Source: Thermocrinis sp.
GTDB lineage: Bacteria; Aquificota; Aquificia; Aquificales; Aquificaceae
Direction of reading: 5' to 3'
DNA length: 42,178 bases
Assembly: GCA_009903855.1 (NCBI GenBank)
Contig: WYEK01000085.1
Span: 1 to 42,178, forward strand
In this document: positions 1-42,178 of the stretch, one piece after another
Layout of the letters: every line of letters starts with the position of its first letter
Position numbering within the stretch: the first letter of the stretch is position 1
Program-made: the position numbers and the translations under genes
Notes under the pieces: generated by a model
Databases searched by the model: none
What the model was told of the DNA's origin: nothing
Seen by the model: the letters and a program-made list of their open reading frames with translations, nothing else

Positions 1-394
1 CCTCCGCATCCTCTGGGTTCGTATCGTATTTTTCCTTTACCTCTGAAACATCAAAGGCATCCCCTTCCGAAACAAATGCTTGATCTAAGGTTAGCTTGCC
101 CTCCCACCTTGTAAGAACTCCTTCAAGAACTACATCCTCCCCCTGCTTTAGCTCTTGGGTAGTCCTTACCAATATCTCCACCCCACCCCCTTGATCCTCA
201 AGCCTAATCAAAAAGCTGTCTTCCTGCTTAGAAACCCTTTTAACCTTTCCCTTTATCTTTACCCTTTCCCCCTGTGGTTCTCTTTCATACTGTCTTCTTA
301 GCTCTCCAAGGTTATGGCTGATTTCATATTTGTATGGATAAGCTAAACCCCTTTCCCTGAGTTTGTTTAGCTTTGCGAGCCTTGATTGTTCCAT
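1..394 (-). CDS. lysS: Lysyl-tRNA synthetase, N-terminal part (runs off window)
   Basis: The 131 codons seen are the start of a class II lysyl-tRNA synthetase, which charges tRNA-Lys in the cytoplasm. The N-terminus has the usual helix with a KLRERGLAYPYKY stretch, followed by an OB-fold of the anticodon-binding type (VKIKGKVKRVS...FLIRLEDQGGGVEIL). The catalytic core would lie left of the window, so motifs 1-3 cannot be checked. The ATG at 394 has no clear Shine-Dalgarno; a TAAAAT box at 404-409 on the minus strand would give almost no leader. It also lies only 17 nt downstream of the ParB-like gene, so it may be read through from there. AsnRS/AspRS share the OB-fold, but the N-terminal helix favours LysRS. 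Confidence 0.75.
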   Translation of the reverse strand, partial: MEQSRLAKLNKLRERGLAYPYKYEISHNLGELRRQYEREPQGERVKIKGKVKRVSKQEDSFLIRLEDQGGGVEILVRTTQELKQGEDVVLEGVLTRWEGKLTLDQAFVSEGDAFDVSEVKEKYDTNPEDAE

Positions 395-411
395 AGGGCA
401 ATTATTTTAAA

Positions 412-1203
412 TTATTCCAGCGAAAGACCGCCTTCAAAATCCTCTGGGCTCAAGCTTTCACAAGCGGATTTCACCTTTTCTATGGCTGTGTAAAAGTCAT
501 CGGGTATAACCCTAACACGCATACCATAAGCCTTTTGCACCGCCTTTCTTATGATCTCTCCCTTCATAAGGGCATTGTCCCATCCAAACTCTGCGTACTT
601 CTCATTTACCAATCTGTTTAGCTCAAAGAGGGCTTTAGCCCTGTTCCTTCTTTCCTCCACCGCAGAGCTGAGGGGAAGCCGTAGGAATTTATCTATCTTT
701 GCAACAAAGCTTTCGTAAAAGCTGGCGGAGAACTTGGGCTCAAACTCTTCTATAGTAAAGCCAAGGGTTATATATTCGGGTTTTTCAAAGTAGTCTATAA
801 GGTCCTCCTCCAACTGACTGTCGTTCTCCTTAAAAAGTTCCATGTAAAGCCTGTAAGCTTGCTTGGACTTTTCTTTCACGTTTGGTGGCTTTTCAGTGTT
901 CAATTCCAAAAAGTAGTGATAAAGTTCTTCGCCCACCACAATAGCTAAAATTTCATCCACTCCAAGCTCTCTTAGGGCAAAAAACCTATGCTGACCATCT
1001 ATCACATAGAATTTACCCTCCCTCTGCACCACAATTATGGGCACCAAAAAGCCCAACTTTTCTATGGCGGTTTTTAAACGCTCTTTTAAAGTTTCTGAGA
1101 GGTCCCTCTGAAAGTGTGGAACTTCAATCTCTTTTATGTCCAACAAGCACAGAGATAGCGTCCTGTGCCTTACTGGCTCCTGAAAGCTTGCAATTTCCCT
1201 CAT
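412..1203 (-). CDS. ParB/Srx-fold domain protein
   Basis: A 263-residue protein whose first ~100 residues match the ParB-like N-terminal fold: an early strand (IKEIEVPHFQRDLSE), a helix leading to GFLVPIIVV, and the signature DGQHRFFALRELG. In ParB-like proteins this box binds a nucleotide, phosphate or DNA. The rest is helical, charged and not recognised. There is no helix-turn-helix or ParA neighbour as expected for chromosome partitioning, so it is more likely one of the many stand-alone ParB/Srx-fold proteins of unknown role. It sits just upstream of lysS on the same strand and is divergent from rlmN, with 69 nt between. Confidence 0.75.
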   Translation of the reverse strand: MREIASFQEPVRHRTLSLCLLDIKEIEVPHFQRDLSETLKERLKTAIEKLGFLVPIIVVQREGKFYVIDGQHRFFALRELGVDEILAIVVGEELYHYFLELNTEKPPNVKEKSKQAYRLYMELFKENDSQLEEDLIDYFEKPEYITLGFTIEEFEPKFSASFYESFVAKIDKFLRLPLSSAVEERRNRAKALFELNRLVNEKYAEFGWDNALMKGEIIRKAVQKAYGMRVRVIPDDFYTAIEKVKSACESLSPEDFEGGLSLE

Positions 1204-1212
1204 AGAATTTTA

Positions 1213-1272
1213 TTTTATAATGAATGGCGTGAGGACTAAGTTAGCTCCTTCAGAGTCCGGAGGAACATCCCA
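1213..1272 (+). promoter_or_regulatory. Likely rlmN-lepB promoter and ribosome binding site
   Basis: A perfect TATAAT at 1216-1221 lies in the 69-nt divergent gap between the ParB-like gene and rlmN. No good -35 is placed at 17 nt. A GGAGG at 1259-1263 precedes the rlmN ATG by 9 nt and supports that start. Confidence 0.4.
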
Positions 1273-2325
1273 ATGAAGGATCTTTCTAAAACAACTTACA
1301 TAACTTCCTTAAACTTGACACAGCTGAGAGAGTTAGTTAAGAGCCTTGGGTGGGAGCCCTACCGGGCAGACCAAATTCTAAACTGGGTTTATAAAAGGTT
1401 CATCACAAACTTTGAAGAGATGACAAACCTATCAAAGGAGCAAAGAAGATTTCTGAGTGATAATTATTCTATTCACAGCTTAGAACTGGTGCAAAAGGTG
1501 GAGGGTGGAGATTCCACAAAGTTCTTGTTTAAAACCATCGATGGGCATCTTTTGGAGACAGTGCTAATATACGAGCGGGACCATCTTACCCTATGTGTAT
1601 CTTCCCAAGTGGGCTGTGCGGTGGGATGCACCTTTTGTGCCACCACCAAGGATGGGCTTGTTAGAAACTTAAGGACCGAAGAGATCATAGACCAATTTTT
1701 GCAGGTGCAGAGGCATACACCGCAAAAGATAAGAAACGTAGTCTTTATGGGTATGGGTGAGCCCTTGGCTAACTACGAAAATGTTAAGAGGGCAGTAGAG
1801 ATTATGGTTAGTCCTTGGGGGCTTGACCTGTCCAAAAGGAGGGTTAGCATATCCACCAGCGGGCTGGTCCACCAGCTCAGGCTCATGGCTCAGGACCCAC
1901 TAATGAGAGAGTTAAACTTAGCAGTTTCCATCAATGCACCCACTCAGGAACTTAGAGAAAAGCTTATGCCCCTTTCAAAGACAAACACTCTTCAGGATCT
2001 GATGGAAACCCTTTATCAGTTTCCTTACCCCTCCGACAGAAGGATCATGATAGAGTACGTGCTTTTGGAAGGAGTCAATGATGAAGAAGTGCACGCAAGA
2101 CAGCTTGCAAACCTTCTCAAAAAGAAAAGAAATAAATTCAAGGTGAACCTCATACCCTTTAACCCAGACCCATCCTTGCCTTATAAGAGACCATCAATGG
2201 AGAGAGTTTATAGATTTCAAAAAATCCTTTGGGAGGAGGGTATATCTACCTTCATAAGGTTGAGCAAGGGGGTGGATATATTTGGCGCCTGCGGTCAGCT
2301 AAGAAGAAGACTTGTGTTAAGATAA
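1273..2325 (+). CDS. rlmN: Dual-specificity RNA C2-adenosine methyltransferase RlmN
   Basis: A radical-SAM enzyme that methylates C2 of A2503 in 23S rRNA and, in many bacteria, A37 of some tRNAs. The 350 residues fit the family. An N-terminal RNA-binding helical part (residues ~1-95) has the typical GWEPYRADQILNWVYKR. The radical-SAM cluster motif CAVGCTFC lies at ~114-121, followed by NVVFMGMGEPLANY. A GACGQL near the C-terminus carries the Cys that forms the methylene-Cys/thioester intermediate. lepB begins 7 nt downstream, so the two are probably co-transcribed. Confidence 0.96.
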   Translation: MKDLSKTTYITSLNLTQLRELVKSLGWEPYRADQILNWVYKRFITNFEEMTNLSKEQRRFLSDNYSIHSLELVQKVEGGDSTKFLFKTIDGHLLETVLIYERDHLTLCVSSQVGCAVGCTFCATTKDGLVRNLRTEEIIDQFLQVQRHTPQKIRNVVFMGMGEPLANYENVKRAVEIMVSPWGLDLSKRRVSISTSGLVHQLRLMAQDPLMRELNLAVSINAPTQELREKLMPLSKTNTLQDLMETLYQFPYPSDRRIMIEYVLLEGVNDEEVHARQLANLLKKKRNKFKVNLIPFNPDPSLPYKRPSMERVYRFQKILWEEGISTFIRLSKGVDIFGACGQLRRRLVLR

Positions 2326-2332
2326 AAGTTCT

Positions 2333-3016
2333 ATGGAAAAGAAAGGTAGATGGATCACCGAACTTACTGTGATAGTTATAATAGTCCTTCTCATTAGGGC
2401 GTTTGTAGCCCAAGCCTACAACATTCCCTCGGGTTCTATGAAGCCCACACTATTGGTGGGAGATTTCATACTGGTGAATAAGCTGGTGTATAGGTTTTCA
2501 GAACCCCAAAGGGGCGACATAGTGGTCTTTAAGTATCCAATAGACCCAAACATAGACTTCATAAAAAGGATAATTGCCCTGCCGGGGGAAGAAGTTGAAG
2601 TAAGAAACAATCAAGTTTTCATAAACGGAAAGCCTTTACCTTTAATTGAAGTAGGAAGAGGCGAAGAAAACGGTTTAAGAAAAGTTATTTACGAAGAAGT
2701 CCTGCCCGAGGGCATAAAGCACAAAGTTCAGTTCTACGAAGACTTTCCCTTCTCAAAAAGGGACTTTGGACCTGTTGTGGTACCGCCCAACCACTATTTT
2801 GTGATGGGAGACAACAGAGACAACAGCGAAGATAGCAGATACTGGGGCTTTTTGCCAAGGGAAAACATAATAGGAAAAGCCTTTGTAATATACTTCTCAG
2901 GAGATGTTCCACCCTTGCAGACCACCGATGTTAGCATTTTCACTGGAATAAAACAACTAATACTTGCAATATTACATCCAAGATTTGAGAGGATCGGAAA
3001 ACCTCTCATATGGTAA
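2333..3016 (+). CDS. lepB: Signal peptidase I
   Basis: Cleaves signal peptides from proteins exported by Sec/Tat, working at the outer face of the inner membrane. It is 227 residues long. One N-terminal membrane helix (~10-27) is followed by the catalytic-Ser box IPSGSMKPTL (Ser35). The general-base Lys lies in DFIKRIIALPGEEV (~residue 83), and the late box GDNRDNSEDSRYWG is intact. The 3' end overlaps the 3' end of the convergent 571-residue gene by 11 nt. Confidence 0.96.
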   Translation: MEKKGRWITELTVIVIIVLLIRAFVAQAYNIPSGSMKPTLLVGDFILVNKLVYRFSEPQRGDIVVFKYPIDPNIDFIKRIIALPGEEVEVRNNQVFINGKPLPLIEVGRGEENGLRKVIYEEVLPEGIKHKVQFYEDFPFSKRDFGPVVVPPNHYFVMGDNRDNSEDSRYWGFLPRENIIGKAFVIYFSGDVPPLQTTDVSIFTGIKQLILAILHPRFERIGKPLIW

Positions 3017-4721
3017 ATACGGGAATTTCCGCTTCTAAGAACCTTTCTAAGGTAATCAAAAGCGCCGTTGGTGGAACTTTCGCAGAATGCAGGGTGTAAA
3101 TAAAAAGTTCTGGAAGTTTTTTAACATCCACAAAGCTATTAGAAATGACTCCACCCTTTACTTCCACATACTCGCTGAGTCCATCCAGTATAAGTTCGTA
3201 TTTCTCCTTGGGTATTCGTTTTTCCAATTCAAAGAGTATGCTACTCAAAATGCCAAAGATGAGGGCTTCATCCCCTAAGTTTCCCAAGTTAAAGGTATTC
3301 TTTTGTTTAGAAATTCTTTCAATAACCTCATCCACGCCCTCCAATATTGGATTTCCAAAGGCTGGACGTATTACGGAGGGATTTAAAAGTCTAATTTGAG
3401 CAAGACTTACAGCGTTTTCAATGCCAGAAAAGTTAAGCCTGTGATAGAGGACGACCCTCTCAATTTTAGCAGTTTCATTAACAGAGTATTCTTCTGGAAG
3501 ACAGTAGGAACCAAAGAGCTTAGAGGAAAAAAGTGTTTTTGTTTTTTCTTCAAAGACCACAAAGCTTCCCTTCTCTGGCAAAAAGGGTGTTTTTATAAAC
3601 CGAAGAACATTACCTTCTCCAAAGTCAAGAAAACCATCTGGAAAGCTTTCCACAAGCTTTATCCGCCTCTCTGGAACACCCAAGTCTATCAAGCTCAGTG
3701 CTATGGGAAGGCTCGTGATAACATAAAGCTTGGGAGCTAAATTAAGCAGGTTTAGGATGCTTGTGGTATCCCCAGGAAGTAGGTCCATCAAAATTAAAGC
3801 TCTCAAATTTTCTAACTTACCAACAGACTTTTCTATTTCATCCCTTACAGCGGAAAACCTGTGGTACGGTAGTACGTTGAAAAGTAGGGAAACATAACTG
3901 TTTCCCTTTTCGTAAACTCTCAAGTACATATTCCTCTGTAGCAAACTTTCAAGGTCCAAAGAGTTTATCAAAAAGAGTCCTTCTCCCACTGATAACATAC
4001 TGGGTGCAGACGGTTGAACTTCCTTATGAACCTCCTGCGGTACTGTCTCTTGAACCACCTCCGGATAAGCGGTAGGAGGTTGCGGTTGAACTTCTTCAAG
4101 TAGCATGGAGAAGAATTCTGCGTTATTCTTAAAGTATGTGATCAACTTTGCTTCCTCTGTGTATGGAAGGAGCTTAACACTAACATTATCCGATTTAATT
4201 ATTTCTTTGAAATGCTCAGGGATACAGGAAAACCCTTTAACCGCACCCGCTTTTAAATATAATTCACAGGAAAGACCATCCGCATTAAGAAAGACGCCAG
4301 TGGATGTATTCCTTGACAAAAGGTATATAAAAAGATTCATCATTCCCAAATCCGATGGAACACTTTCATGAAGACTTTCAAGGGTCCGATAGAGCTTGGC
4401 AAATTTGTTGAGAAACTCCAAGAGGTTGAAGGGTAAGATCAGTATGTTGAAATCGCTAAAGCCAAATTTTTTGAGCTCTTGCGCTTGCTGATAATCTTCC
4501 ACCAAAAATATAGGAACAACAAAGTAGCCTTCCTTAAGCAACTCCCCAAAAAAATCTCTATCCTTCCATTGGAGTATTAAAAAGTCTGGTGAAACCGCTT
4601 TCAATAGGTCCTTAGCTTTTTTTTCGTCCAATGCAACCAGAAGCTTGTGTCCCGTTATGTCTAAAATATCACCAAAAATAGGATAAAACCTCTTCTCTTT
4701 GTCAAAGAGCAAAAACTTCAT
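3006..4721 (-). CDS. Degenerate receiver / PATAN (DUF4388) / diiron-fold protein
   Basis: A 571-residue protein of three apparent modules. Residues ~1-112 look like a CheY-type receiver, but the phospho-Asp position reads PDFLILQW (Gln) and the conserved Lys-Pro reads LPF, so phosphorylation is unlikely. Residues ~120-190 resemble the PATAN/DUF4388 domain (YLLSRNTSTGVFLN...LYLKAGAVKGFSC). A Pro/Glu-rich linker leads to a C-terminal part (~240-571) resembling the oxygen-binding diiron (ODP, metallo-beta-lactamase-fold) domain, including GSFVVFEEKTKTLFSSKLFG. The metal-binding His/Asp motif is replaced by LMDLLPGDTT and the late PxHG by PAFG. It is the last gene of the ribosomal operon and overlaps the 82-residue gene by 1 nt. 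A sensory scaffold role is only a guess. Confidence 0.6.
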   Translation of the reverse strand: MKFLLFDKEKRFYPIFGDILDITGHKLLVALDEKKAKDLLKAVSPDFLILQWKDRDFFGELLKEGYFVVPIFLVEDYQQAQELKKFGFSDFNILILPFNLLEFLNKFAKLYRTLESLHESVPSDLGMMNLFIYLLSRNTSTGVFLNADGLSCELYLKAGAVKGFSCIPEHFKEIIKSDNVSVKLLPYTEEAKLITYFKNNAEFFSMLLEEVQPQPPTAYPEVVQETVPQEVHKEVQPSAPSMLSVGEGLFLINSLDLESLLQRNMYLRVYEKGNSYVSLLFNVLPYHRFSAVRDEIEKSVGKLENLRALILMDLLPGDTTSILNLLNLAPKLYVITSLPIALSLIDLGVPERRIKLVESFPDGFLDFGEGNVLRFIKTPFLPEKGSFVVFEEKTKTLFSSKLFGSYCLPEEYSVNETAKIERVVLYHRLNFSGIENAVSLAQIRLLNPSVIRPAFGNPILEGVDEVIERISKQKNTFNLGNLGDEALIFGILSSILFELEKRIPKEKYELILDGLSEYVEVKGGVISNSFVDVKKLPELFIYTLHSAKVPPTALLITLERFLEAEIPVFTI

Positions 4722-4969
4722 TACACCACCTCCCCTTTTTTGGATGCTATAATTAAAAGGTTAAGCTGTTCTCTGAGGATGTTTATAGAATGCACCACCA
4801 TAAAAAAGCCATGCTCCACGTTCAAAAGAGCAGTCTGAAATGCTAAAGAATCTTCCAAGAGCCTGAGCTCCCTTATTTTCCTGTAATACTCATCCAGTTC
4901 TGTTCCACACTCTAAGAGCTTTTTTACCACTTCTTGGCTAAGTTTCAAAGCTTGTTCTCTTGTATCCAA
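4721..4969 (-). CDS. Small helical protein, unknown
   Basis: 82 residues, predicted almost wholly helical (KLSQEVVKKLLECGTELDEYYRKIREL, then a second amphipathic helix). No recognised domain or membrane segment. The gene overlaps the upstream phosphohexomutase-like gene by 25 nt and the downstream 571-residue gene by 1 nt, so it is translationally coupled to both. That packing supports it being real. A partner or linker for the degenerate sensor downstream is possible but unproven. Confidence 0.6.
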   Translation of the reverse strand: MDTREQALKLSQEVVKKLLECGTELDEYYRKIRELRLLEDSLAFQTALLNVEHGFFMVVHSINILREQLNLLIIASKKGEVV

Positions 4970-5352
4970 AGCCTGCCTACCTCCTTTCCCCTTTTTCTTG
5001 GAATATGGTACCTACTAAAGAGGATAGATTCTATCTTTTTTAGGTCTATTTCCTCCAAACCTTCAAAAATGAGGGCATTTTCCTCCTCCCGATGGATCAC
5101 ACTTACATTACCCTCTCCCACTACCACATCACCACCACCCGCCATAAAGCCCACCGCCAAGGACATGGTGGCAAAGTCCAGCACGTTTATTCCCAAGGTG
5201 GGCTTTTCTTCTCCTTTTATGACTAAGTAGGTACAGATAGCTAAGCCGATCCTGAATAGACTCTCTGCGGTAAAGGGATAATCGCCCAGATTTCCGTGGA
5301 GCTTTTTACCATCAAATAGGCTCTTTGACAGCATTCCAAACCTCGTCCTCAA
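4945..5352 (-). CDS. Stand-alone degenerate phosphohexomutase domain I
   Basis: 135 residues that line up with domain I of the phosphomannomutase/phosphoglucomutase family. LFDGKKLHG fits the N-terminal LFGTDGIRG, FTAESLFRIGLAICTYL fits the following helix, and LAVGFMAGGGDVVVGEG fits the AGL..GxDV..G strand. NALIFEGLEEIDLKKIE fits the NGIKVFG...IE segment after the active site. The phosphoserine loop TASHNP is replaced (VIHREEE) and the other three domains are missing, so it cannot be an active mutase. It overlaps tlyA by 41 nt; the internal ATG at 5334 would reduce this to 23 nt. The homology call is by eye. Confidence 0.5.
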   Translation of the reverse strand: MRTRFGMLSKSLFDGKKLHGNLGDYPFTAESLFRIGLAICTYLVIKGEEKPTLGINVLDFATMSLAVGFMAGGGDVVVGEGNVSVIHREEENALIFEGLEEIDLKKIESILFSRYHIPRKRGKEVGRLWIQENKL

Positions 5353-6088
5353 GGTCTTCTATGCCTCTTTCCCCTCTTTTTGCAAACAGAAAGAACTCTT
5401 CGTTTCCCTTTGCTCCCTTTGGCTTTGCCTTAATAACCTTTAGTACAGAAAAACCAAGCTCTTTTAGAAAGTTTGCCACGTCCAACACTGCTTCTGCCTT
5501 CTTTTCGTCATCCTTCACCACACCCTTTTTGACGAACTTTGGGGGAAGCTCAAACTGAGGCTTAACCAAAACCAACAGAAAACCCTCCTCTTTTAAAAAT
5601 TTTACCACCACAGGCAAAAGTTTTTTTGAGGATATAAAGGATACGTCCATGGTTATTAGATCCACCTTTTCGGGGATATGCTTCTCTGTAAGCTCCCTTG
5701 CGTCCGTCTCTTCATAGAGGACAACCCTTGGGTCATACCTCAGCTTTTGGTCCATCTGACCCTTTCCAACGTCCACTGCATAGACTTTCTTGGCACCCCT
5801 TTGTAAAAGACAGTCTGTAAAGCCTCCCGTAGATGAACCCACGTCTAAAACGGTAAAACCTTCCACCGAAAGTCCAAGCCTTTCGAGGGCGTGTTCAAGC
5901 TTGTACCCTCCCCTTGAAACATACCTAAAGGGTTCCTTTATTTCTACCTTTGCGTTTTCTTTAACTCGTTGTCCGGGCTTGTCTACCACCTTGCCATCCA
6001 CAAGGACCAAGCCGGACATGATCAAGGCCTGTGCCTTTTCCCGAGTGGGGGCAAGGCCCTTTTCCACAAGATACTGGTCAAGCCTCAA
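5312..6088 (-). CDS. tlyA: TlyA-family rRNA (cytidine-2'-O)-methyltransferase
   Basis: 258 residues: an N-terminal S4 RNA-binding domain ([20 protein letters not shown], ~1-60), then an FtsJ/RrmJ-type SAM methyltransferase. The SAM site reads VLDVGSSTGGFTDCLLQRGA and the catalytic region includes DLITMDVSFIS and LVLVKPQFE. Family members 2'-O-methylate cytidines in 16S and/or 23S rRNA; older names call them hemolysin A. The start overlaps the yggT stop by 4 nt (ATGA), so it is part of the ribosomal operon tail. Confidence 0.93.
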   Translation of the reverse strand: MRLDQYLVEKGLAPTREKAQALIMSGLVLVDGKVVDKPGQRVKENAKVEIKEPFRYVSRGGYKLEHALERLGLSVEGFTVLDVGSSTGGFTDCLLQRGAKKVYAVDVGKGQMDQKLRYDPRVVLYEETDARELTEKHIPEKVDLITMDVSFISSKKLLPVVVKFLKEEGFLLVLVKPQFELPPKFVKKGVVKDDEKKAEAVLDVANFLKELGFSVLKVIKAKPKGAKGNEEFFLFAKRGERGIEDLEDEVWNAVKEPI

Positions 6089-6324
6089 AGCCTAAGAAGA
6101 TACTTTAAAAGGTAAAGAATAAGCAAAAGAACAAGGGGAGAGAAGTCAATGTTCCCATAGGTGGGAAGAATGCTTCTTATGGGTCTCAAAAGGGGCTCAA
6201 TCAACGCGTCCAACTTCCTGTAAAAACCATTCTCCCTAGCCTGAGGGAACCACGAGCCTATCGCGTGAACTAAAACTAAAATTATCAAAAGGTTTATAAC
6301 GAGGGAGAGCAGTCCCTTTATCAT
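6085..6324 (-). CDS. YggT-family membrane protein
   Basis: 79 residues with two hydrophobic membrane segments ([19 protein letters not shown] and [18 protein letters not shown]). Between them is the family's conserved loop, [21 protein letters not shown]. YggT proteins are small inner-membrane proteins linked to cell division, osmotic tolerance or cofactor assembly in other bacteria; the precise role here is unknown. Its start overlaps the rplQ stop by 4 nt and its stop overlaps the tlyA start by 4 nt. Confidence 0.85.
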
Positions 6325-6677
6325 TCAACCAGCTCTAAGATGGCAAGCTCGCAGGAGTCTCCGATCCTTCTAAAGGGAAGTTTGATAATGCGTGTGTATC
6401 CACCGTTCCTTCCCTCAAAGCGGGGACCGATCTCCTCAAAGAGTTTCTTTATCACCTTTTTATCGGGCAGTAGCTGGAGAGCTCTCCTCCTGGCTGATAG
6501 GTCTCCCTTCTTGGCAAGGGTGATGAGCTTTTCCACAAAGGGGCGAACTGCCTTTGCCCTCTGCAGGGATGTTTCTATTCGCTCTTCAAGGATAAGTGCC
6601 CTGGCTAAGGACCTGTATAGGGCAAGCCTCTGCTCTTTTGTTCTATCAAAGTGTTTCTTTTTAACCCTGTGCCTCAT
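6321..6677 (-). CDS. rplQ: 50S ribosomal protein L17
   Basis: 118 residues, full length for bacterial L17, with the diagnostic N-terminus ([17 protein letters not shown]), the [31 protein letters not shown] core and the C-terminal [15 protein letters not shown]-like strand. It lies near the peptide exit tunnel of the large subunit. It starts 3 nt after the rpoA stop, the normal gene order at the end of the alpha operon. Confidence 0.98.
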
Positions 6678-6680
6678 TTT

Positions 6681-7634
6681 TTACCTCCTACCCGTTAAGT
6701 CCATGCCTAAGTGTAAACCCATTTGCTTTAGGGCTTCCTTTATCTCGTTTATAGCCTTTCTTCCTACGTTTTTGGTGCTCTTTAGCTCTTCCTCTGTTAG
6801 CTTTACCAGGTCCCCTATGGTGGTTATGCCCATCCTCTTTATGGAGTTAAGGGCCCTCTGGGAAATGTCAAGCTCCTCGATGGGTAGGGCGAGCTTCTCT
6901 ATGAACTCGTCTGTGGGAATGGGCTCCTCTATCACCCGAGGTATCTCGTAAGAGATATTCTCCAACAAGGAGAAATTCCTGATAAGTATTGCTACCGCCT
7001 CTTTAACCGCCTCCTCCGGGCTTTTGCTTCCATCAGTGTATATCTCCATTATAAGCCTGTCGTAATCGCTCCTCTTTTCCACCCTGGTTTTTTCTATTCT
7101 GTAGGCAACATGCCTTACCGGGTTAAAGTCCCCATCCACCATGATCCAACCCACCTCTCCGAAGGACTCCATCTCCTCCGTGGGCACATATCCTACGCCC
7201 CTTTCAACTCTCACCTCCATCTTTAGCTCCACGTTTGGGTCTGTAATGGTTGCCACCTTAACCTCTGGCGTGATCAACTCCACGTTTGGGGGTAGAGAAA
7301 AGTCCTTAGCATAGACAGGCCCCTCTCCCTTCTTTTTAAGATAGAGCACCTCCACATCAGAGTTTGTCATTCTAAACTTAACCTCTTTGAGGTTTGCCAG
7401 AATTTCTAAGACGTCTTCCTGCACTCCGTCAAGGGCAGAAAATTCGTGGTAGACACCGTAAATCTTCACTCCCGTTATTGCACAGCCCTCTATGGAGGAA
7501 AGAAGCACCCTTCTTAGGGAATTCCCTACGGTTATGCCAAAGCCCCTTTCCAAGGGCTCTATCACAAGGCGACCGTAGGTGGGGCTTATTTCTTCCCAGA
7601 ATATTTTGTTAGGGTAGATAAGCTGTCTTAGCAT
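6681..7634 (-). CDS. rpoA: RNA polymerase alpha subunit
   Basis: 317 residues. The N-terminal dimerisation and assembly domain (~1-230) has FGITVGNSLRRVLLSSIEGCAITGVKI. A flexible linker (EEPIPTDEFIEKLALPIEEL) leads to the C-terminal DNA- and activator-binding domain with its helix-hairpin-helix (LVKLTEEELKSTKNVGRKA). Alpha dimers nucleate assembly of beta and beta' and contact UP elements. The intact alpha-CTD means activator contacts through alpha are possible in this organism. It sits 12 nt after rpsD. Confidence 0.98.
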   Translation of the reverse strand: MLRQLIYPNKIFWEEISPTYGRLVIEPLERGFGITVGNSLRRVLLSSIEGCAITGVKIYGVYHEFSALDGVQEDVLEILANLKEVKFRMTNSDVEVLYLKKKGEGPVYAKDFSLPPNVELITPEVKVATITDPNVELKMEVRVERGVGYVPTEEMESFGEVGWIMVDGDFNPVRHVAYRIEKTRVEKRSDYDRLIMEIYTDGSKSPEEAVKEAVAILIRNFSLLENISYEIPRVIEEPIPTDEFIEKLALPIEELDISQRALNSIKRMGITTIGDLVKLTEEELKSTKNVGRKAINEIKEALKQMGLHLGMDLTGRR

Positions 7635-7646
7635 ACCCTTTCCTCC

Positions 7647-8276
7647 TTAAACCCTTGAGTAAAACTCTATCACGTATTGCAAATTGATTGGGATCTCAAG
7701 CTGAATATCTTTGGGCAGGTCTATAACCTTTCCTCTAAAGTTCTCCTTGTCAAGTTCCAACCACACGGGCACACTTCTTGGGTCCGTGTTCTCCAAGTTC
7801 TCCCTTATTTGAGGAATATCACGAGAGGAAGGCTTGACCTCTATCACATCCCCCACAGAAACCAGGTAAGAGGGGATGTTGACCTTCTTGCCATTTACTA
7901 GAATGTGGCCATGTGCCACAAACTGCCTTGCCTGCCTTCTGGTGCATGCAAATCCAAGCCTATAAACCACATTGTCCAGCCTTCTCTCCAAAAGCTGGAG
8001 AAGAACTTGACCAGTGTTGCCCTTTGACTTGGATGCCATGTCAAAATACTTTTTGAACTGCTTTTCTCTTATGCCACCGTAGAGGAACTTTAGCTTTTGC
8101 TTTTCCATAAGCCGGAGCCCGTATTCGGTGAGCTTCCTTTTTCTTCCTTTTACCCTTCCATGTTGTCCAGGTGGAAAGTTTCTCTTGCTCAAAATCTTAG
8201 GAGCACTTTTCTTACCCGATACTACCACACCGAACCTTCTGTCTATCCTTACCCAAGGACCTATGTACCTACCCAT
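7647..8276 (-). CDS. rpsD: 30S ribosomal protein S4
   Basis: 209 residues with the N-terminal MGRYIGPWVRIDRRFG region and an S4 RNA-binding domain (LERRLDNVVYRLGFACTRRQARQFVAHGHILVNGKKV). A primary 16S-binding assembly protein that in many bacteria also represses its own operon. It lacks the N-terminal zinc-binding Cys set found in some S4 proteins. It starts 3 nt after rpsK. Confidence 0.98.
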   Translation of the reverse strand: MGRYIGPWVRIDRRFGVVVSGKKSAPKILSKRNFPPGQHGRVKGRKRKLTEYGLRLMEKQKLKFLYGGIREKQFKKYFDMASKSKGNTGQVLLQLLERRLDNVVYRLGFACTRRQARQFVAHGHILVNGKKVNIPSYLVSVGDVIEVKPSSRDIPQIRENLENTDPRSVPVWLELDKENFRGKVIDLPKDIQLEIPINLQYVIEFYSRV

Positions 8277-8279
8277 GCT

Positions 8280-8669
8280 TCATACCCTCCTTTTTGCGGG
8301 TGGTCTGCACCCATTGTGGGGCAGAGGAGTTACATCCCTTATCTTGGTGATCTTCAATCCCGCTGCATAAACCGCCTTCAGGGCTGACTCTCTTCCTGCA
8401 CCCGCTCCTTTGATCCACACTTCCGCCTCCTGCAAACCATACTCTTGCATAGCCCTCTTCACTGCCTTTTGGGCTGCAAGCTGTGCGGCGTAAGGAGTGC
8501 TCTTTCTGGTACCCTTAAAACCAACCGTACCACCGCTTTCCCAGACCAAAGTATTACCTTGCATATCCGTTATGTTCACTATAGTGTTGTTAAAGGTGCT
8601 AAGGATATGAACTATGCCCTGCGTTACAATTCTCTTTTGTTTCTTTGCACCTTGCTTTTTCTTTGCCAT
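8280..8669 (-). CDS. rpsK: 30S ribosomal protein S11
   Basis: 129 residues including the conserved [35 protein letters not shown] and C-terminal [18 protein letters not shown]. It forms part of the 30S platform near the mRNA exit. It follows rpsM by 11 nt in the standard alpha-operon order. Confidence 0.98.
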
Positions 8670-8680
8670 TGCTATCCTCC

Positions 8681-9061
8681 TTACTTGGCTATCTTCTTCT
8701 TAGTGCCACCAACTGTTTTCCTTTTACCCTTCCTTGTCCTTGCGTTGGTCCTTGTTTGTTGTCCTCTTACGGGAAGACCTTTTGCGTGTCTTATACCTCT
8801 ATAACAGCCTATGTCTATTAATTTTTTTATGTTCAACTGTACCTCTCTTCTTAGGTCTCCTTCCACCTTGTAATTTTGTTCTATGAATTTCCTTATGGTG
8901 TTAAGCTCATCGGGAGTCAGCTCACCCAAACGCTTCGTACAGGGTATACCCGTCTTTTCGCATATCTCCCTAGCCCTAGACCATCCTATGCCATAAAGGT
9001 AAGTGAGGGCCACTTCCAACTTCTTATGGTCTGGTAGGTCTACGCCCGCTATCCTTGCCAT
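8681..9061 (-). CDS. rpsM: 30S ribosomal protein S13
   Basis: 126 residues with the helix-two-turn-helix core ([26 protein letters not shown]), [18 protein letters not shown] and a basic tail ([19 protein letters not shown]). It sits in the head of the small subunit and contacts the P-site tRNA and L5 (bridge B1b). It starts 11 nt after rpmJ. Confidence 0.98.
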
Positions 9062-9072
9062 AGCCTTCCTCC

Positions 9073-9189
9073 TTAGTTACCCTGTCTTTGTTTGTGCTTT
9101 GGGTTCTCGCATATAACCATAACCCTGCCTTTCCTTCTTATGATCTTGCATTTGGCACATATAGGTTTTACAGAGGGTCTTACCTTCAT
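9073..9189 (-). CDS. rpmJ: 50S ribosomal protein L36 (too short for the ORF track)
   Basis: A 38-residue gene read directly from the minus strand: it begins [20 protein letters not shown] and ends KHKQRQGN. The zinc ligands C-x2-C, a later Cys (VICEN) and His (PKHK) mark the zinc-binding C+ form of L36. A strong AGGAGG lies 7-8 nt before the ATG. The order infA-rpmJ-rpsM is the usual one. A TATAAT at 9213-9218 in the 34-nt gap after infA may be an internal promoter, but without a -35. Confidence 0.96.
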
Positions 9190-9223
9190 CGCAAACCTCC
9201 TAAAGGAAGGATATTATAACACA

Positions 9224-9455
9224 TTATTCTCTGTATATGATCCTTCCTCTGGTTAGGTCATAAGGTGAGAGTTCCACCTTTACCCGGTCTCCGGGTAGGA
9301 TCCTTATAAAGTGTACCCTCATTTTTCCAGACACATGGGCCAATACTGTATGTCCCGTGTCTAACTTCACCCTAAACATAGCGTTGGGCAACGCCTCCTC
9401 TACCGTTCCCTCAAGGACGATTCCCTTTTCTTTGTATTTCTCTTGGTCCTTTTTC

Positions 9456-9463
<8 letters not shown>
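9224..9463 (-). CDS. infA: Translation initiation factor IF-1
   Basis: A single OB-fold protein of 79 residues ([22 protein letters not shown]...[36 protein letters not shown]) that binds the 30S A-site during initiation. The ORF track begins at a TTG at 9466; the ATG at 9463 is preferred because GGGGG lies 6 nt before it. That start overlaps the map stop by 8 nt. A lysine-rich N-terminal extension ([13 protein letters not shown]) is longer than in E. coli. Confidence 0.97.
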
Positions 9464-12187
<2,724 letters not shown>

Positions 12188-12191
<4 letters not shown>

Positions 12192-12634
12192 GCGACCACC
12201 TCGCAGGTACCGCCTGCTTTTTCAATCTTTTCTTTAGCACTTTGAGAAAAGGCGTGGGCTTTTACCACAAGCCTCTTGGTTAGCTCTCCATCACCCAGTA
12301 TCTTCACTGGCATTCCCTTTTTCACAAGTCCCTTCTCTAAGAGCTTTTCCGGTGTGACTTCCTCACCCTCGGAGAAGTATCTTTCTAAGGTCTTTACATT
12401 CACCACCGAGTACTCAATCCTGTTGGGACTTCTAAAGCCCCTCTTTGGGATCCTCTTGTGGAGGGGTGTTTGACCACCCTCGAACCAGGAAGGAAGCTTT
12501 CTGTCTCCGGACCTGCTCTTTTGTCCTTTGTGTCCCCTGCCCGCAGTCTTTCCATGACCGGAACCTGGACCTCTACCTACCCTTTTCCTTTCCTTTGTGG
12601 CACCTGGGTTTGGTGCAAGTTCATGCAGTTTCAT
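12188..12634 (-). CDS. rplO: 50S ribosomal protein L15
   Basis: 148 residues with the Gly/Arg-rich N-terminal tail ([23 protein letters not shown]) that threads through the 50S core, then [17 protein letters not shown] and a C-terminal globular part. It overlaps rpmD by 14 nt, the largest overlap among the ribosomal genes here, and overlaps secY by 4 nt. Confidence 0.98.
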
Positions 12635-12815
12635 CTTTTACCTCCTCCACTTCTACAAGGTAATGGGCTACTCTTATGTTGCCCCTGACCATAGGGTTGT
12701 CCTCAAGCACCCTTTCATCTCCCACTTTTCTTAGACCCAAGCTTTTAACTGCCTTTATGTGTTTTTCTGGCTTTCCTGCTAAACCTCTAACCAAACGCAC
12801 CCTTAACTTTCCCAT
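12621..12815 (-). CDS. rpmD: 50S ribosomal protein L30
   Basis: 64 residues, the normal bacterial length: [19 protein letters not shown], then the conserved [22 protein letters not shown]. The last residues (VEEVKDETA) are read through the start of rplO. It starts 2 nt after the rpsE stop. Confidence 0.97.
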
Positions 12816-12817
12816 CT

Positions 12818-13393
12818 TTAAACCCTCGCATAAAGTTTGTATCTTTTTCTCAGTTCCTCTTCGCTTATGCCTCTGAGTTTTGCCTCTTCCTCAAGGGTGG
12901 TTAGCTTTAAGAGGGCATCAAAGACCGCCCTTACCACGTTGTTGGGGTTGGTGGAACCCAAGATCTTTGTCAGCACATCCGTATATCCTGCCAGTTCAAA
13001 GATGGGTTTTGCAGCACCACCCGCCACTATACCCGTTCCCCTTCTAGCTGGCATAACCTTTATCATCGTAGGACCATAATGCCCTATCACATCGTGGGGA
13101 ACAGTCCCCTCTACTATAGGTACCCTTATTATGTGCTTTTTGCCATCCTCTATTGCCTTTGCTATGGCTATAGGCACTTCCCTTGCCTTTCCAAGACCAA
13201 AGCCCACAAAGCCTCTCCTGTCTCCCACTATTACCAGAGCACTAAAAGAGAACCTCTTTCCACCCTTTGTAACCCTCGTAGTCCTTTTGGCGTATATGAG
13301 ACGCTCTTCCAGTTGAAGTTGATCTTGGATTTCAAGAATGTTCTGCTCCTTTCTTCTTTCGTCAATCAGCCTTTCAATGGATACACCACCCAT
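12818..13393 (-). CDS. rpsE: 30S ribosomal protein S5
   Basis: 191 residues with the double-stranded-RNA-binding-like N domain (LEERLIYAKRTTRVTKGGKRFSF) and the C-terminal domain (GTGIVAGGAAKPIFELAGYTDVLTKILGSTNPNNVVRA). It contributes to decoding accuracy with S4 and S12. The gene lies 15 nt after rplR. Confidence 0.98.
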   Translation of the reverse strand: MGGVSIERLIDERRKEQNILEIQDQLQLEERLIYAKRTTRVTKGGKRFSFSALVIVGDRRGFVGFGLGKAREVPIAIAKAIEDGKKHIIRVPIVEGTVPHDVIGHYGPTMIKVMPARRGTGIVAGGAAKPIFELAGYTDVLTKILGSTNPNNVVRAVFDALLKLTTLEEEAKLRGISEEELRKRYKLYARV

Positions 13394-13408
13394 CTTAGCC
13401 TCCTTTTT

Positions 13409-13780
13409 TCAGAACTCTAAACCAAGCTCTCTGCATTTATCTGCAAAGGCTTTAATTTTACCATGATATAAGAATCCACCCCTGTCAAAGACCACCTTCT
13501 TTATACCCTTTTCCAAAGCCTTTTTAACCAGAAGTTCCGCAACCTTTTGCACGTCCTCTATGGACTTTCCACCTCTCTTGCCTGTAAGCTGGACATAGTC
13601 CCGGTCTATGGAGGAAGCAGAAACCAACGTCCTTCCAGTGGTGTCGTCTATGATTTGCGCATAAAAGGCAGTTAGACTTCTATATACACAGAGCCTGGGC
13701 CTTTCTGGAGTACCAAAGATCTTCTTTCTTATTCTCTTATGCCTTCTTTCTCTTCTTTCATGTCTGCTTAACTTTGCCAT
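13409..13780 (-). CDS. rplR: 50S ribosomal protein L18
   Basis: 123 residues with [19 protein letters not shown], the [15 protein letters not shown] strand-helix, and the C-terminal [26 protein letters not shown]. It binds 5S rRNA together with L5. It starts 18 nt after the rplF stop. Confidence 0.98.
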
Positions 13781-13798
13781 TTTCCTTTACCTCCTTAC

Positions 13799-14356
13799 TT
13801 ATTTACCCTTTCCGCCTTTGCCCTTTCCTGCAGCTTTACCTGCCTTGAGTCTTAGTTGCTCTCCTTCATACCTTATACCTTTACCCTTGTAGGCGTCGGG
13901 CTTCCTGAAGGCTCTTATCTCCGCTGCCACTTGCCCTACTCTCTGCTTGTCAACACCACTGACGTAAATTTTGTTCTCCTTGACTTCTATCTTCACATCG
14001 TTGGGTATGGGATATACAACCGGGTGAGAGTAGCCCAAGTTCAACTCTAAGTTGTTCCCTTTTACCGCTGCCCTGTATCCCAAACCCACTATCTCAAGGA
14101 CCACCGTATAGCCTTCCGTTACACCTTTAATCATGTTCCTTATGAGTGCAGCCATGGTGCCATGAATTGCCCTGTGAAAGGGTGCATCGGAGGGCCTTTC
14201 CAACTTTATATGATTGTTTTCTATGCTCAGCTTTATGTCCGGGTGGATGGCCAAAGAGAGTTTACCCTTTGGTCCTTCTACGTTTAAAACACCGTTAGTG
14301 TAATTTACCTTTACATTGCTGGGTATTTCTATGGGCTTTTTACCTATCCTTGACAT
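13799..14356 (-). CDS. rplF: 50S ribosomal protein L6
   Basis: 185 residues forming two repeated alpha/beta domains; conserved blocks are [31 protein letters not shown] and the C-terminal [17 protein letters not shown] Gly/Lys-rich tail ([11 protein letters not shown]) extends the usual end. It lies near the factor-binding centre of the 50S and starts 8 nt after rpsH. Confidence 0.98.
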
Positions 14357-14364
14357 GGCTCACC

Positions 14365-14775
14365 TCACCATACATAGGCTATTACCTCTCCACCTTTGCC
14401 GAGCTTTCTTGCTTCATGATCTGTTATTACGCCCGCATCGGTGGAGAGTATGGCGATTCCAAGACCTTTCCGGACATGGGGCACCAAATGCTTTGGCACA
14501 TAGATCCTTCTGCCGGGTTTGGAAACCTTAACCAGTCCCCTTATTACGCTCTTGGTCTTTTTGGGGTCCGCGTACTTTAGATAAATCCTGAGCTTATATT
14601 GGGTGCCCTTTCTGTGCTCCTCCGAGTCAAGCCTTTCCCACTTGAGAATGTATCCTTCTCTTTGTAAAACGTTTAGGATAGCCTCCTTTAGCTTAGAAGA
14701 TGGAACATCCACATAATCCTTTCTTCTCATTATGGCGTTTCTTATGGCTGAGAACATATCCGCTACTGGGTCCAT
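14365..14775 (-). CDS. rpsH: 30S ribosomal protein S8
   Basis: 136 residues beginning MDPVADMFSAIRNAIMRRKD and ending with the conserved LGIAILSTDAGVITDHEARK-type C-domain and GGEVIAYVW. A primary 16S-binding protein; in E. coli it represses the spc operon by binding mRNA near rplE, but no such site was worked out here. It starts 12 nt after rpsN. Confidence 0.98.
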   Translation of the reverse strand: MDPVADMFSAIRNAIMRRKDYVDVPSSKLKEAILNVLQREGYILKWERLDSEEHRKGTQYKLRIYLKYADPKKTKSVIRGLVKVSKPGRRIYVPKHLVPHVRKGLGIAILSTDAGVITDHEARKLGKGGEVIAYVW

Positions 14776-14787
14776 CTTTCAACCTCC

Positions 14788-14976
14788 TTACCAACTGGCT
14801 TTTCTCACGCCGGGGAGCTCTCCCCTAAGGGCATGCTCTCTAAAGCAGAGCCTGCACATGCCAAAGTATCTTATAAAACCCCTAGGCCTTCCACAAAGGG
14901 GGCATCTGTTCTTCCGCCTAACCTCATACTTTGGAAAGTGCTTAATATCCTTTGCAACCTTTGCCTTTCTAGCCAT
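14788..14976 (-). CDS. rpsN: 30S ribosomal protein S14, zinc type
   Basis: 62 residues with the zinc-ribbon pair [22 protein letters not shown] (C-x2-C and C-x2-C), which marks the short C+ paralogue rather than the ~100-residue zinc-free form. It starts 9 nt after rplE and lies in the 30S head. Confidence 0.98.
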
Positions 14977-14985
14977 CTTTACCTC

Positions 14986-15549
14986 CTAAAAACTCCTTAT
15001 TGGTAAGCCCAATAGGGCTAACAGCCAAAGGGCTTCTTCGTCCGTTTCTGCTGTAGTGTGAATGATTATATCCATACCTCTTATGGCGTCCACCTTTTCG
15101 TAGTCTATCTCTGGGAAGACAATCTGCTCCGCAATGCCAAAGGCGTAGTTTCCTCTACCGTCAAAGGACCTTGGGTTAAGACCCTTAAAGTCCTTTACCC
15201 TTGGCAGGGCAACGGATATGAGCTTGTCCAAGAAGTCCCACATCCTTTCTTTGCGGAGGGTAACCTTTAGACCTACGGGCATACCCTTTCTGAGCTTAAA
15301 GCCTGCCTCAGACTTTTTAGCTCTCCTTACTGCGGGCTGTTGTCCCGTTATAGCCCTCAGGTCTTCCATAGCCCTTTCTAAGTACTTTATGTCCTTGACC
15401 GCTTCACCCACGCCCATATTGACCACTATCTTTACCAGCTTGGGCACTTCCATAGGGTTTTTGTACCCAAATCGTGCTATCAGCTTGGGGACTACCTCGT
15501 CCTTGTATTTCTGATAGAGTCTTGGTACATATTTAGTTCCCACACTCAT
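14986..15549 (-). CDS. rplE: 50S ribosomal protein L5
   Basis: 187 residues with [19 protein letters not shown], the [21 protein letters not shown] loop and the C-terminal [16 protein letters not shown]. It binds 5S rRNA and forms intersubunit bridge B1b with S13. It overlaps the rplX stop by 4 nt. Confidence 0.98.
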
Positions 15550-15896
15550 TTTTTAACCCTCTCTCGGACTAAGTCTATGTTTTCACCACATTTTTTGCAG
15601 AACCTGTATTTTCTCAGTGTGTCTCCTTCTTGCACGACTCTAAAACCCACCCTCGTAGGCTTTCCACATTTGGGACACACCAACATCACATTGCTTATGT
15701 GTATGGGTGCCTCAAACTCGTATATACCACCTTCTCTCACACCGGGAATTGCCTTCACGTGCTTTTTAACCAAGTTAACATTCTTGACAACCACCCTGTT
15801 TTCTTTCCTGAGCACTTTTATAACCTCACCGGTTTTTCCCTTTTCCTTTCCTCTCATTACAACCACTGTATCACCCTTTTTGATCTTTGCCGCCAT
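15546..15896 (-). CDS. rplX: 50S ribosomal protein L24, zinc-ribbon form
   Basis: 116 residues: an N-terminal KOW motif ([20 protein letters not shown]) followed by a segment with two Cys pairs, [11 protein letters not shown] and FCKKCGE. That is a complete zinc-ribbon arrangement, which many mesophile L24 proteins have lost. It starts early 50S assembly. Its first base is shared with the last base of rplN (1-nt overlap) and it overlaps rplE by 4 nt. Confidence 0.97.
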
Positions 15897-16261
15897 TAGA
15901 CCACCTCCGGTGCAAGGGACGCAAGCTTAGTAAATCCTCTATTTCTGACTTCCCTTGCTATGGGTCCCAGTATTCTGGTGCCCAAGGGCTCTCCGTACTG
16001 GTTGAGTAGGACCACCGCGTTGTCGTCAAACTTTATGTAGCTACCGTCTGGTCTTCTGATTTCCTTCTTGGTCCTGACCACCACTGCCCTATATATATTG
16101 CCCTTCTTGGCGGGGCTGTTGGGGGCTGCTTCCTTAACGGTCACTGTGACCACATCCCCAGGAACCGCATACTTCCTTGGGGCATAGGGTATGCCTATCA
16201 CTTGAACCTTCTTAGCACCTGAATTGTCTGCAACATTACAATAAGTCTGCCTCTGTATCAT
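15896..16261 (-). CDS. rplN: 50S ribosomal protein L14, first gene of the operon
   Basis: 121 residues, starting [20 protein letters not shown] and containing the [22 protein letters not shown] loop and [14 protein letters not shown]. It lies at the subunit interface. rpsQ, rpmC and rplP normally sit directly upstream, but here the next gene upstream is hslO, and a good promoter lies 30 nt away. AGGAGAG about 5 nt before the ATG is the ribosome binding site. Confidence 0.98.
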
Positions 16262-16291
16262 GGCTTCTCTCCTGAATAAGTGAGACTATTA

Positions 16292-16320
16292 ATTATATCA
16301 GAAAAATTTCAAGTTTGCAA
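16292..16320 (-). promoter_or_regulatory. Sigma-70-type promoter of the ribosomal operon
   Basis: Read on the minus strand: -35 TTGCAA (16315-16320), a 17-nt spacer, and a perfect -10 TATAAT (16292-16297). This would start transcription near 16285 and give a leader of about 24 nt before rplN. Confidence 0.75.
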
Positions 16321-16337
16321 AAAATCCACCAAACTAT

Positions 16338-17204
16338 CTACATAGATAGAGATTCTCTATCAAAGCGATATACTCTTCCACAGAAGTTGCAGACCACTTC
16401 TGCTGGACCCTCCGCGAGTATTTCTTCTATTTCCTCCATGCTCAGAAGGCTAAGGCTTGCTTTGGCAATCTCTTCGTTGCAGGGGCAATAATACTCGATC
16501 TCCTTCAGACCCACGATCCTGGGCTTCATATCCCCGATGAGCCCTTCCAGAAACTCCTCCGGTCTCTTCCCCAAGGAAAGGATTTGAGAATAGGGAGGCA
16601 GTTCTCTGACCCTTTTGAGAAGCAACTCTTCAACCTTTGGGCTCGTACCACCCATAGTTTGGATCATGTAAGCGCCCGCGTGCTTGACGCTTCCGTCCTC
16701 CTTTAAAACAACGCCTAAGTCTAAGGCAGTTTTTATTTGCTCAGACTGTTCAAAGTAATACAGAAGGTTTTCCCTTATGCTCTTGCTAACTACTGGGATT
16801 ATGCTGGTGTATGGAGTACCCATACGGAGTTCTTTAACTACGGTTATGGTTTCCTCCTCTTCTTGACCTCCTTTGCTAATAAAGCCCCTTACCCTACCCA
16901 TACCGTCTGCCTCTGCCACCAGGGAATACTCTGGAGTGCTTAGCTTCAAAAGCACCTTCTGAGGACTTCCGTGCTTTAGAAGGGAGGAGAGGATTAAAGC
17001 AGACAGGAGCCATTCACCAAGTAAAATGGTGGAGCCGGGGTCCAACTGATGGACCCTTCTGGCAGTTTCTACTACCCTGTCCGCTTTTATAACATAGACC
17101 CTTATGGGTTCCTCTTTTGGAACCGCTATAACCGCATAGTCTCTCTCTTCAAAGTAGTTTCTCAGGTCCTCTTTGGTTTGCTGGTCTAAATCCCTATACA
17201 GCAT
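16338..17204 (-). CDS. hslO: Redox-regulated chaperone Hsp33
   Basis: 288 residues. The N-terminal core (DPGSTILLGEWLLSALILSS, GMGRVRGFISKGG) matches the Hsp33 fold. The C-terminal redox switch has its zinc-binding Cys as YYCPC at ~243-246 and VCNFCGRVY at ~275-278. Under oxidation these Cys form disulfides and turn Hsp33 into an ATP-independent holdase. It lies 21 nt downstream of dnaK on the same strand, so Hsp70 and Hsp33 are probably co-expressed; the two cooperate in refolding in E. coli. Confidence 0.95.
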   Translation of the reverse strand: MLYRDLDQQTKEDLRNYFEERDYAVIAVPKEEPIRVYVIKADRVVETARRVHQLDPGSTILLGEWLLSALILSSLLKHGSPQKVLLKLSTPEYSLVAEADGMGRVRGFISKGGQEEEETITVVKELRMGTPYTSIIPVVSKSIRENLLYYFEQSEQIKTALDLGVVLKEDGSVKHAGAYMIQTMGGTSPKVEELLLKRVRELPPYSQILSLGKRPEEFLEGLIGDMKPRIVGLKEIEYYCPCNEEIAKASLSLLSMEEIEEILAEGPAEVVCNFCGRVYRFDRESLSM

Positions 17205-17225
17205 AAGGAATGAATATAAGCTCTT

Positions 17226-19094
17226 TTATAGGGTCTTGCCCTCTATCACATCAGCACCATTACCGCCTTCCTTCTTTTCCGCAGATTGATATATGTATCC
17301 ACCCACCTTTCCAGCAACATCAAGCACCCTCTCTGTAGCCTTCCTTATCTCATCAATGTCCTGGGACTCTGCAAAGACCTTTTTGCCCTCTTGGATAACT
17401 TTTTCCGCCTCTGAGACAATGTCTGAAGGCAGTTTGTCCCTGTTTTCTCTGAGGACTTTCTCTAAGTTGTAAAGGTGCATGTCCAGTTGGTTCTTAGCTT
17501 CAATAAGTTCTTTCTTTTTCCTGTCTTCCTCTTCGTGCATTTGGGCTTCTCTGATGATTCTTTCTATGTCCTCTTGGGTGAGTCCAGAGGAGGGTTGAAT
17601 CCTTATGGACTGTTCCTTACCAGTTCCAAGGTCTCTGGCGGTCACGTGAAGTATACCATCCACGTCTATGTCAAAGCAAACCTCTATCTTTGGTACTCCC
17701 CTTGGTGCGGGTGGTATACCCGTCAGGTAGAACTTACCCAAAGATTTGTTGTCCTTTGCCAAGGGCCTTTCGCCTTGTAGGACGTGGATTTCCACCTGTG
17801 TTTGATAGTCTTCAACGGTAGTGAATATCTCGCACTTTTTGTACGGAATGGGTGTGTTTCTTGGGATCAGAACGGTCATAACTCCACCATAGGTTTCCAC
17901 TCCCAATGAAAGGGGTGTTACGTCCACGAGAAGTATTTCCTTTACCTGACCGGAGAGTATGCCTGCCTGTATGGCAGCACCTACCGCAACCACTTCATCA
18001 GGGTGCACGCCCTTGTGAGGTTCTTTTCCAAAGAATTCTCTTATTCTTTGCTGGACCAGGGGAATGCGAGTAGAACCACCCACAAGTACTACATCATCTA
18101 TGTCTTCGGGTCTGAGCTTGGCATCCTTCAAAGCCTTCTCTACGATCTCCATAGTCCTATCCACCAGGTCCTTGATCATCTCCTCAAGCCTTGCCCTGGT
18201 CAGCTTTTTCTGTAGGTGCAAGGGTTGATTGGTGGATGGGTCTATTGTAATAAAGGGTAGGTTGATCTCCGTTTCAAGCTTAAAGGAGAGCTCCTTTTTG
18301 GCTTGCTCGGAGGCGTCTTTTAGCCTTTGCAGGGCGGTTTTGTCCTTTCTTAGGTCTATGCCAGTTTCTTTCTTAAATTCCTCTATAAGCCATTCCATTA
18401 TCCTCTCGTCTATGTTGGCACCACCCAAATGGGTATCTCCCGCGGTTGCCTTTACCTCTATAACACCATCTCCACCCTCAAGGATGGATACGTCAAAGGT
18501 ACCACCACCAAAGTCATAGACCAGTATTCTTACATCGCTTTTCTTGTCAAGCCCGTAGGCAAGAGCTGCGGCGGTGGGTTCGTTGAGTATTCTGAGAACC
18601 TCAAGCCCTGCAATCTTACCTGCATCCTTGGTAGCCTGTCTTTGCCTTTCGTTAAAGTAAGCGGGCACTGTTATAACCGCCTTGGTGATCTTCTCTCCCA
18701 AGTAGGCTTCTGCAGCTTCCTTTAGCTTTTTGAGAACCAGAGCACCCACCTCCTCTGGGCGGACCTTTCTTCCAAGGTTAGGGATCTCAAAGCTTGCGTC
18801 TCCCTTTTCGTCCGGAACAACTCTGTAGGAAACCCTCTTTGCTTCGTCTATAACCTCTTCATACTTCCTTCCTATGAACCTCTTTGATTCATAAACGGTA
18901 TTCTCGGGGTCCAAAATGGCACGTCTTTTGGCAGGCTCACCCACCAATATTTCCTTCTCCTTTGTCCAAGATACAACGGAGGGGGTAAGCCTTGAACCCT
19001 CCTGATTTTGTATAACCACAGGCTCATCGCCTATCATAACAGCCACAACGGAGTTGGTAGTTCCCAAGTCAATGCCTATGACCTTCTCCGCCAT
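17226..19094 (-). CDS. dnaK: Chaperone DnaK (Hsp70)
   Basis: 622 residues. The ATPase domain carries [49 protein letters not shown] and [15 protein letters not shown]. The substrate-binding domain includes [20 protein letters not shown], and a helical lid follows. It folds and refolds proteins with DnaJ and GrpE, neither of which is adjacent. The ATG has AAGGAGGTG upstream and a sigma-70-type promoter at 19117-19145. No CIRCE or other heat-shock operator was found in the leader. Confidence 0.98.
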
Positions 19095-19116
19095 CTTTAC
19101 ACCTCCTTATCTTTAT

Positions 19117-19145
19117 AGTTTAAAACTTTAGTCCATTTTTGTCAA
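19117..19145 (-). promoter_or_regulatory. dnaK-hslO promoter
   Basis: On the minus strand: a perfect -35 TTGACA (19140-19145), a 17-nt spacer, and a -10 TAAACT (19117-19122), with AAGGAGGTG just before the dnaK start. A housekeeping-type promoter. Confidence 0.7.
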
Positions 19146-19159
19146 GTTTTTTATGTATG

Positions 19160-19220
19160 CTTTTTTAAAATACAGACCAAGAAGTATATCCCGATTAGGG
19201 AGTTTTTGGACTAGCCTCAG
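19160..19220 (+). repeat. IS200/IS605-like miniature element (copy C)
   Basis: About 60 bp with a left motif TTAAAATACAGACC, a small hairpin TCCC-GATTA-GGGA, a TTTTT run and the right motif TAGCCTCAG. The same parts in the same order occur at 23120-23166 and at the two ends of the tnpB element. Read as a miniature derivative of the tnpB element; this is inference from the alignment. Confidence 0.45.
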
Positions 19221-19232
19221 ATGCGTAGTTTG

Positions 19233-19254
19233 CTAAAATAAATAATGTGGGAGG
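19233..19254 (+). promoter_or_regulatory. -10 box and ribosome binding site of the two-TM gene
   Basis: TAAAAT at 19233-19238 is placed to start transcription at about the upstream ATG (19245). GGGAGG at 19249-19254 lies 8 nt before the ATG at 19263 and favours that as the start. Confidence 0.4.
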
Positions 19255-19262
19255 TATCCGCT

Positions 19263-19694
19263 ATGGACGACAAGGAACTTATAAAGAGGATTATGGAAGA
19301 GGTTAAAGATGAGAGGTTGAGGGAGGAGTTGCTTGCTTTAGTGGTGGAGAAGAATAAAAAGAAAGAGGACACAAAGCAGGAAGAGGAAAAGCCCATAGAC
19401 TATGTGGCAAGGCAGGAAATACTTTTGGGAGCCACCGAAGGAGTGGCTAAGGTGGAGTGGTGGATTGGGTATATCATTTCCATAGTTCTTATTTTGGTGG
19501 GAAGTTTAGGTCCTCTTGGCCTTCTTGGCTATATTCTTGCCCCTGATGAGAAAATGGATAGAGATGCTCAAGCTGGCATTATACTTCTCTCTGCTCTATT
19601 TATAATAGGGCTTGGAATGTTTTTCTCCCTTCGTAGTGGCAAAAGGGAGTATGAGAAGCTAAAACGCAAAGAAGAAAATCAAGGGCAATCTTAA
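19263..19694 (+). CDS. Two-TM membrane protein, unknown
   Basis: 143 residues from the preferred ATG at 19263; the ORF track start at 19245 has no ribosome binding site but could be used on a leaderless mRNA. A charged, helical N-terminal half (DDKELIKRIMEEVKDERLREELLALVVE, then a Lys/Glu-rich stretch) is followed by two membrane segments (WWIGYIISIVLILVGSLGPLG and AGIILLSALFIIGLGMFF). The C-terminus is basic. No family recognised. It is the first gene of the accessory island. Confidence 0.65.
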   Translation: MDDKELIKRIMEEVKDERLREELLALVVEKNKKKEDTKQEEEKPIDYVARQEILLGATEGVAKVEWWIGYIISIVLILVGSLGPLGLLGYILAPDEKMDRDAQAGIILLSALFIIGLGMFFSLRSGKREYEKLKRKEENQGQS

Positions 19695-19705
19695 GGCTCT
19701 CTTTC

Positions 19706-19720
19706 AGACAAAAACCCAAA
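19706..19720 (+). repeat. 15-nt exact copy of the DUF29 gene start
   Basis: AGACAAAAACCCAAA occurs here, in the start of the first DUF29 gene (19771-19785) and in the second (20295-20309). The first copy lies in the intergenic gap with no open frame of its own. Confidence 0.6.
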
Positions 19721-19751
19721 CTTAGTTAGTCGTATTCCTGCGCTCGGCGGG

Positions 19752-19916
19752 CTTATATTTAAACCTATGGAGACAAAAACCCAAAATCTAAAAGAACTTT
19801 ATGAAAAGGACTTTTATCTGTGGGTACAGGAAAATCTCAGACTTCTCAAAAACAAAGAATATGACCTCGTAGATTGGGAGAACCTTCTGGAGGAGATAGA
19901 GGATATGGGACAGAGG
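19752..19916 (+). repeat. Direct repeat, copy 1 (start of DUF29 gene 1)
   Basis: 165 nt that match 20276-20440 with about five mismatches (about 97%). It covers 15 nt of upstream sequence and the first 50 codons. Past 19916 the two genes drop to roughly 70% identity. Confidence 0.9.
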
Positions 19917-20273
19917 CACTATGAAGCTATGGTTAGCTATATGGCGGTAATTATGGAACATATCTATAAGTGGGAAAACTATAGGGAGTCCGCTTATATG
20001 GGTAGCGGGTGGAAGAAAAGCATCATTAACGCAAGAACGAAGATGCTAAAACTCTTCAAGGGTGCGCCTTCCCTTAAAGCGAAGGCTCAGGAAAAAGAAA
20101 CCTTGCAACGGGCATGGGAAGATGCGGTGTTAGACTTAATAGCATGGTTTAAGGTGAATGAAAAGTTAGCCCTTAGGCACTTTGGCAGACTTCCTACAGA
20201 AAAAGACTTCCCAAAAGAGTGTCCTTATAGCTTCCAGCAGATTATGGAATACGAACCGTGGCTTAAGGAGTGA
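19767..20273 (+). CDS. DUF29 family protein, copy 1
   Basis: 168 residues matching the DUF29 family: an N-terminal LYEKDFYLWVQENLRLLKNK and LVDWENLLEEIEDMGQR, a central helix MAVIMEHIYKWEN, and the C-terminal HFGRLPTEKDFPKECPYSF. The fold is helical and the function is unknown; the family is common in cyanobacteria and thermophiles and often comes in multiple copies. No Shine-Dalgarno is seen; TATATT ends 6 nt before the ATG, consistent with a leaderless mRNA. It is followed 17 nt later by its paralogue. Confidence 0.85.
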   Translation: METKTQNLKELYEKDFYLWVQENLRLLKNKEYDLVDWENLLEEIEDMGQRHYEAMVSYMAVIMEHIYKWENYRESAYMGSGWKKSIINARTKMLKLFKGAPSLKAKAQEKETLQRAWEDAVLDLIAWFKVNEKLALRHFGRLPTEKDFPKECPYSFQQIMEYEPWLKE

Positions 20274-20275
20274 GA

Positions 20276-20440
20276 CTTATATTTAAACCTATGGAGACAA
20301 AAACCCAAAATCTAAAAGAACTTTATGAAAAGGACTTTTATCTGTGGGTGCAGGAAAATCTCAGACTTCTCAAAAACAAAGAATATGACCTTGTAGACTG
20401 GGAGAACCTGTTGGAGGAGATAGAGGATATGGGACAGAGG
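20276..20440 (+). repeat. Direct repeat, copy 2 (start of DUF29 gene 2)
   Basis: The second copy of the 165-nt repeat, offset by 524 nt from the first and including the same TATATTTAAACCT upstream sequence. Confidence 0.9.
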
Positions 20441-20791
20441 TATCTGGATAGTGCAGTTAGCTTTATGGCGGTAATCTTGGAACACCTTTACAAGTGGGAA
20501 AACTTCAGATATAGAGAAGATGTAGGGCACAGCTGGATAAGTAGCATAAACAACGCAAGAAACGAACTTGATATAATCTTTGAAACATACCCAAGCATAA
20601 GGAAAAAAGCAGCAGAGGAGTTACCCACCGCTTGGCGTATTGCTGTAAAAAGGCTTGTAAGATGGTTTAAAGAAGATGAAAACCACGACCTTGCTAAAAA
20701 ATACTTTGGCAGATTTCCCACGGAAAAAGATTTCCCACAGGAATGCCCTTATACCTTTGAGCAGGTGATGGAATACGAGCCTTGGGTTTAA
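20291..20791 (+). CDS. DUF29 family protein, copy 2
   Basis: 166 residues from the ATG at 20291; the track start at 20270 (MRLIFKP...) is rejected because it lies in the repeat's upstream part, and the duplicated gene starts at the matching ATG. The first 50 residues are nearly identical to copy 1. The rest (VSFMAVILEHLYKWENFR, KKYFGRFPTEKDFPQECPYTF) is clearly related but diverged. Function unknown. The sharp change in identity within the gene suggests recent gene conversion or partial re-duplication. Confidence 0.85.
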   Translation: METKTQNLKELYEKDFYLWVQENLRLLKNKEYDLVDWENLLEEIEDMGQRYLDSAVSFMAVILEHLYKWENFRYREDVGHSWISSINNARNELDIIFETYPSIRKKAAEELPTAWRIAVKRLVRWFKEDENHDLAKKYFGRFPTEKDFPQECPYTFEQVMEYEPWV

Positions 20792-20833
20792 TTCCTCAAC
20801 TTCCTCAAGCACAAGGAGTTTAAAGATTGAAGA

Positions 20834-20857
20834 GAGTCCTGACGAGGGATTTTTCAA
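20834..20857 (+). repeat. IS200/IS605-like right-end remnant (copy B)
   Basis: AGTCCTGACGAGGGATTTTT followed by CAAAA. About 20 of 23 bases match the right end of the tnpB element (GTCCTGATGAAGGATTTTT at 41082-41101), including a TCCT/GGGA hairpin with a five-base loop. The AGCCTCAG tail and the left end are missing, so it is read as a decayed end. Confidence 0.4.
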
Positions 20858-20879
20858 AAGAACTAAAAAACATACTTGA

Positions 20880-20901
20880 AACAAAAGCCCCCAGTGGGGG
20901 C
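20880..20901 (-). terminator. Intrinsic terminator of the 273-residue gene
   Basis: Perfect GCCCCC-AGT-GGGGGC hairpin at 20887-20901, ten bases past the stop on the minus strand, followed by TTTTGTTT. Confidence 0.8.
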
Positions 20902-20910
20902 AAGCAATAT

Positions 20911-21732
20911 TCACTCCTTTTCTGGTTTAGAGAAAAACCTGAGGAAAGGTTGGAATATTCTGGAAAGCATGCCTTTTGGTGGCTCTTCTTGATTTTCTAC
21001 TTCCTCAGAGGTATTCACATTTCTCAGGAGAAGAACATTGCCATGATCATTTCTTAGTTTGATGTCTCCATAATAAGCCAGAAAGTATGCAGATTCAAAG
21101 GGATAGGATATTCCTTCTTTGAAACACATATTCTTGAAGTCCTGTAAGGTAAGCTCTCCGTCCATTTGAGGAAGTACTCTTTCCCTTGCGGTTTGAACGC
21201 TCTCTTCAAATCTTTCCTTTTCATCCCAAAGTTTCAAGACCGCATTAAAGCTCAAGCCCAATATCCTTGCAAGGCTACCTTCTACTCTATTGGCAAGCCT
21301 CATATCAATCACAGTGTAGCCAATTTCCCGCAACTCTTCAAAGACAGGATGGGGTTTAAGCCATTCATACCTATTTCTTTTGTAGGTTATTCTGAGATAG
21401 ATAGGCTTTAACATCGGATGCTCTGTTAAGGTAGTAAGTAGAATACTGTCATTTGTTCCTATCACAACTTTTTCTGCTTTGTGTTTGCTTGCCAGCTTGT
21501 CTATCAAGTCCATTTCAATCTTTTCCGTCTCTTCTAACTGAACACCACGACGTTCCCACAAATTACGAAGCTTTTCTCCCACCTTTTGCCAATAGTCTGC
21601 CTTAGTATTGACCGCGAAGTATATAGGCGACTCTGGAAATATTTTTCGTAGCTGCATTATAAGATGAGTTTGATCCGCTCCCAGATACCACTGGGAGTCA
21701 ATAATCATAACCTTTTTTATCTTCTTGGACAT
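20911..21732 (-). CDS. Possible NYN/PIN-like domain protein
   Basis: 273 residues with no sure family. The first ~125 residues look like the NYN/PIN-type nuclease fold: a first strand ending in Asp (VMIIDSQWYLGA), a middle acidic helix (KIEMDLIDKLASKHKAEK), and VVIGTNDSILLTTL in the place of the usual SGDxDF strand. That is a weak by-eye match. The C-terminal tail (MLSRIFQPFLRFFSKPEKE) would form an amphipathic helix, as in peripheral membrane proteins. A strong GGGAGGTGG lies before the ATG, 14 nt after the 271-residue gene, so the two form one operon ended by a good terminator. Confidence 0.55.
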   Translation of the reverse strand: MSKKIKKVMIIDSQWYLGADQTHLIMQLRKIFPESPIYFAVNTKADYWQKVGEKLRNLWERRGVQLEETEKIEMDLIDKLASKHKAEKVVIGTNDSILLTTLTEHPMLKPIYLRITYKRNRYEWLKPHPVFEELREIGYTVIDMRLANRVEGSLARILGLSFNAVLKLWDEKERFEESVQTARERVLPQMDGELTLQDFKNMCFKEGISYPFESAYFLAYYGDIKLRNDHGNVLLLRNVNTSEEVENQEEPPKGMLSRIFQPFLRFFSKPEKE

Positions 21733-21746
21733 CTTACCACCTCCCT

Positions 21747-22562
21747 TTAGCTTAGAAACATATAAAGCTCCTTTACCTCCTCTAACGTAAGCTCTATAGG
21801 AGGTCTAAGGGTGGTAATAATCAGGAGATTACCCGAAGTCTTATCTACCTTGAATATTAGCTTTTCTCCGAAATCAACAGGCTTTAGATCCCTATTGCCC
21901 TGGAGGTACTCATACAGCATTTTTAGGACTTTAGCCCTCCTCTGGGGTGTAATGATACCCTTCGTGGGAGCGACATCGTAGCTAAAGAACTCCTCCGTCC
22001 ATCTCCTGAAAATGGCTACCTGCCTTTCCTTTATTATCGTCATTTCCATTTGAGCGTGAAGGGTTAAATATCTCAAAAAGGAGTTAAGCTCCTGCGAGTC
22101 AAAACCTATTCTCCCTCTCTTTATCACACCGGAGTTTGTTTTACCTTCTATTCTTAGATATACCAGAGCTTTCTCTCCGTTAGGCGATGAGCTAATTTCA
22201 CACATTGGGTCCCTATCCGTGTTATTTACAAGGGATATATAGATTTTGTCCCTCTCTCTGTTCATAAACTCTCTCAGGCTTTTTACCAATTCCCACATAT
22301 CTCTTGGATGAACAAACGGACCACCGGTGAAAGGTAGAATCTTTGCCTTAGGTCTTCCATTTTCATTTACATCTTGGAGTTCCTCTTTTGTGTAGTAGGG
22401 CGTTGTTGTTTCCACATAGAGCCGTTGTCTCCATTCCTGTGGAAAACTAATGGGTAGTGTGTAGAGGCTTTGATGAATTTGTGGATACACTTCAAACACT
22501 AATCCTATCTTTCCATGCCTTAGGTTAAGGGGCTCTGCATTAACTTTTTCGGTTATTTCCAT
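21747..22562 (-). CDS. Unrecognised 271-residue protein, operon partner of the NYN-like gene
   Basis: No family recognised and no membrane segment or signal peptide. Residues ~125-170 (ALVYLRIEGKTNSGVIKRGR then IGFDSQELNSFLRYL) and the C-terminus (LIFKVDKTSGNLLIITTLRP then IELTLEEVKELYMFL) look like two related strand-strand-helix modules. The N-terminal part ends in a similar strand-helix (ILPFTGGPFVHPRDMWELVKSLREFM). Such modules recall PC4/Whirly-like nucleic-acid-binding folds, but this is speculation. AAAGGAGG lies 7 nt before the ATG. The upstream gene is separated by a terminator. Confidence 0.6.
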   Translation of the reverse strand: MEITEKVNAEPLNLRHGKIGLVFEVYPQIHQSLYTLPISFPQEWRQRLYVETTTPYYTKEELQDVNENGRPKAKILPFTGGPFVHPRDMWELVKSLREFMNRERDKIYISLVNNTDRDPMCEISSSPNGEKALVYLRIEGKTNSGVIKRGRIGFDSQELNSFLRYLTLHAQMEMTIIKERQVAIFRRWTEEFFSYDVAPTKGIITPQRRAKVLKMLYEYLQGNRDLKPVDFGEKLIFKVDKTSGNLLIITTLRPPIELTLEEVKELYMFLS

Positions 22563-22585
22563 GGTTATACCTCCTTTGTCTTTGG

Positions 22586-22611
22586 TTTAAAAAGGTCCCC
22601 CATGGGGACCT
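22586..22611 (-). terminator. Intrinsic terminator after the small GGCT gene
   Basis: Perfect 8-bp hairpin AGGTCCCC-CAT-GGGGACCT at 22593-22611, followed on the minus strand by TTTTT. It lies 4 nt past the GGCT stop and upstream of the 271-residue gene. Confidence 0.75.
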
Positions 22612-22615
22612 CGCT

Positions 22616-22966
22616 TTATACCTTCCATTCACCGGAAGGTACCAAAGCCGCACCCTCCACCTTTCTATTATACAGATAGACGTGGGCACGCAAAGGAGTG
22701 TGGTCCTCAAGGACCACCTCAATGAGCTCCCTCCTGAAGAGGAAAGGAGCTCCTTCCACCCAGTCAAGCTCCCTAAGGAGCCCTTCTGGGATTTCATAGA
22801 CCTCTCCACGCACTACCCCATCTCCGGGAACCATCCCAGGGTAGGCGCCGAGGTCATAAAGGGCAAAGCCCTTTGCCAAGGCACGCCCTAAAAAAGGACA
22901 GCCCTTTAAGAGGCTGTGCCTTGATCCACCCCTTTTAAGCGTGCCATACACGAAGAGGTAAGCCAT
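22616..22966 (-). CDS. Gamma-glutamylcyclotransferase-fold protein (YtfP/GGCT type)
   Basis: 116 residues from the ATG at 22966; the ORF track's start at 22984 is a TTG upstream of the ribosome binding site GGGGAGGTGG, so it is rejected. The fold signature is YLFVYGTLKRGG at the N-terminus, then GFALYDLGAYPGMVPGDG and the catalytic-Glu region LDWVEGAPFLFRREL. Related enzymes cyclise gamma-glutamyl groups (gamma-glutamylamines or peptides) to 5-oxoproline; the substrate cannot be told. A TATAAT box at 23070-23075 would give a leader of about 97 nt that contains a hairpin. Confidence 0.85.
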   Translation of the reverse strand: MAYLFVYGTLKRGGSRHSLLKGCPFLGRALAKGFALYDLGAYPGMVPGDGVVRGEVYEIPEGLLRELDWVEGAPFLFRRELIEVVLEDHTPLRAHVYLYNRKVEGAALVPSGEWKV

Positions 22967-23075
22967 TAGCCCACCTCCCCGCAATAAGGGGCCAAAAGAC
23001 CCCTCAGAGAAAGCCCTCCCTTGTTAGGAATGCTCACACTTTTGCTTCTTATCCCAACGACCATCATACATTATA
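22967..23075 (-). promoter_or_regulatory. Promoter and long leader of the GGCT gene
   Basis: On the minus strand TATAAT at 23070-23075 (no good -35) is followed by a leader of ~97 nt. It contains the hairpin AGGGGTC-TTTT-GGCCCCT directly upstream of the ribosome binding site. The hairpin has no T-run after it and could affect translation; no riboswitch class was recognised. Confidence 0.4.
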
Positions 23076-23119
23076 TATAACCCACATTCTCAGCAGTTTC
23101 TGACAGCCGACAAGTGGAA

Positions 23120-23166
23120 GCTTTCTAAAATACACCCAGTAGGGAATTTATAAAACAGCCTCACAG
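23120..23166 (+). repeat. IS200/IS605-like miniature element (copy D)
   Basis: About 45 bp: left motif CTTTCTAAAATACA, a small CCC-AGTA-GGG hairpin, a T/A-rich stretch and AGCCTCAC. It has the same order of parts as copy C (19160-19220), without the extra sequence in the middle. It lies between two minus-strand genes and about 8 nt from the stop of the 166-residue gene. Confidence 0.45.
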
Positions 23167-23173
23167 CTTAGTT

Positions 23174-23674
23174 CTACTTCAAAAACTTTTGCCAGTATTT
23201 GTCTATCTCTTCGTCCGGCCAGCCTGTTGTTTCTTTTAGCCCTTTTTTAAGAATATCCAAATAGAGCTGAGAGGGCGTGTTTTTTTCATCATACCAGCAT
23301 CCAGTAAAGGTAAGTATCTTCAATCCGTCCTTTTCCCCCAGTGTGACTATCTTATCATACCACCCTTTTCCTTCTTGTCTTTGCAAATCTTCAAGCTGGC
23401 TCTCCTTTATTTTCCAAAGCCTGACTACTGCATGATACTCTGAATCAGTTTCCTTCTCACAGGATAAGAAGGCTACTCCCTGATTATTCCACCTTCCAGA
23501 ACTCTTTGCGAAGTAAACCCTATATGGAACCCACATCCATCCAAGAGATTCAGGTTCCGTTTTGTCTCTACAGCCTTCGTAATGTACCCCCATAAAAGTA
23601 CCGCCCCTAATGTAAACCAAGAATCTTTCCTTAAGTAGATTAGAGCCGTATGCGGCGTAGATAACATAGGACAT
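23174..23674 (-). CDS. Gamma-glutamylcyclotransferase-like protein, second type
   Basis: 166 residues with the N-terminal fold signature VIYAAYGSNLLKERFLVYIRGG, a YGSN-type glycine loop rather than YGTLK, and a catalytic-type Glu in QEGKGWYDKIVTLG. A distinct subfamily from the small GGCT gene 200 nt away. The substrate is unknown. A strong AAGGGAGGGA precedes the ATG, and TAAAAT at 23695-23700 is the likely -10. It is divergent from the cytochrome gene. Confidence 0.75.
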   Translation of the reverse strand: MSYVIYAAYGSNLLKERFLVYIRGGTFMGVHYEGCRDKTEPESLGWMWVPYRVYFAKSSGRWNNQGVAFLSCEKETDSEYHAVVRLWKIKESQLEDLQRQEGKGWYDKIVTLGEKDGLKILTFTGCWYDEKNTPSQLYLDILKKGLKETTGWPDEEIDKYWQKFLK

Positions 23675-23694
23675 ACCTATCCCTCCCTTCTTAT

Positions 23695-23731
23695 ATTTTA
23701 AACCTGTCTTGGTAAAATATTAACTGGGAGG
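23695..23731. promoter_or_regulatory. Divergent promoter region, GGCT-like gene and cytochrome gene
   Basis: In the 65-nt gap: TAAAAT on the minus strand (23695-23700) for the GGCT-like gene, and TAAAAT on the plus strand (23713-23718) for the cytochrome gene, followed by GGGAGG 9 nt before its ATG. Confidence 0.4.
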
Positions 23732-23739
23732 TTTAAGCC

Positions 23740-24705
23740 ATGAGAAAAAGCCTTTTGCTTTTGCCCTTTAGTGTGGCCTTGGCTCAGCCTGTTATAGAGC
23801 CCAACTTTGCGGATAGACTGTTTCCCTACATTACCTACGGGGAAGTTTGGAGTGGCACGCCCGCCATGTTGAAGGATGTAGCCATTCCTAATGTGCTAAT
23901 TGTTTACGGTTCAAAGGAGGACCCAGAGGTTGTAGCCCAAGCGGGCAAGATTGCCTTTTACTTGGGGCAGTGGGTAGAAGACATTGGCTTTGGTGCAGAA
24001 GAGGTAAAACAGTCCAAAATACCACCACTACTGGTAAGCGACACCCAACTAAAGAACCTTCAGTGGAAAAACATCATAGTGGTTGGCACCAACAACGATG
24101 TGGTAAAGGAGCTGGGACTGACCTTTGAAAAGCCCACCATAAAGATGGTGGAAAAAGATGGAAAAAGGATTCTGGTGGTGGGAGGAGCCAACAAGGAACA
24201 AACTATACAGTCTGCCAAATACCTTGCGGATGTTAGGCTAAACTTCAAGGCGGGTGCCTACAGAACCTTCTTCTCCTTTGTGGCATTGAGGGGACACATA
24301 GAAAAGGGTGAGTTTGACACCGCCCTAAGGCTTGTCAGGAGCCCTCTGGGGATTTCCGCCTGTGGTAAAAACATGGCTTTGGCTGCACCTATGGTAGCCC
24401 AATGGTCAGATGATATAAAGGCAGTGGTTAAAAAGAGGAACACCATTCTATACCAAGAACTGCCAAAGGCTTTGGAAGAGAGAGACAAAGAGAAGGCGGT
24501 TGCCCTTTGGAAGGACGCAATGCTAACCTGCTACCAATGCCATCAAGGTATAGGCATACCTCAGGTAAGAAAGTTCAAACCAGTGGAAGAGATCCACGCA
24601 AAACATCAAAGGATCGCAGAAAGCTTTGGTTTGCTTCAGTTGGCTGGAGACCAAAAATCTTGTACAGCCTGCCACGCAGGACAGACGCAAATTAGAGGGT
24701 ATTAG
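23740..24705 (+). CDS. Exported di-heme cytochrome c
   Basis: 321 residues with an N-terminal signal peptide (RKSLLLLPFSVALAQ, cleavage likely after AQ or just before). Two c-type heme motifs lie near the end, CYQCH (~264) and CTACH (~308), so the hemes are attached in the periplasm. The middle holds an unrecognised alpha/beta domain (NVLIVYGSKEDPEVVAQAGKIAFYLG, IIVVGTNNDVVKELG, ILVVGGANKEQTIQSAKYL). A role in periplasmic electron transfer is probable; no partner enzyme is adjacent. Its TAG stop overlaps the GTG start of the DUF1461 gene by 1 nt. Confidence 0.85.
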   Translation: MRKSLLLLPFSVALAQPVIEPNFADRLFPYITYGEVWSGTPAMLKDVAIPNVLIVYGSKEDPEVVAQAGKIAFYLGQWVEDIGFGAEEVKQSKIPPLLVSDTQLKNLQWKNIIVVGTNNDVVKELGLTFEKPTIKMVEKDGKRILVVGGANKEQTIQSAKYLADVRLNFKAGAYRTFFSFVALRGHIEKGEFDTALRLVRSPLGISACGKNMALAAPMVAQWSDDIKAVVKKRNTILYQELPKALEERDKEKAVALWKDAMLTCYQCHQGIGIPQVRKFKPVEEIHAKHQRIAESFGLLQLAGDQKSCTACHAGQTQIRGY

Positions 24706-25331
24706 TGAAAAGGGTCATCCTCCTCTCCCTTTTCTTCCCCTTCCTTCTTGTTTTTTTGTGCGTTAGGCTTGCCTTTACAGAATTTTTCGTGGAGTTGAAT
24801 TACAGATTTGGGAACCTGCCACCGGACCATCGGGGCATGAGTTATGAAGAAAGGTTAAACATTGCCAAGCTGGGGCTAAGGTCTGTGCTATCCGACGAAG
24901 GATTGCAGGAGTTTATCAATTCTGGACTTTTTAGAGAAAAGGAAATAAAGCATATGCAGGACGTGAAGAAACTTCTTTCAGTGATCTTTAAGGCTCTCTA
25001 CCTTGGAGGTCCCCTCTGGCTAATTCTCTTTTTTAGCCTAAGGAACAAAAGAAAAATGGGTCTTACGCTCCTTCTTGGTCCAACTCTTACGGAAATTTTC
25101 GTTATCTTTGTTCTTATCTTTTCCCTCTTAAACTACGACCTACTTTTTGAAGGTTTCCACAACTTCTTTTTTGATCCATACTCTTGGCGTTTTTTTGACG
25201 AAGATATGTTGCTTAGGGTATATCCTATGAAGTTCTGGTATAACGCCACCCTTTGGGTAGGAATGTTTGCCTTTATTTTAAATTCCTTCTTCCAAGCCCT
25301 CGGGTTTATACTTTGGAGAAGTGCTTCTTGA
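24705..25331 (+). CDS. DUF1461-type integral membrane protein
   Basis: 208 residues, GTG start overlapping the cytochrome stop (TAGTG), so translationally coupled. About four membrane segments: an N-terminal one, two in the middle (FKALYLGGPLWLILFFSL, LLLGPTLTEIFVIFVLIFSLL), and one at the end. The extracytoplasmic GFHNFFFDPYSWRFFDEDMLLRVYPMKFW matches the conserved core of DUF1461 (TIGR01906). Function unknown. The 3' end overlaps the convergent GGDEF/EAL gene by 26 nt. Confidence 0.75.
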   Translation: MKRVILLSLFFPFLLVFLCVRLAFTEFFVELNYRFGNLPPDHRGMSYEERLNIAKLGLRSVLSDEGLQEFINSGLFREKEIKHMQDVKKLLSVIFKALYLGGPLWLILFFSLRNKRKMGLTLLLGPTLTEIFVIFVLIFSLLNYDLLFEGFHNFFFDPYSWRFFDEDMLLRVYPMKFWYNATLWVGMFAFILNSFFQALGFILWRSAS

Positions 25332-28215
25332 GCTTTTCCTCCAAAGGTTCCGGCTTTCCAAGGTAATAACCCTGTGCGTAGTCTATGCCTAAATCTTTAA
25401 CTACCTCCAAAACCTTTTCATTTTCCACATACTCTGCAATAGTTTTAATTCCCATCTTTTTTGCTACGCTTACAATTCCCTCAATGAAAACTCTGTCTGT
25501 AGGTGAATTGGGAAGAGTTTTTATAAATTCCCCCTCAATCTTTAAAAAGTCCACGGGTAGGTATTTGAGATAGTAAAAGGAGGAATAGCCCGAGCCAAAG
25601 TCGTCTATGGCAAAGCGAAAACCTTCACTCTTCAACTCCCTAACAAAGCTCACAACCCGCATAATATCCTCAATGGCTTTTCTCTCTGTGATCTCAAAGA
25701 TAACATTGGTAGTAGGAACAGAATACTTATCCGCAAGGGCTCTGACTTTTTCCGCAAACTCCTCCGTGGCGTTCTCCGGCACCAAGTTAATGAATATGAA
25801 AAGAGGAAATTTATTTTCAAAAAGTTTGTAGTTTTCAAAAACCCTTTTTATAAGCAAAAAGTCAAGCTTTTGCATGGCACCTATCCTCTCCGCCACATCC
25901 ACAAATTCCCCCGCACTCAAAAATCTACCGTTAAACTTTATCCTCATAAGCACCTCAAAGCCAAAGAGGGACATGTCCTTTAGGTCTATGATCTCCTGAT
26001 AAAAGGGCACGACGGAGGATTTCTCCAAGCTTTCCATGATGGACCTTTCCACCTCCTTTACCACAGAGAATTTATGAGGAGATTCTTCCGAACTTAGGAC
26101 TATGCCCTTACCTTTTCTTTTTGCCTCCCTCATTAAGTATTCCGCGTAAGTTATGAGTTCCTCTTCGCTGGTGCCGTCCTGAGGATAGGATACTACAACT
26201 GCACTTATACTTATAGGAATTTCTTTATCCTCTATTTTTACAGGTGTGGAGGACAGCTCGTCTTGGAGTCTTTTTGCTACCGCCAGTGCGGTATCCCTTG
26301 AAAGGTCTGGCAGGAGAACCACAAACGAATCCCCTCCAAACCTCGCTGGGATATCCATTCTCCTAAAGAGGCTCCTTTTTAACCTCTTGCTGAGCTCTTT
26401 TAGAACCATGTCCGCGGTATGGTGTCCGTATACATCGTTTATAAGCTTGAAGTCGTCTATGTCTATGAGGACTATAGAGAAAATAGAACCAGTCTTCGAG
26501 CTTATTTCTATGTTATCTCTAACATACCTTTCAAAGGTTTTTCTGTTATACAGCATAGTAAGTGGGTCACACTCGGAGAGGATCTTAACGTTCAGTTGGG
26601 CATTTTCCAGGTCTTCTATAACCTTCATCAAACTTACTACGTGGAACAGTTGATTGGAAACAGTTTTGAAGAAAGCAAGATCATCCTTACCAAAGGGTTT
26701 CTTTAACCTGACGCCCACCACTCCCGCTTGATACTGACCATGTTCAAACTTGGCAAAGCAAAAGTTATCTTTCGTCCCAAAAGTATTTGGGTCTGCTTGA
26801 ACCTCCGCAAGGAGCGACTTTGCTTCCTCTTCTGTAAAGTTTTTTATAAACAGAGAAGAGAGGATGAGCATTTCTATGCTTCCTGCGCTTTGGTCAAACA
26901 TATAAAAGAAGCTACCGTCCATAGGCAGAACATAGTCCAGTCTATCTAGAACTTGCTTTGAAAAGGTGTCTATGTTATTGTGTGCCTGAACGACGTATTC
27001 GGAGGTATCAAGCATGGTGTATAGCCTTTGAATCTCCTTTGCCTTTTCTTTAAGGAGCTCATCAAAGTTCTTGTGCTGTAGGAAATACAATAAGAGATGG
27101 CTTTCTATGTTTCTTATGTGGGTATTTATTAGAGGGTTCTCTAAATCCGCAGAATATCTACCAAGTATCAAATACCCCTCCCTAACTTGAAAGTACCTAC
27201 CATCTTCTAAAATGCCCATTCCTTCTTCTAAGATCCTGTTCCAATCTTCGGGTGGTTTTAGGTCTTCCTCCCTTTCCTTCAGTCCATAAAAGTAAGCCTT
27301 TAGCTCCTTTGTGTTGAGGTCGTATATGCATAGGCTGTTTATAAAACCCTCTTCAAAGACCTTACCCAATGCAACCTTCAGCACACTACCCTCCCACTTG
27401 GGCACAGCCTTTGCGAGAGAATCCAAAAGAGCCCTTGAATGTATAACTATTTCCTTACCAACATCTACAATCTCTACCTTAACAACGCCATAGGCAATGA
27501 GCAAGTAAGCCAGAGCCCTATAAAAGGAAACCGCTATCCAAATTATGTCGTTATAGTGAGTGTAAAAAATGGGAAGGGCAGAGCTAATGCTGTAAAAGAA
27601 TATACCCAACGCCATGTGCTTGCTTGCCCTCTTGCCGTAGACCTTTTTCTTTACTATAAAGTAAGCAAGCAAGAAACCCCAAAGGGCAAGCCCAGCCCAA
27701 AGCACATCGGAAATGGTGGTTGAACCCACCCCCTCCATGTAGGTTTTGGGAAGCAAAGGATAATAAAGCACTATGAAGAAGGAAACCACCAAAGAGGAGA
27801 GTAGCAAAGCAAGGAACTTAAGGTAGGAAAACCTACCGTTTTTGTGAAGCATTCCAAGGGTTATGCCAAGCAATGTGTATGCTGTAAAGGTGATGTGTAG
27901 CCAAGAGACCTTATCCCTATGGTTTGGTGTTATGAAGTCAGGAAAGAACACAAAGGAAAGAATATGAAAGGCTTTAGGGATGAGAGAAGGAACGAGGAAC
28001 AGGGCGGTATAGTAAAGCTTGCTTTTAATGAGAAACTGACCCACCAAAAGGGGAGTAAGCACAGTGCTCGCAAACAGAAAGAAGGTAGGAATATGGATTA
28101 TGGCAATAAGGTAGGAAAAGGTAGATGGGCTTGGGACCACAGAGTCGTGTATGAGGAGGACAAACAGGGCGGATAGGAGCCCCAAGGCTAATAAAAGCTT
28201 TTCTTTATAACCCAT
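25306..28215 (-). CDS. Membrane GAF-GGDEF-EAL sensor protein, likely c-di-GMP phosphodiesterase
   Basis: 969 residues. About eight membrane helices fill the first ~250 residues in a MASE-like sensor. A cytoplasmic part with a coiled segment (KAKEIQRLYTML) and a GAF-like domain (~410-540) follows. A GGDEF domain (~550-700) has the inhibitory-site RRMD five residues before FGGDSF, so the fourth catalytic position is Ser. The EAL domain (~725-965) keeps every usual active-site residue: FEVLMR, FINLVPENA, EITER, IDDFGSG, LKIEGEF, AEYVE and YAQGYYLG. It should hydrolyse c-di-GMP, with the GGDEF likely inactive or a GTP sensor. It overlaps the upstream SDR gene by 11 nt. Confidence 0.88.
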   Translation of the reverse strand: MGYKEKLLLALGLLSALFVLLIHDSVVPSPSTFSYLIAIIHIPTFFLFASTVLTPLLVGQFLIKSKLYYTALFLVPSLIPKAFHILSFVFFPDFITPNHRDKVSWLHITFTAYTLLGITLGMLHKNGRFSYLKFLALLLSSLVVSFFIVLYYPLLPKTYMEGVGSTTISDVLWAGLALWGFLLAYFIVKKKVYGKRASKHMALGIFFYSISSALPIFYTHYNDIIWIAVSFYRALAYLLIAYGVVKVEIVDVGKEIVIHSRALLDSLAKAVPKWEGSVLKVALGKVFEEGFINSLCIYDLNTKELKAYFYGLKEREEDLKPPEDWNRILEEGMGILEDGRYFQVREGYLILGRYSADLENPLINTHIRNIESHLLLYFLQHKNFDELLKEKAKEIQRLYTMLDTSEYVVQAHNNIDTFSKQVLDRLDYVLPMDGSFFYMFDQSAGSIEMLILSSLFIKNFTEEEAKSLLAEVQADPNTFGTKDNFCFAKFEHGQYQAGVVGVRLKKPFGKDDLAFFKTVSNQLFHVVSLMKVIEDLENAQLNVKILSECDPLTMLYNRKTFERYVRDNIEISSKTGSIFSIVLIDIDDFKLINDVYGHHTADMVLKELSKRLKRSLFRRMDIPARFGGDSFVVLLPDLSRDTALAVAKRLQDELSSTPVKIEDKEIPISISAVVVSYPQDGTSEEELITYAEYLMREAKRKGKGIVLSSEESPHKFSVVKEVERSIMESLEKSSVVPFYQEIIDLKDMSLFGFEVLMRIKFNGRFLSAGEFVDVAERIGAMQKLDFLLIKRVFENYKLFENKFPLFIFINLVPENATEEFAEKVRALADKYSVPTTNVIFEITERKAIEDIMRVVSFVRELKSEGFRFAIDDFGSGYSSFYYLKYLPVDFLKIEGEFIKTLPNSPTDRVFIEGIVSVAKKMGIKTIAEYVENEKVLEVVKDLGIDYAQGYYLGKPEPLEEKLKKHFSKV

Positions 28216-28882
28216 AATCCACGCTTACCCCTTCCGGTCTATCCTTTATTAGCTTCATTATAAACTCTGCCACCTTTTCTGGTGGCTTTAGGGTGAGAGG
28301 GTTCTCCTGCGGATAAGCCTTTGCCCTCATCTGGGTTCTGGTGGCACCGGGGTTAAAGGCATACACCTTTATTCCCTTTGGCTTTAGCTCCTCCGCCAAA
28401 AGCAGAGAAAAACCCTCCATTCCGAACTTTGAAACTGCATAGGCACCCCAGTAGGGTGCGGGTCTTTTGCCCGCCCCAGAGGATAGGTTTATTATCACTC
28501 CTCCACCTTTCACATAGGGCAGGGCATACTTGGTGATGTAAAAGACGCCGTTTAGATTGACCCTTATGACCTCCTCCCAGACCTCCTCGGGATATTTTTC
28601 TATGGGCACTCTCTCCCCCAGTATGCTGGCGTTGTTGATCAAAAGGTCAAATTCTCCGAGCTTTTCCCTACAAAATTCCACAAAGGCTTTGGCAGAATTT
28701 CTGTCTCCCACATCGCAGGCTTTCACGTATAAATTTTTCGGCTCTTTTAGTTCTTCTTTAAGTCCTTTTACTCCCTCCTCCGTTCTTCCACAGGTGCAAA
28801 CGTTCCACCCTTCCTTTAAGAAGAGTTCCACCACCGCCCTGCCAATTCCCCTCGTTCCTCCGGTTATGACAAGGTTTGGCAT
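28205..28882 (-). CDS. Short-chain dehydrogenase/reductase
   Basis: 225 residues of classical SDR type. The nucleotide-binding motif is TGGTRGIG at the N-terminus, LLINNAS sits in the NNAG position, the catalytic Ser is in INLSSGAGKR, and Tyr/Lys are in YAVSK. The motif does not tell the substrate; NADP preference is suggested by CTCGRTEEG after strand 2. It overlaps the start of the GGDEF/EAL gene by 11 nt and is divergent from guaB with only 22 nt between. Confidence 0.9.
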   Translation of the reverse strand: MPNLVITGGTRGIGRAVVELFLKEGWNVCTCGRTEEGVKGLKEELKEPKNLYVKACDVGDRNSAKAFVEFCREKLGEFDLLINNASILGERVPIEKYPEEVWEEVIRVNLNGVFYITKYALPYVKGGGVIINLSSGAGKRPAPYWGAYAVSKFGMEGFSLLLAEELKPKGIKVYAFNPGATRTQMRAKAYPQENPLTLKPPEKVAEFIMKLIKDRPEGVSVDYGL

Positions 28883-28890
28883 GCAATTAG

Positions 28891-30371
<1,481 letters not shown>

Positions 30372-30372
30372 T

Positions 30373-30418
30373 GGTATAATATACTACTCACAGGTTATTC
30401 AATAAGGAGGTAATTGGT
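30373..30418 (+). promoter_or_regulatory. rpsO-pnp promoter (extended -10) and leader
   Basis: TGGTATAAT, an extended -10 (TATAAT at 30375-30380), lies just after the guaB stop. A strong AAGGAGG lies 8 nt before the rpsO ATG. The leader of about 30 nt is short; no S15 autoregulatory fold was worked out. Confidence 0.6.
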
Positions 30419-30691
30419 ATGGCTCTTCCAAAGGAAGTTAAAGAAAGGATCATACAAGAGTACAGGAGGCACGAAAAGGATACAGGCTCTCCGGAGGTGC
30501 AGATAGCTATACTTACTGAGAAGATCAACAGGCTAACGGAGCACCTCAAAAAACACAAAAAGGACATACACTCAAGGAGAGGACTCATTGCTATGATCCA
30601 TGCAAGAAGGAAGCATTTGGAGTACCTTAGAGAAAAGGATTACCAAAAGTATTTGGAGGTGGTCAATAAGCTCGGTCTGAAGGTTAAGTGA
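30419..30691 (+). CDS. rpsO: 30S ribosomal protein S15
   Basis: 90 residues ([42 protein letters not shown]...[19 protein letters not shown]). It binds the central domain of 16S rRNA early in assembly. The classic rpsO-pnp arrangement: its TGA overlaps the pnp ATG by one base. Confidence 0.98.
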
Positions 30692-32769
30692 TGGAGAGGA
30701 TAGAAGCTAAGCTTGGAGACAAAGACCCAATAATTATAGAAACGGGTCATTACGCCAAGCTATCGGACGGTGCGGTGGTAGTCCGGCAGGGGGATACAGC
30801 GGTTTTGGTAACCGCGGTTATGTCCGAAAACCCCATTCAGAACATTGACTTTGTCCCCCTTACGGTGGATTACCGGGAGCAATCCTCCGCCTGGGGTAAA
30901 ATTCCCGGAGGTTTTATAAAGAGGGAGGGCAAACCCACCGAAAGGGAGGTCTTGGTCTCTCGGGTTATAGACCGTCCTATAAGACCACTACTGCCCGAGG
31001 GCTTTCCTTACGAAGTGGTGATCACAGCCCTCACCCTTTCCGCAGACGACAAGTACGACCCCGATGTACTGGCTATAACGGGTGCAAGCGCTGCTTTGCA
31101 CATTTCTCGTATTCCCTTCGATGGTCCCATTGTGGGGCTAAGGGTCTGCAGGGTGGACGGCAAATTCGTGGTAAATCCCACTTACGAAGAAAGGCAGAGG
31201 GCGGACCTGGATATTATTATGGCTTGTTCTGAGTCTGCCATTGTGATGGTGGAGGGTGGTGCTAAGGAGGTGGATGAGGAGACCTTTATGGATGCCCTCT
31301 ACTTTGGACAGTCCTCTGCCTTGGAGCTTTTGAGGGCTCAGGAGGAACTTAGACAAAGAGTAGGCGTTCCAAAGGTACAGTTTGAGGGGCTTGAGCTCCC
31401 CGCAGAATGGCAAAAGCTTTTAGAGGAGCAATGCACAGAGAGGATCAAAGAATCCTTGAAAATCCAAGACAAAAGGGAAAGAAAGAGCCTACAGGCAAAG
31501 ATTTTGGATGAGTTCATAGCCAACAATCAAGTTCCCCAAGAGCTTGCCTTTAAGGTGGGCTACCAATACAAAAAGCTCATCAGCAAGCTCATGAGGGAAA
31601 TGGTCCTAACAGAAGGCAAAAGGATCGATGGCAGGGGTCCCAAGGACATAAGGCCCATCACCATAGAGGTTCATCCCTTTGAAAGACCCCATGGCAGTGC
31701 CATATTCACAAGGGGTCAAACCCAAGCCTTTGCCACTGTTACACTGGGTGCCCCAGAGGAAGCCCAGCTGGTGGAGACCATATACGAAGGAGAGACCTTC
31801 AAAAGGTTCATGCTTCACTATAACTTCCCACCCTTTTCCACCGGAGAGGCAAAGCCTTGGGGACCTCCCCGTAGGAGGGAAATAGGACACGGTGCTCTGG
31901 CAGAAAGGGCTTTGGAGCCTCTGATACCCCCTCAGGAGGAGTTTCCTTACATAATACGGGTGGTTTCTAACATACTGGAATCCAACGGTTCTACTTCAAT
32001 GGCTACTGTCTGTGCGGGTTCTTTGGCGCTCTTTGATGCGGGCGTTCCCATGAAAAAGCATGTGGCGGGCATAGCCATGGGGCTAATAATGGAAGGGGAA
32101 CGCTACGTGATCCTCTCGGACATCTTGGGAGATGAGGACCAGCTGGGAGACATGGACTTTAAGGTGGCGGGCACGAGGGATGGTATAACCAGCGTGCAGA
32201 TGGACATCAAAATAAAAGGTCTAACTAGAGAGATTATGAGGTCCGCCCTCATGCAGGCAAGGGAGGGAAGGCTCTACATCTTGGAAAAGATGTACTCCGC
32301 AATGCCGGAGCCAAGGAAGGAAGTATCTCCATACGCACCAAAGATAGAGATCATAACCATACCGGAAGACAAGGCTTTGACAGTCATTGGTCCAGGTGGT
32401 AAAAACGTGAGGGAATGGAGGGAAAAGCTTGGTGTTTCCGTTTGGGTCCACGAGGGAGGAAGGACCTCTCTTACCAGCATGGACAGGGAAGCCATAGAAA
32501 AGGTGAAAGCCATCATAATGAAGTTGTTGGAAGATGTGGAGGTGGGCAAGGTTTATGAGGGAAAGATAGTCAGGGTAGAGCCCTACGGTGTCTTTGTGGA
32601 GATTATGGAAGGAAAAACTGGAATGCTCCATGTTTCTAAGATGGCGGAGAAGGTTAAGGATGTTAGGGCTAGGTTCAAGGTGGGGGATACTATAAAGGTA
32701 AAGGTGCTTGACATAGACGAAAGAGGAAGACCAAATTTAACAACGATTGGTATAGACCAGCCGGCGTAG
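30691..32769 (+). CDS. pnp: Polynucleotide phosphorylase
   Basis: 3'-5' phosphorolytic exoribonuclease of the RNA degradosome. 692 residues from the ATG at 30691; the track's GTG at 30688 is an alternative with a 4-nt overlap. Two RNase PH domains (first ~1-220; second with GSAIFTRGQTQAFATV and LGDEDQLGDMDFKVAGT), then KH (TVIGPGGKNVREW) and S1 (GKVYEGKIVRVEPYGVFVEI) domains. The last three codons and the TAG stop lie inside tRNA-Thr, overlapping it by 10 nt. Confidence 0.97.
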   Translation: MERIEAKLGDKDPIIIETGHYAKLSDGAVVVRQGDTAVLVTAVMSENPIQNIDFVPLTVDYREQSSAWGKIPGGFIKREGKPTEREVLVSRVIDRPIRPLLPEGFPYEVVITALTLSADDKYDPDVLAITGASAALHISRIPFDGPIVGLRVCRVDGKFVVNPTYEERQRADLDIIMACSESAIVMVEGGAKEVDEETFMDALYFGQSSALELLRAQEELRQRVGVPKVQFEGLELPAEWQKLLEEQCTERIKESLKIQDKRERKSLQAKILDEFIANNQVPQELAFKVGYQYKKLISKLMREMVLTEGKRIDGRGPKDIRPITIEVHPFERPHGSAIFTRGQTQAFATVTLGAPEEAQLVETIYEGETFKRFMLHYNFPPFSTGEAKPWGPPRRREIGHGALAERALEPLIPPQEEFPYIIRVVSNILESNGSTSMATVCAGSLALFDAGVPMKKHVAGIAMGLIMEGERYVILSDILGDEDQLGDMDFKVAGTRDGITSVQMDIKIKGLTREIMRSALMQAREGRLYILEKMYSAMPEPRKEVSPYAPKIEIITIPEDKALTVIGPGGKNVREWREKLGVSVWVHEGGRTSLTSMDREAIEKVKAIIMKLLEDVEVGKVYEGKIVRVEPYGVFVEIMEGKTGMLHVSKMAEKVKDVRARFKVGDTIKVKVLDIDERGRPNLTTIGIDQPA

Positions 32770-32831
32770 CTCAGCGGCAGAGCGAGGCACTCGTAATGCC
32801 TAGGTCGTGGGTTCAAGTCCCACCGCCGGCT
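32760..32831 (+). tRNA. tRNA-Thr (anticodon CGT)
   Basis: A 72-nt cloverleaf: acceptor GCCGGCG/CGCCGGC, D arm GCTC/GAGC, anticodon stem AGGCA/TGCCT with loop CTCGTAA (anticodon CGT, reads ACG), and T arm GTGGG/CCCAC with TTCAAGT. Discriminator T; no CCA encoded. Its 5' 10 nt are the last bases of pnp and dut begins 16 nt after it, so it must be cut from a polycistronic mRNA by RNase P and a 3' nuclease, or have its own promoter inside pnp. Confidence 0.95.
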
Positions 32832-32847
32832 TGAGAAAGGAGAAAGA

Positions 32848-33291
32848 ATGCTCAGAGTGAAAATAAAAAGGTTTCCGCACGCAGAGGGCTTAGAACTGCC
32901 GTTTTATGCAACGCCGGGTTCTGTAGGCATGGACCTTTTATACGCAGGGTACGAAGAGGTGGTACTAAAGCCCTTTGAAAGAAGGCTCCTTCCCACCGGC
33001 ATAGCCATAGAACTGCCCGAAGGTTACGAAGCCCAAGTGCGTCCCAGAAGTGGGCTTGCCATAAAGCACGGTATAACCATCCTGAACGCCCCGGGCACCA
33101 TAGACAGCGACTACAGAGGGGAAATAAAGGTCATTCTTATAAACTTGGGCAACGAAGATTTTGTCATCCGTAGGGGAGACCGTATTGCCCAGTTGGTGGT
33201 TGCCCCGGTGGTTAAGGTACAGTGGGAAGAGGTTGAGGAGCTCACAGAGAGCCTTAGAGGTCCCAACGGCTTTGGCTCCACTGGGAGATAG
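32848..33291 (+). CDS. dut: dUTP diphosphatase
   Basis: 147 residues. Hydrolyses dUTP to dUMP and keeps uracil out of DNA. The five trimeric-dUTPase motifs are present: [45 protein letters not shown], and the P-loop-like [11 protein letters not shown] at the C-terminus. AAAGGAG lies before the ATG, 16 nt after the tRNA. Confidence 0.97.
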
Positions 33292-33295
33292 GTAA

Positions 33296-34483
33296 ATGGA
33301 AATTCATTATGTCTTTCTTTACCTTGCCATAATTCTTTTCAGCGCCCGAATAGTGGGAGATACCTTTGCAAAGTTTGGTCTTCCTGCGGTGCTTGGTGAG
33401 ATACTGGTGGGTGTTCTTCTCGGCAAGAGCGCCCTCGGGCTAATAGAGGTAAACCAAATCATAAAGGTCCTCGCGGAGCTTGGAGTGATCCTGTTGCTTT
33501 TCCAGGTGGGCTTAGAAGCAGACATACATCAGCTAAAAAAGGTGGGCATAAAAGCCTTCATTGTTGCTTCTGTGGGTGCCTTTACACCAATGCTCCTTGG
33601 CTTTTTGGTAGGCTATTATCTCTTGAACTTTCCCTTTTTAACCTCCCTTTTCTTAGGGGGGACCTTGACCGCTACGAGCATAGGGATTACGGTAGGAGTC
33701 CTGGAAAACTTGGGAAAGATGAAGGAAAGGTTTGCCCAAATAGTTTTGGGTGCGGCGGTCCTTGACGACATCTTTGGTGTGATCGTCTTGGCGGGGCTCT
33801 ACGAGCTTGCCAAGGAAGGGCAGGTGCATGTGGATGCCCTGCTGTTGCTCATTCTTTACATAGGCTCCTTTTTTATCTTTTCTCCCATATTGGCACAGAT
33901 TTTGGCGAGGGTTATACAGCTTCTTTCAAAAAAGCTGGGCACTATGGACTTTGTGCCTCCGGCAGTGCTCTCAATGGTTCTCTTCTTTGCCTTTTTAGCC
34001 CACGAGGTAGGCTCTCCCGAAATACTTGGTGCCTTCACCGCAGGTCTTGCCCTCTCAAGGCGTTTTGCCATTCCCTTTGCCCTGTTTTTGAAGACCGACG
34101 AGAAGATGGCGGAAAAGATAGAACATTCTATACTGCCTTTAGTTTGGGTGCTAACTCCTATATTCTTTGTCTACGTGGGTCTGCAATTGAACTTAAAAGC
34201 CATTGACTTTACCTCTGCCAAGTTTTGGACTTTGGCGTTGCTTTTAACACTCGTTGCAGTGGTAGGAAAAGTAATCTCAGGATTTTTTGTTAGAGTGCCA
34301 CTCAAGGAAAAGCTCTTGATCGGTTTTTCTATGCTCCCACGGGGTGAGGTGGGTCTCATCTTTGCGGAGTTTGGAAGGCAGGGGAAAATTTACGACGATA
34401 CCCTTTATGCGGTGGTGATCTTTGTGGTAGCAATAACCACTTTGATGTCTCCAGTAGCCCTTAAAATATTAGCCAGAAACTAA
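33296..34483 (+). CDS. CPA2-family cation/proton antiporter
   Basis: 395 residues with about 11-12 membrane helices and no C-terminal TrkA-N domain. The family core is visible: FGLPAVLGEILVGVLLGKSALG, LLLFQVGLEADIHQL and the Asp-Asp pair in GAAVLDDIFGVIVL. The two Asp fit electrogenic NapA-type Na+/H+ antiporters. GFSMLPRGEVGLIFAEFG is also typical. K+ or Na+ specificity cannot be told from this. It lies 4 nt after dut and 3 nt before gltX. Confidence 0.9.
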   Translation: MEIHYVFLYLAIILFSARIVGDTFAKFGLPAVLGEILVGVLLGKSALGLIEVNQIIKVLAELGVILLLFQVGLEADIHQLKKVGIKAFIVASVGAFTPMLLGFLVGYYLLNFPFLTSLFLGGTLTATSIGITVGVLENLGKMKERFAQIVLGAAVLDDIFGVIVLAGLYELAKEGQVHVDALLLLILYIGSFFIFSPILAQILARVIQLLSKKLGTMDFVPPAVLSMVLFFAFLAHEVGSPEILGAFTAGLALSRRFAIPFALFLKTDEKMAEKIEHSILPLVWVLTPIFFVYVGLQLNLKAIDFTSAKFWTLALLLTLVAVVGKVISGFFVRVPLKEKLLIGFSMLPRGEVGLIFAEFGRQGKIYDDTLYAVVIFVVAITTLMSPVALKILARN

Positions 34484-34486
34484 GCT

Positions 34487-35887
34487 ATGGTGGTTAGTAG
34501 GTTTGCACCGAGCCCTACGGGTTATTTACACCTTGGCAACGCAAGGACCGCCATTTTCAGCTACCTATTTGCAAGGCATCACGGAGGAAAGTTCATCCTA
34601 CGCATAGAGGACACGGACAGGGAAAGGTCATCCAAAGAGTTTGAAGAAATGCTCCTTAAGGACTTAGAGTGGCTTGGCATAGAGTGGGATGAGTTTTACA
34701 GGCAGTCCGAAAGGTTTGATATATACAAAGAGTACGCCCAAAAGTTAATTGAGTCCGGATGGGCTTATCCCTGCGTATGCACACCGGAGGAGTTGGAGGA
34801 GGAAAGAAAAAAAGCAGAGGAAAAGGGCATTCCCTACAGATACTCGGGCAAATGCAGGCATATGAGCCTTGAGGATGTTAAAGGCAAAGGAATACCCTAC
34901 ACCATAAGGTTTAGAGTTCCAGAGGGAGAGGTGATAACCTTTGAGGACCTTATAAAAGGACCTATATCCATAAGCGTGGATGACTTTGGAGACTTTGTGA
35001 TCGTCAGGAGCGACGGAAGCCCGGTCTATAACTTTGTGGTGGTGGTGGATGATGCCCTGATGGGCGTTAGCCATGTGATAAGGGGGGAAGACCACATTCC
35101 AAACACACCTAAGCAAATACTCATATACCGTGCTCTGGGCTTTGAAGTTCCCAAGTTTGCCCACTTGCCCGTGATCCTCGGACCAGACAGAAGCAAGCTC
35201 TCCAAAAGGCACGGCGCGGTCTCCGTAAAAAACTACCGAGAGGAGGGCTTTTTGCCGCAGGCTATGTTTAACTACCTTTGCCTTTTGGGATGGTCCCCGC
35301 CAGAGGAAGGAAGGGAGGTCTACTCAAAGGAGGAACTGATTAAGCTCTTTGACCTAAAGGATGTCAACGACTCTCCTGCTGTTTTTGACGCCCAAAAGCT
35401 AAGGTGGATGAACGGAGTGTATATAAGAGAAGTTCTGAGCCTTGAGGAGCTTGCAAAGGAGCTCACTCCTTTCCTTGAGAGGGCGGGATATTCCTTTGAC
35501 AAAGACTATCTTTTAAAGGTCCTGCAGAGGGCTAGAGATGCCTTTGAAACCCTCTCGGAGGCGGTGGATAGACTAAAACCCTTCTTTGTGGATGAGGTGG
35601 AATATTCAGAGCAAGCAAAGGGAGTTTTAGAAAATCAGACCGCCGTGCAAGTCCTAGAGTATGTGCTTTTAAAGTTAGAGGGGGAGGAACTGAGCGGACA
35701 GAAGATCAAAGAGATCGCCAAGATGGCCCAGAAGGAGCTTGGGATAAAGCCCAAGGATTTTTGGCATACACTGAGGGCAGTTTTAACGGGAGAGTTGGAG
35801 GGTGTTGGAGTAGATGTTCTATGCGATGTTTTGCCAAAGGATAGGTTTATAAAAAGGGTGGAAAGGGCACTGAAAAGCCTTCAGTAG
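34487..35887 (+). CDS. gltX: Glutamyl-tRNA synthetase
   Basis: Class I synthetase, 466 residues. The HIGH region reads FAPSPTGYLHLGNART, the KMSKS loop reads DRSKLSKRHGAVSV, and the insertion CVCTPEELEEERK...GKCRH is present. The C-terminal anticodon-binding helical part is complete. Whether it is discriminating or also charges tRNA-Gln (with an amidotransferase) cannot be seen here. Its end is 4 nt from the end of the convergent OmpA gene. Confidence 0.97.
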   Translation: MVVSRFAPSPTGYLHLGNARTAIFSYLFARHHGGKFILRIEDTDRERSSKEFEEMLLKDLEWLGIEWDEFYRQSERFDIYKEYAQKLIESGWAYPCVCTPEELEEERKKAEEKGIPYRYSGKCRHMSLEDVKGKGIPYTIRFRVPEGEVITFEDLIKGPISISVDDFGDFVIVRSDGSPVYNFVVVVDDALMGVSHVIRGEDHIPNTPKQILIYRALGFEVPKFAHLPVILGPDRSKLSKRHGAVSVKNYREEGFLPQAMFNYLCLLGWSPPEEGREVYSKEELIKLFDLKDVNDSPAVFDAQKLRWMNGVYIREVLSLEELAKELTPFLERAGYSFDKDYLLKVLQRARDAFETLSEAVDRLKPFFVDEVEYSEQAKGVLENQTAVQVLEYVLLKLEGEELSGQKIKEIAKMAQKELGIKPKDFWHTLRAVLTGELEGVGVDVLCDVLPKDRFIKRVERALKSLQ

Positions 35888-35891
35888 CTCC

Positions 35892-36914
35892 TCATTGGGT
35901 GGGCACCTGGATAACTATAAACTCTGCCCTCCTGTTGGTTAGCCTGCCTATGGGCGTAGTGTTCTCTGCGATGTATTTTTCCTTTCCAAAGCCCACCACC
36001 TGTATCCTCTCAGGCTTTATGCCCTCCTTTACTAAAAAGTCTTTAACCGCCATAGCCCTCTTCAATGCAAGCTTTTGGTTGTAGACCTTGGTGCCTATAT
36101 CATCCGTGTAGCCTTCAATCCTTAGGTTTATGTTGGGATTTTCCTTCAGCACCTTTGCCACCTCTTTGAGTAGTGGTATGTATTCTCTCTTTATGTCCGC
36201 CTTATTAAAGTCAAAGTGTATCCTCGCACGCACCATAAGGGGTTCTTCCGCTTTTGCAGGTTCCTGCGGTTCTACTGGCTTTTGGACGACGGGCTCTTGA
36301 GGTTCTGCTTGGGCGACGGGAAGTTCTACTTTACCCGTATAACAAACCAAGGACTGTTTTTTTGCTACTTCCACCTTCTCTTTGGCAAGCAAATAGTTGG
36401 AAAGGAAACTATCGTACAAAGACTGCACAAGAGATGCCTTAGGTCTTTCTTTTGAAAGCTCATGGGCTAAACCTTCATAGTAGGCTTCTGCGTTAGCCAA
36501 CTCTTTGGGTGCACAATTGAAAGCCTTTTCTTCCCTTATTTTTTGCAAGTTAGCATAGATGGCTTTTAGGTCTATAGTAGGCTTTACTTCCTTAGAGGGC
36601 AGCTCAGGTTCCGAAAGCTTGTCTAACTCCGCCGAACCTTCTATAGATTTGGAGGCGGAGTTCATGCTCTTTATGGTAAAGATCTTTGAGCTAATTTCCT
36701 CCATTTCGCTGGCAAAGAGAACAGAAAGGTCTCTATAGGCCCTCGCCTTTTCAAAGTGGTATGGAGACTTTTCTCTTCCTCCCGCCTTATAAGCTACCTC
36801 TATCAACCTTTGGGATTCTGCAATACCTTCAGATACCCTAAAATCCATTTGCTGTGCAGAGGCACTGAACATTATTGCCACAGTAAGAACCTTTAAAATC
36901 GTAATATTTTTCAT
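35892..36914 (-). CDS. OmpA-family outer-membrane/periplasmic protein
   Basis: 340 residues: a signal peptide (ILKVLTVAIMFSASAQ), a helical region of ~200 residues (YKAGGREKSPYHFEKARAYRDLS resembles helical repeat proteins), a Pro/Glu-rich linker (EPQEPVVQKPVEPQEPAKAEEP), and a C-terminal OmpA peptidoglycan-binding domain. The latter has IHFDFNKADIKREYIPLL, GYTDDIGTKVYNQKLALKRA and GRLTNRRAEF. No Cys follows the signal peptide, so it is not a lipoprotein. It probably anchors an envelope layer to peptidoglycan. AGGAGGAGGAAG precedes the ATG, with TATAAT at 36941-36946. Confidence 0.85.
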   Translation of the reverse strand: MKNITILKVLTVAIMFSASAQQMDFRVSEGIAESQRLIEVAYKAGGREKSPYHFEKARAYRDLSVLFASEMEEISSKIFTIKSMNSASKSIEGSAELDKLSEPELPSKEVKPTIDLKAIYANLQKIREEKAFNCAPKELANAEAYYEGLAHELSKERPKASLVQSLYDSFLSNYLLAKEKVEVAKKQSLVCYTGKVELPVAQAEPQEPVVQKPVEPQEPAKAEEPLMVRARIHFDFNKADIKREYIPLLKEVAKVLKENPNINLRIEGYTDDIGTKVYNQKLALKRAMAVKDFLVKEGIKPERIQVVGFGKEKYIAENTTPIGRLTNRRAEFIVIQVPTQ

Positions 36915-36940
36915 CTTCCTCCTCCTTATTTTAAGTAGCT

Positions 36941-36974
36941 ATTATAAATCCTCCTATTAAAATATTACTCGCTC
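36941..36974. promoter_or_regulatory. Divergent promoter region ompA-like / secD
   Basis: TATAAT on the minus strand (36941-36946) for the OmpA gene and TAAAAT on the plus strand (36958-36963) for secD, 11 nt before its ATG. secD has no Shine-Dalgarno in that short leader. Confidence 0.4.
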
Positions 36975-38459
36975 ATGAAAAACTTTTACGCAAATCTTTT
37001 CGCCTTTTTGTTGCTGTGGGTAGCCTCTGTGGGAATTGTCTTTTACAAACCTGTAAATCTTGGGTTGGACCTAAGGGGTGGTGTATCTATACTGCTACAG
37101 CCAGACCTTTCTTATGCCTTGGAACAGGAATATCAAAGGCTGAGTAAGGATCTATACGATAAACTGAGGGAGGAGAGCGTTCCCGTGCTTGATGTTTTGG
37201 CAAGTAAAGAGGGTATAAAGGTAGAGCTTTTGGAGGACGCTAACATAGAGCAGGTTATCCAAAAGCACTTCCCACGCCTTGAGATAAAGGAGAGGGGCAA
37301 AGGTTATGTCTTGCTTGCCCTAAAGGAGCAGGAGGTATCTGCCCTAAGGGAAGGAATCATGAGCCAAACCATTGAAGTGCTGAGGAAAAGAATAGATGAA
37401 CTGGGAGTGGTTCAACCGGTTATTACCAAGGTGGGGCAGGATAGGGTTCTGGTGGAACTACCGGGTATTTTGGATTTGGAGAGGGCGAAGTCTGTTATAG
37501 GAAAAACCGCCCTCTTGGAGCTAAAGCTGGTAGTTGATGTGGGCAGTAAAGAAGACCTTGAAAAAAAACTAACACCAGATTTGGAGCTACTTCCTTCAAG
37601 GGACAATACCCAGTGGTTTTTGGTGGAAAAGACAGCGGTTATAACGGGGGCGGACCTAAAGACCGCCTACACCTCTCAGGATGAGTTTGGAAGACCTGCG
37701 GTTAGCTTTGAGCTAACAGACGAAACCGCAAAGAGGTTTGGAGAAGTTACAGAAAAAAACATAGGCAGAGCCCTTGCCATAGTGTTGGATAAAAGGGTAA
37801 TTTCCGCACCGGTTATAAGAAGCAGAATAACCAGCATGGGGCAGATAACTGGGCAATTTACCTTGGACGACGCAAAGGAGCTTGCCATTGTGCTTAGGGC
37901 TGGTGCCCTTCCCACAAAGGTTGATTTCTTGCAGGAGAGTGTTATAGGGCCAAGCCTTGGTAGGGATGCTATAGAGCAAGGGATAAAGGCTGGTGTTTTG
38001 GGCTTTGTACTCTTAGCCCTTTTGCTTTTATTCAGATACAAGACTGCGGGCTTAACCGCCAACCTTTCTATAATCCTCAACGCCCTTATGCTATGGGCTG
38101 GCATGGTTCTTTTGGGTGCAACCTTAACATTGCCCGGCATTGCGGGGATAATACTGAACATGGGAATAGCGGTAGATTCCAACGTGCTGATCTTTGAAAG
38201 GGTAAAGGAAGAGCTAAGGCTTGGAAACAGCATAAGAAAGGCAATAGAGCTTGGCTACAGGAGAACTTTGAGCGCAGTCTTTGATACCCACATAACACTT
38301 TTGGTTGCAGCGCTAATACTCTTTCAGTTTGGCAGTGGTCCAGTAAAGGGCTTTGCCACCACCTTAACCCTTGGAACCATAGCTTCTTTTCTGTCAAACG
38401 TGTATTTTGCCAAGTTTCTTCTTGAACTCCTATACAAACTAAAAGCTTTCAGAATATGA
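36975..38459 (+). CDS. secD: Protein-export membrane protein SecD
   Basis: 494 residues with an N-terminal membrane helix (FYANLFAFLLLWVASVGIVFY), the D1 motif GLDLRGGVSILL, the P1 domain, and five more helices with LRAGALPTKVDF, GIAVDSNVLIFERVKEEL and a GFATTLTLG terminal helix. With SecF it uses the proton or sodium gradient to pull proteins through SecYEG. The usual next gene, secF, is absent; the next gene is a TrkA-type channel 7 nt on. Confidence 0.97.
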   Translation: MKNFYANLFAFLLLWVASVGIVFYKPVNLGLDLRGGVSILLQPDLSYALEQEYQRLSKDLYDKLREESVPVLDVLASKEGIKVELLEDANIEQVIQKHFPRLEIKERGKGYVLLALKEQEVSALREGIMSQTIEVLRKRIDELGVVQPVITKVGQDRVLVELPGILDLERAKSVIGKTALLELKLVVDVGSKEDLEKKLTPDLELLPSRDNTQWFLVEKTAVITGADLKTAYTSQDEFGRPAVSFELTDETAKRFGEVTEKNIGRALAIVLDKRVISAPVIRSRITSMGQITGQFTLDDAKELAIVLRAGALPTKVDFLQESVIGPSLGRDAIEQGIKAGVLGFVLLALLLLFRYKTAGLTANLSIILNALMLWAGMVLLGATLTLPGIAGIILNMGIAVDSNVLIFERVKEELRLGNSIRKAIELGYRRTLSAVFDTHITLLVAALILFQFGSGPVKGFATTLTLGTIASFLSNVYFAKFLLELLYKLKAFRI

Positions 38460-38466
38460 AAATAGT

Positions 38467-39465
38467 ATGAGTTCTACCCAAAGAAAAATAATACTTGGTC
38501 TGCTCTTTCTCTCAATCTTAGTCTTTGGCGGAACTGCCGGCTACATGATCATAGAGGGTGCTTCTTTCCTCGATGCCCTATTTATGACGGTTATTACCCT
38601 GACAACCATAGGTTACAGTGAGCACGTTCCTCTTTCTAAAACTGGCATGGTTTTTACAATGATACTTGCAATAAGCGGTGTGGGCTTTTTCTTTTACATC
38701 TTTTCCATAATTGGAGATATAATTGCAACATCCACATTGGAGATCTTTTCGGGAAAGAGGATGGAAGGACAGATAGCCAAGTTAAAAGACCATTGTATTC
38801 TGTGTGGTTTTGGAAGGGTTGGCAAGCATGTTTATGAATTTCTGAGCCCTGAACTACCGGTGGTGGTTATAGAAAAGGACCCTGAAAAAATAGAAGAACT
38901 CCAGAGCAAGAATATTCTGCATATCCAAGGGGACGCCACCTTAGAAGAAACCCTCCTTAAAGCGGGCATAGAAAGGGCTAAATACCTTGTGGCTACCCTT
39001 GGAGAGGATGCCCTCAACCTTTATGTGGTTATAACCGCCAGAAGCCTAAATCCTGATATATACATAGTAAGCAGGGCGAACGAGCATGGTGTGGAGAAAA
39101 AGCTTTATCAGGTTGGCGCAAACAGGGTTTTCTCCATCTATCATACGGGCGCGCGAAAGATCGCCCTTTCTGTCTTAAAACCAAACGTGGTAGATTTCAT
39201 AGATGTGGCCTATCCGGAAGTACTCTCGGACTTGGAAATAGAGGAGGTTAAGGTTTCAGAAACGTCCAGCTTGGTAGGAAAAACCATAGAGCAAAGTCAG
39301 ATAAGACCAAAGTTGAACGTGGTAATTCTTGCCATAAGGAGAAAAACGGGAGAGATGCTGTTCAACCCAGGACCCTCTACCCTAATTCAGGATGGGGACA
39401 TACTGATCGTGTTTGGTGAAAGGAGAAAACTGGACCTGTTAAGCGACGTTGCGGGTGGTAAGTAA
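38467..39465 (+). CDS. Two-TM ion channel with TrkA-N and TrkA-C domains
   Basis: 332 residues. Two membrane helices (IILGLLFLSILVFGGTAGYMI and AISGVGFFFYIFSIIGDII) flank a pore with TLTTIGYSEHVPLS. A TrkA-N NAD-binding RCK domain follows (CILCGFGRVGKHVYEFL, VVIEKDPEKIEEL, IQGDATLEETLLKAGI), then TrkA-C (EVKVSETSSLVGKTIEQSQ). The layout is that of MthK-type potassium channels, but the filter reads TIGYSE rather than TVGYGD. Regulation by ligand at the RCK ring is expected from the family. Confidence 0.88.
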   Translation: MSSTQRKIILGLLFLSILVFGGTAGYMIIEGASFLDALFMTVITLTTIGYSEHVPLSKTGMVFTMILAISGVGFFFYIFSIIGDIIATSTLEIFSGKRMEGQIAKLKDHCILCGFGRVGKHVYEFLSPELPVVVIEKDPEKIEELQSKNILHIQGDATLEETLLKAGIERAKYLVATLGEDALNLYVVITARSLNPDIYIVSRANEHGVEKKLYQVGANRVFSIYHTGARKIALSVLKPNVVDFIDVAYPEVLSDLEIEEVKVSETSSLVGKTIEQSQIRPKLNVVILAIRRKTGEMLFNPGPSTLIQDGDILIVFGERRKLDLLSDVAGGK

Positions 39466-39477
39466 AGGCAAAGACTG

Positions 39478-39496
39478 TTCTAAAAATACAAACCCA
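39478..39496 (+). repeat. Proposed left end of the tnpB element
   Basis: TTCTAAAAATACAAACCCA resembles the left motifs of the short copies C (TTTAAAATACAGACCA) and D (TTCTAAAATACACCCA). It lies just outside the tnpB promoter. Confidence 0.4.
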
Positions 39497-39525
39497 TTGA
39501 CACAGAAAGGTATTTCCTCTAAAAT
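39497..39525 (+). promoter_or_regulatory. tnpB promoter
   Basis: A perfect -35 TTGACA (39497-39502), 17-nt spacer and TAAAAT (39520-39525). Transcription would start at about 39532, so the ATG at 39535 would have a leader of only ~3 nt and no Shine-Dalgarno. Confidence 0.7.
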
Positions 39526-39534
39526 CTAAGCTTG

Positions 39535-41103
39535 ATGTTTGTTAGCCTACAGTTTAAGCTTGAACTAAGAAAGGAAGACAAAGAAAAACTCATAAAGCTT
39601 ATGCGTAAGCAATCCTCCGCCATTCGTGTAGCATACAATATGCTAAAGGAGTTGGAAAAAGAAAAAACAAAAAACCCACATGCCCAAATATACCAAAGAC
39701 TAAGACAGTTATTCCCTGACCTGCCAACAAAATACATTGACTCAGCTATTTACAAAGCTAAACAATATCCCACAAACAAAACAGTTGTGTTTGGAGGCAA
39801 AAGACTTTTTGAAAAGCTTTGCAAAAATCATCTTTCAGGAAAGGCGAGAGAAAAACTTAAAAAGCAGTGGAGAGAACTAAGACAAGGAACTCTTATAAGC
39901 ATCGGGTCAAAGGCAGACAAAGGAAACAGACTAATGAGATTTGAAGACCTAAACGGACAGCTACACCTTAGGATTACCACAGGAAACAGAGAATTTATCT
40001 ACGCCAAAGTGTTAAGAGAACCAAGCAACAGCAAAGACAAGTGGCTCACCTTTATGACTATGCTTTTAGAAAGCTGGAAAACTCAAAGCTATTTCCCTTA
40101 TACAGTGGAATTAAAGCTAAGGAATGGAGAGGTTTATGGAAGCGTATCCTTTGAAATCCCAACGCCTGAAGTTAGATACACAAAAGAAAACGGAGTAATA
40201 GCCATAGATACAAACGCATCACCCATCCACTTAGCCATGGCGGAAGTCTCAAAAACTGGAGAACTACTAAGCTATCAGACTATTAGCCTACACCACCTTT
40301 TAGGACTTTCTCAAAACAGCAAAGACTACCAAGAGTGGATATTAGCACATCAGATAGTGAATTTGGCTGTTGAGAAAGGTAAAGCGATAGCCATAGAGAA
40401 CCTAAAGAAACTCAAAAAAGGAATGCGTGGGGATGGGAAAGCTAAGCTAAGAAAAAGACTTCACAACTGGAATGCCAAAAAGTTTTTGCAAAAGCTAAAG
40501 AGGGTTGCAATGTTAAAGGGAGTGGAATTAGTAGAAGTCAATCCTGCTTACACATCAATTATAGGCATGCTAAAGTATGCACCACAGTTGAACATAGACA
40601 AGGACATAGCGGGTGCTTATGCGATAGGAAGGAGTGCTTTAGGATTTAAAGAGGACATGCCTGAGAATTACGAGAAGCTTCTGAAGGACAAAGCATATCT
40701 AGAGTTTGCACTGAAAAGGTATGAAGAGAGAGAAAAAGAACTTAGAGAACTTATAGAGAAGGAAACTAACGAGTATAAGAGAAATGCCTTAGAAAGCAAA
40801 CTAAGGAGTGTAGAGGATGCGAGGAAACTTTTAGCTAATCTCATACAAAGCCTTCAGAGTGAGCCAAGCGGATGTGAGGGAGCCGATGGAAGGAATCCCG
40901 AGCGGGGAAGGGTAGCAAAAACTACCCTTCAAAGTGCTTGGCAAGTTCTGAAGGTAGCCCTCCTCTTCCCTATCCTTGGAAGGGTCTTACCAAGAGACCT
41001 TTCTCCTCTGAAGCCCGTGTTGGTGGAAGGGGTGTGGAATAGGGTGAGGAGTAGGTTAGTTCCCTTAGAGGCTGGGGGGACGGTCCTGATGAAGGATTTT
41101 TAA
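39535..41103 (+). CDS. tnpB: TnpB-related protein of an IS200/IS605-like element
   Basis: 522 residues from the ATG (a TTG at 39532 is also in frame). TnpB proteins are RNA-guided DNA nucleases and the forerunners of Cas12. RuvC-like parts: first Asp in VIAIDTNASPIHLAMAEV, Glu in KAIAIENLKKLKKG, and last Asp in NIDKDIAGAYAIGRSALGF. Between, NPAYTSIIGMLKYA replaces the CxxC zinc-ribbon, so this is the zinc-free TnpB-related branch. A charged coiled stretch (~400-435) leads to a tail with RDLSPLKPVLVEGVWNRVRS, which probably overlaps a structured RNA. No tnpA is present, so it depends on another transposase or no longer moves. Confidence 0.88.
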   Translation: MFVSLQFKLELRKEDKEKLIKLMRKQSSAIRVAYNMLKELEKEKTKNPHAQIYQRLRQLFPDLPTKYIDSAIYKAKQYPTNKTVVFGGKRLFEKLCKNHLSGKAREKLKKQWRELRQGTLISIGSKADKGNRLMRFEDLNGQLHLRITTGNREFIYAKVLREPSNSKDKWLTFMTMLLESWKTQSYFPYTVELKLRNGEVYGSVSFEIPTPEVRYTKENGVIAIDTNASPIHLAMAEVSKTGELLSYQTISLHHLLGLSQNSKDYQEWILAHQIVNLAVEKGKAIAIENLKKLKKGMRGDGKAKLRKRLHNWNAKKFLQKLKRVAMLKGVELVEVNPAYTSIIGMLKYAPQLNIDKDIAGAYAIGRSALGFKEDMPENYEKLLKDKAYLEFALKRYEEREKELRELIEKETNEYKRNALESKLRSVEDARKLLANLIQSLQSEPSGCEGADGRNPERGRVAKTTLQSAWQVLKVALLFPILGRVLPRDLSPLKPVLVEGVWNRVRSRLVPLEAGGTVLMKDF

Positions 41104-41120
41104 AATAGCCTCAGTTAGCT
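41060..41120 (+). repeat. Proposed right end of the tnpB element / 3' end of its guide RNA
   Basis: GGTCCTGATGAAGGATTTTT followed by AAAATAGCCTCAG, spanning the tnpB stop. It forms a TCCT-GATGA-AGGA hairpin. In TnpB elements the guide RNA (reRNA/omegaRNA) covers the 3' end of the gene and runs past the right end into the flank, so the guide here would begin just after the TCAG. The exact boundary cannot be fixed. Confidence 0.5.
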
Positions 41121-41143
41121 ATGTAGGGATTAAAATTAACTCT

Positions 41144-42001
41144 GTGCTGGAGTTAAGAGAAAGGGACAAACTTGAAAGCCTGTTTTTGGAAGTTTTGGAG
41201 GATCAAAGCAAAAGGGAACTACTGCTTTATTTACTTTGCTATATTCAGCTTGTAAAAAAAGAGGGGAATTTTTCAATTGGCTTGGATCAGTTCTTGGGCT
41301 GTGCTTACAGGAGCTTCAGGGCAAGTAGAAGCCAGTGGAAGGATGTTTTGGTGGAGCTAAACCTACTTAAGATCACCGACATATACGGGAATGTGTACGT
41401 AGGGAAGGATATTTACAAGCTACAGGAGGACAACCTGCTCTTTGTGAGCCTGTATGAGCAATATTTAGAGGATTTCTACGGCTTTTCAAACAGGGTAGTT
41501 AAGTATTGGAGTATAGCCCACAAGCTTAGCTACAGTAAGCTATGGAACTCTCAAGACGCCATCCATCTGGGTGTTTATATCTTCAACGAGGAGCTTTATG
41601 AGGAGTACATGCACTACTCGGAGTTGCAGAAAGAAAGGTTCAGAAAGGATGCAATCTTTTTTGAGGTTCTTGAAAAGGCGGTTAAAGGAACAACCATCCA
41701 AGATTGTGCCAAATGTTGGTGGGAAGCCTTAGAGCTAACAAAGAAGCTTCCCGATGTGTATTATGGCGTTGATGTGGAAAAGCTCAGGAAGAGCTTGGAG
41801 AACAACTGGAGAAGGTGTCAAAAGGGAAAAAAGGTGGAAAAGGTCAAAGTGGAGTTTGTAAAACAAACAAAGGGAAAAGGTCTTTGGAGGTATTTAAAGG
41901 ACACTATAACAAGGCTTTACAGACGCTTAGTGCGCAAGGGACCTTGGAACATAACCCTAAAAGAAGAGTGTTTAAGGGAACGCCCGAGATTGAATGTTTA
42001 A
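41144..42001 (+). CDS. Unrecognised protein, coupled to an HD-family gene
   Basis: 285 residues from a GTG; no in-frame ATG lies near and no ribosome binding site is seen. TAAAAT at 41131-41136 ends 7 nt before, so the mRNA may be leaderless. The first ~110 residues look like a helical, possibly winged DNA-binding-like domain ([53 protein letters not shown]), but this is weak. The C-terminus is very basic ([31 protein letters not shown]). One CAKCWW pair is present. It starts 40 nt after tnpB and overlaps the HD gene by 8 nt. Confidence 0.6.
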
Positions 42002-42178
42002 GGACATCTCTGACCCGATCTATCAGTTCATAAGGCTCTATCCCAAAGAGCTAAAGATAATTGATAGCTTTGTCTTTCAGAGGCTAAGGTATGTAAAGCA
42101 GTTGGGAGTTGCGCACATGGTTTTTCCCTCCGCCCAGCATACTCGCTTTGAACACTCCCTTGGGGTTATGAACTTGGC
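41994..42178 (+). CDS. HD-domain (dNTPase/SAMHD1-like) phosphohydrolase, start only
   Basis: 61 codons to the window edge: [20 protein letters not shown], then [16 protein letters not shown], and [18 protein letters not shown]. This is the N-terminal signature of the HD superfamily branch that includes dNTP triphosphohydrolases and SAMHD1 (RLRxIxQLG...[10 protein letters not shown]). The metal-binding HD motif lies beyond the window. It overlaps the 285-residue gene by 8 nt, so the two are translationally coupled. Confidence 0.85.

What the first reader, a model, noticed from the sequence alone, without database searches (positions are those of the whole stretch)
19160..23166. Accessory island bracketed by two direct miniature elements
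Copies C and D lie in the same direction about 4 kb apart. Between them are genes with no housekeeping role: the two-TM protein, the DUF29 pair, the NYN-like operon and a small GGCT. A third, decayed end (B) lies inside. Flanks are core genes (dnaK on the left; a cytochrome on the right, beyond one more GGCT-like gene). This is what a block assembled by repeated insertion or carried by paired ends would look like.
Basis: partly seen in the sequence, partly recalled or inferred. Interest (0 to 1): 0.6.

Follow-up and report, generated by a model that had tools for sequence, protein, structure and literature searches.

The report
Old transposon scars around accessory genes
The two repeats either side of these accessory genes are worn-out relics of a small jumping element that has been fixed in the same places in related hot-spring bacteria; they mark places where the chromosome was cut and rejoined, but there is no sign that they carried the genes between them as a package.

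Summary
The repeats are real. C (about 19156-19218) and D (about 23117-23162) are decayed miniature elements in the same direction. Their family is now identified: 17-bp terminal inverted repeats GAGGCTGTTCTAAAAAT, 9-13 bp target duplications, about 1.64-kb full copies carrying a TnpB-related gene (one intact at 39471-41112), about 0.3-kb minis, and an IS5-like DDE insertion sequence with identical ends (relative G037). 'End B' is not supported (p = 0.84); a different decayed end lies behind the DUF29 pair (20835-20865).

The island reading is only partly supported. The genes are accessory: dnaK and the cytochrome are unlinked in two congeners that lack the block. But D is at the same site in all three congeners carrying the block, C in both whose dnaK side is assembled, so both are old fixed insertions. 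No target duplication joins C's outer to D's outer end; accessory GGCT2 lies outside D; no empty site was found. C and D coincide with synteny joints: C's right flank differs between congeners, and homology to a Hydrogenobacter GGCT1 copy stops at D's left edge.

The island itself is ordinary. The more interesting by-product is a bacterial TnpB-related gene in a DDE/TIR-type element, which the papers I could search describe only for eukaryotic Fanzors.

The parts
19156..19218 (+). Copy C: decayed miniature element (left end ~19156-19178, right-end hairpin and tail 19188-19218), upstream of the dnaK promoter; the motif TTTGTCA lies just left of it
   Evidence: RE matrix 17.1 bits vs shuffled max 10.1; LE p=0.002; orthologous 145-bp LE+RE copy at the same site in G017 (LE HMM E=3e-9); same 65-bp form in G037
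23117..23162 (+). Copy D: decayed ~46-bp miniature element (left end fused to right end) between GGCT1 and GGCT2
   Evidence: RE matrix 29.7 bits; LE match 0/500 shuffles; same site in G017, G031, G037
20835..20865 (+).
   Evidence: 12.0-14.7 bits, 0/500 shuffles; conserved in G017, G031, G037
19726..19750 (+).
   Evidence: RE alignment p=0.84; no hit
39471..41112 (+). Full-length TnpB-type element of the same family, TIRs with 2 mismatches each
39532..41103 (+). TnpB-related ORF, 523 aa, RuvC D/E/D residues present
   Evidence: homologue in C134 passes TIGR01766 cut-off
1223..1294 (+). Right-end fragment ('A') of the same family
   Evidence: RE HMM E=5e-8, 0/500 shuffles
17226..19094 (-). dnaK (left flank, core)
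   Evidence: PF00012 E=6e-246
19245..19694 (+). Two-TM protein; absent at this site in G017, cut to 27 codons in G037
19767..20273 (+). DUF29 copy a
   Evidence: PF01724 E=3e-35
20270..20791 (+). DUF29 copy b; tandem duplicate, first 165 nt 97% identical to copy a; single copy in G017
   Evidence: PF01724 E=8e-34; repeat D1
20911..21732 (-). NYN-like protein (IIDSQW...IGTND...GYTVI), no Pfam match
   Evidence: in 4 of 61 family genomes
21747..22562 (-). Uncharacterised protein p21747 of the same operon
22616..22969 (-). GGCT1, gamma-glutamyl cyclotransferase-like
   Evidence: PF06094 E=2e-30; 548-bp segment 89% identical in Hydrogenobacter sp.
23174..23674 (-). GGCT2-like gene, accessory but outside D
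23740..24705 (+). Multihaem cytochrome-like protein (right flank, core)
   Evidence: 51 of 61 family genomes

Best explanation
C and D are decayed, immobile miniature derivatives of one transposon family of Thermocrinis-like Aquificaceae. Shown: the family has 17-bp terminal inverted repeats, 9-13 bp target duplications, full copies with a TnpB-related gene, ~0.3-kb deletion minis and a 0.93-kb IS5-like DDE insertion sequence with the same ends; C and D occupy the same sites in congeners. Inferred: the DDE transposase moves all of them in trans, into sites with TGTCA next to the duplicated stretch (the complement of a -35 box, hence just upstream of the dnaK promoter). The accessory genes came together between dnaK and the cytochrome stepwise, by separate acquisitions, rearrangements, gene loss and a DUF29 tandem duplication, with element copies serving as insertion sites and breakpoints. 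C and D did not carry the block as a composite transposon.
For: Family and ends: 26 paired copies, 14 with a duplication of 8 bp or more; motif TGNCA on the left flank in 12/26, on the right flank in 0/26, background 2.4%. Helper: 934-bp IS in G037 with the same TIR and 10-bp duplication GCGAAACAGT, DDE_Tnp_1 E=2e-12. Same sites in relatives: D in G017, G031, G037; C as a 145-bp LE+RE element in G017 and the same 65-bp form in G037. C's flank TTTTGTCA-AGTTTTTTATGT carries the family's target motif at the right distance. Joints: dnaK-side flank identical, the other side differs between G000/G037 and G017; homology to the Hydrogenobacter GGCT1 segment ends at 23113, 4 bp from D. Block absent and dnaK/cytochrome unlinked in G024, G009.
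Against: No target duplication is visible around C or D individually, so insertion is inferred from motif and orthologous copies. Two joints at element edges could be coincidence in a fast-rearranging genus. The order of events cannot be fixed because no congener keeps dnaK and cytochrome adjacent without the block. The helper IS copy lacks an obvious start codon, and only fragments of it were found in the window's own incomplete genome.
Confidence: 0.8

Rival explanations
1. Composite transposon: the block moved once as a unit using C's left end and D's right end, long ago, and the duplications have decayed.
For: Both copies retain left and right ends in the same direction. In this genome a 1,808-bp unit with outer ends from two different elements (C15, L024 795-2602) is flanked by a 9-bp duplication AAATGTTCA, so larger flanked units can move. 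The block is absent in some congeners.
Against: No duplication across the outer ends; no second copy of the block; accessory GGCT2 lies outside D; G017 lacks the two-TM gene and has different DNA right of C, so content was built in steps; GGCT1 (89% nt) and NYN (74% nt) have different affinities to Hydrogenobacter.
Confidence: 0.1
2. C and D are unrelated to the island's history: independent intergenic insertions near promoters, and their position at synteny joints is chance.
For: Element ends of this family are common in the genus and prefer TGTCA sites such as -35 boxes. Gene order is fluid in the genus.
Against: Both copies sit at joints seen in pairwise comparisons, and the further decayed end at 20835 abuts DUF29b, inside which G037 is broken.
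Confidence: 0.3
3. The repeats are not transposon ends but conserved regulatory or terminator motifs (hairpin plus T-run).
For: TCCC-loop-GGGA hairpin followed by TTTTT looks like a terminator; conserved between congeners.
Against: The same sequence forms the exact terminus of elements with TIRs and target duplications, and G017 has a longer copy at C's site with the family's left end.
Confidence: 0.03

Closest known systems
MITEs derived from bacterial DDE insertion sequences
   Same: Short, no coding capacity, share TIRs and target-duplication length with a DDE insertion sequence; several copies per genome
   Different: Most derive from a TnpB-carrying relative and keep its folded right-end tail; C and D are further decayed to about 65 and 46 bp
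IS5 family insertion sequences (IS903/ISH1-like ends)
   Same: DDE_Tnp_1 domain; best NCBIfam hit transpos_IS5_2 (7e-19); TIR of the G003 relative (TGAGCCTGTTGAAAAAATC) resembles IS903-type ends (from memory)
   Different: Scores below every NCBIfam cut-off; target duplications 9-13 bp (7 in G003); strong TGTCA target context on one side
IS200/IS605, IS607 and IS1341 elements with tnpB
   Same: Carry a TnpB-related gene (TIGR01766 passed) whose 3' tail runs into a structured right end
   Different: Terminal inverted repeats and target duplications, which Y1 and serine transposases do not make (PMC3627910); no Y1_Tnp in the own, 71% complete genome
Eukaryotic Fanzor1 in IS4-type and other TIR transposons (PMC3627910, PMC10711439)
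   Same: A TnpB homologue captured by a DDE/TIR transposon
   Different: Here in bacteria, with a prokaryotic TnpB-related protein
Composite transposons
   Same: Genes between two copies of one element family in the same direction
   Different: No outer target duplication, no second location, copies too decayed to move

Membership tests
Composite transposon (C-to-D block) | Two copies of one element flank the block | tested here: met
Composite transposon (C-to-D block) | Target duplication outside the outer ends | tested here: not met
   AAGTTTTTTATG vs ACAGCTTAGTTC, window sequence
Composite transposon (C-to-D block) | Same block elsewhere or an empty site in a close relative | tested here: not met
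   block only at this place; block-less relatives have dnaK and cytochrome unlinked
MITE of this TIR family (C and D) | Left and right ends of a known element without its genes | tested here: met
   G017 ortholog of C has LE and RE
MITE of this TIR family (C and D) | Own target duplication | tested here: not met
   none at C or D; present at 14 of 26 other copies
IS5 family (helper IS) | DDE_Tnp_1 transposase with TIRs and target duplication | tested here: met
IS5 family (helper IS) | NCBIfam equivalog cut-off | tested here: inconclusive
   IS5_2 68 bits vs cut-off 140
TnpB (1.64-kb elements) | TnpB family profile | tested here: met
   TIGR01766 60.4 bits vs cut-off 32; guided_TnpB 49.8 vs 100 not reached
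TnpB (1.64-kb elements) | RuvC D/E/D residues under purifying selection | tested here: met
   AID[TI]N / A[IV]ENL / DKD in the correctly extracted copies; dN/dS about 0.1 (two of 19 rows mis-extracted)
TnpB (1.64-kb elements) | RNA-guided cleavage | not testable with these tools
   only a conserved folded 3' tail seen, 7 pairs with double changes
IS200/IS605 | Y1 transposase, subterminal hairpins, no target duplication | tested here: not met
   no PF01797 in own genome; TIRs and duplications present

The most novel reading that the evidence does not exclude
In Aquificaceae a TnpB-related RNA-guided nuclease gene has been captured between the ends of IS5-like DDE transposons, giving abundant TIR elements whose TGTCA target motif lies exactly where a TnpB transposon-adjacent motif would be in the empty site (immediately 5' of the duplicated target that follows the element's right end); a bacterial counterpart of Fanzor capture by DDE transposons. 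C and D are relics of this family.
Probability: 0.6. Interest if true: 0.65.

Novelty: new variant of a known kind. Interest (0 to 1): 0.4.

Why it matters
For the island itself little: it shows that an apparently bracketed gene block was probably not carried by its repeats, and that such repeats can be old fixed scars at rearrangement joints. The element family matters more: if TnpB in bacteria can ride on a DDE transposon with terminal inverted repeats and target duplications, the link between TnpB and Y1 or serine transposases is not obligatory, and how a guided nuclease helps a cut-and-paste element persist becomes testable in a bacterium.

Tried and rejected
Rfam on the window gave only the tRNA. 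Direct BLAST of C against D is weak (E = 0.03), so family profiles were needed. IS200/605 membership was my first idea because the right end encodes a TnpB tail; rejected when TIRs and target duplications appeared and no Y1 was found. DUF29 as cargo of the elements: ends lie close to DUF29 genes at several loci, but about three quarters of the 30 loci examined have none, so not adopted. TnpB as the cause of the TGTCA motif: the G003 insertion sequence without tnpB shows it too, so the motif is credited to the transposase. G042 as a third right-flank variant of C: dropped as evidence because the junction contains a 100-N assembly gap and a cut amrS gene. PADLOC hits for the island genes are marginal and partial. 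Record CP007028 is not held.

Full report
WHAT WAS CLAIMED. Two direct miniature elements (C at ~19160, D at ~23166) bracket an accessory island between dnaK and a cytochrome, with a third decayed end B inside; the block might have been assembled by repeated insertion or carried by paired ends.

THE REPEATS ARE REAL BUT DECAYED. Compared directly, C and D are only weakly alike (71% over 45 bp, E = 0.03). Searching the window's own genome with D showed its right half at six other places, which led to the parent family. A position matrix of the right end, trained on other copies only, finds in the window the full element at 41082-41112 (33.9 bits), D (29.7), C (17.1) and a new decayed end at 20835-20865 (12.0), all on the + strand; 20 shuffled windows reach at most 10.1. 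The left halves of C and D match the family's left end (p = 0.002 and 0/500), so each is a fused left end plus right end of about 65 and 46 bp. 'End B' fails (p = 0.84).

THE FAMILY. Full copies are about 1,642 bp with a 517-526-aa TnpB-related ORF; one lies intact in the window (39471-41112; ORF 39532-41103). The C134 protein passes TIGR01766; RuvC D/E/D residues are conserved and dN/dS is about 0.1 (two of 19 rows were badly extracted, so the figure is approximate). The ends are inverted repeats GAGGCTGTTCTAAAAAT/ATTTTTAGAACAGCCTC. Of 26 paired copies in the genus, 14 have target duplications of 8-13 bp (e.g. GTAACATCGGGT in C6), and 12 have TGNCA just outside the duplicated stretch on the left side, none on the right, against 2.4% by chance. 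Minis of 140-334 bp keep both ends, several with the last ~80 tnpB codons. That 3' tail folds with some covariation (34 pairs, 7 with double changes; one of 24 rows, L239, was in the wrong orientation), as an omega-RNA would; this is suggestive only.

THE LIKELY MOVER. In congener G037 a 934-bp insertion sequence with the same 17-bp ends and a 10-bp duplication (GCGAAACAGT) encodes a 278-aa DDE protein (DDE_Tnp_1 2e-12, IS5_2 7e-19 but under cut-off). Hybrid minis with one DDE-type and one tnpB-type end exist, and in C15 a 1,808-bp unit with such unlike outer ends has a 9-bp duplication. In G003 three identical copies of a related insertion sequence without tnpB have 7-bp duplications directly followed by TTGAC, so the TGTCA/TTGAC context is a property of the transposase. 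A more distant TnpB family in G026 (about 42% identity) also has inverted repeats, a 10-bp duplication and TGTCA. No Y1 transposase was found in the own genome. That the DDE protein moves the tnpB elements is inferred from shared ends, not shown.

RELATIVES AT THE LOCUS. From record titles, G031 is Thermocrinis sp. RSWP3 and G006 Hydrogenobacter sp. RSWP5; G009 and G017 have the genome sizes of T. albus and T. ruber (memory). G017, G031 and G037 carry DUF29, p21747, GGCT1, GGCT2 and cytochrome in the same order, with NYN also in G017 and G031, and D is at the same site in all three. At C's site G017 has a longer, 145-bp element with recognisable left and right ends, G037 the same 65-bp form as the window. 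G017 lacks the two-TM gene and has one DUF29; G037 has lost NYN, keeps 27 codons of the two-TM gene and is rearranged between that gene and DUF29, with the fresh insertion sequence next to the break. In G024 and G009 the block is absent and dnaK and cytochrome lie far apart. So C and D were in place in the common ancestor of the block carriers and have only decayed since.

HOW THE BLOCK AROSE. To the left of C all congeners with C agree up to TTTTGTCAAGTTTTTTATG, the complement of dnaK's -35 region and the family's target motif at the right distance; to the right they differ (AGATGCGTAGTTTG in G000/G037, GTCGTAAAGCAAG in G017). No target duplication remains. That is what a rearrangement or deletion starting at the element would leave. 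On the other side, a 548-bp GGCT1 segment (89% nt) shared with Hydrogenobacter G006 stops at 23113, 4 bp from D, and G006 has no D; NYN in the same cluster is only 74% alike. The block thus looks stepwise and mosaic. There is no duplication across C's left and D's right end, and accessory GGCT2 lies outside D. I conclude that the repeats mark joints but did not carry the island (confidence about 0.8 for the relic reading, 0.1 for an ancient composite).

KNOWN OR NEW. The papers I could search describe prokaryotic TnpB in IS605, IS607 and IS1341 elements (PMC9956272) and capture by DDE/TIR transposons for eukaryotic Fanzors, IS4-type included (PMC3627910, PMC10711439). I found no description of a bacterial tnpB in a DDE/TIR element with target duplications; subscription papers and ISfinder were not searchable, so this is provisional. 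The island itself is a new instance of an ordinary thing.

Noticed in passing
window 39471-41112; L021, L022, L028, L157, L163, L173-L180, L239: TnpB-related genes in elements with terminal inverted repeats and 9-13 bp target duplications, ends shared with an IS5-like DDE insertion sequence (L086 1863-2796).
   Followed up: partly
26 element flanks; L243-L245: Target motif TGNCA (complement of a -35 box) sits outside the duplicated stretch on the left side only of tnpB elements and on the right side of a tnpB-less relative; it is where a TnpB adjacent motif would be.
   Followed up: partly
L160 (C141), L159 (C58), L172 (G017), L023 (C46), L161 (G037), window 20835-20865: Element ends lie within about 60 bp behind DUF29 genes at several loci; in C141 the inverted repeat overlaps the DUF29 stop codon. 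Up to ten DUF29 copies per genome, and breaks in G037 and G031 (amrS-secF) fall at DUF29.
   Followed up: partly
window 22569-23113 and L092: GGCT1 segment 89% identical (nt) between Thermocrinis and Hydrogenobacter MAGs while the neighbouring NYN gene is 74%: a mosaic exchange between genera.
   Followed up: partly
window 19752-19916 and 20276-20440: Tandem DUF29 genes with 97% identical first 165 nt but diverged middles, suggesting recent duplication or gene conversion.
   Followed up: no
window 20911-22562; L091 3331-4107: NYN-like protein and its operon partner without Pfam family; a second NYN paralogue (46%) in contig C137.
   Followed up: partly
G042 C4 (L087): Upstream of dnaK a 100-N assembly gap falls inside the C element and joins to a cut amrS gene and secF; possible misjoin at the repeat.
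   Followed up: yes
window 1223-1294: Right-end fragment of the same transposon family ahead of what looks like an rlmN-type gene.
   Followed up: no

What the first reader, a model, noticed from the sequence alone, without database searches (positions are those of the whole stretch)
39478..41120. A family of IS605-like ends with a covarying hairpin
Four places share a short hairpin, a T-rich run and (three of four) AGCCTCA. The stems are TCCT/AGGA (41085), TCCT/GGGA (20836), TCCC/GGGA (19189) and CCC/GGG (23136), with loops GATGA, GACGA, GATTA and AGTA. The stem bases change together, which argues for a functional fold and not chance. At 41085 it lies on the tnpB 3' end, where TnpB elements keep their guide-RNA scaffold and right end. 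Two other copies also have the TAAAATACA left motif, so they look like miniature elements.
Basis: partly seen in the sequence, partly recalled or inferred. Interest (0 to 1): 0.72.

Follow-up and report, generated by a model that had tools for sequence, protein, structure and literature searches.

The report
Guide-RNA nuclease riding a DDE transposon
A bacterial gene for an RNA-guided DNA-cutting enzyme (TnpB) and its guide RNA sit here inside an ordinary cut-and-paste type of jumping gene with inverted ends and target duplications, and tiny guide-RNA-only copies exist too; I found this combination described for eukaryotic relatives (Fanzors) but not for bacteria.

Summary
All four places are copies or relics of one family, and a covariance model finds a fifth (1230-1298). 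The window copy (39471-41112) is a tnpB element bounded by 19-bp terminal inverted repeats (GAGGCTGTTCTAAAAATCC). Related copies show 9-12 bp target duplications; two relatives hold the empty site; the window's own duplication is decayed. IS200/IS605 and IS607 elements have neither feature. A 934-bp DDE (IS5/IS4-like) insertion sequence in a sister genome has the same ends and a 10-bp duplication, so tnpB appears to ride on DDE ends as a non-autonomous passenger. The 3' ~245 nt of tnpB is a conserved structured RNA: synonymous divergence collapses there, and ~307-bp miniatures keep only this RNA plus a promoter. In 22 of 24 copies the duplication is preceded by ..CA, where a TnpB target-adjacent motif would lie, but DDE-only copies share it. 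A second genus (G029) shows a probable parallel capture. Nuclease activity and DDE mobilisation are inferred, not shown.

The parts
39471..41112 (+). complete tnpB-bearing element, 1642 bp
   Evidence: ends from alignment of 24 full copies; empty site in G005 (L216) and G006 (L217)
39471..39489 (+). left terminal inverted repeat (AAGACTGTTCTAAAAATAC, 3 mismatches to consensus)
41094..41112 (+). right terminal inverted repeat (2 mismatches to consensus); also the 3' end of the guide-RNA scaffold
39461..39470 (.). left copy of the 10-bp target duplication, decayed (AGTAAAGGCA)
   Evidence: position fixed by the empty site; too decayed to score as a duplication by itself
41113..41122 (.). right copy of the target duplication (AGTTAGCTAT), as in the empty site; predicted start of the guide
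39456..39460 (+). target-adjacent motif, TGGTA here, TGGCA in both empty sites
39497..39525 (+). promoter-like TTGACA-N17-TAAAAT inside the left end, similar in other copies
   Evidence: sequence; consensus reading by eye
39532..41103 (+). tnpB-like gene, 523 aa; RuvC D226, E289, D358 invariant; reads through the guide-RNA region into the right repeat
   Evidence: dN/dS about 0.1 over codons 1-440
40850..41112 (+). guide-RNA (reRNA) scaffold, about 260 nt, overlapping tnpB codons ~440-523
   Evidence: synonymous constraint, MITE retention, fold z = -5.2
41059..41081 (+). stem H1 GTTCCCT(41059-41065)/GGGGGAC(41075-41081) with loop GAGGCTG 41068-41074
   Evidence: 98% paired, compensatory changes
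41106..41112 (+). TAGCCTC, end of the inverted repeat, pairs with loop 41068-41074 (pseudoknot)
   Evidence: covaries with the repeat in G002 and G029
19157..19218 (+). miniature relic next to TTTGTCA and the dnaK promoter; G003 holds a longer derivative at the same place; G002 and G004 show none
20809..20865 (+). decayed right end only, downstream of the DUF29 gene
23116..23162 (+). decayed miniature element, shared by G001 and G005

Best explanation
A TnpB RNA-guided nuclease and its guide RNA have been captured by a TIR/TSD (DDE-type) transposon of Aquificaceae. The 1.64-kb element is non-autonomous. An IS5/IS4-like DDE transposase, encoded by separate insertion sequences with the same 19-bp ends, moves it in trans, inserting 3' of a K-N-C-A motif with a 9-12 bp duplication. 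The guide RNA starts about 260 nt before the right end. Its scaffold closes with a pseudoknot made by the inverted repeat itself, and the guide is the right flank, beginning with the target duplication. If an element-free site reappears after excision or on a sister copy, TnpB would read ..CA as its target-adjacent motif, cut that site and let repair copy the element back in. Miniatures that keep only ends, promoter and guide RNA would use TnpB in trans. Shown: ends, duplications, empty site, RNA constraint and covariation, purifying selection on TnpB, sharing of ends with a DDE element. Inferred: nuclease activity, the motif as TAM, trans-mobilisation, retention.
For: 19-bp inverted repeats in tnpB copies of the genus and G012, with related or different matching pairs in G015/G022 and G029; 19 of 47 two-ended copies have clear duplications against 0.35% in shuffled pairs; 24 curated copies with duplications of 9-12 bp, 22 preceded by CA; empty sites; DDE_Tnp_1 element with the same ends and a perfect 10-bp duplication; fourfold-site identity between Thermocrinis and G002 copies rises from about 0.4 to 0.75-0.89 at codon 442, dS falls from 1.9 to 0.29; reRNA-only ~307-bp miniatures with TTGAAA-N16-TATAAT and an equivalent in G029; covariation of H1 and of the pseudoknot; folds z = -5.2, -5.3, -4.0; RuvC triad invariant; Cas12f proteins as best PDB relatives.
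Against: No homolog of this DDE protein was found in G003, G015 or G022, which carry the elements, so trans-mobilisation is not shown there. The motif also flanks DDE-only copies, on the DDE right side in 6 of 8 two-ended cases, so it may be only the transposase's preference. No RNA or activity data. Only the RuvC region and a weak N-terminal match tie the protein to TnpB by sequence. The structure model was too poor to use.
Confidence: 0.75

Rival explanations
1. IS200/IS605-type element: single-strand peel-and-paste by Y1 TnpA at hairpin ends next to a short target motif, without duplication.
For: tnpB gene, hairpin near the right end, miniature copies.
Against: 19-bp inverted repeats and 9-12 bp target duplications; same ends on a DDE element; the hairpin is part of a coding-overlapping RNA.
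Confidence: 0.03
2. A decayed IS607-type element that has lost its serine recombinase and whose inverted repeats are incidental.
For: Sister TnpBs (45-48% identity) in the same order lie in IS607-like elements with ends AGGAGG..AACAGTTG and ..GGTTGACCAGG.
Against: IS607 elements lack inverted repeats and duplications (PMC6188088); here both occur in many copies and the repeats match a DDE element.
Confidence: 0.06
3. The TnpB-like protein with its RNA is itself the transposase, and the DDE element borrows its ends.
For: No homolog of the DDE protein in G003, G015 or G022.
Against: DDE_Tnp_1 is an established transposase fold and its element has the same ends and duplication; miniatures without tnpB moved too. 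RuvC nucleases of this kind are not known to join DNA (general knowledge).
Confidence: 0.05
4. TnpB here no longer promotes retention but has become an RNA-guided regulator or a host-beneficial nuclease.
For: Strong purifying selection on the protein; insertions next to promoters such as that of dnaK.
Against: RuvC triad invariant; many dispersed copies and miniatures fit a mobile element; no conserved single location.
Confidence: 0.08

Closest known systems
ISDra2-type IS200/IS605 TnpB-reRNA (PMC8612924)
   Same: tnpB with RuvC triad; structured RNA overlapping the tnpB 3' end and right end, followed by a guide from the flank; motif 5' of the target
   Different: inverted repeats and target duplication instead of Y1 ends without duplication; scaffold ends in an inverted repeat; TAM expected ..CA, not TTGAT
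IS607 TnpBs (PMC11061315, PMC10711439)
   Same: closest protein relatives here; the scaffold of the sister copies also has a GTTAGTTCC.. stem, and published IS607 reRNAs also use pseudoknots
   Different: serine-recombinase ends; published TAM AGGAG or GAGGG, and sister copies here are preceded by AGGAGG
Fanzors in eukaryotic cut-and-paste transposons (PMC10711439)
   Same: TnpB relatives captured by TIR/TSD transposons, with the target duplication at the scaffold-guide junction
   Different: eukaryotic and viral; here bacterial, 9-12 bp duplication, non-autonomous with a separate DDE element, reRNA-only miniatures
IS5/IS4-type DDE insertion sequences and their MITEs
   Same: inverted repeats, target duplication, DDE_Tnp_1 transposase, internally deleted derivatives
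   Different: the passenger is a guide-RNA nuclease, and the miniatures keep its RNA

Membership tests
TnpB RNA-guided nuclease | RuvC-like domain with D-E-D triad | tested here: met
   TIGR01766 E=3e-17; D226, E289, D358 invariant in 19 sequences; PDB best relatives Cas12f proteins
TnpB RNA-guided nuclease | NCBI guided_TnpB model at curated cut-off | tested here: not met
   48.9 bits against a cut-off of 100, though all 19 members match below E=0.001: a divergent TnpB
TnpB RNA-guided nuclease | structured reRNA at the tnpB 3' end running to the element's right end | tested here: met
   as a conserved structured sequence; transcription not tested
TnpB RNA-guided nuclease | TAM-dependent RNA-guided DNA cleavage | not testable with these tools
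   only the motif position was measured
IS200/IS605 element | no terminal inverted repeats, no target duplication | tested here: not met
IS200/IS605 element | Y1 TnpA transposase | tested here: inconclusive
   none inside the element; not searched genome-wide
IS607 element | no inverted repeats, no target duplication (PMC6188088) | tested here: not met
TIR/TSD (DDE-type) transposon | terminal inverted repeats and target duplication | tested here: met
   window copy by empty site
TIR/TSD (DDE-type) transposon | ends shared with an element encoding a DDE transposase | tested here: met
   L074 in G001, PF01609 E=1.6e-12
TIR/TSD (DDE-type) transposon | mobilisation by that transposase | not testable with these tools
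   none

The most novel reading that the evidence does not exclude
Bacterial TnpB-reRNA modules were captured by DDE transposons at least twice in Aquificaceae. Each time the inverted repeat became part of the RNA pseudoknot and the nuclease's target-adjacent motif switched from the IS607-like AGGAG(G) to the new transposase's ..CA motif. The reRNA-only miniatures live off TnpB in trans. It would be the bacterial counterpart of Fanzor capture.
Probability: 0.5. Interest if true: 0.8.

Novelty: new variant of a known kind. Interest (0 to 1): 0.68.

Why it matters
The papers I could read tie prokaryotic TnpB to transposases that leave no duplication (Y1 or serine). A TnpB on DDE ends asks how guide-RNA retention works when the target is duplicated: the filled site keeps the motif and 9-12 matching bases on its left side. 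It makes co-adaptation of transposase target and TAM testable in bacteria, supplies TnpBs from hot-spring bacteria with a probable new TAM, and shows a sequence constrained at once as protein code, guide scaffold and transposon end.

Tried and rejected
IS605 and IS607 ends (rejected by inverted repeats and duplications). The motif as proof of a TAM: set aside because DDE-only copies share it. Orientation bias as proof of TnpB selection: DDE copies are biased too, and L257 and L057 are reversed exceptions. Rfam: no credible match to the window or to copies. Structure prediction from 11 close homologs gave mean pLDDT 45 and was not used for fold search. Literature searches found eukaryotic but no bacterial TIR/TSD capture; the library is open-access only, so absence is weak evidence.

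Full report
WHAT IS THERE. The window belongs to a 1.1-Mb draft genome of 147 contigs, 71% complete. The tnpB-like gene 39532-41103 has full-length copies at 86-89% amino-acid identity elsewhere in this genome, at 85-89% in G001, G003 and G012, and at about 72% in G002.

ENDS. Aligning 24 full copies with flanks shows that identity starts at GAGGCTGTTCTAAAAAT(C/A)C and stops at its inverted repeat GGATTTTTAGAACAGCCTC. With up to 2 mismatches this repeat occurs 12-49 times in each of six genus members and once in G004, with at most one match for the reversed control. Of 47 two-ended tnpB or miniature copies, 19 have a clear flanking direct repeat against 0.35% when right flanks are shuffled. 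In a hand-curated set of 24 copies the repeats are 9-12 bp. In the window copy the duplication has decayed, but the orthologous sites in G005 and G006 are empty and read GGTGGCA-AGTTAGC.., which places the element at 39471-41112.

WHICH TRANSPOSASE. Looking between paired repeats gave a 934-bp element in G001 (L074:863-1796) with a 258-aa DDE_Tnp_1 protein (PF01609 E=1.6e-12; best NCBI models IS5 and IS4 families, below their cut-offs) and the duplication GCGAAACAGT. Fragments of it occur in G000, G001, G002, G005, G006 and G012, with several 92-97% identical right ends in G012, and its ends recur there. None was found in G003, G015 or G022. In G029 the tnpB elements have another repeat (GGGTGTTTCAAAAATC, 10-bp duplications), and a different ORF with a weak IS982 transposase match (E=1e-6) lies between such repeats. 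A tree puts the G029 TnpBs with IS607-like TnpBs of another genus and away from the Thermocrinis group (100/99 support, but flagged as a meeting of long branches), so capture probably happened twice.

THE RNA. Between Thermocrinis and G002 copies, fourfold-site identity is about 0.15-0.65 up to codon 441 and 0.75-0.89 from codon 442 on. For window against L055, dS falls from 1.9 to 0.29 while dN/dS rises from 0.12 to 0.57: the last 245 nt are held mainly by RNA, the rest by protein (dN/dS near 0.1). Independently, a family of 273-308-bp miniatures in several genomes keeps the left repeat, a TTGAAA-N16-TATAAT promoter and this region only, and G029 has its own 311-bp version. The region folds far better than shuffles (z = -5.2, -5.3, -4.0). 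Overall 95.1% paired against 92.6% in shuffles (0 of 500 as high), falling to 40-60% when slid. Over 36 wider variants 93.7% against at most 87.3% in shuffles; the arms there were located by best pairing, which favours the structure. In G002 loop and repeat change together to GAGGTTG/CAACCTC, in G029 to CAGGG/CCCTG; the hairpin becomes CTCTAC/GTAGAG in G015 and G022, and AGTCTGTG/CACAGGCT in G029. Some derived copies (TCCGCTG loop) keep only part of the pseudoknot.

THE MOTIF. The bases just 5' of the left duplication are ..CA in 22 of 24 copies, whatever the duplication length; the mirror motif on the right occurs in 3. This is where a guide beginning with the duplication would need its TAM. 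The motif also flanks DDE-only copies, so it is probably the transposase's target preference; that TnpB uses it is an inference by analogy with ISDra2, whose TAM equals the TnpA target (PMC8612924). Sister IS607-like copies are preceded by AGGAGG, matching a published IS607 TAM (PMC11061315).

19157-19218 lies beside TTTGTCA at the dnaK promoter; G003 carries a longer derivative there and G002 and G004 none. 20809-20865 is a decayed right end. 23116-23162 is a decayed miniature shared by G001 and G005. 1230-1298 is one more right end.

VERDICT. A TnpB-guide-RNA module living as a non-autonomous TIR/TSD transposon. Structure, ends and RNA are well supported; nuclease function, TAM and DDE mobilisation are inference. 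It is a new variant of a known kind: Fanzor capture by TIR/TSD transposons is described in eukaryotes (PMC10711439), and I found no bacterial report in the open-access library.

Noticed in passing
window 20270-20791; many loci in G000-G006: A DUF29 gene is present in many diverged copies across the genus, sometimes beside transposon relics.
   Followed up: no
L074:863-1796 (G001) against L069 (G000): The DDE element sits in the left end of an IS607-like tnpB element; L069 shows the uninterrupted sequence GGTGCGAAACAGTTGC.
   Followed up: partly
window 19140-19156; flanks of many copies: The motif TGTCAA is the complement of a -35 box TTGACA; a number of insertions lie directly upstream of promoter-like sequences, including that of dnaK.
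   Followed up: partly
L234 (LBFQ01000001.1): A contig labelled Candidatus Caldipriscus carries an 85% identical tnpB of this kind; possibly a binning error or a transfer.
   Followed up: no
window 39450-39465: The insertion changes the end of the TrkA-like gene: the window reads GGTAAGTAA where relatives read on for several more codons.
   Followed up: partly
L052: A composite copy: a DDE miniature joined to a tnpB element appears to have moved as one unit with a 9-bp duplication.
   Followed up: partly
L257, L057: Reverse-orientation cases with the TGTCA motif at the guide-RNA end of the element.
   Followed up: partly
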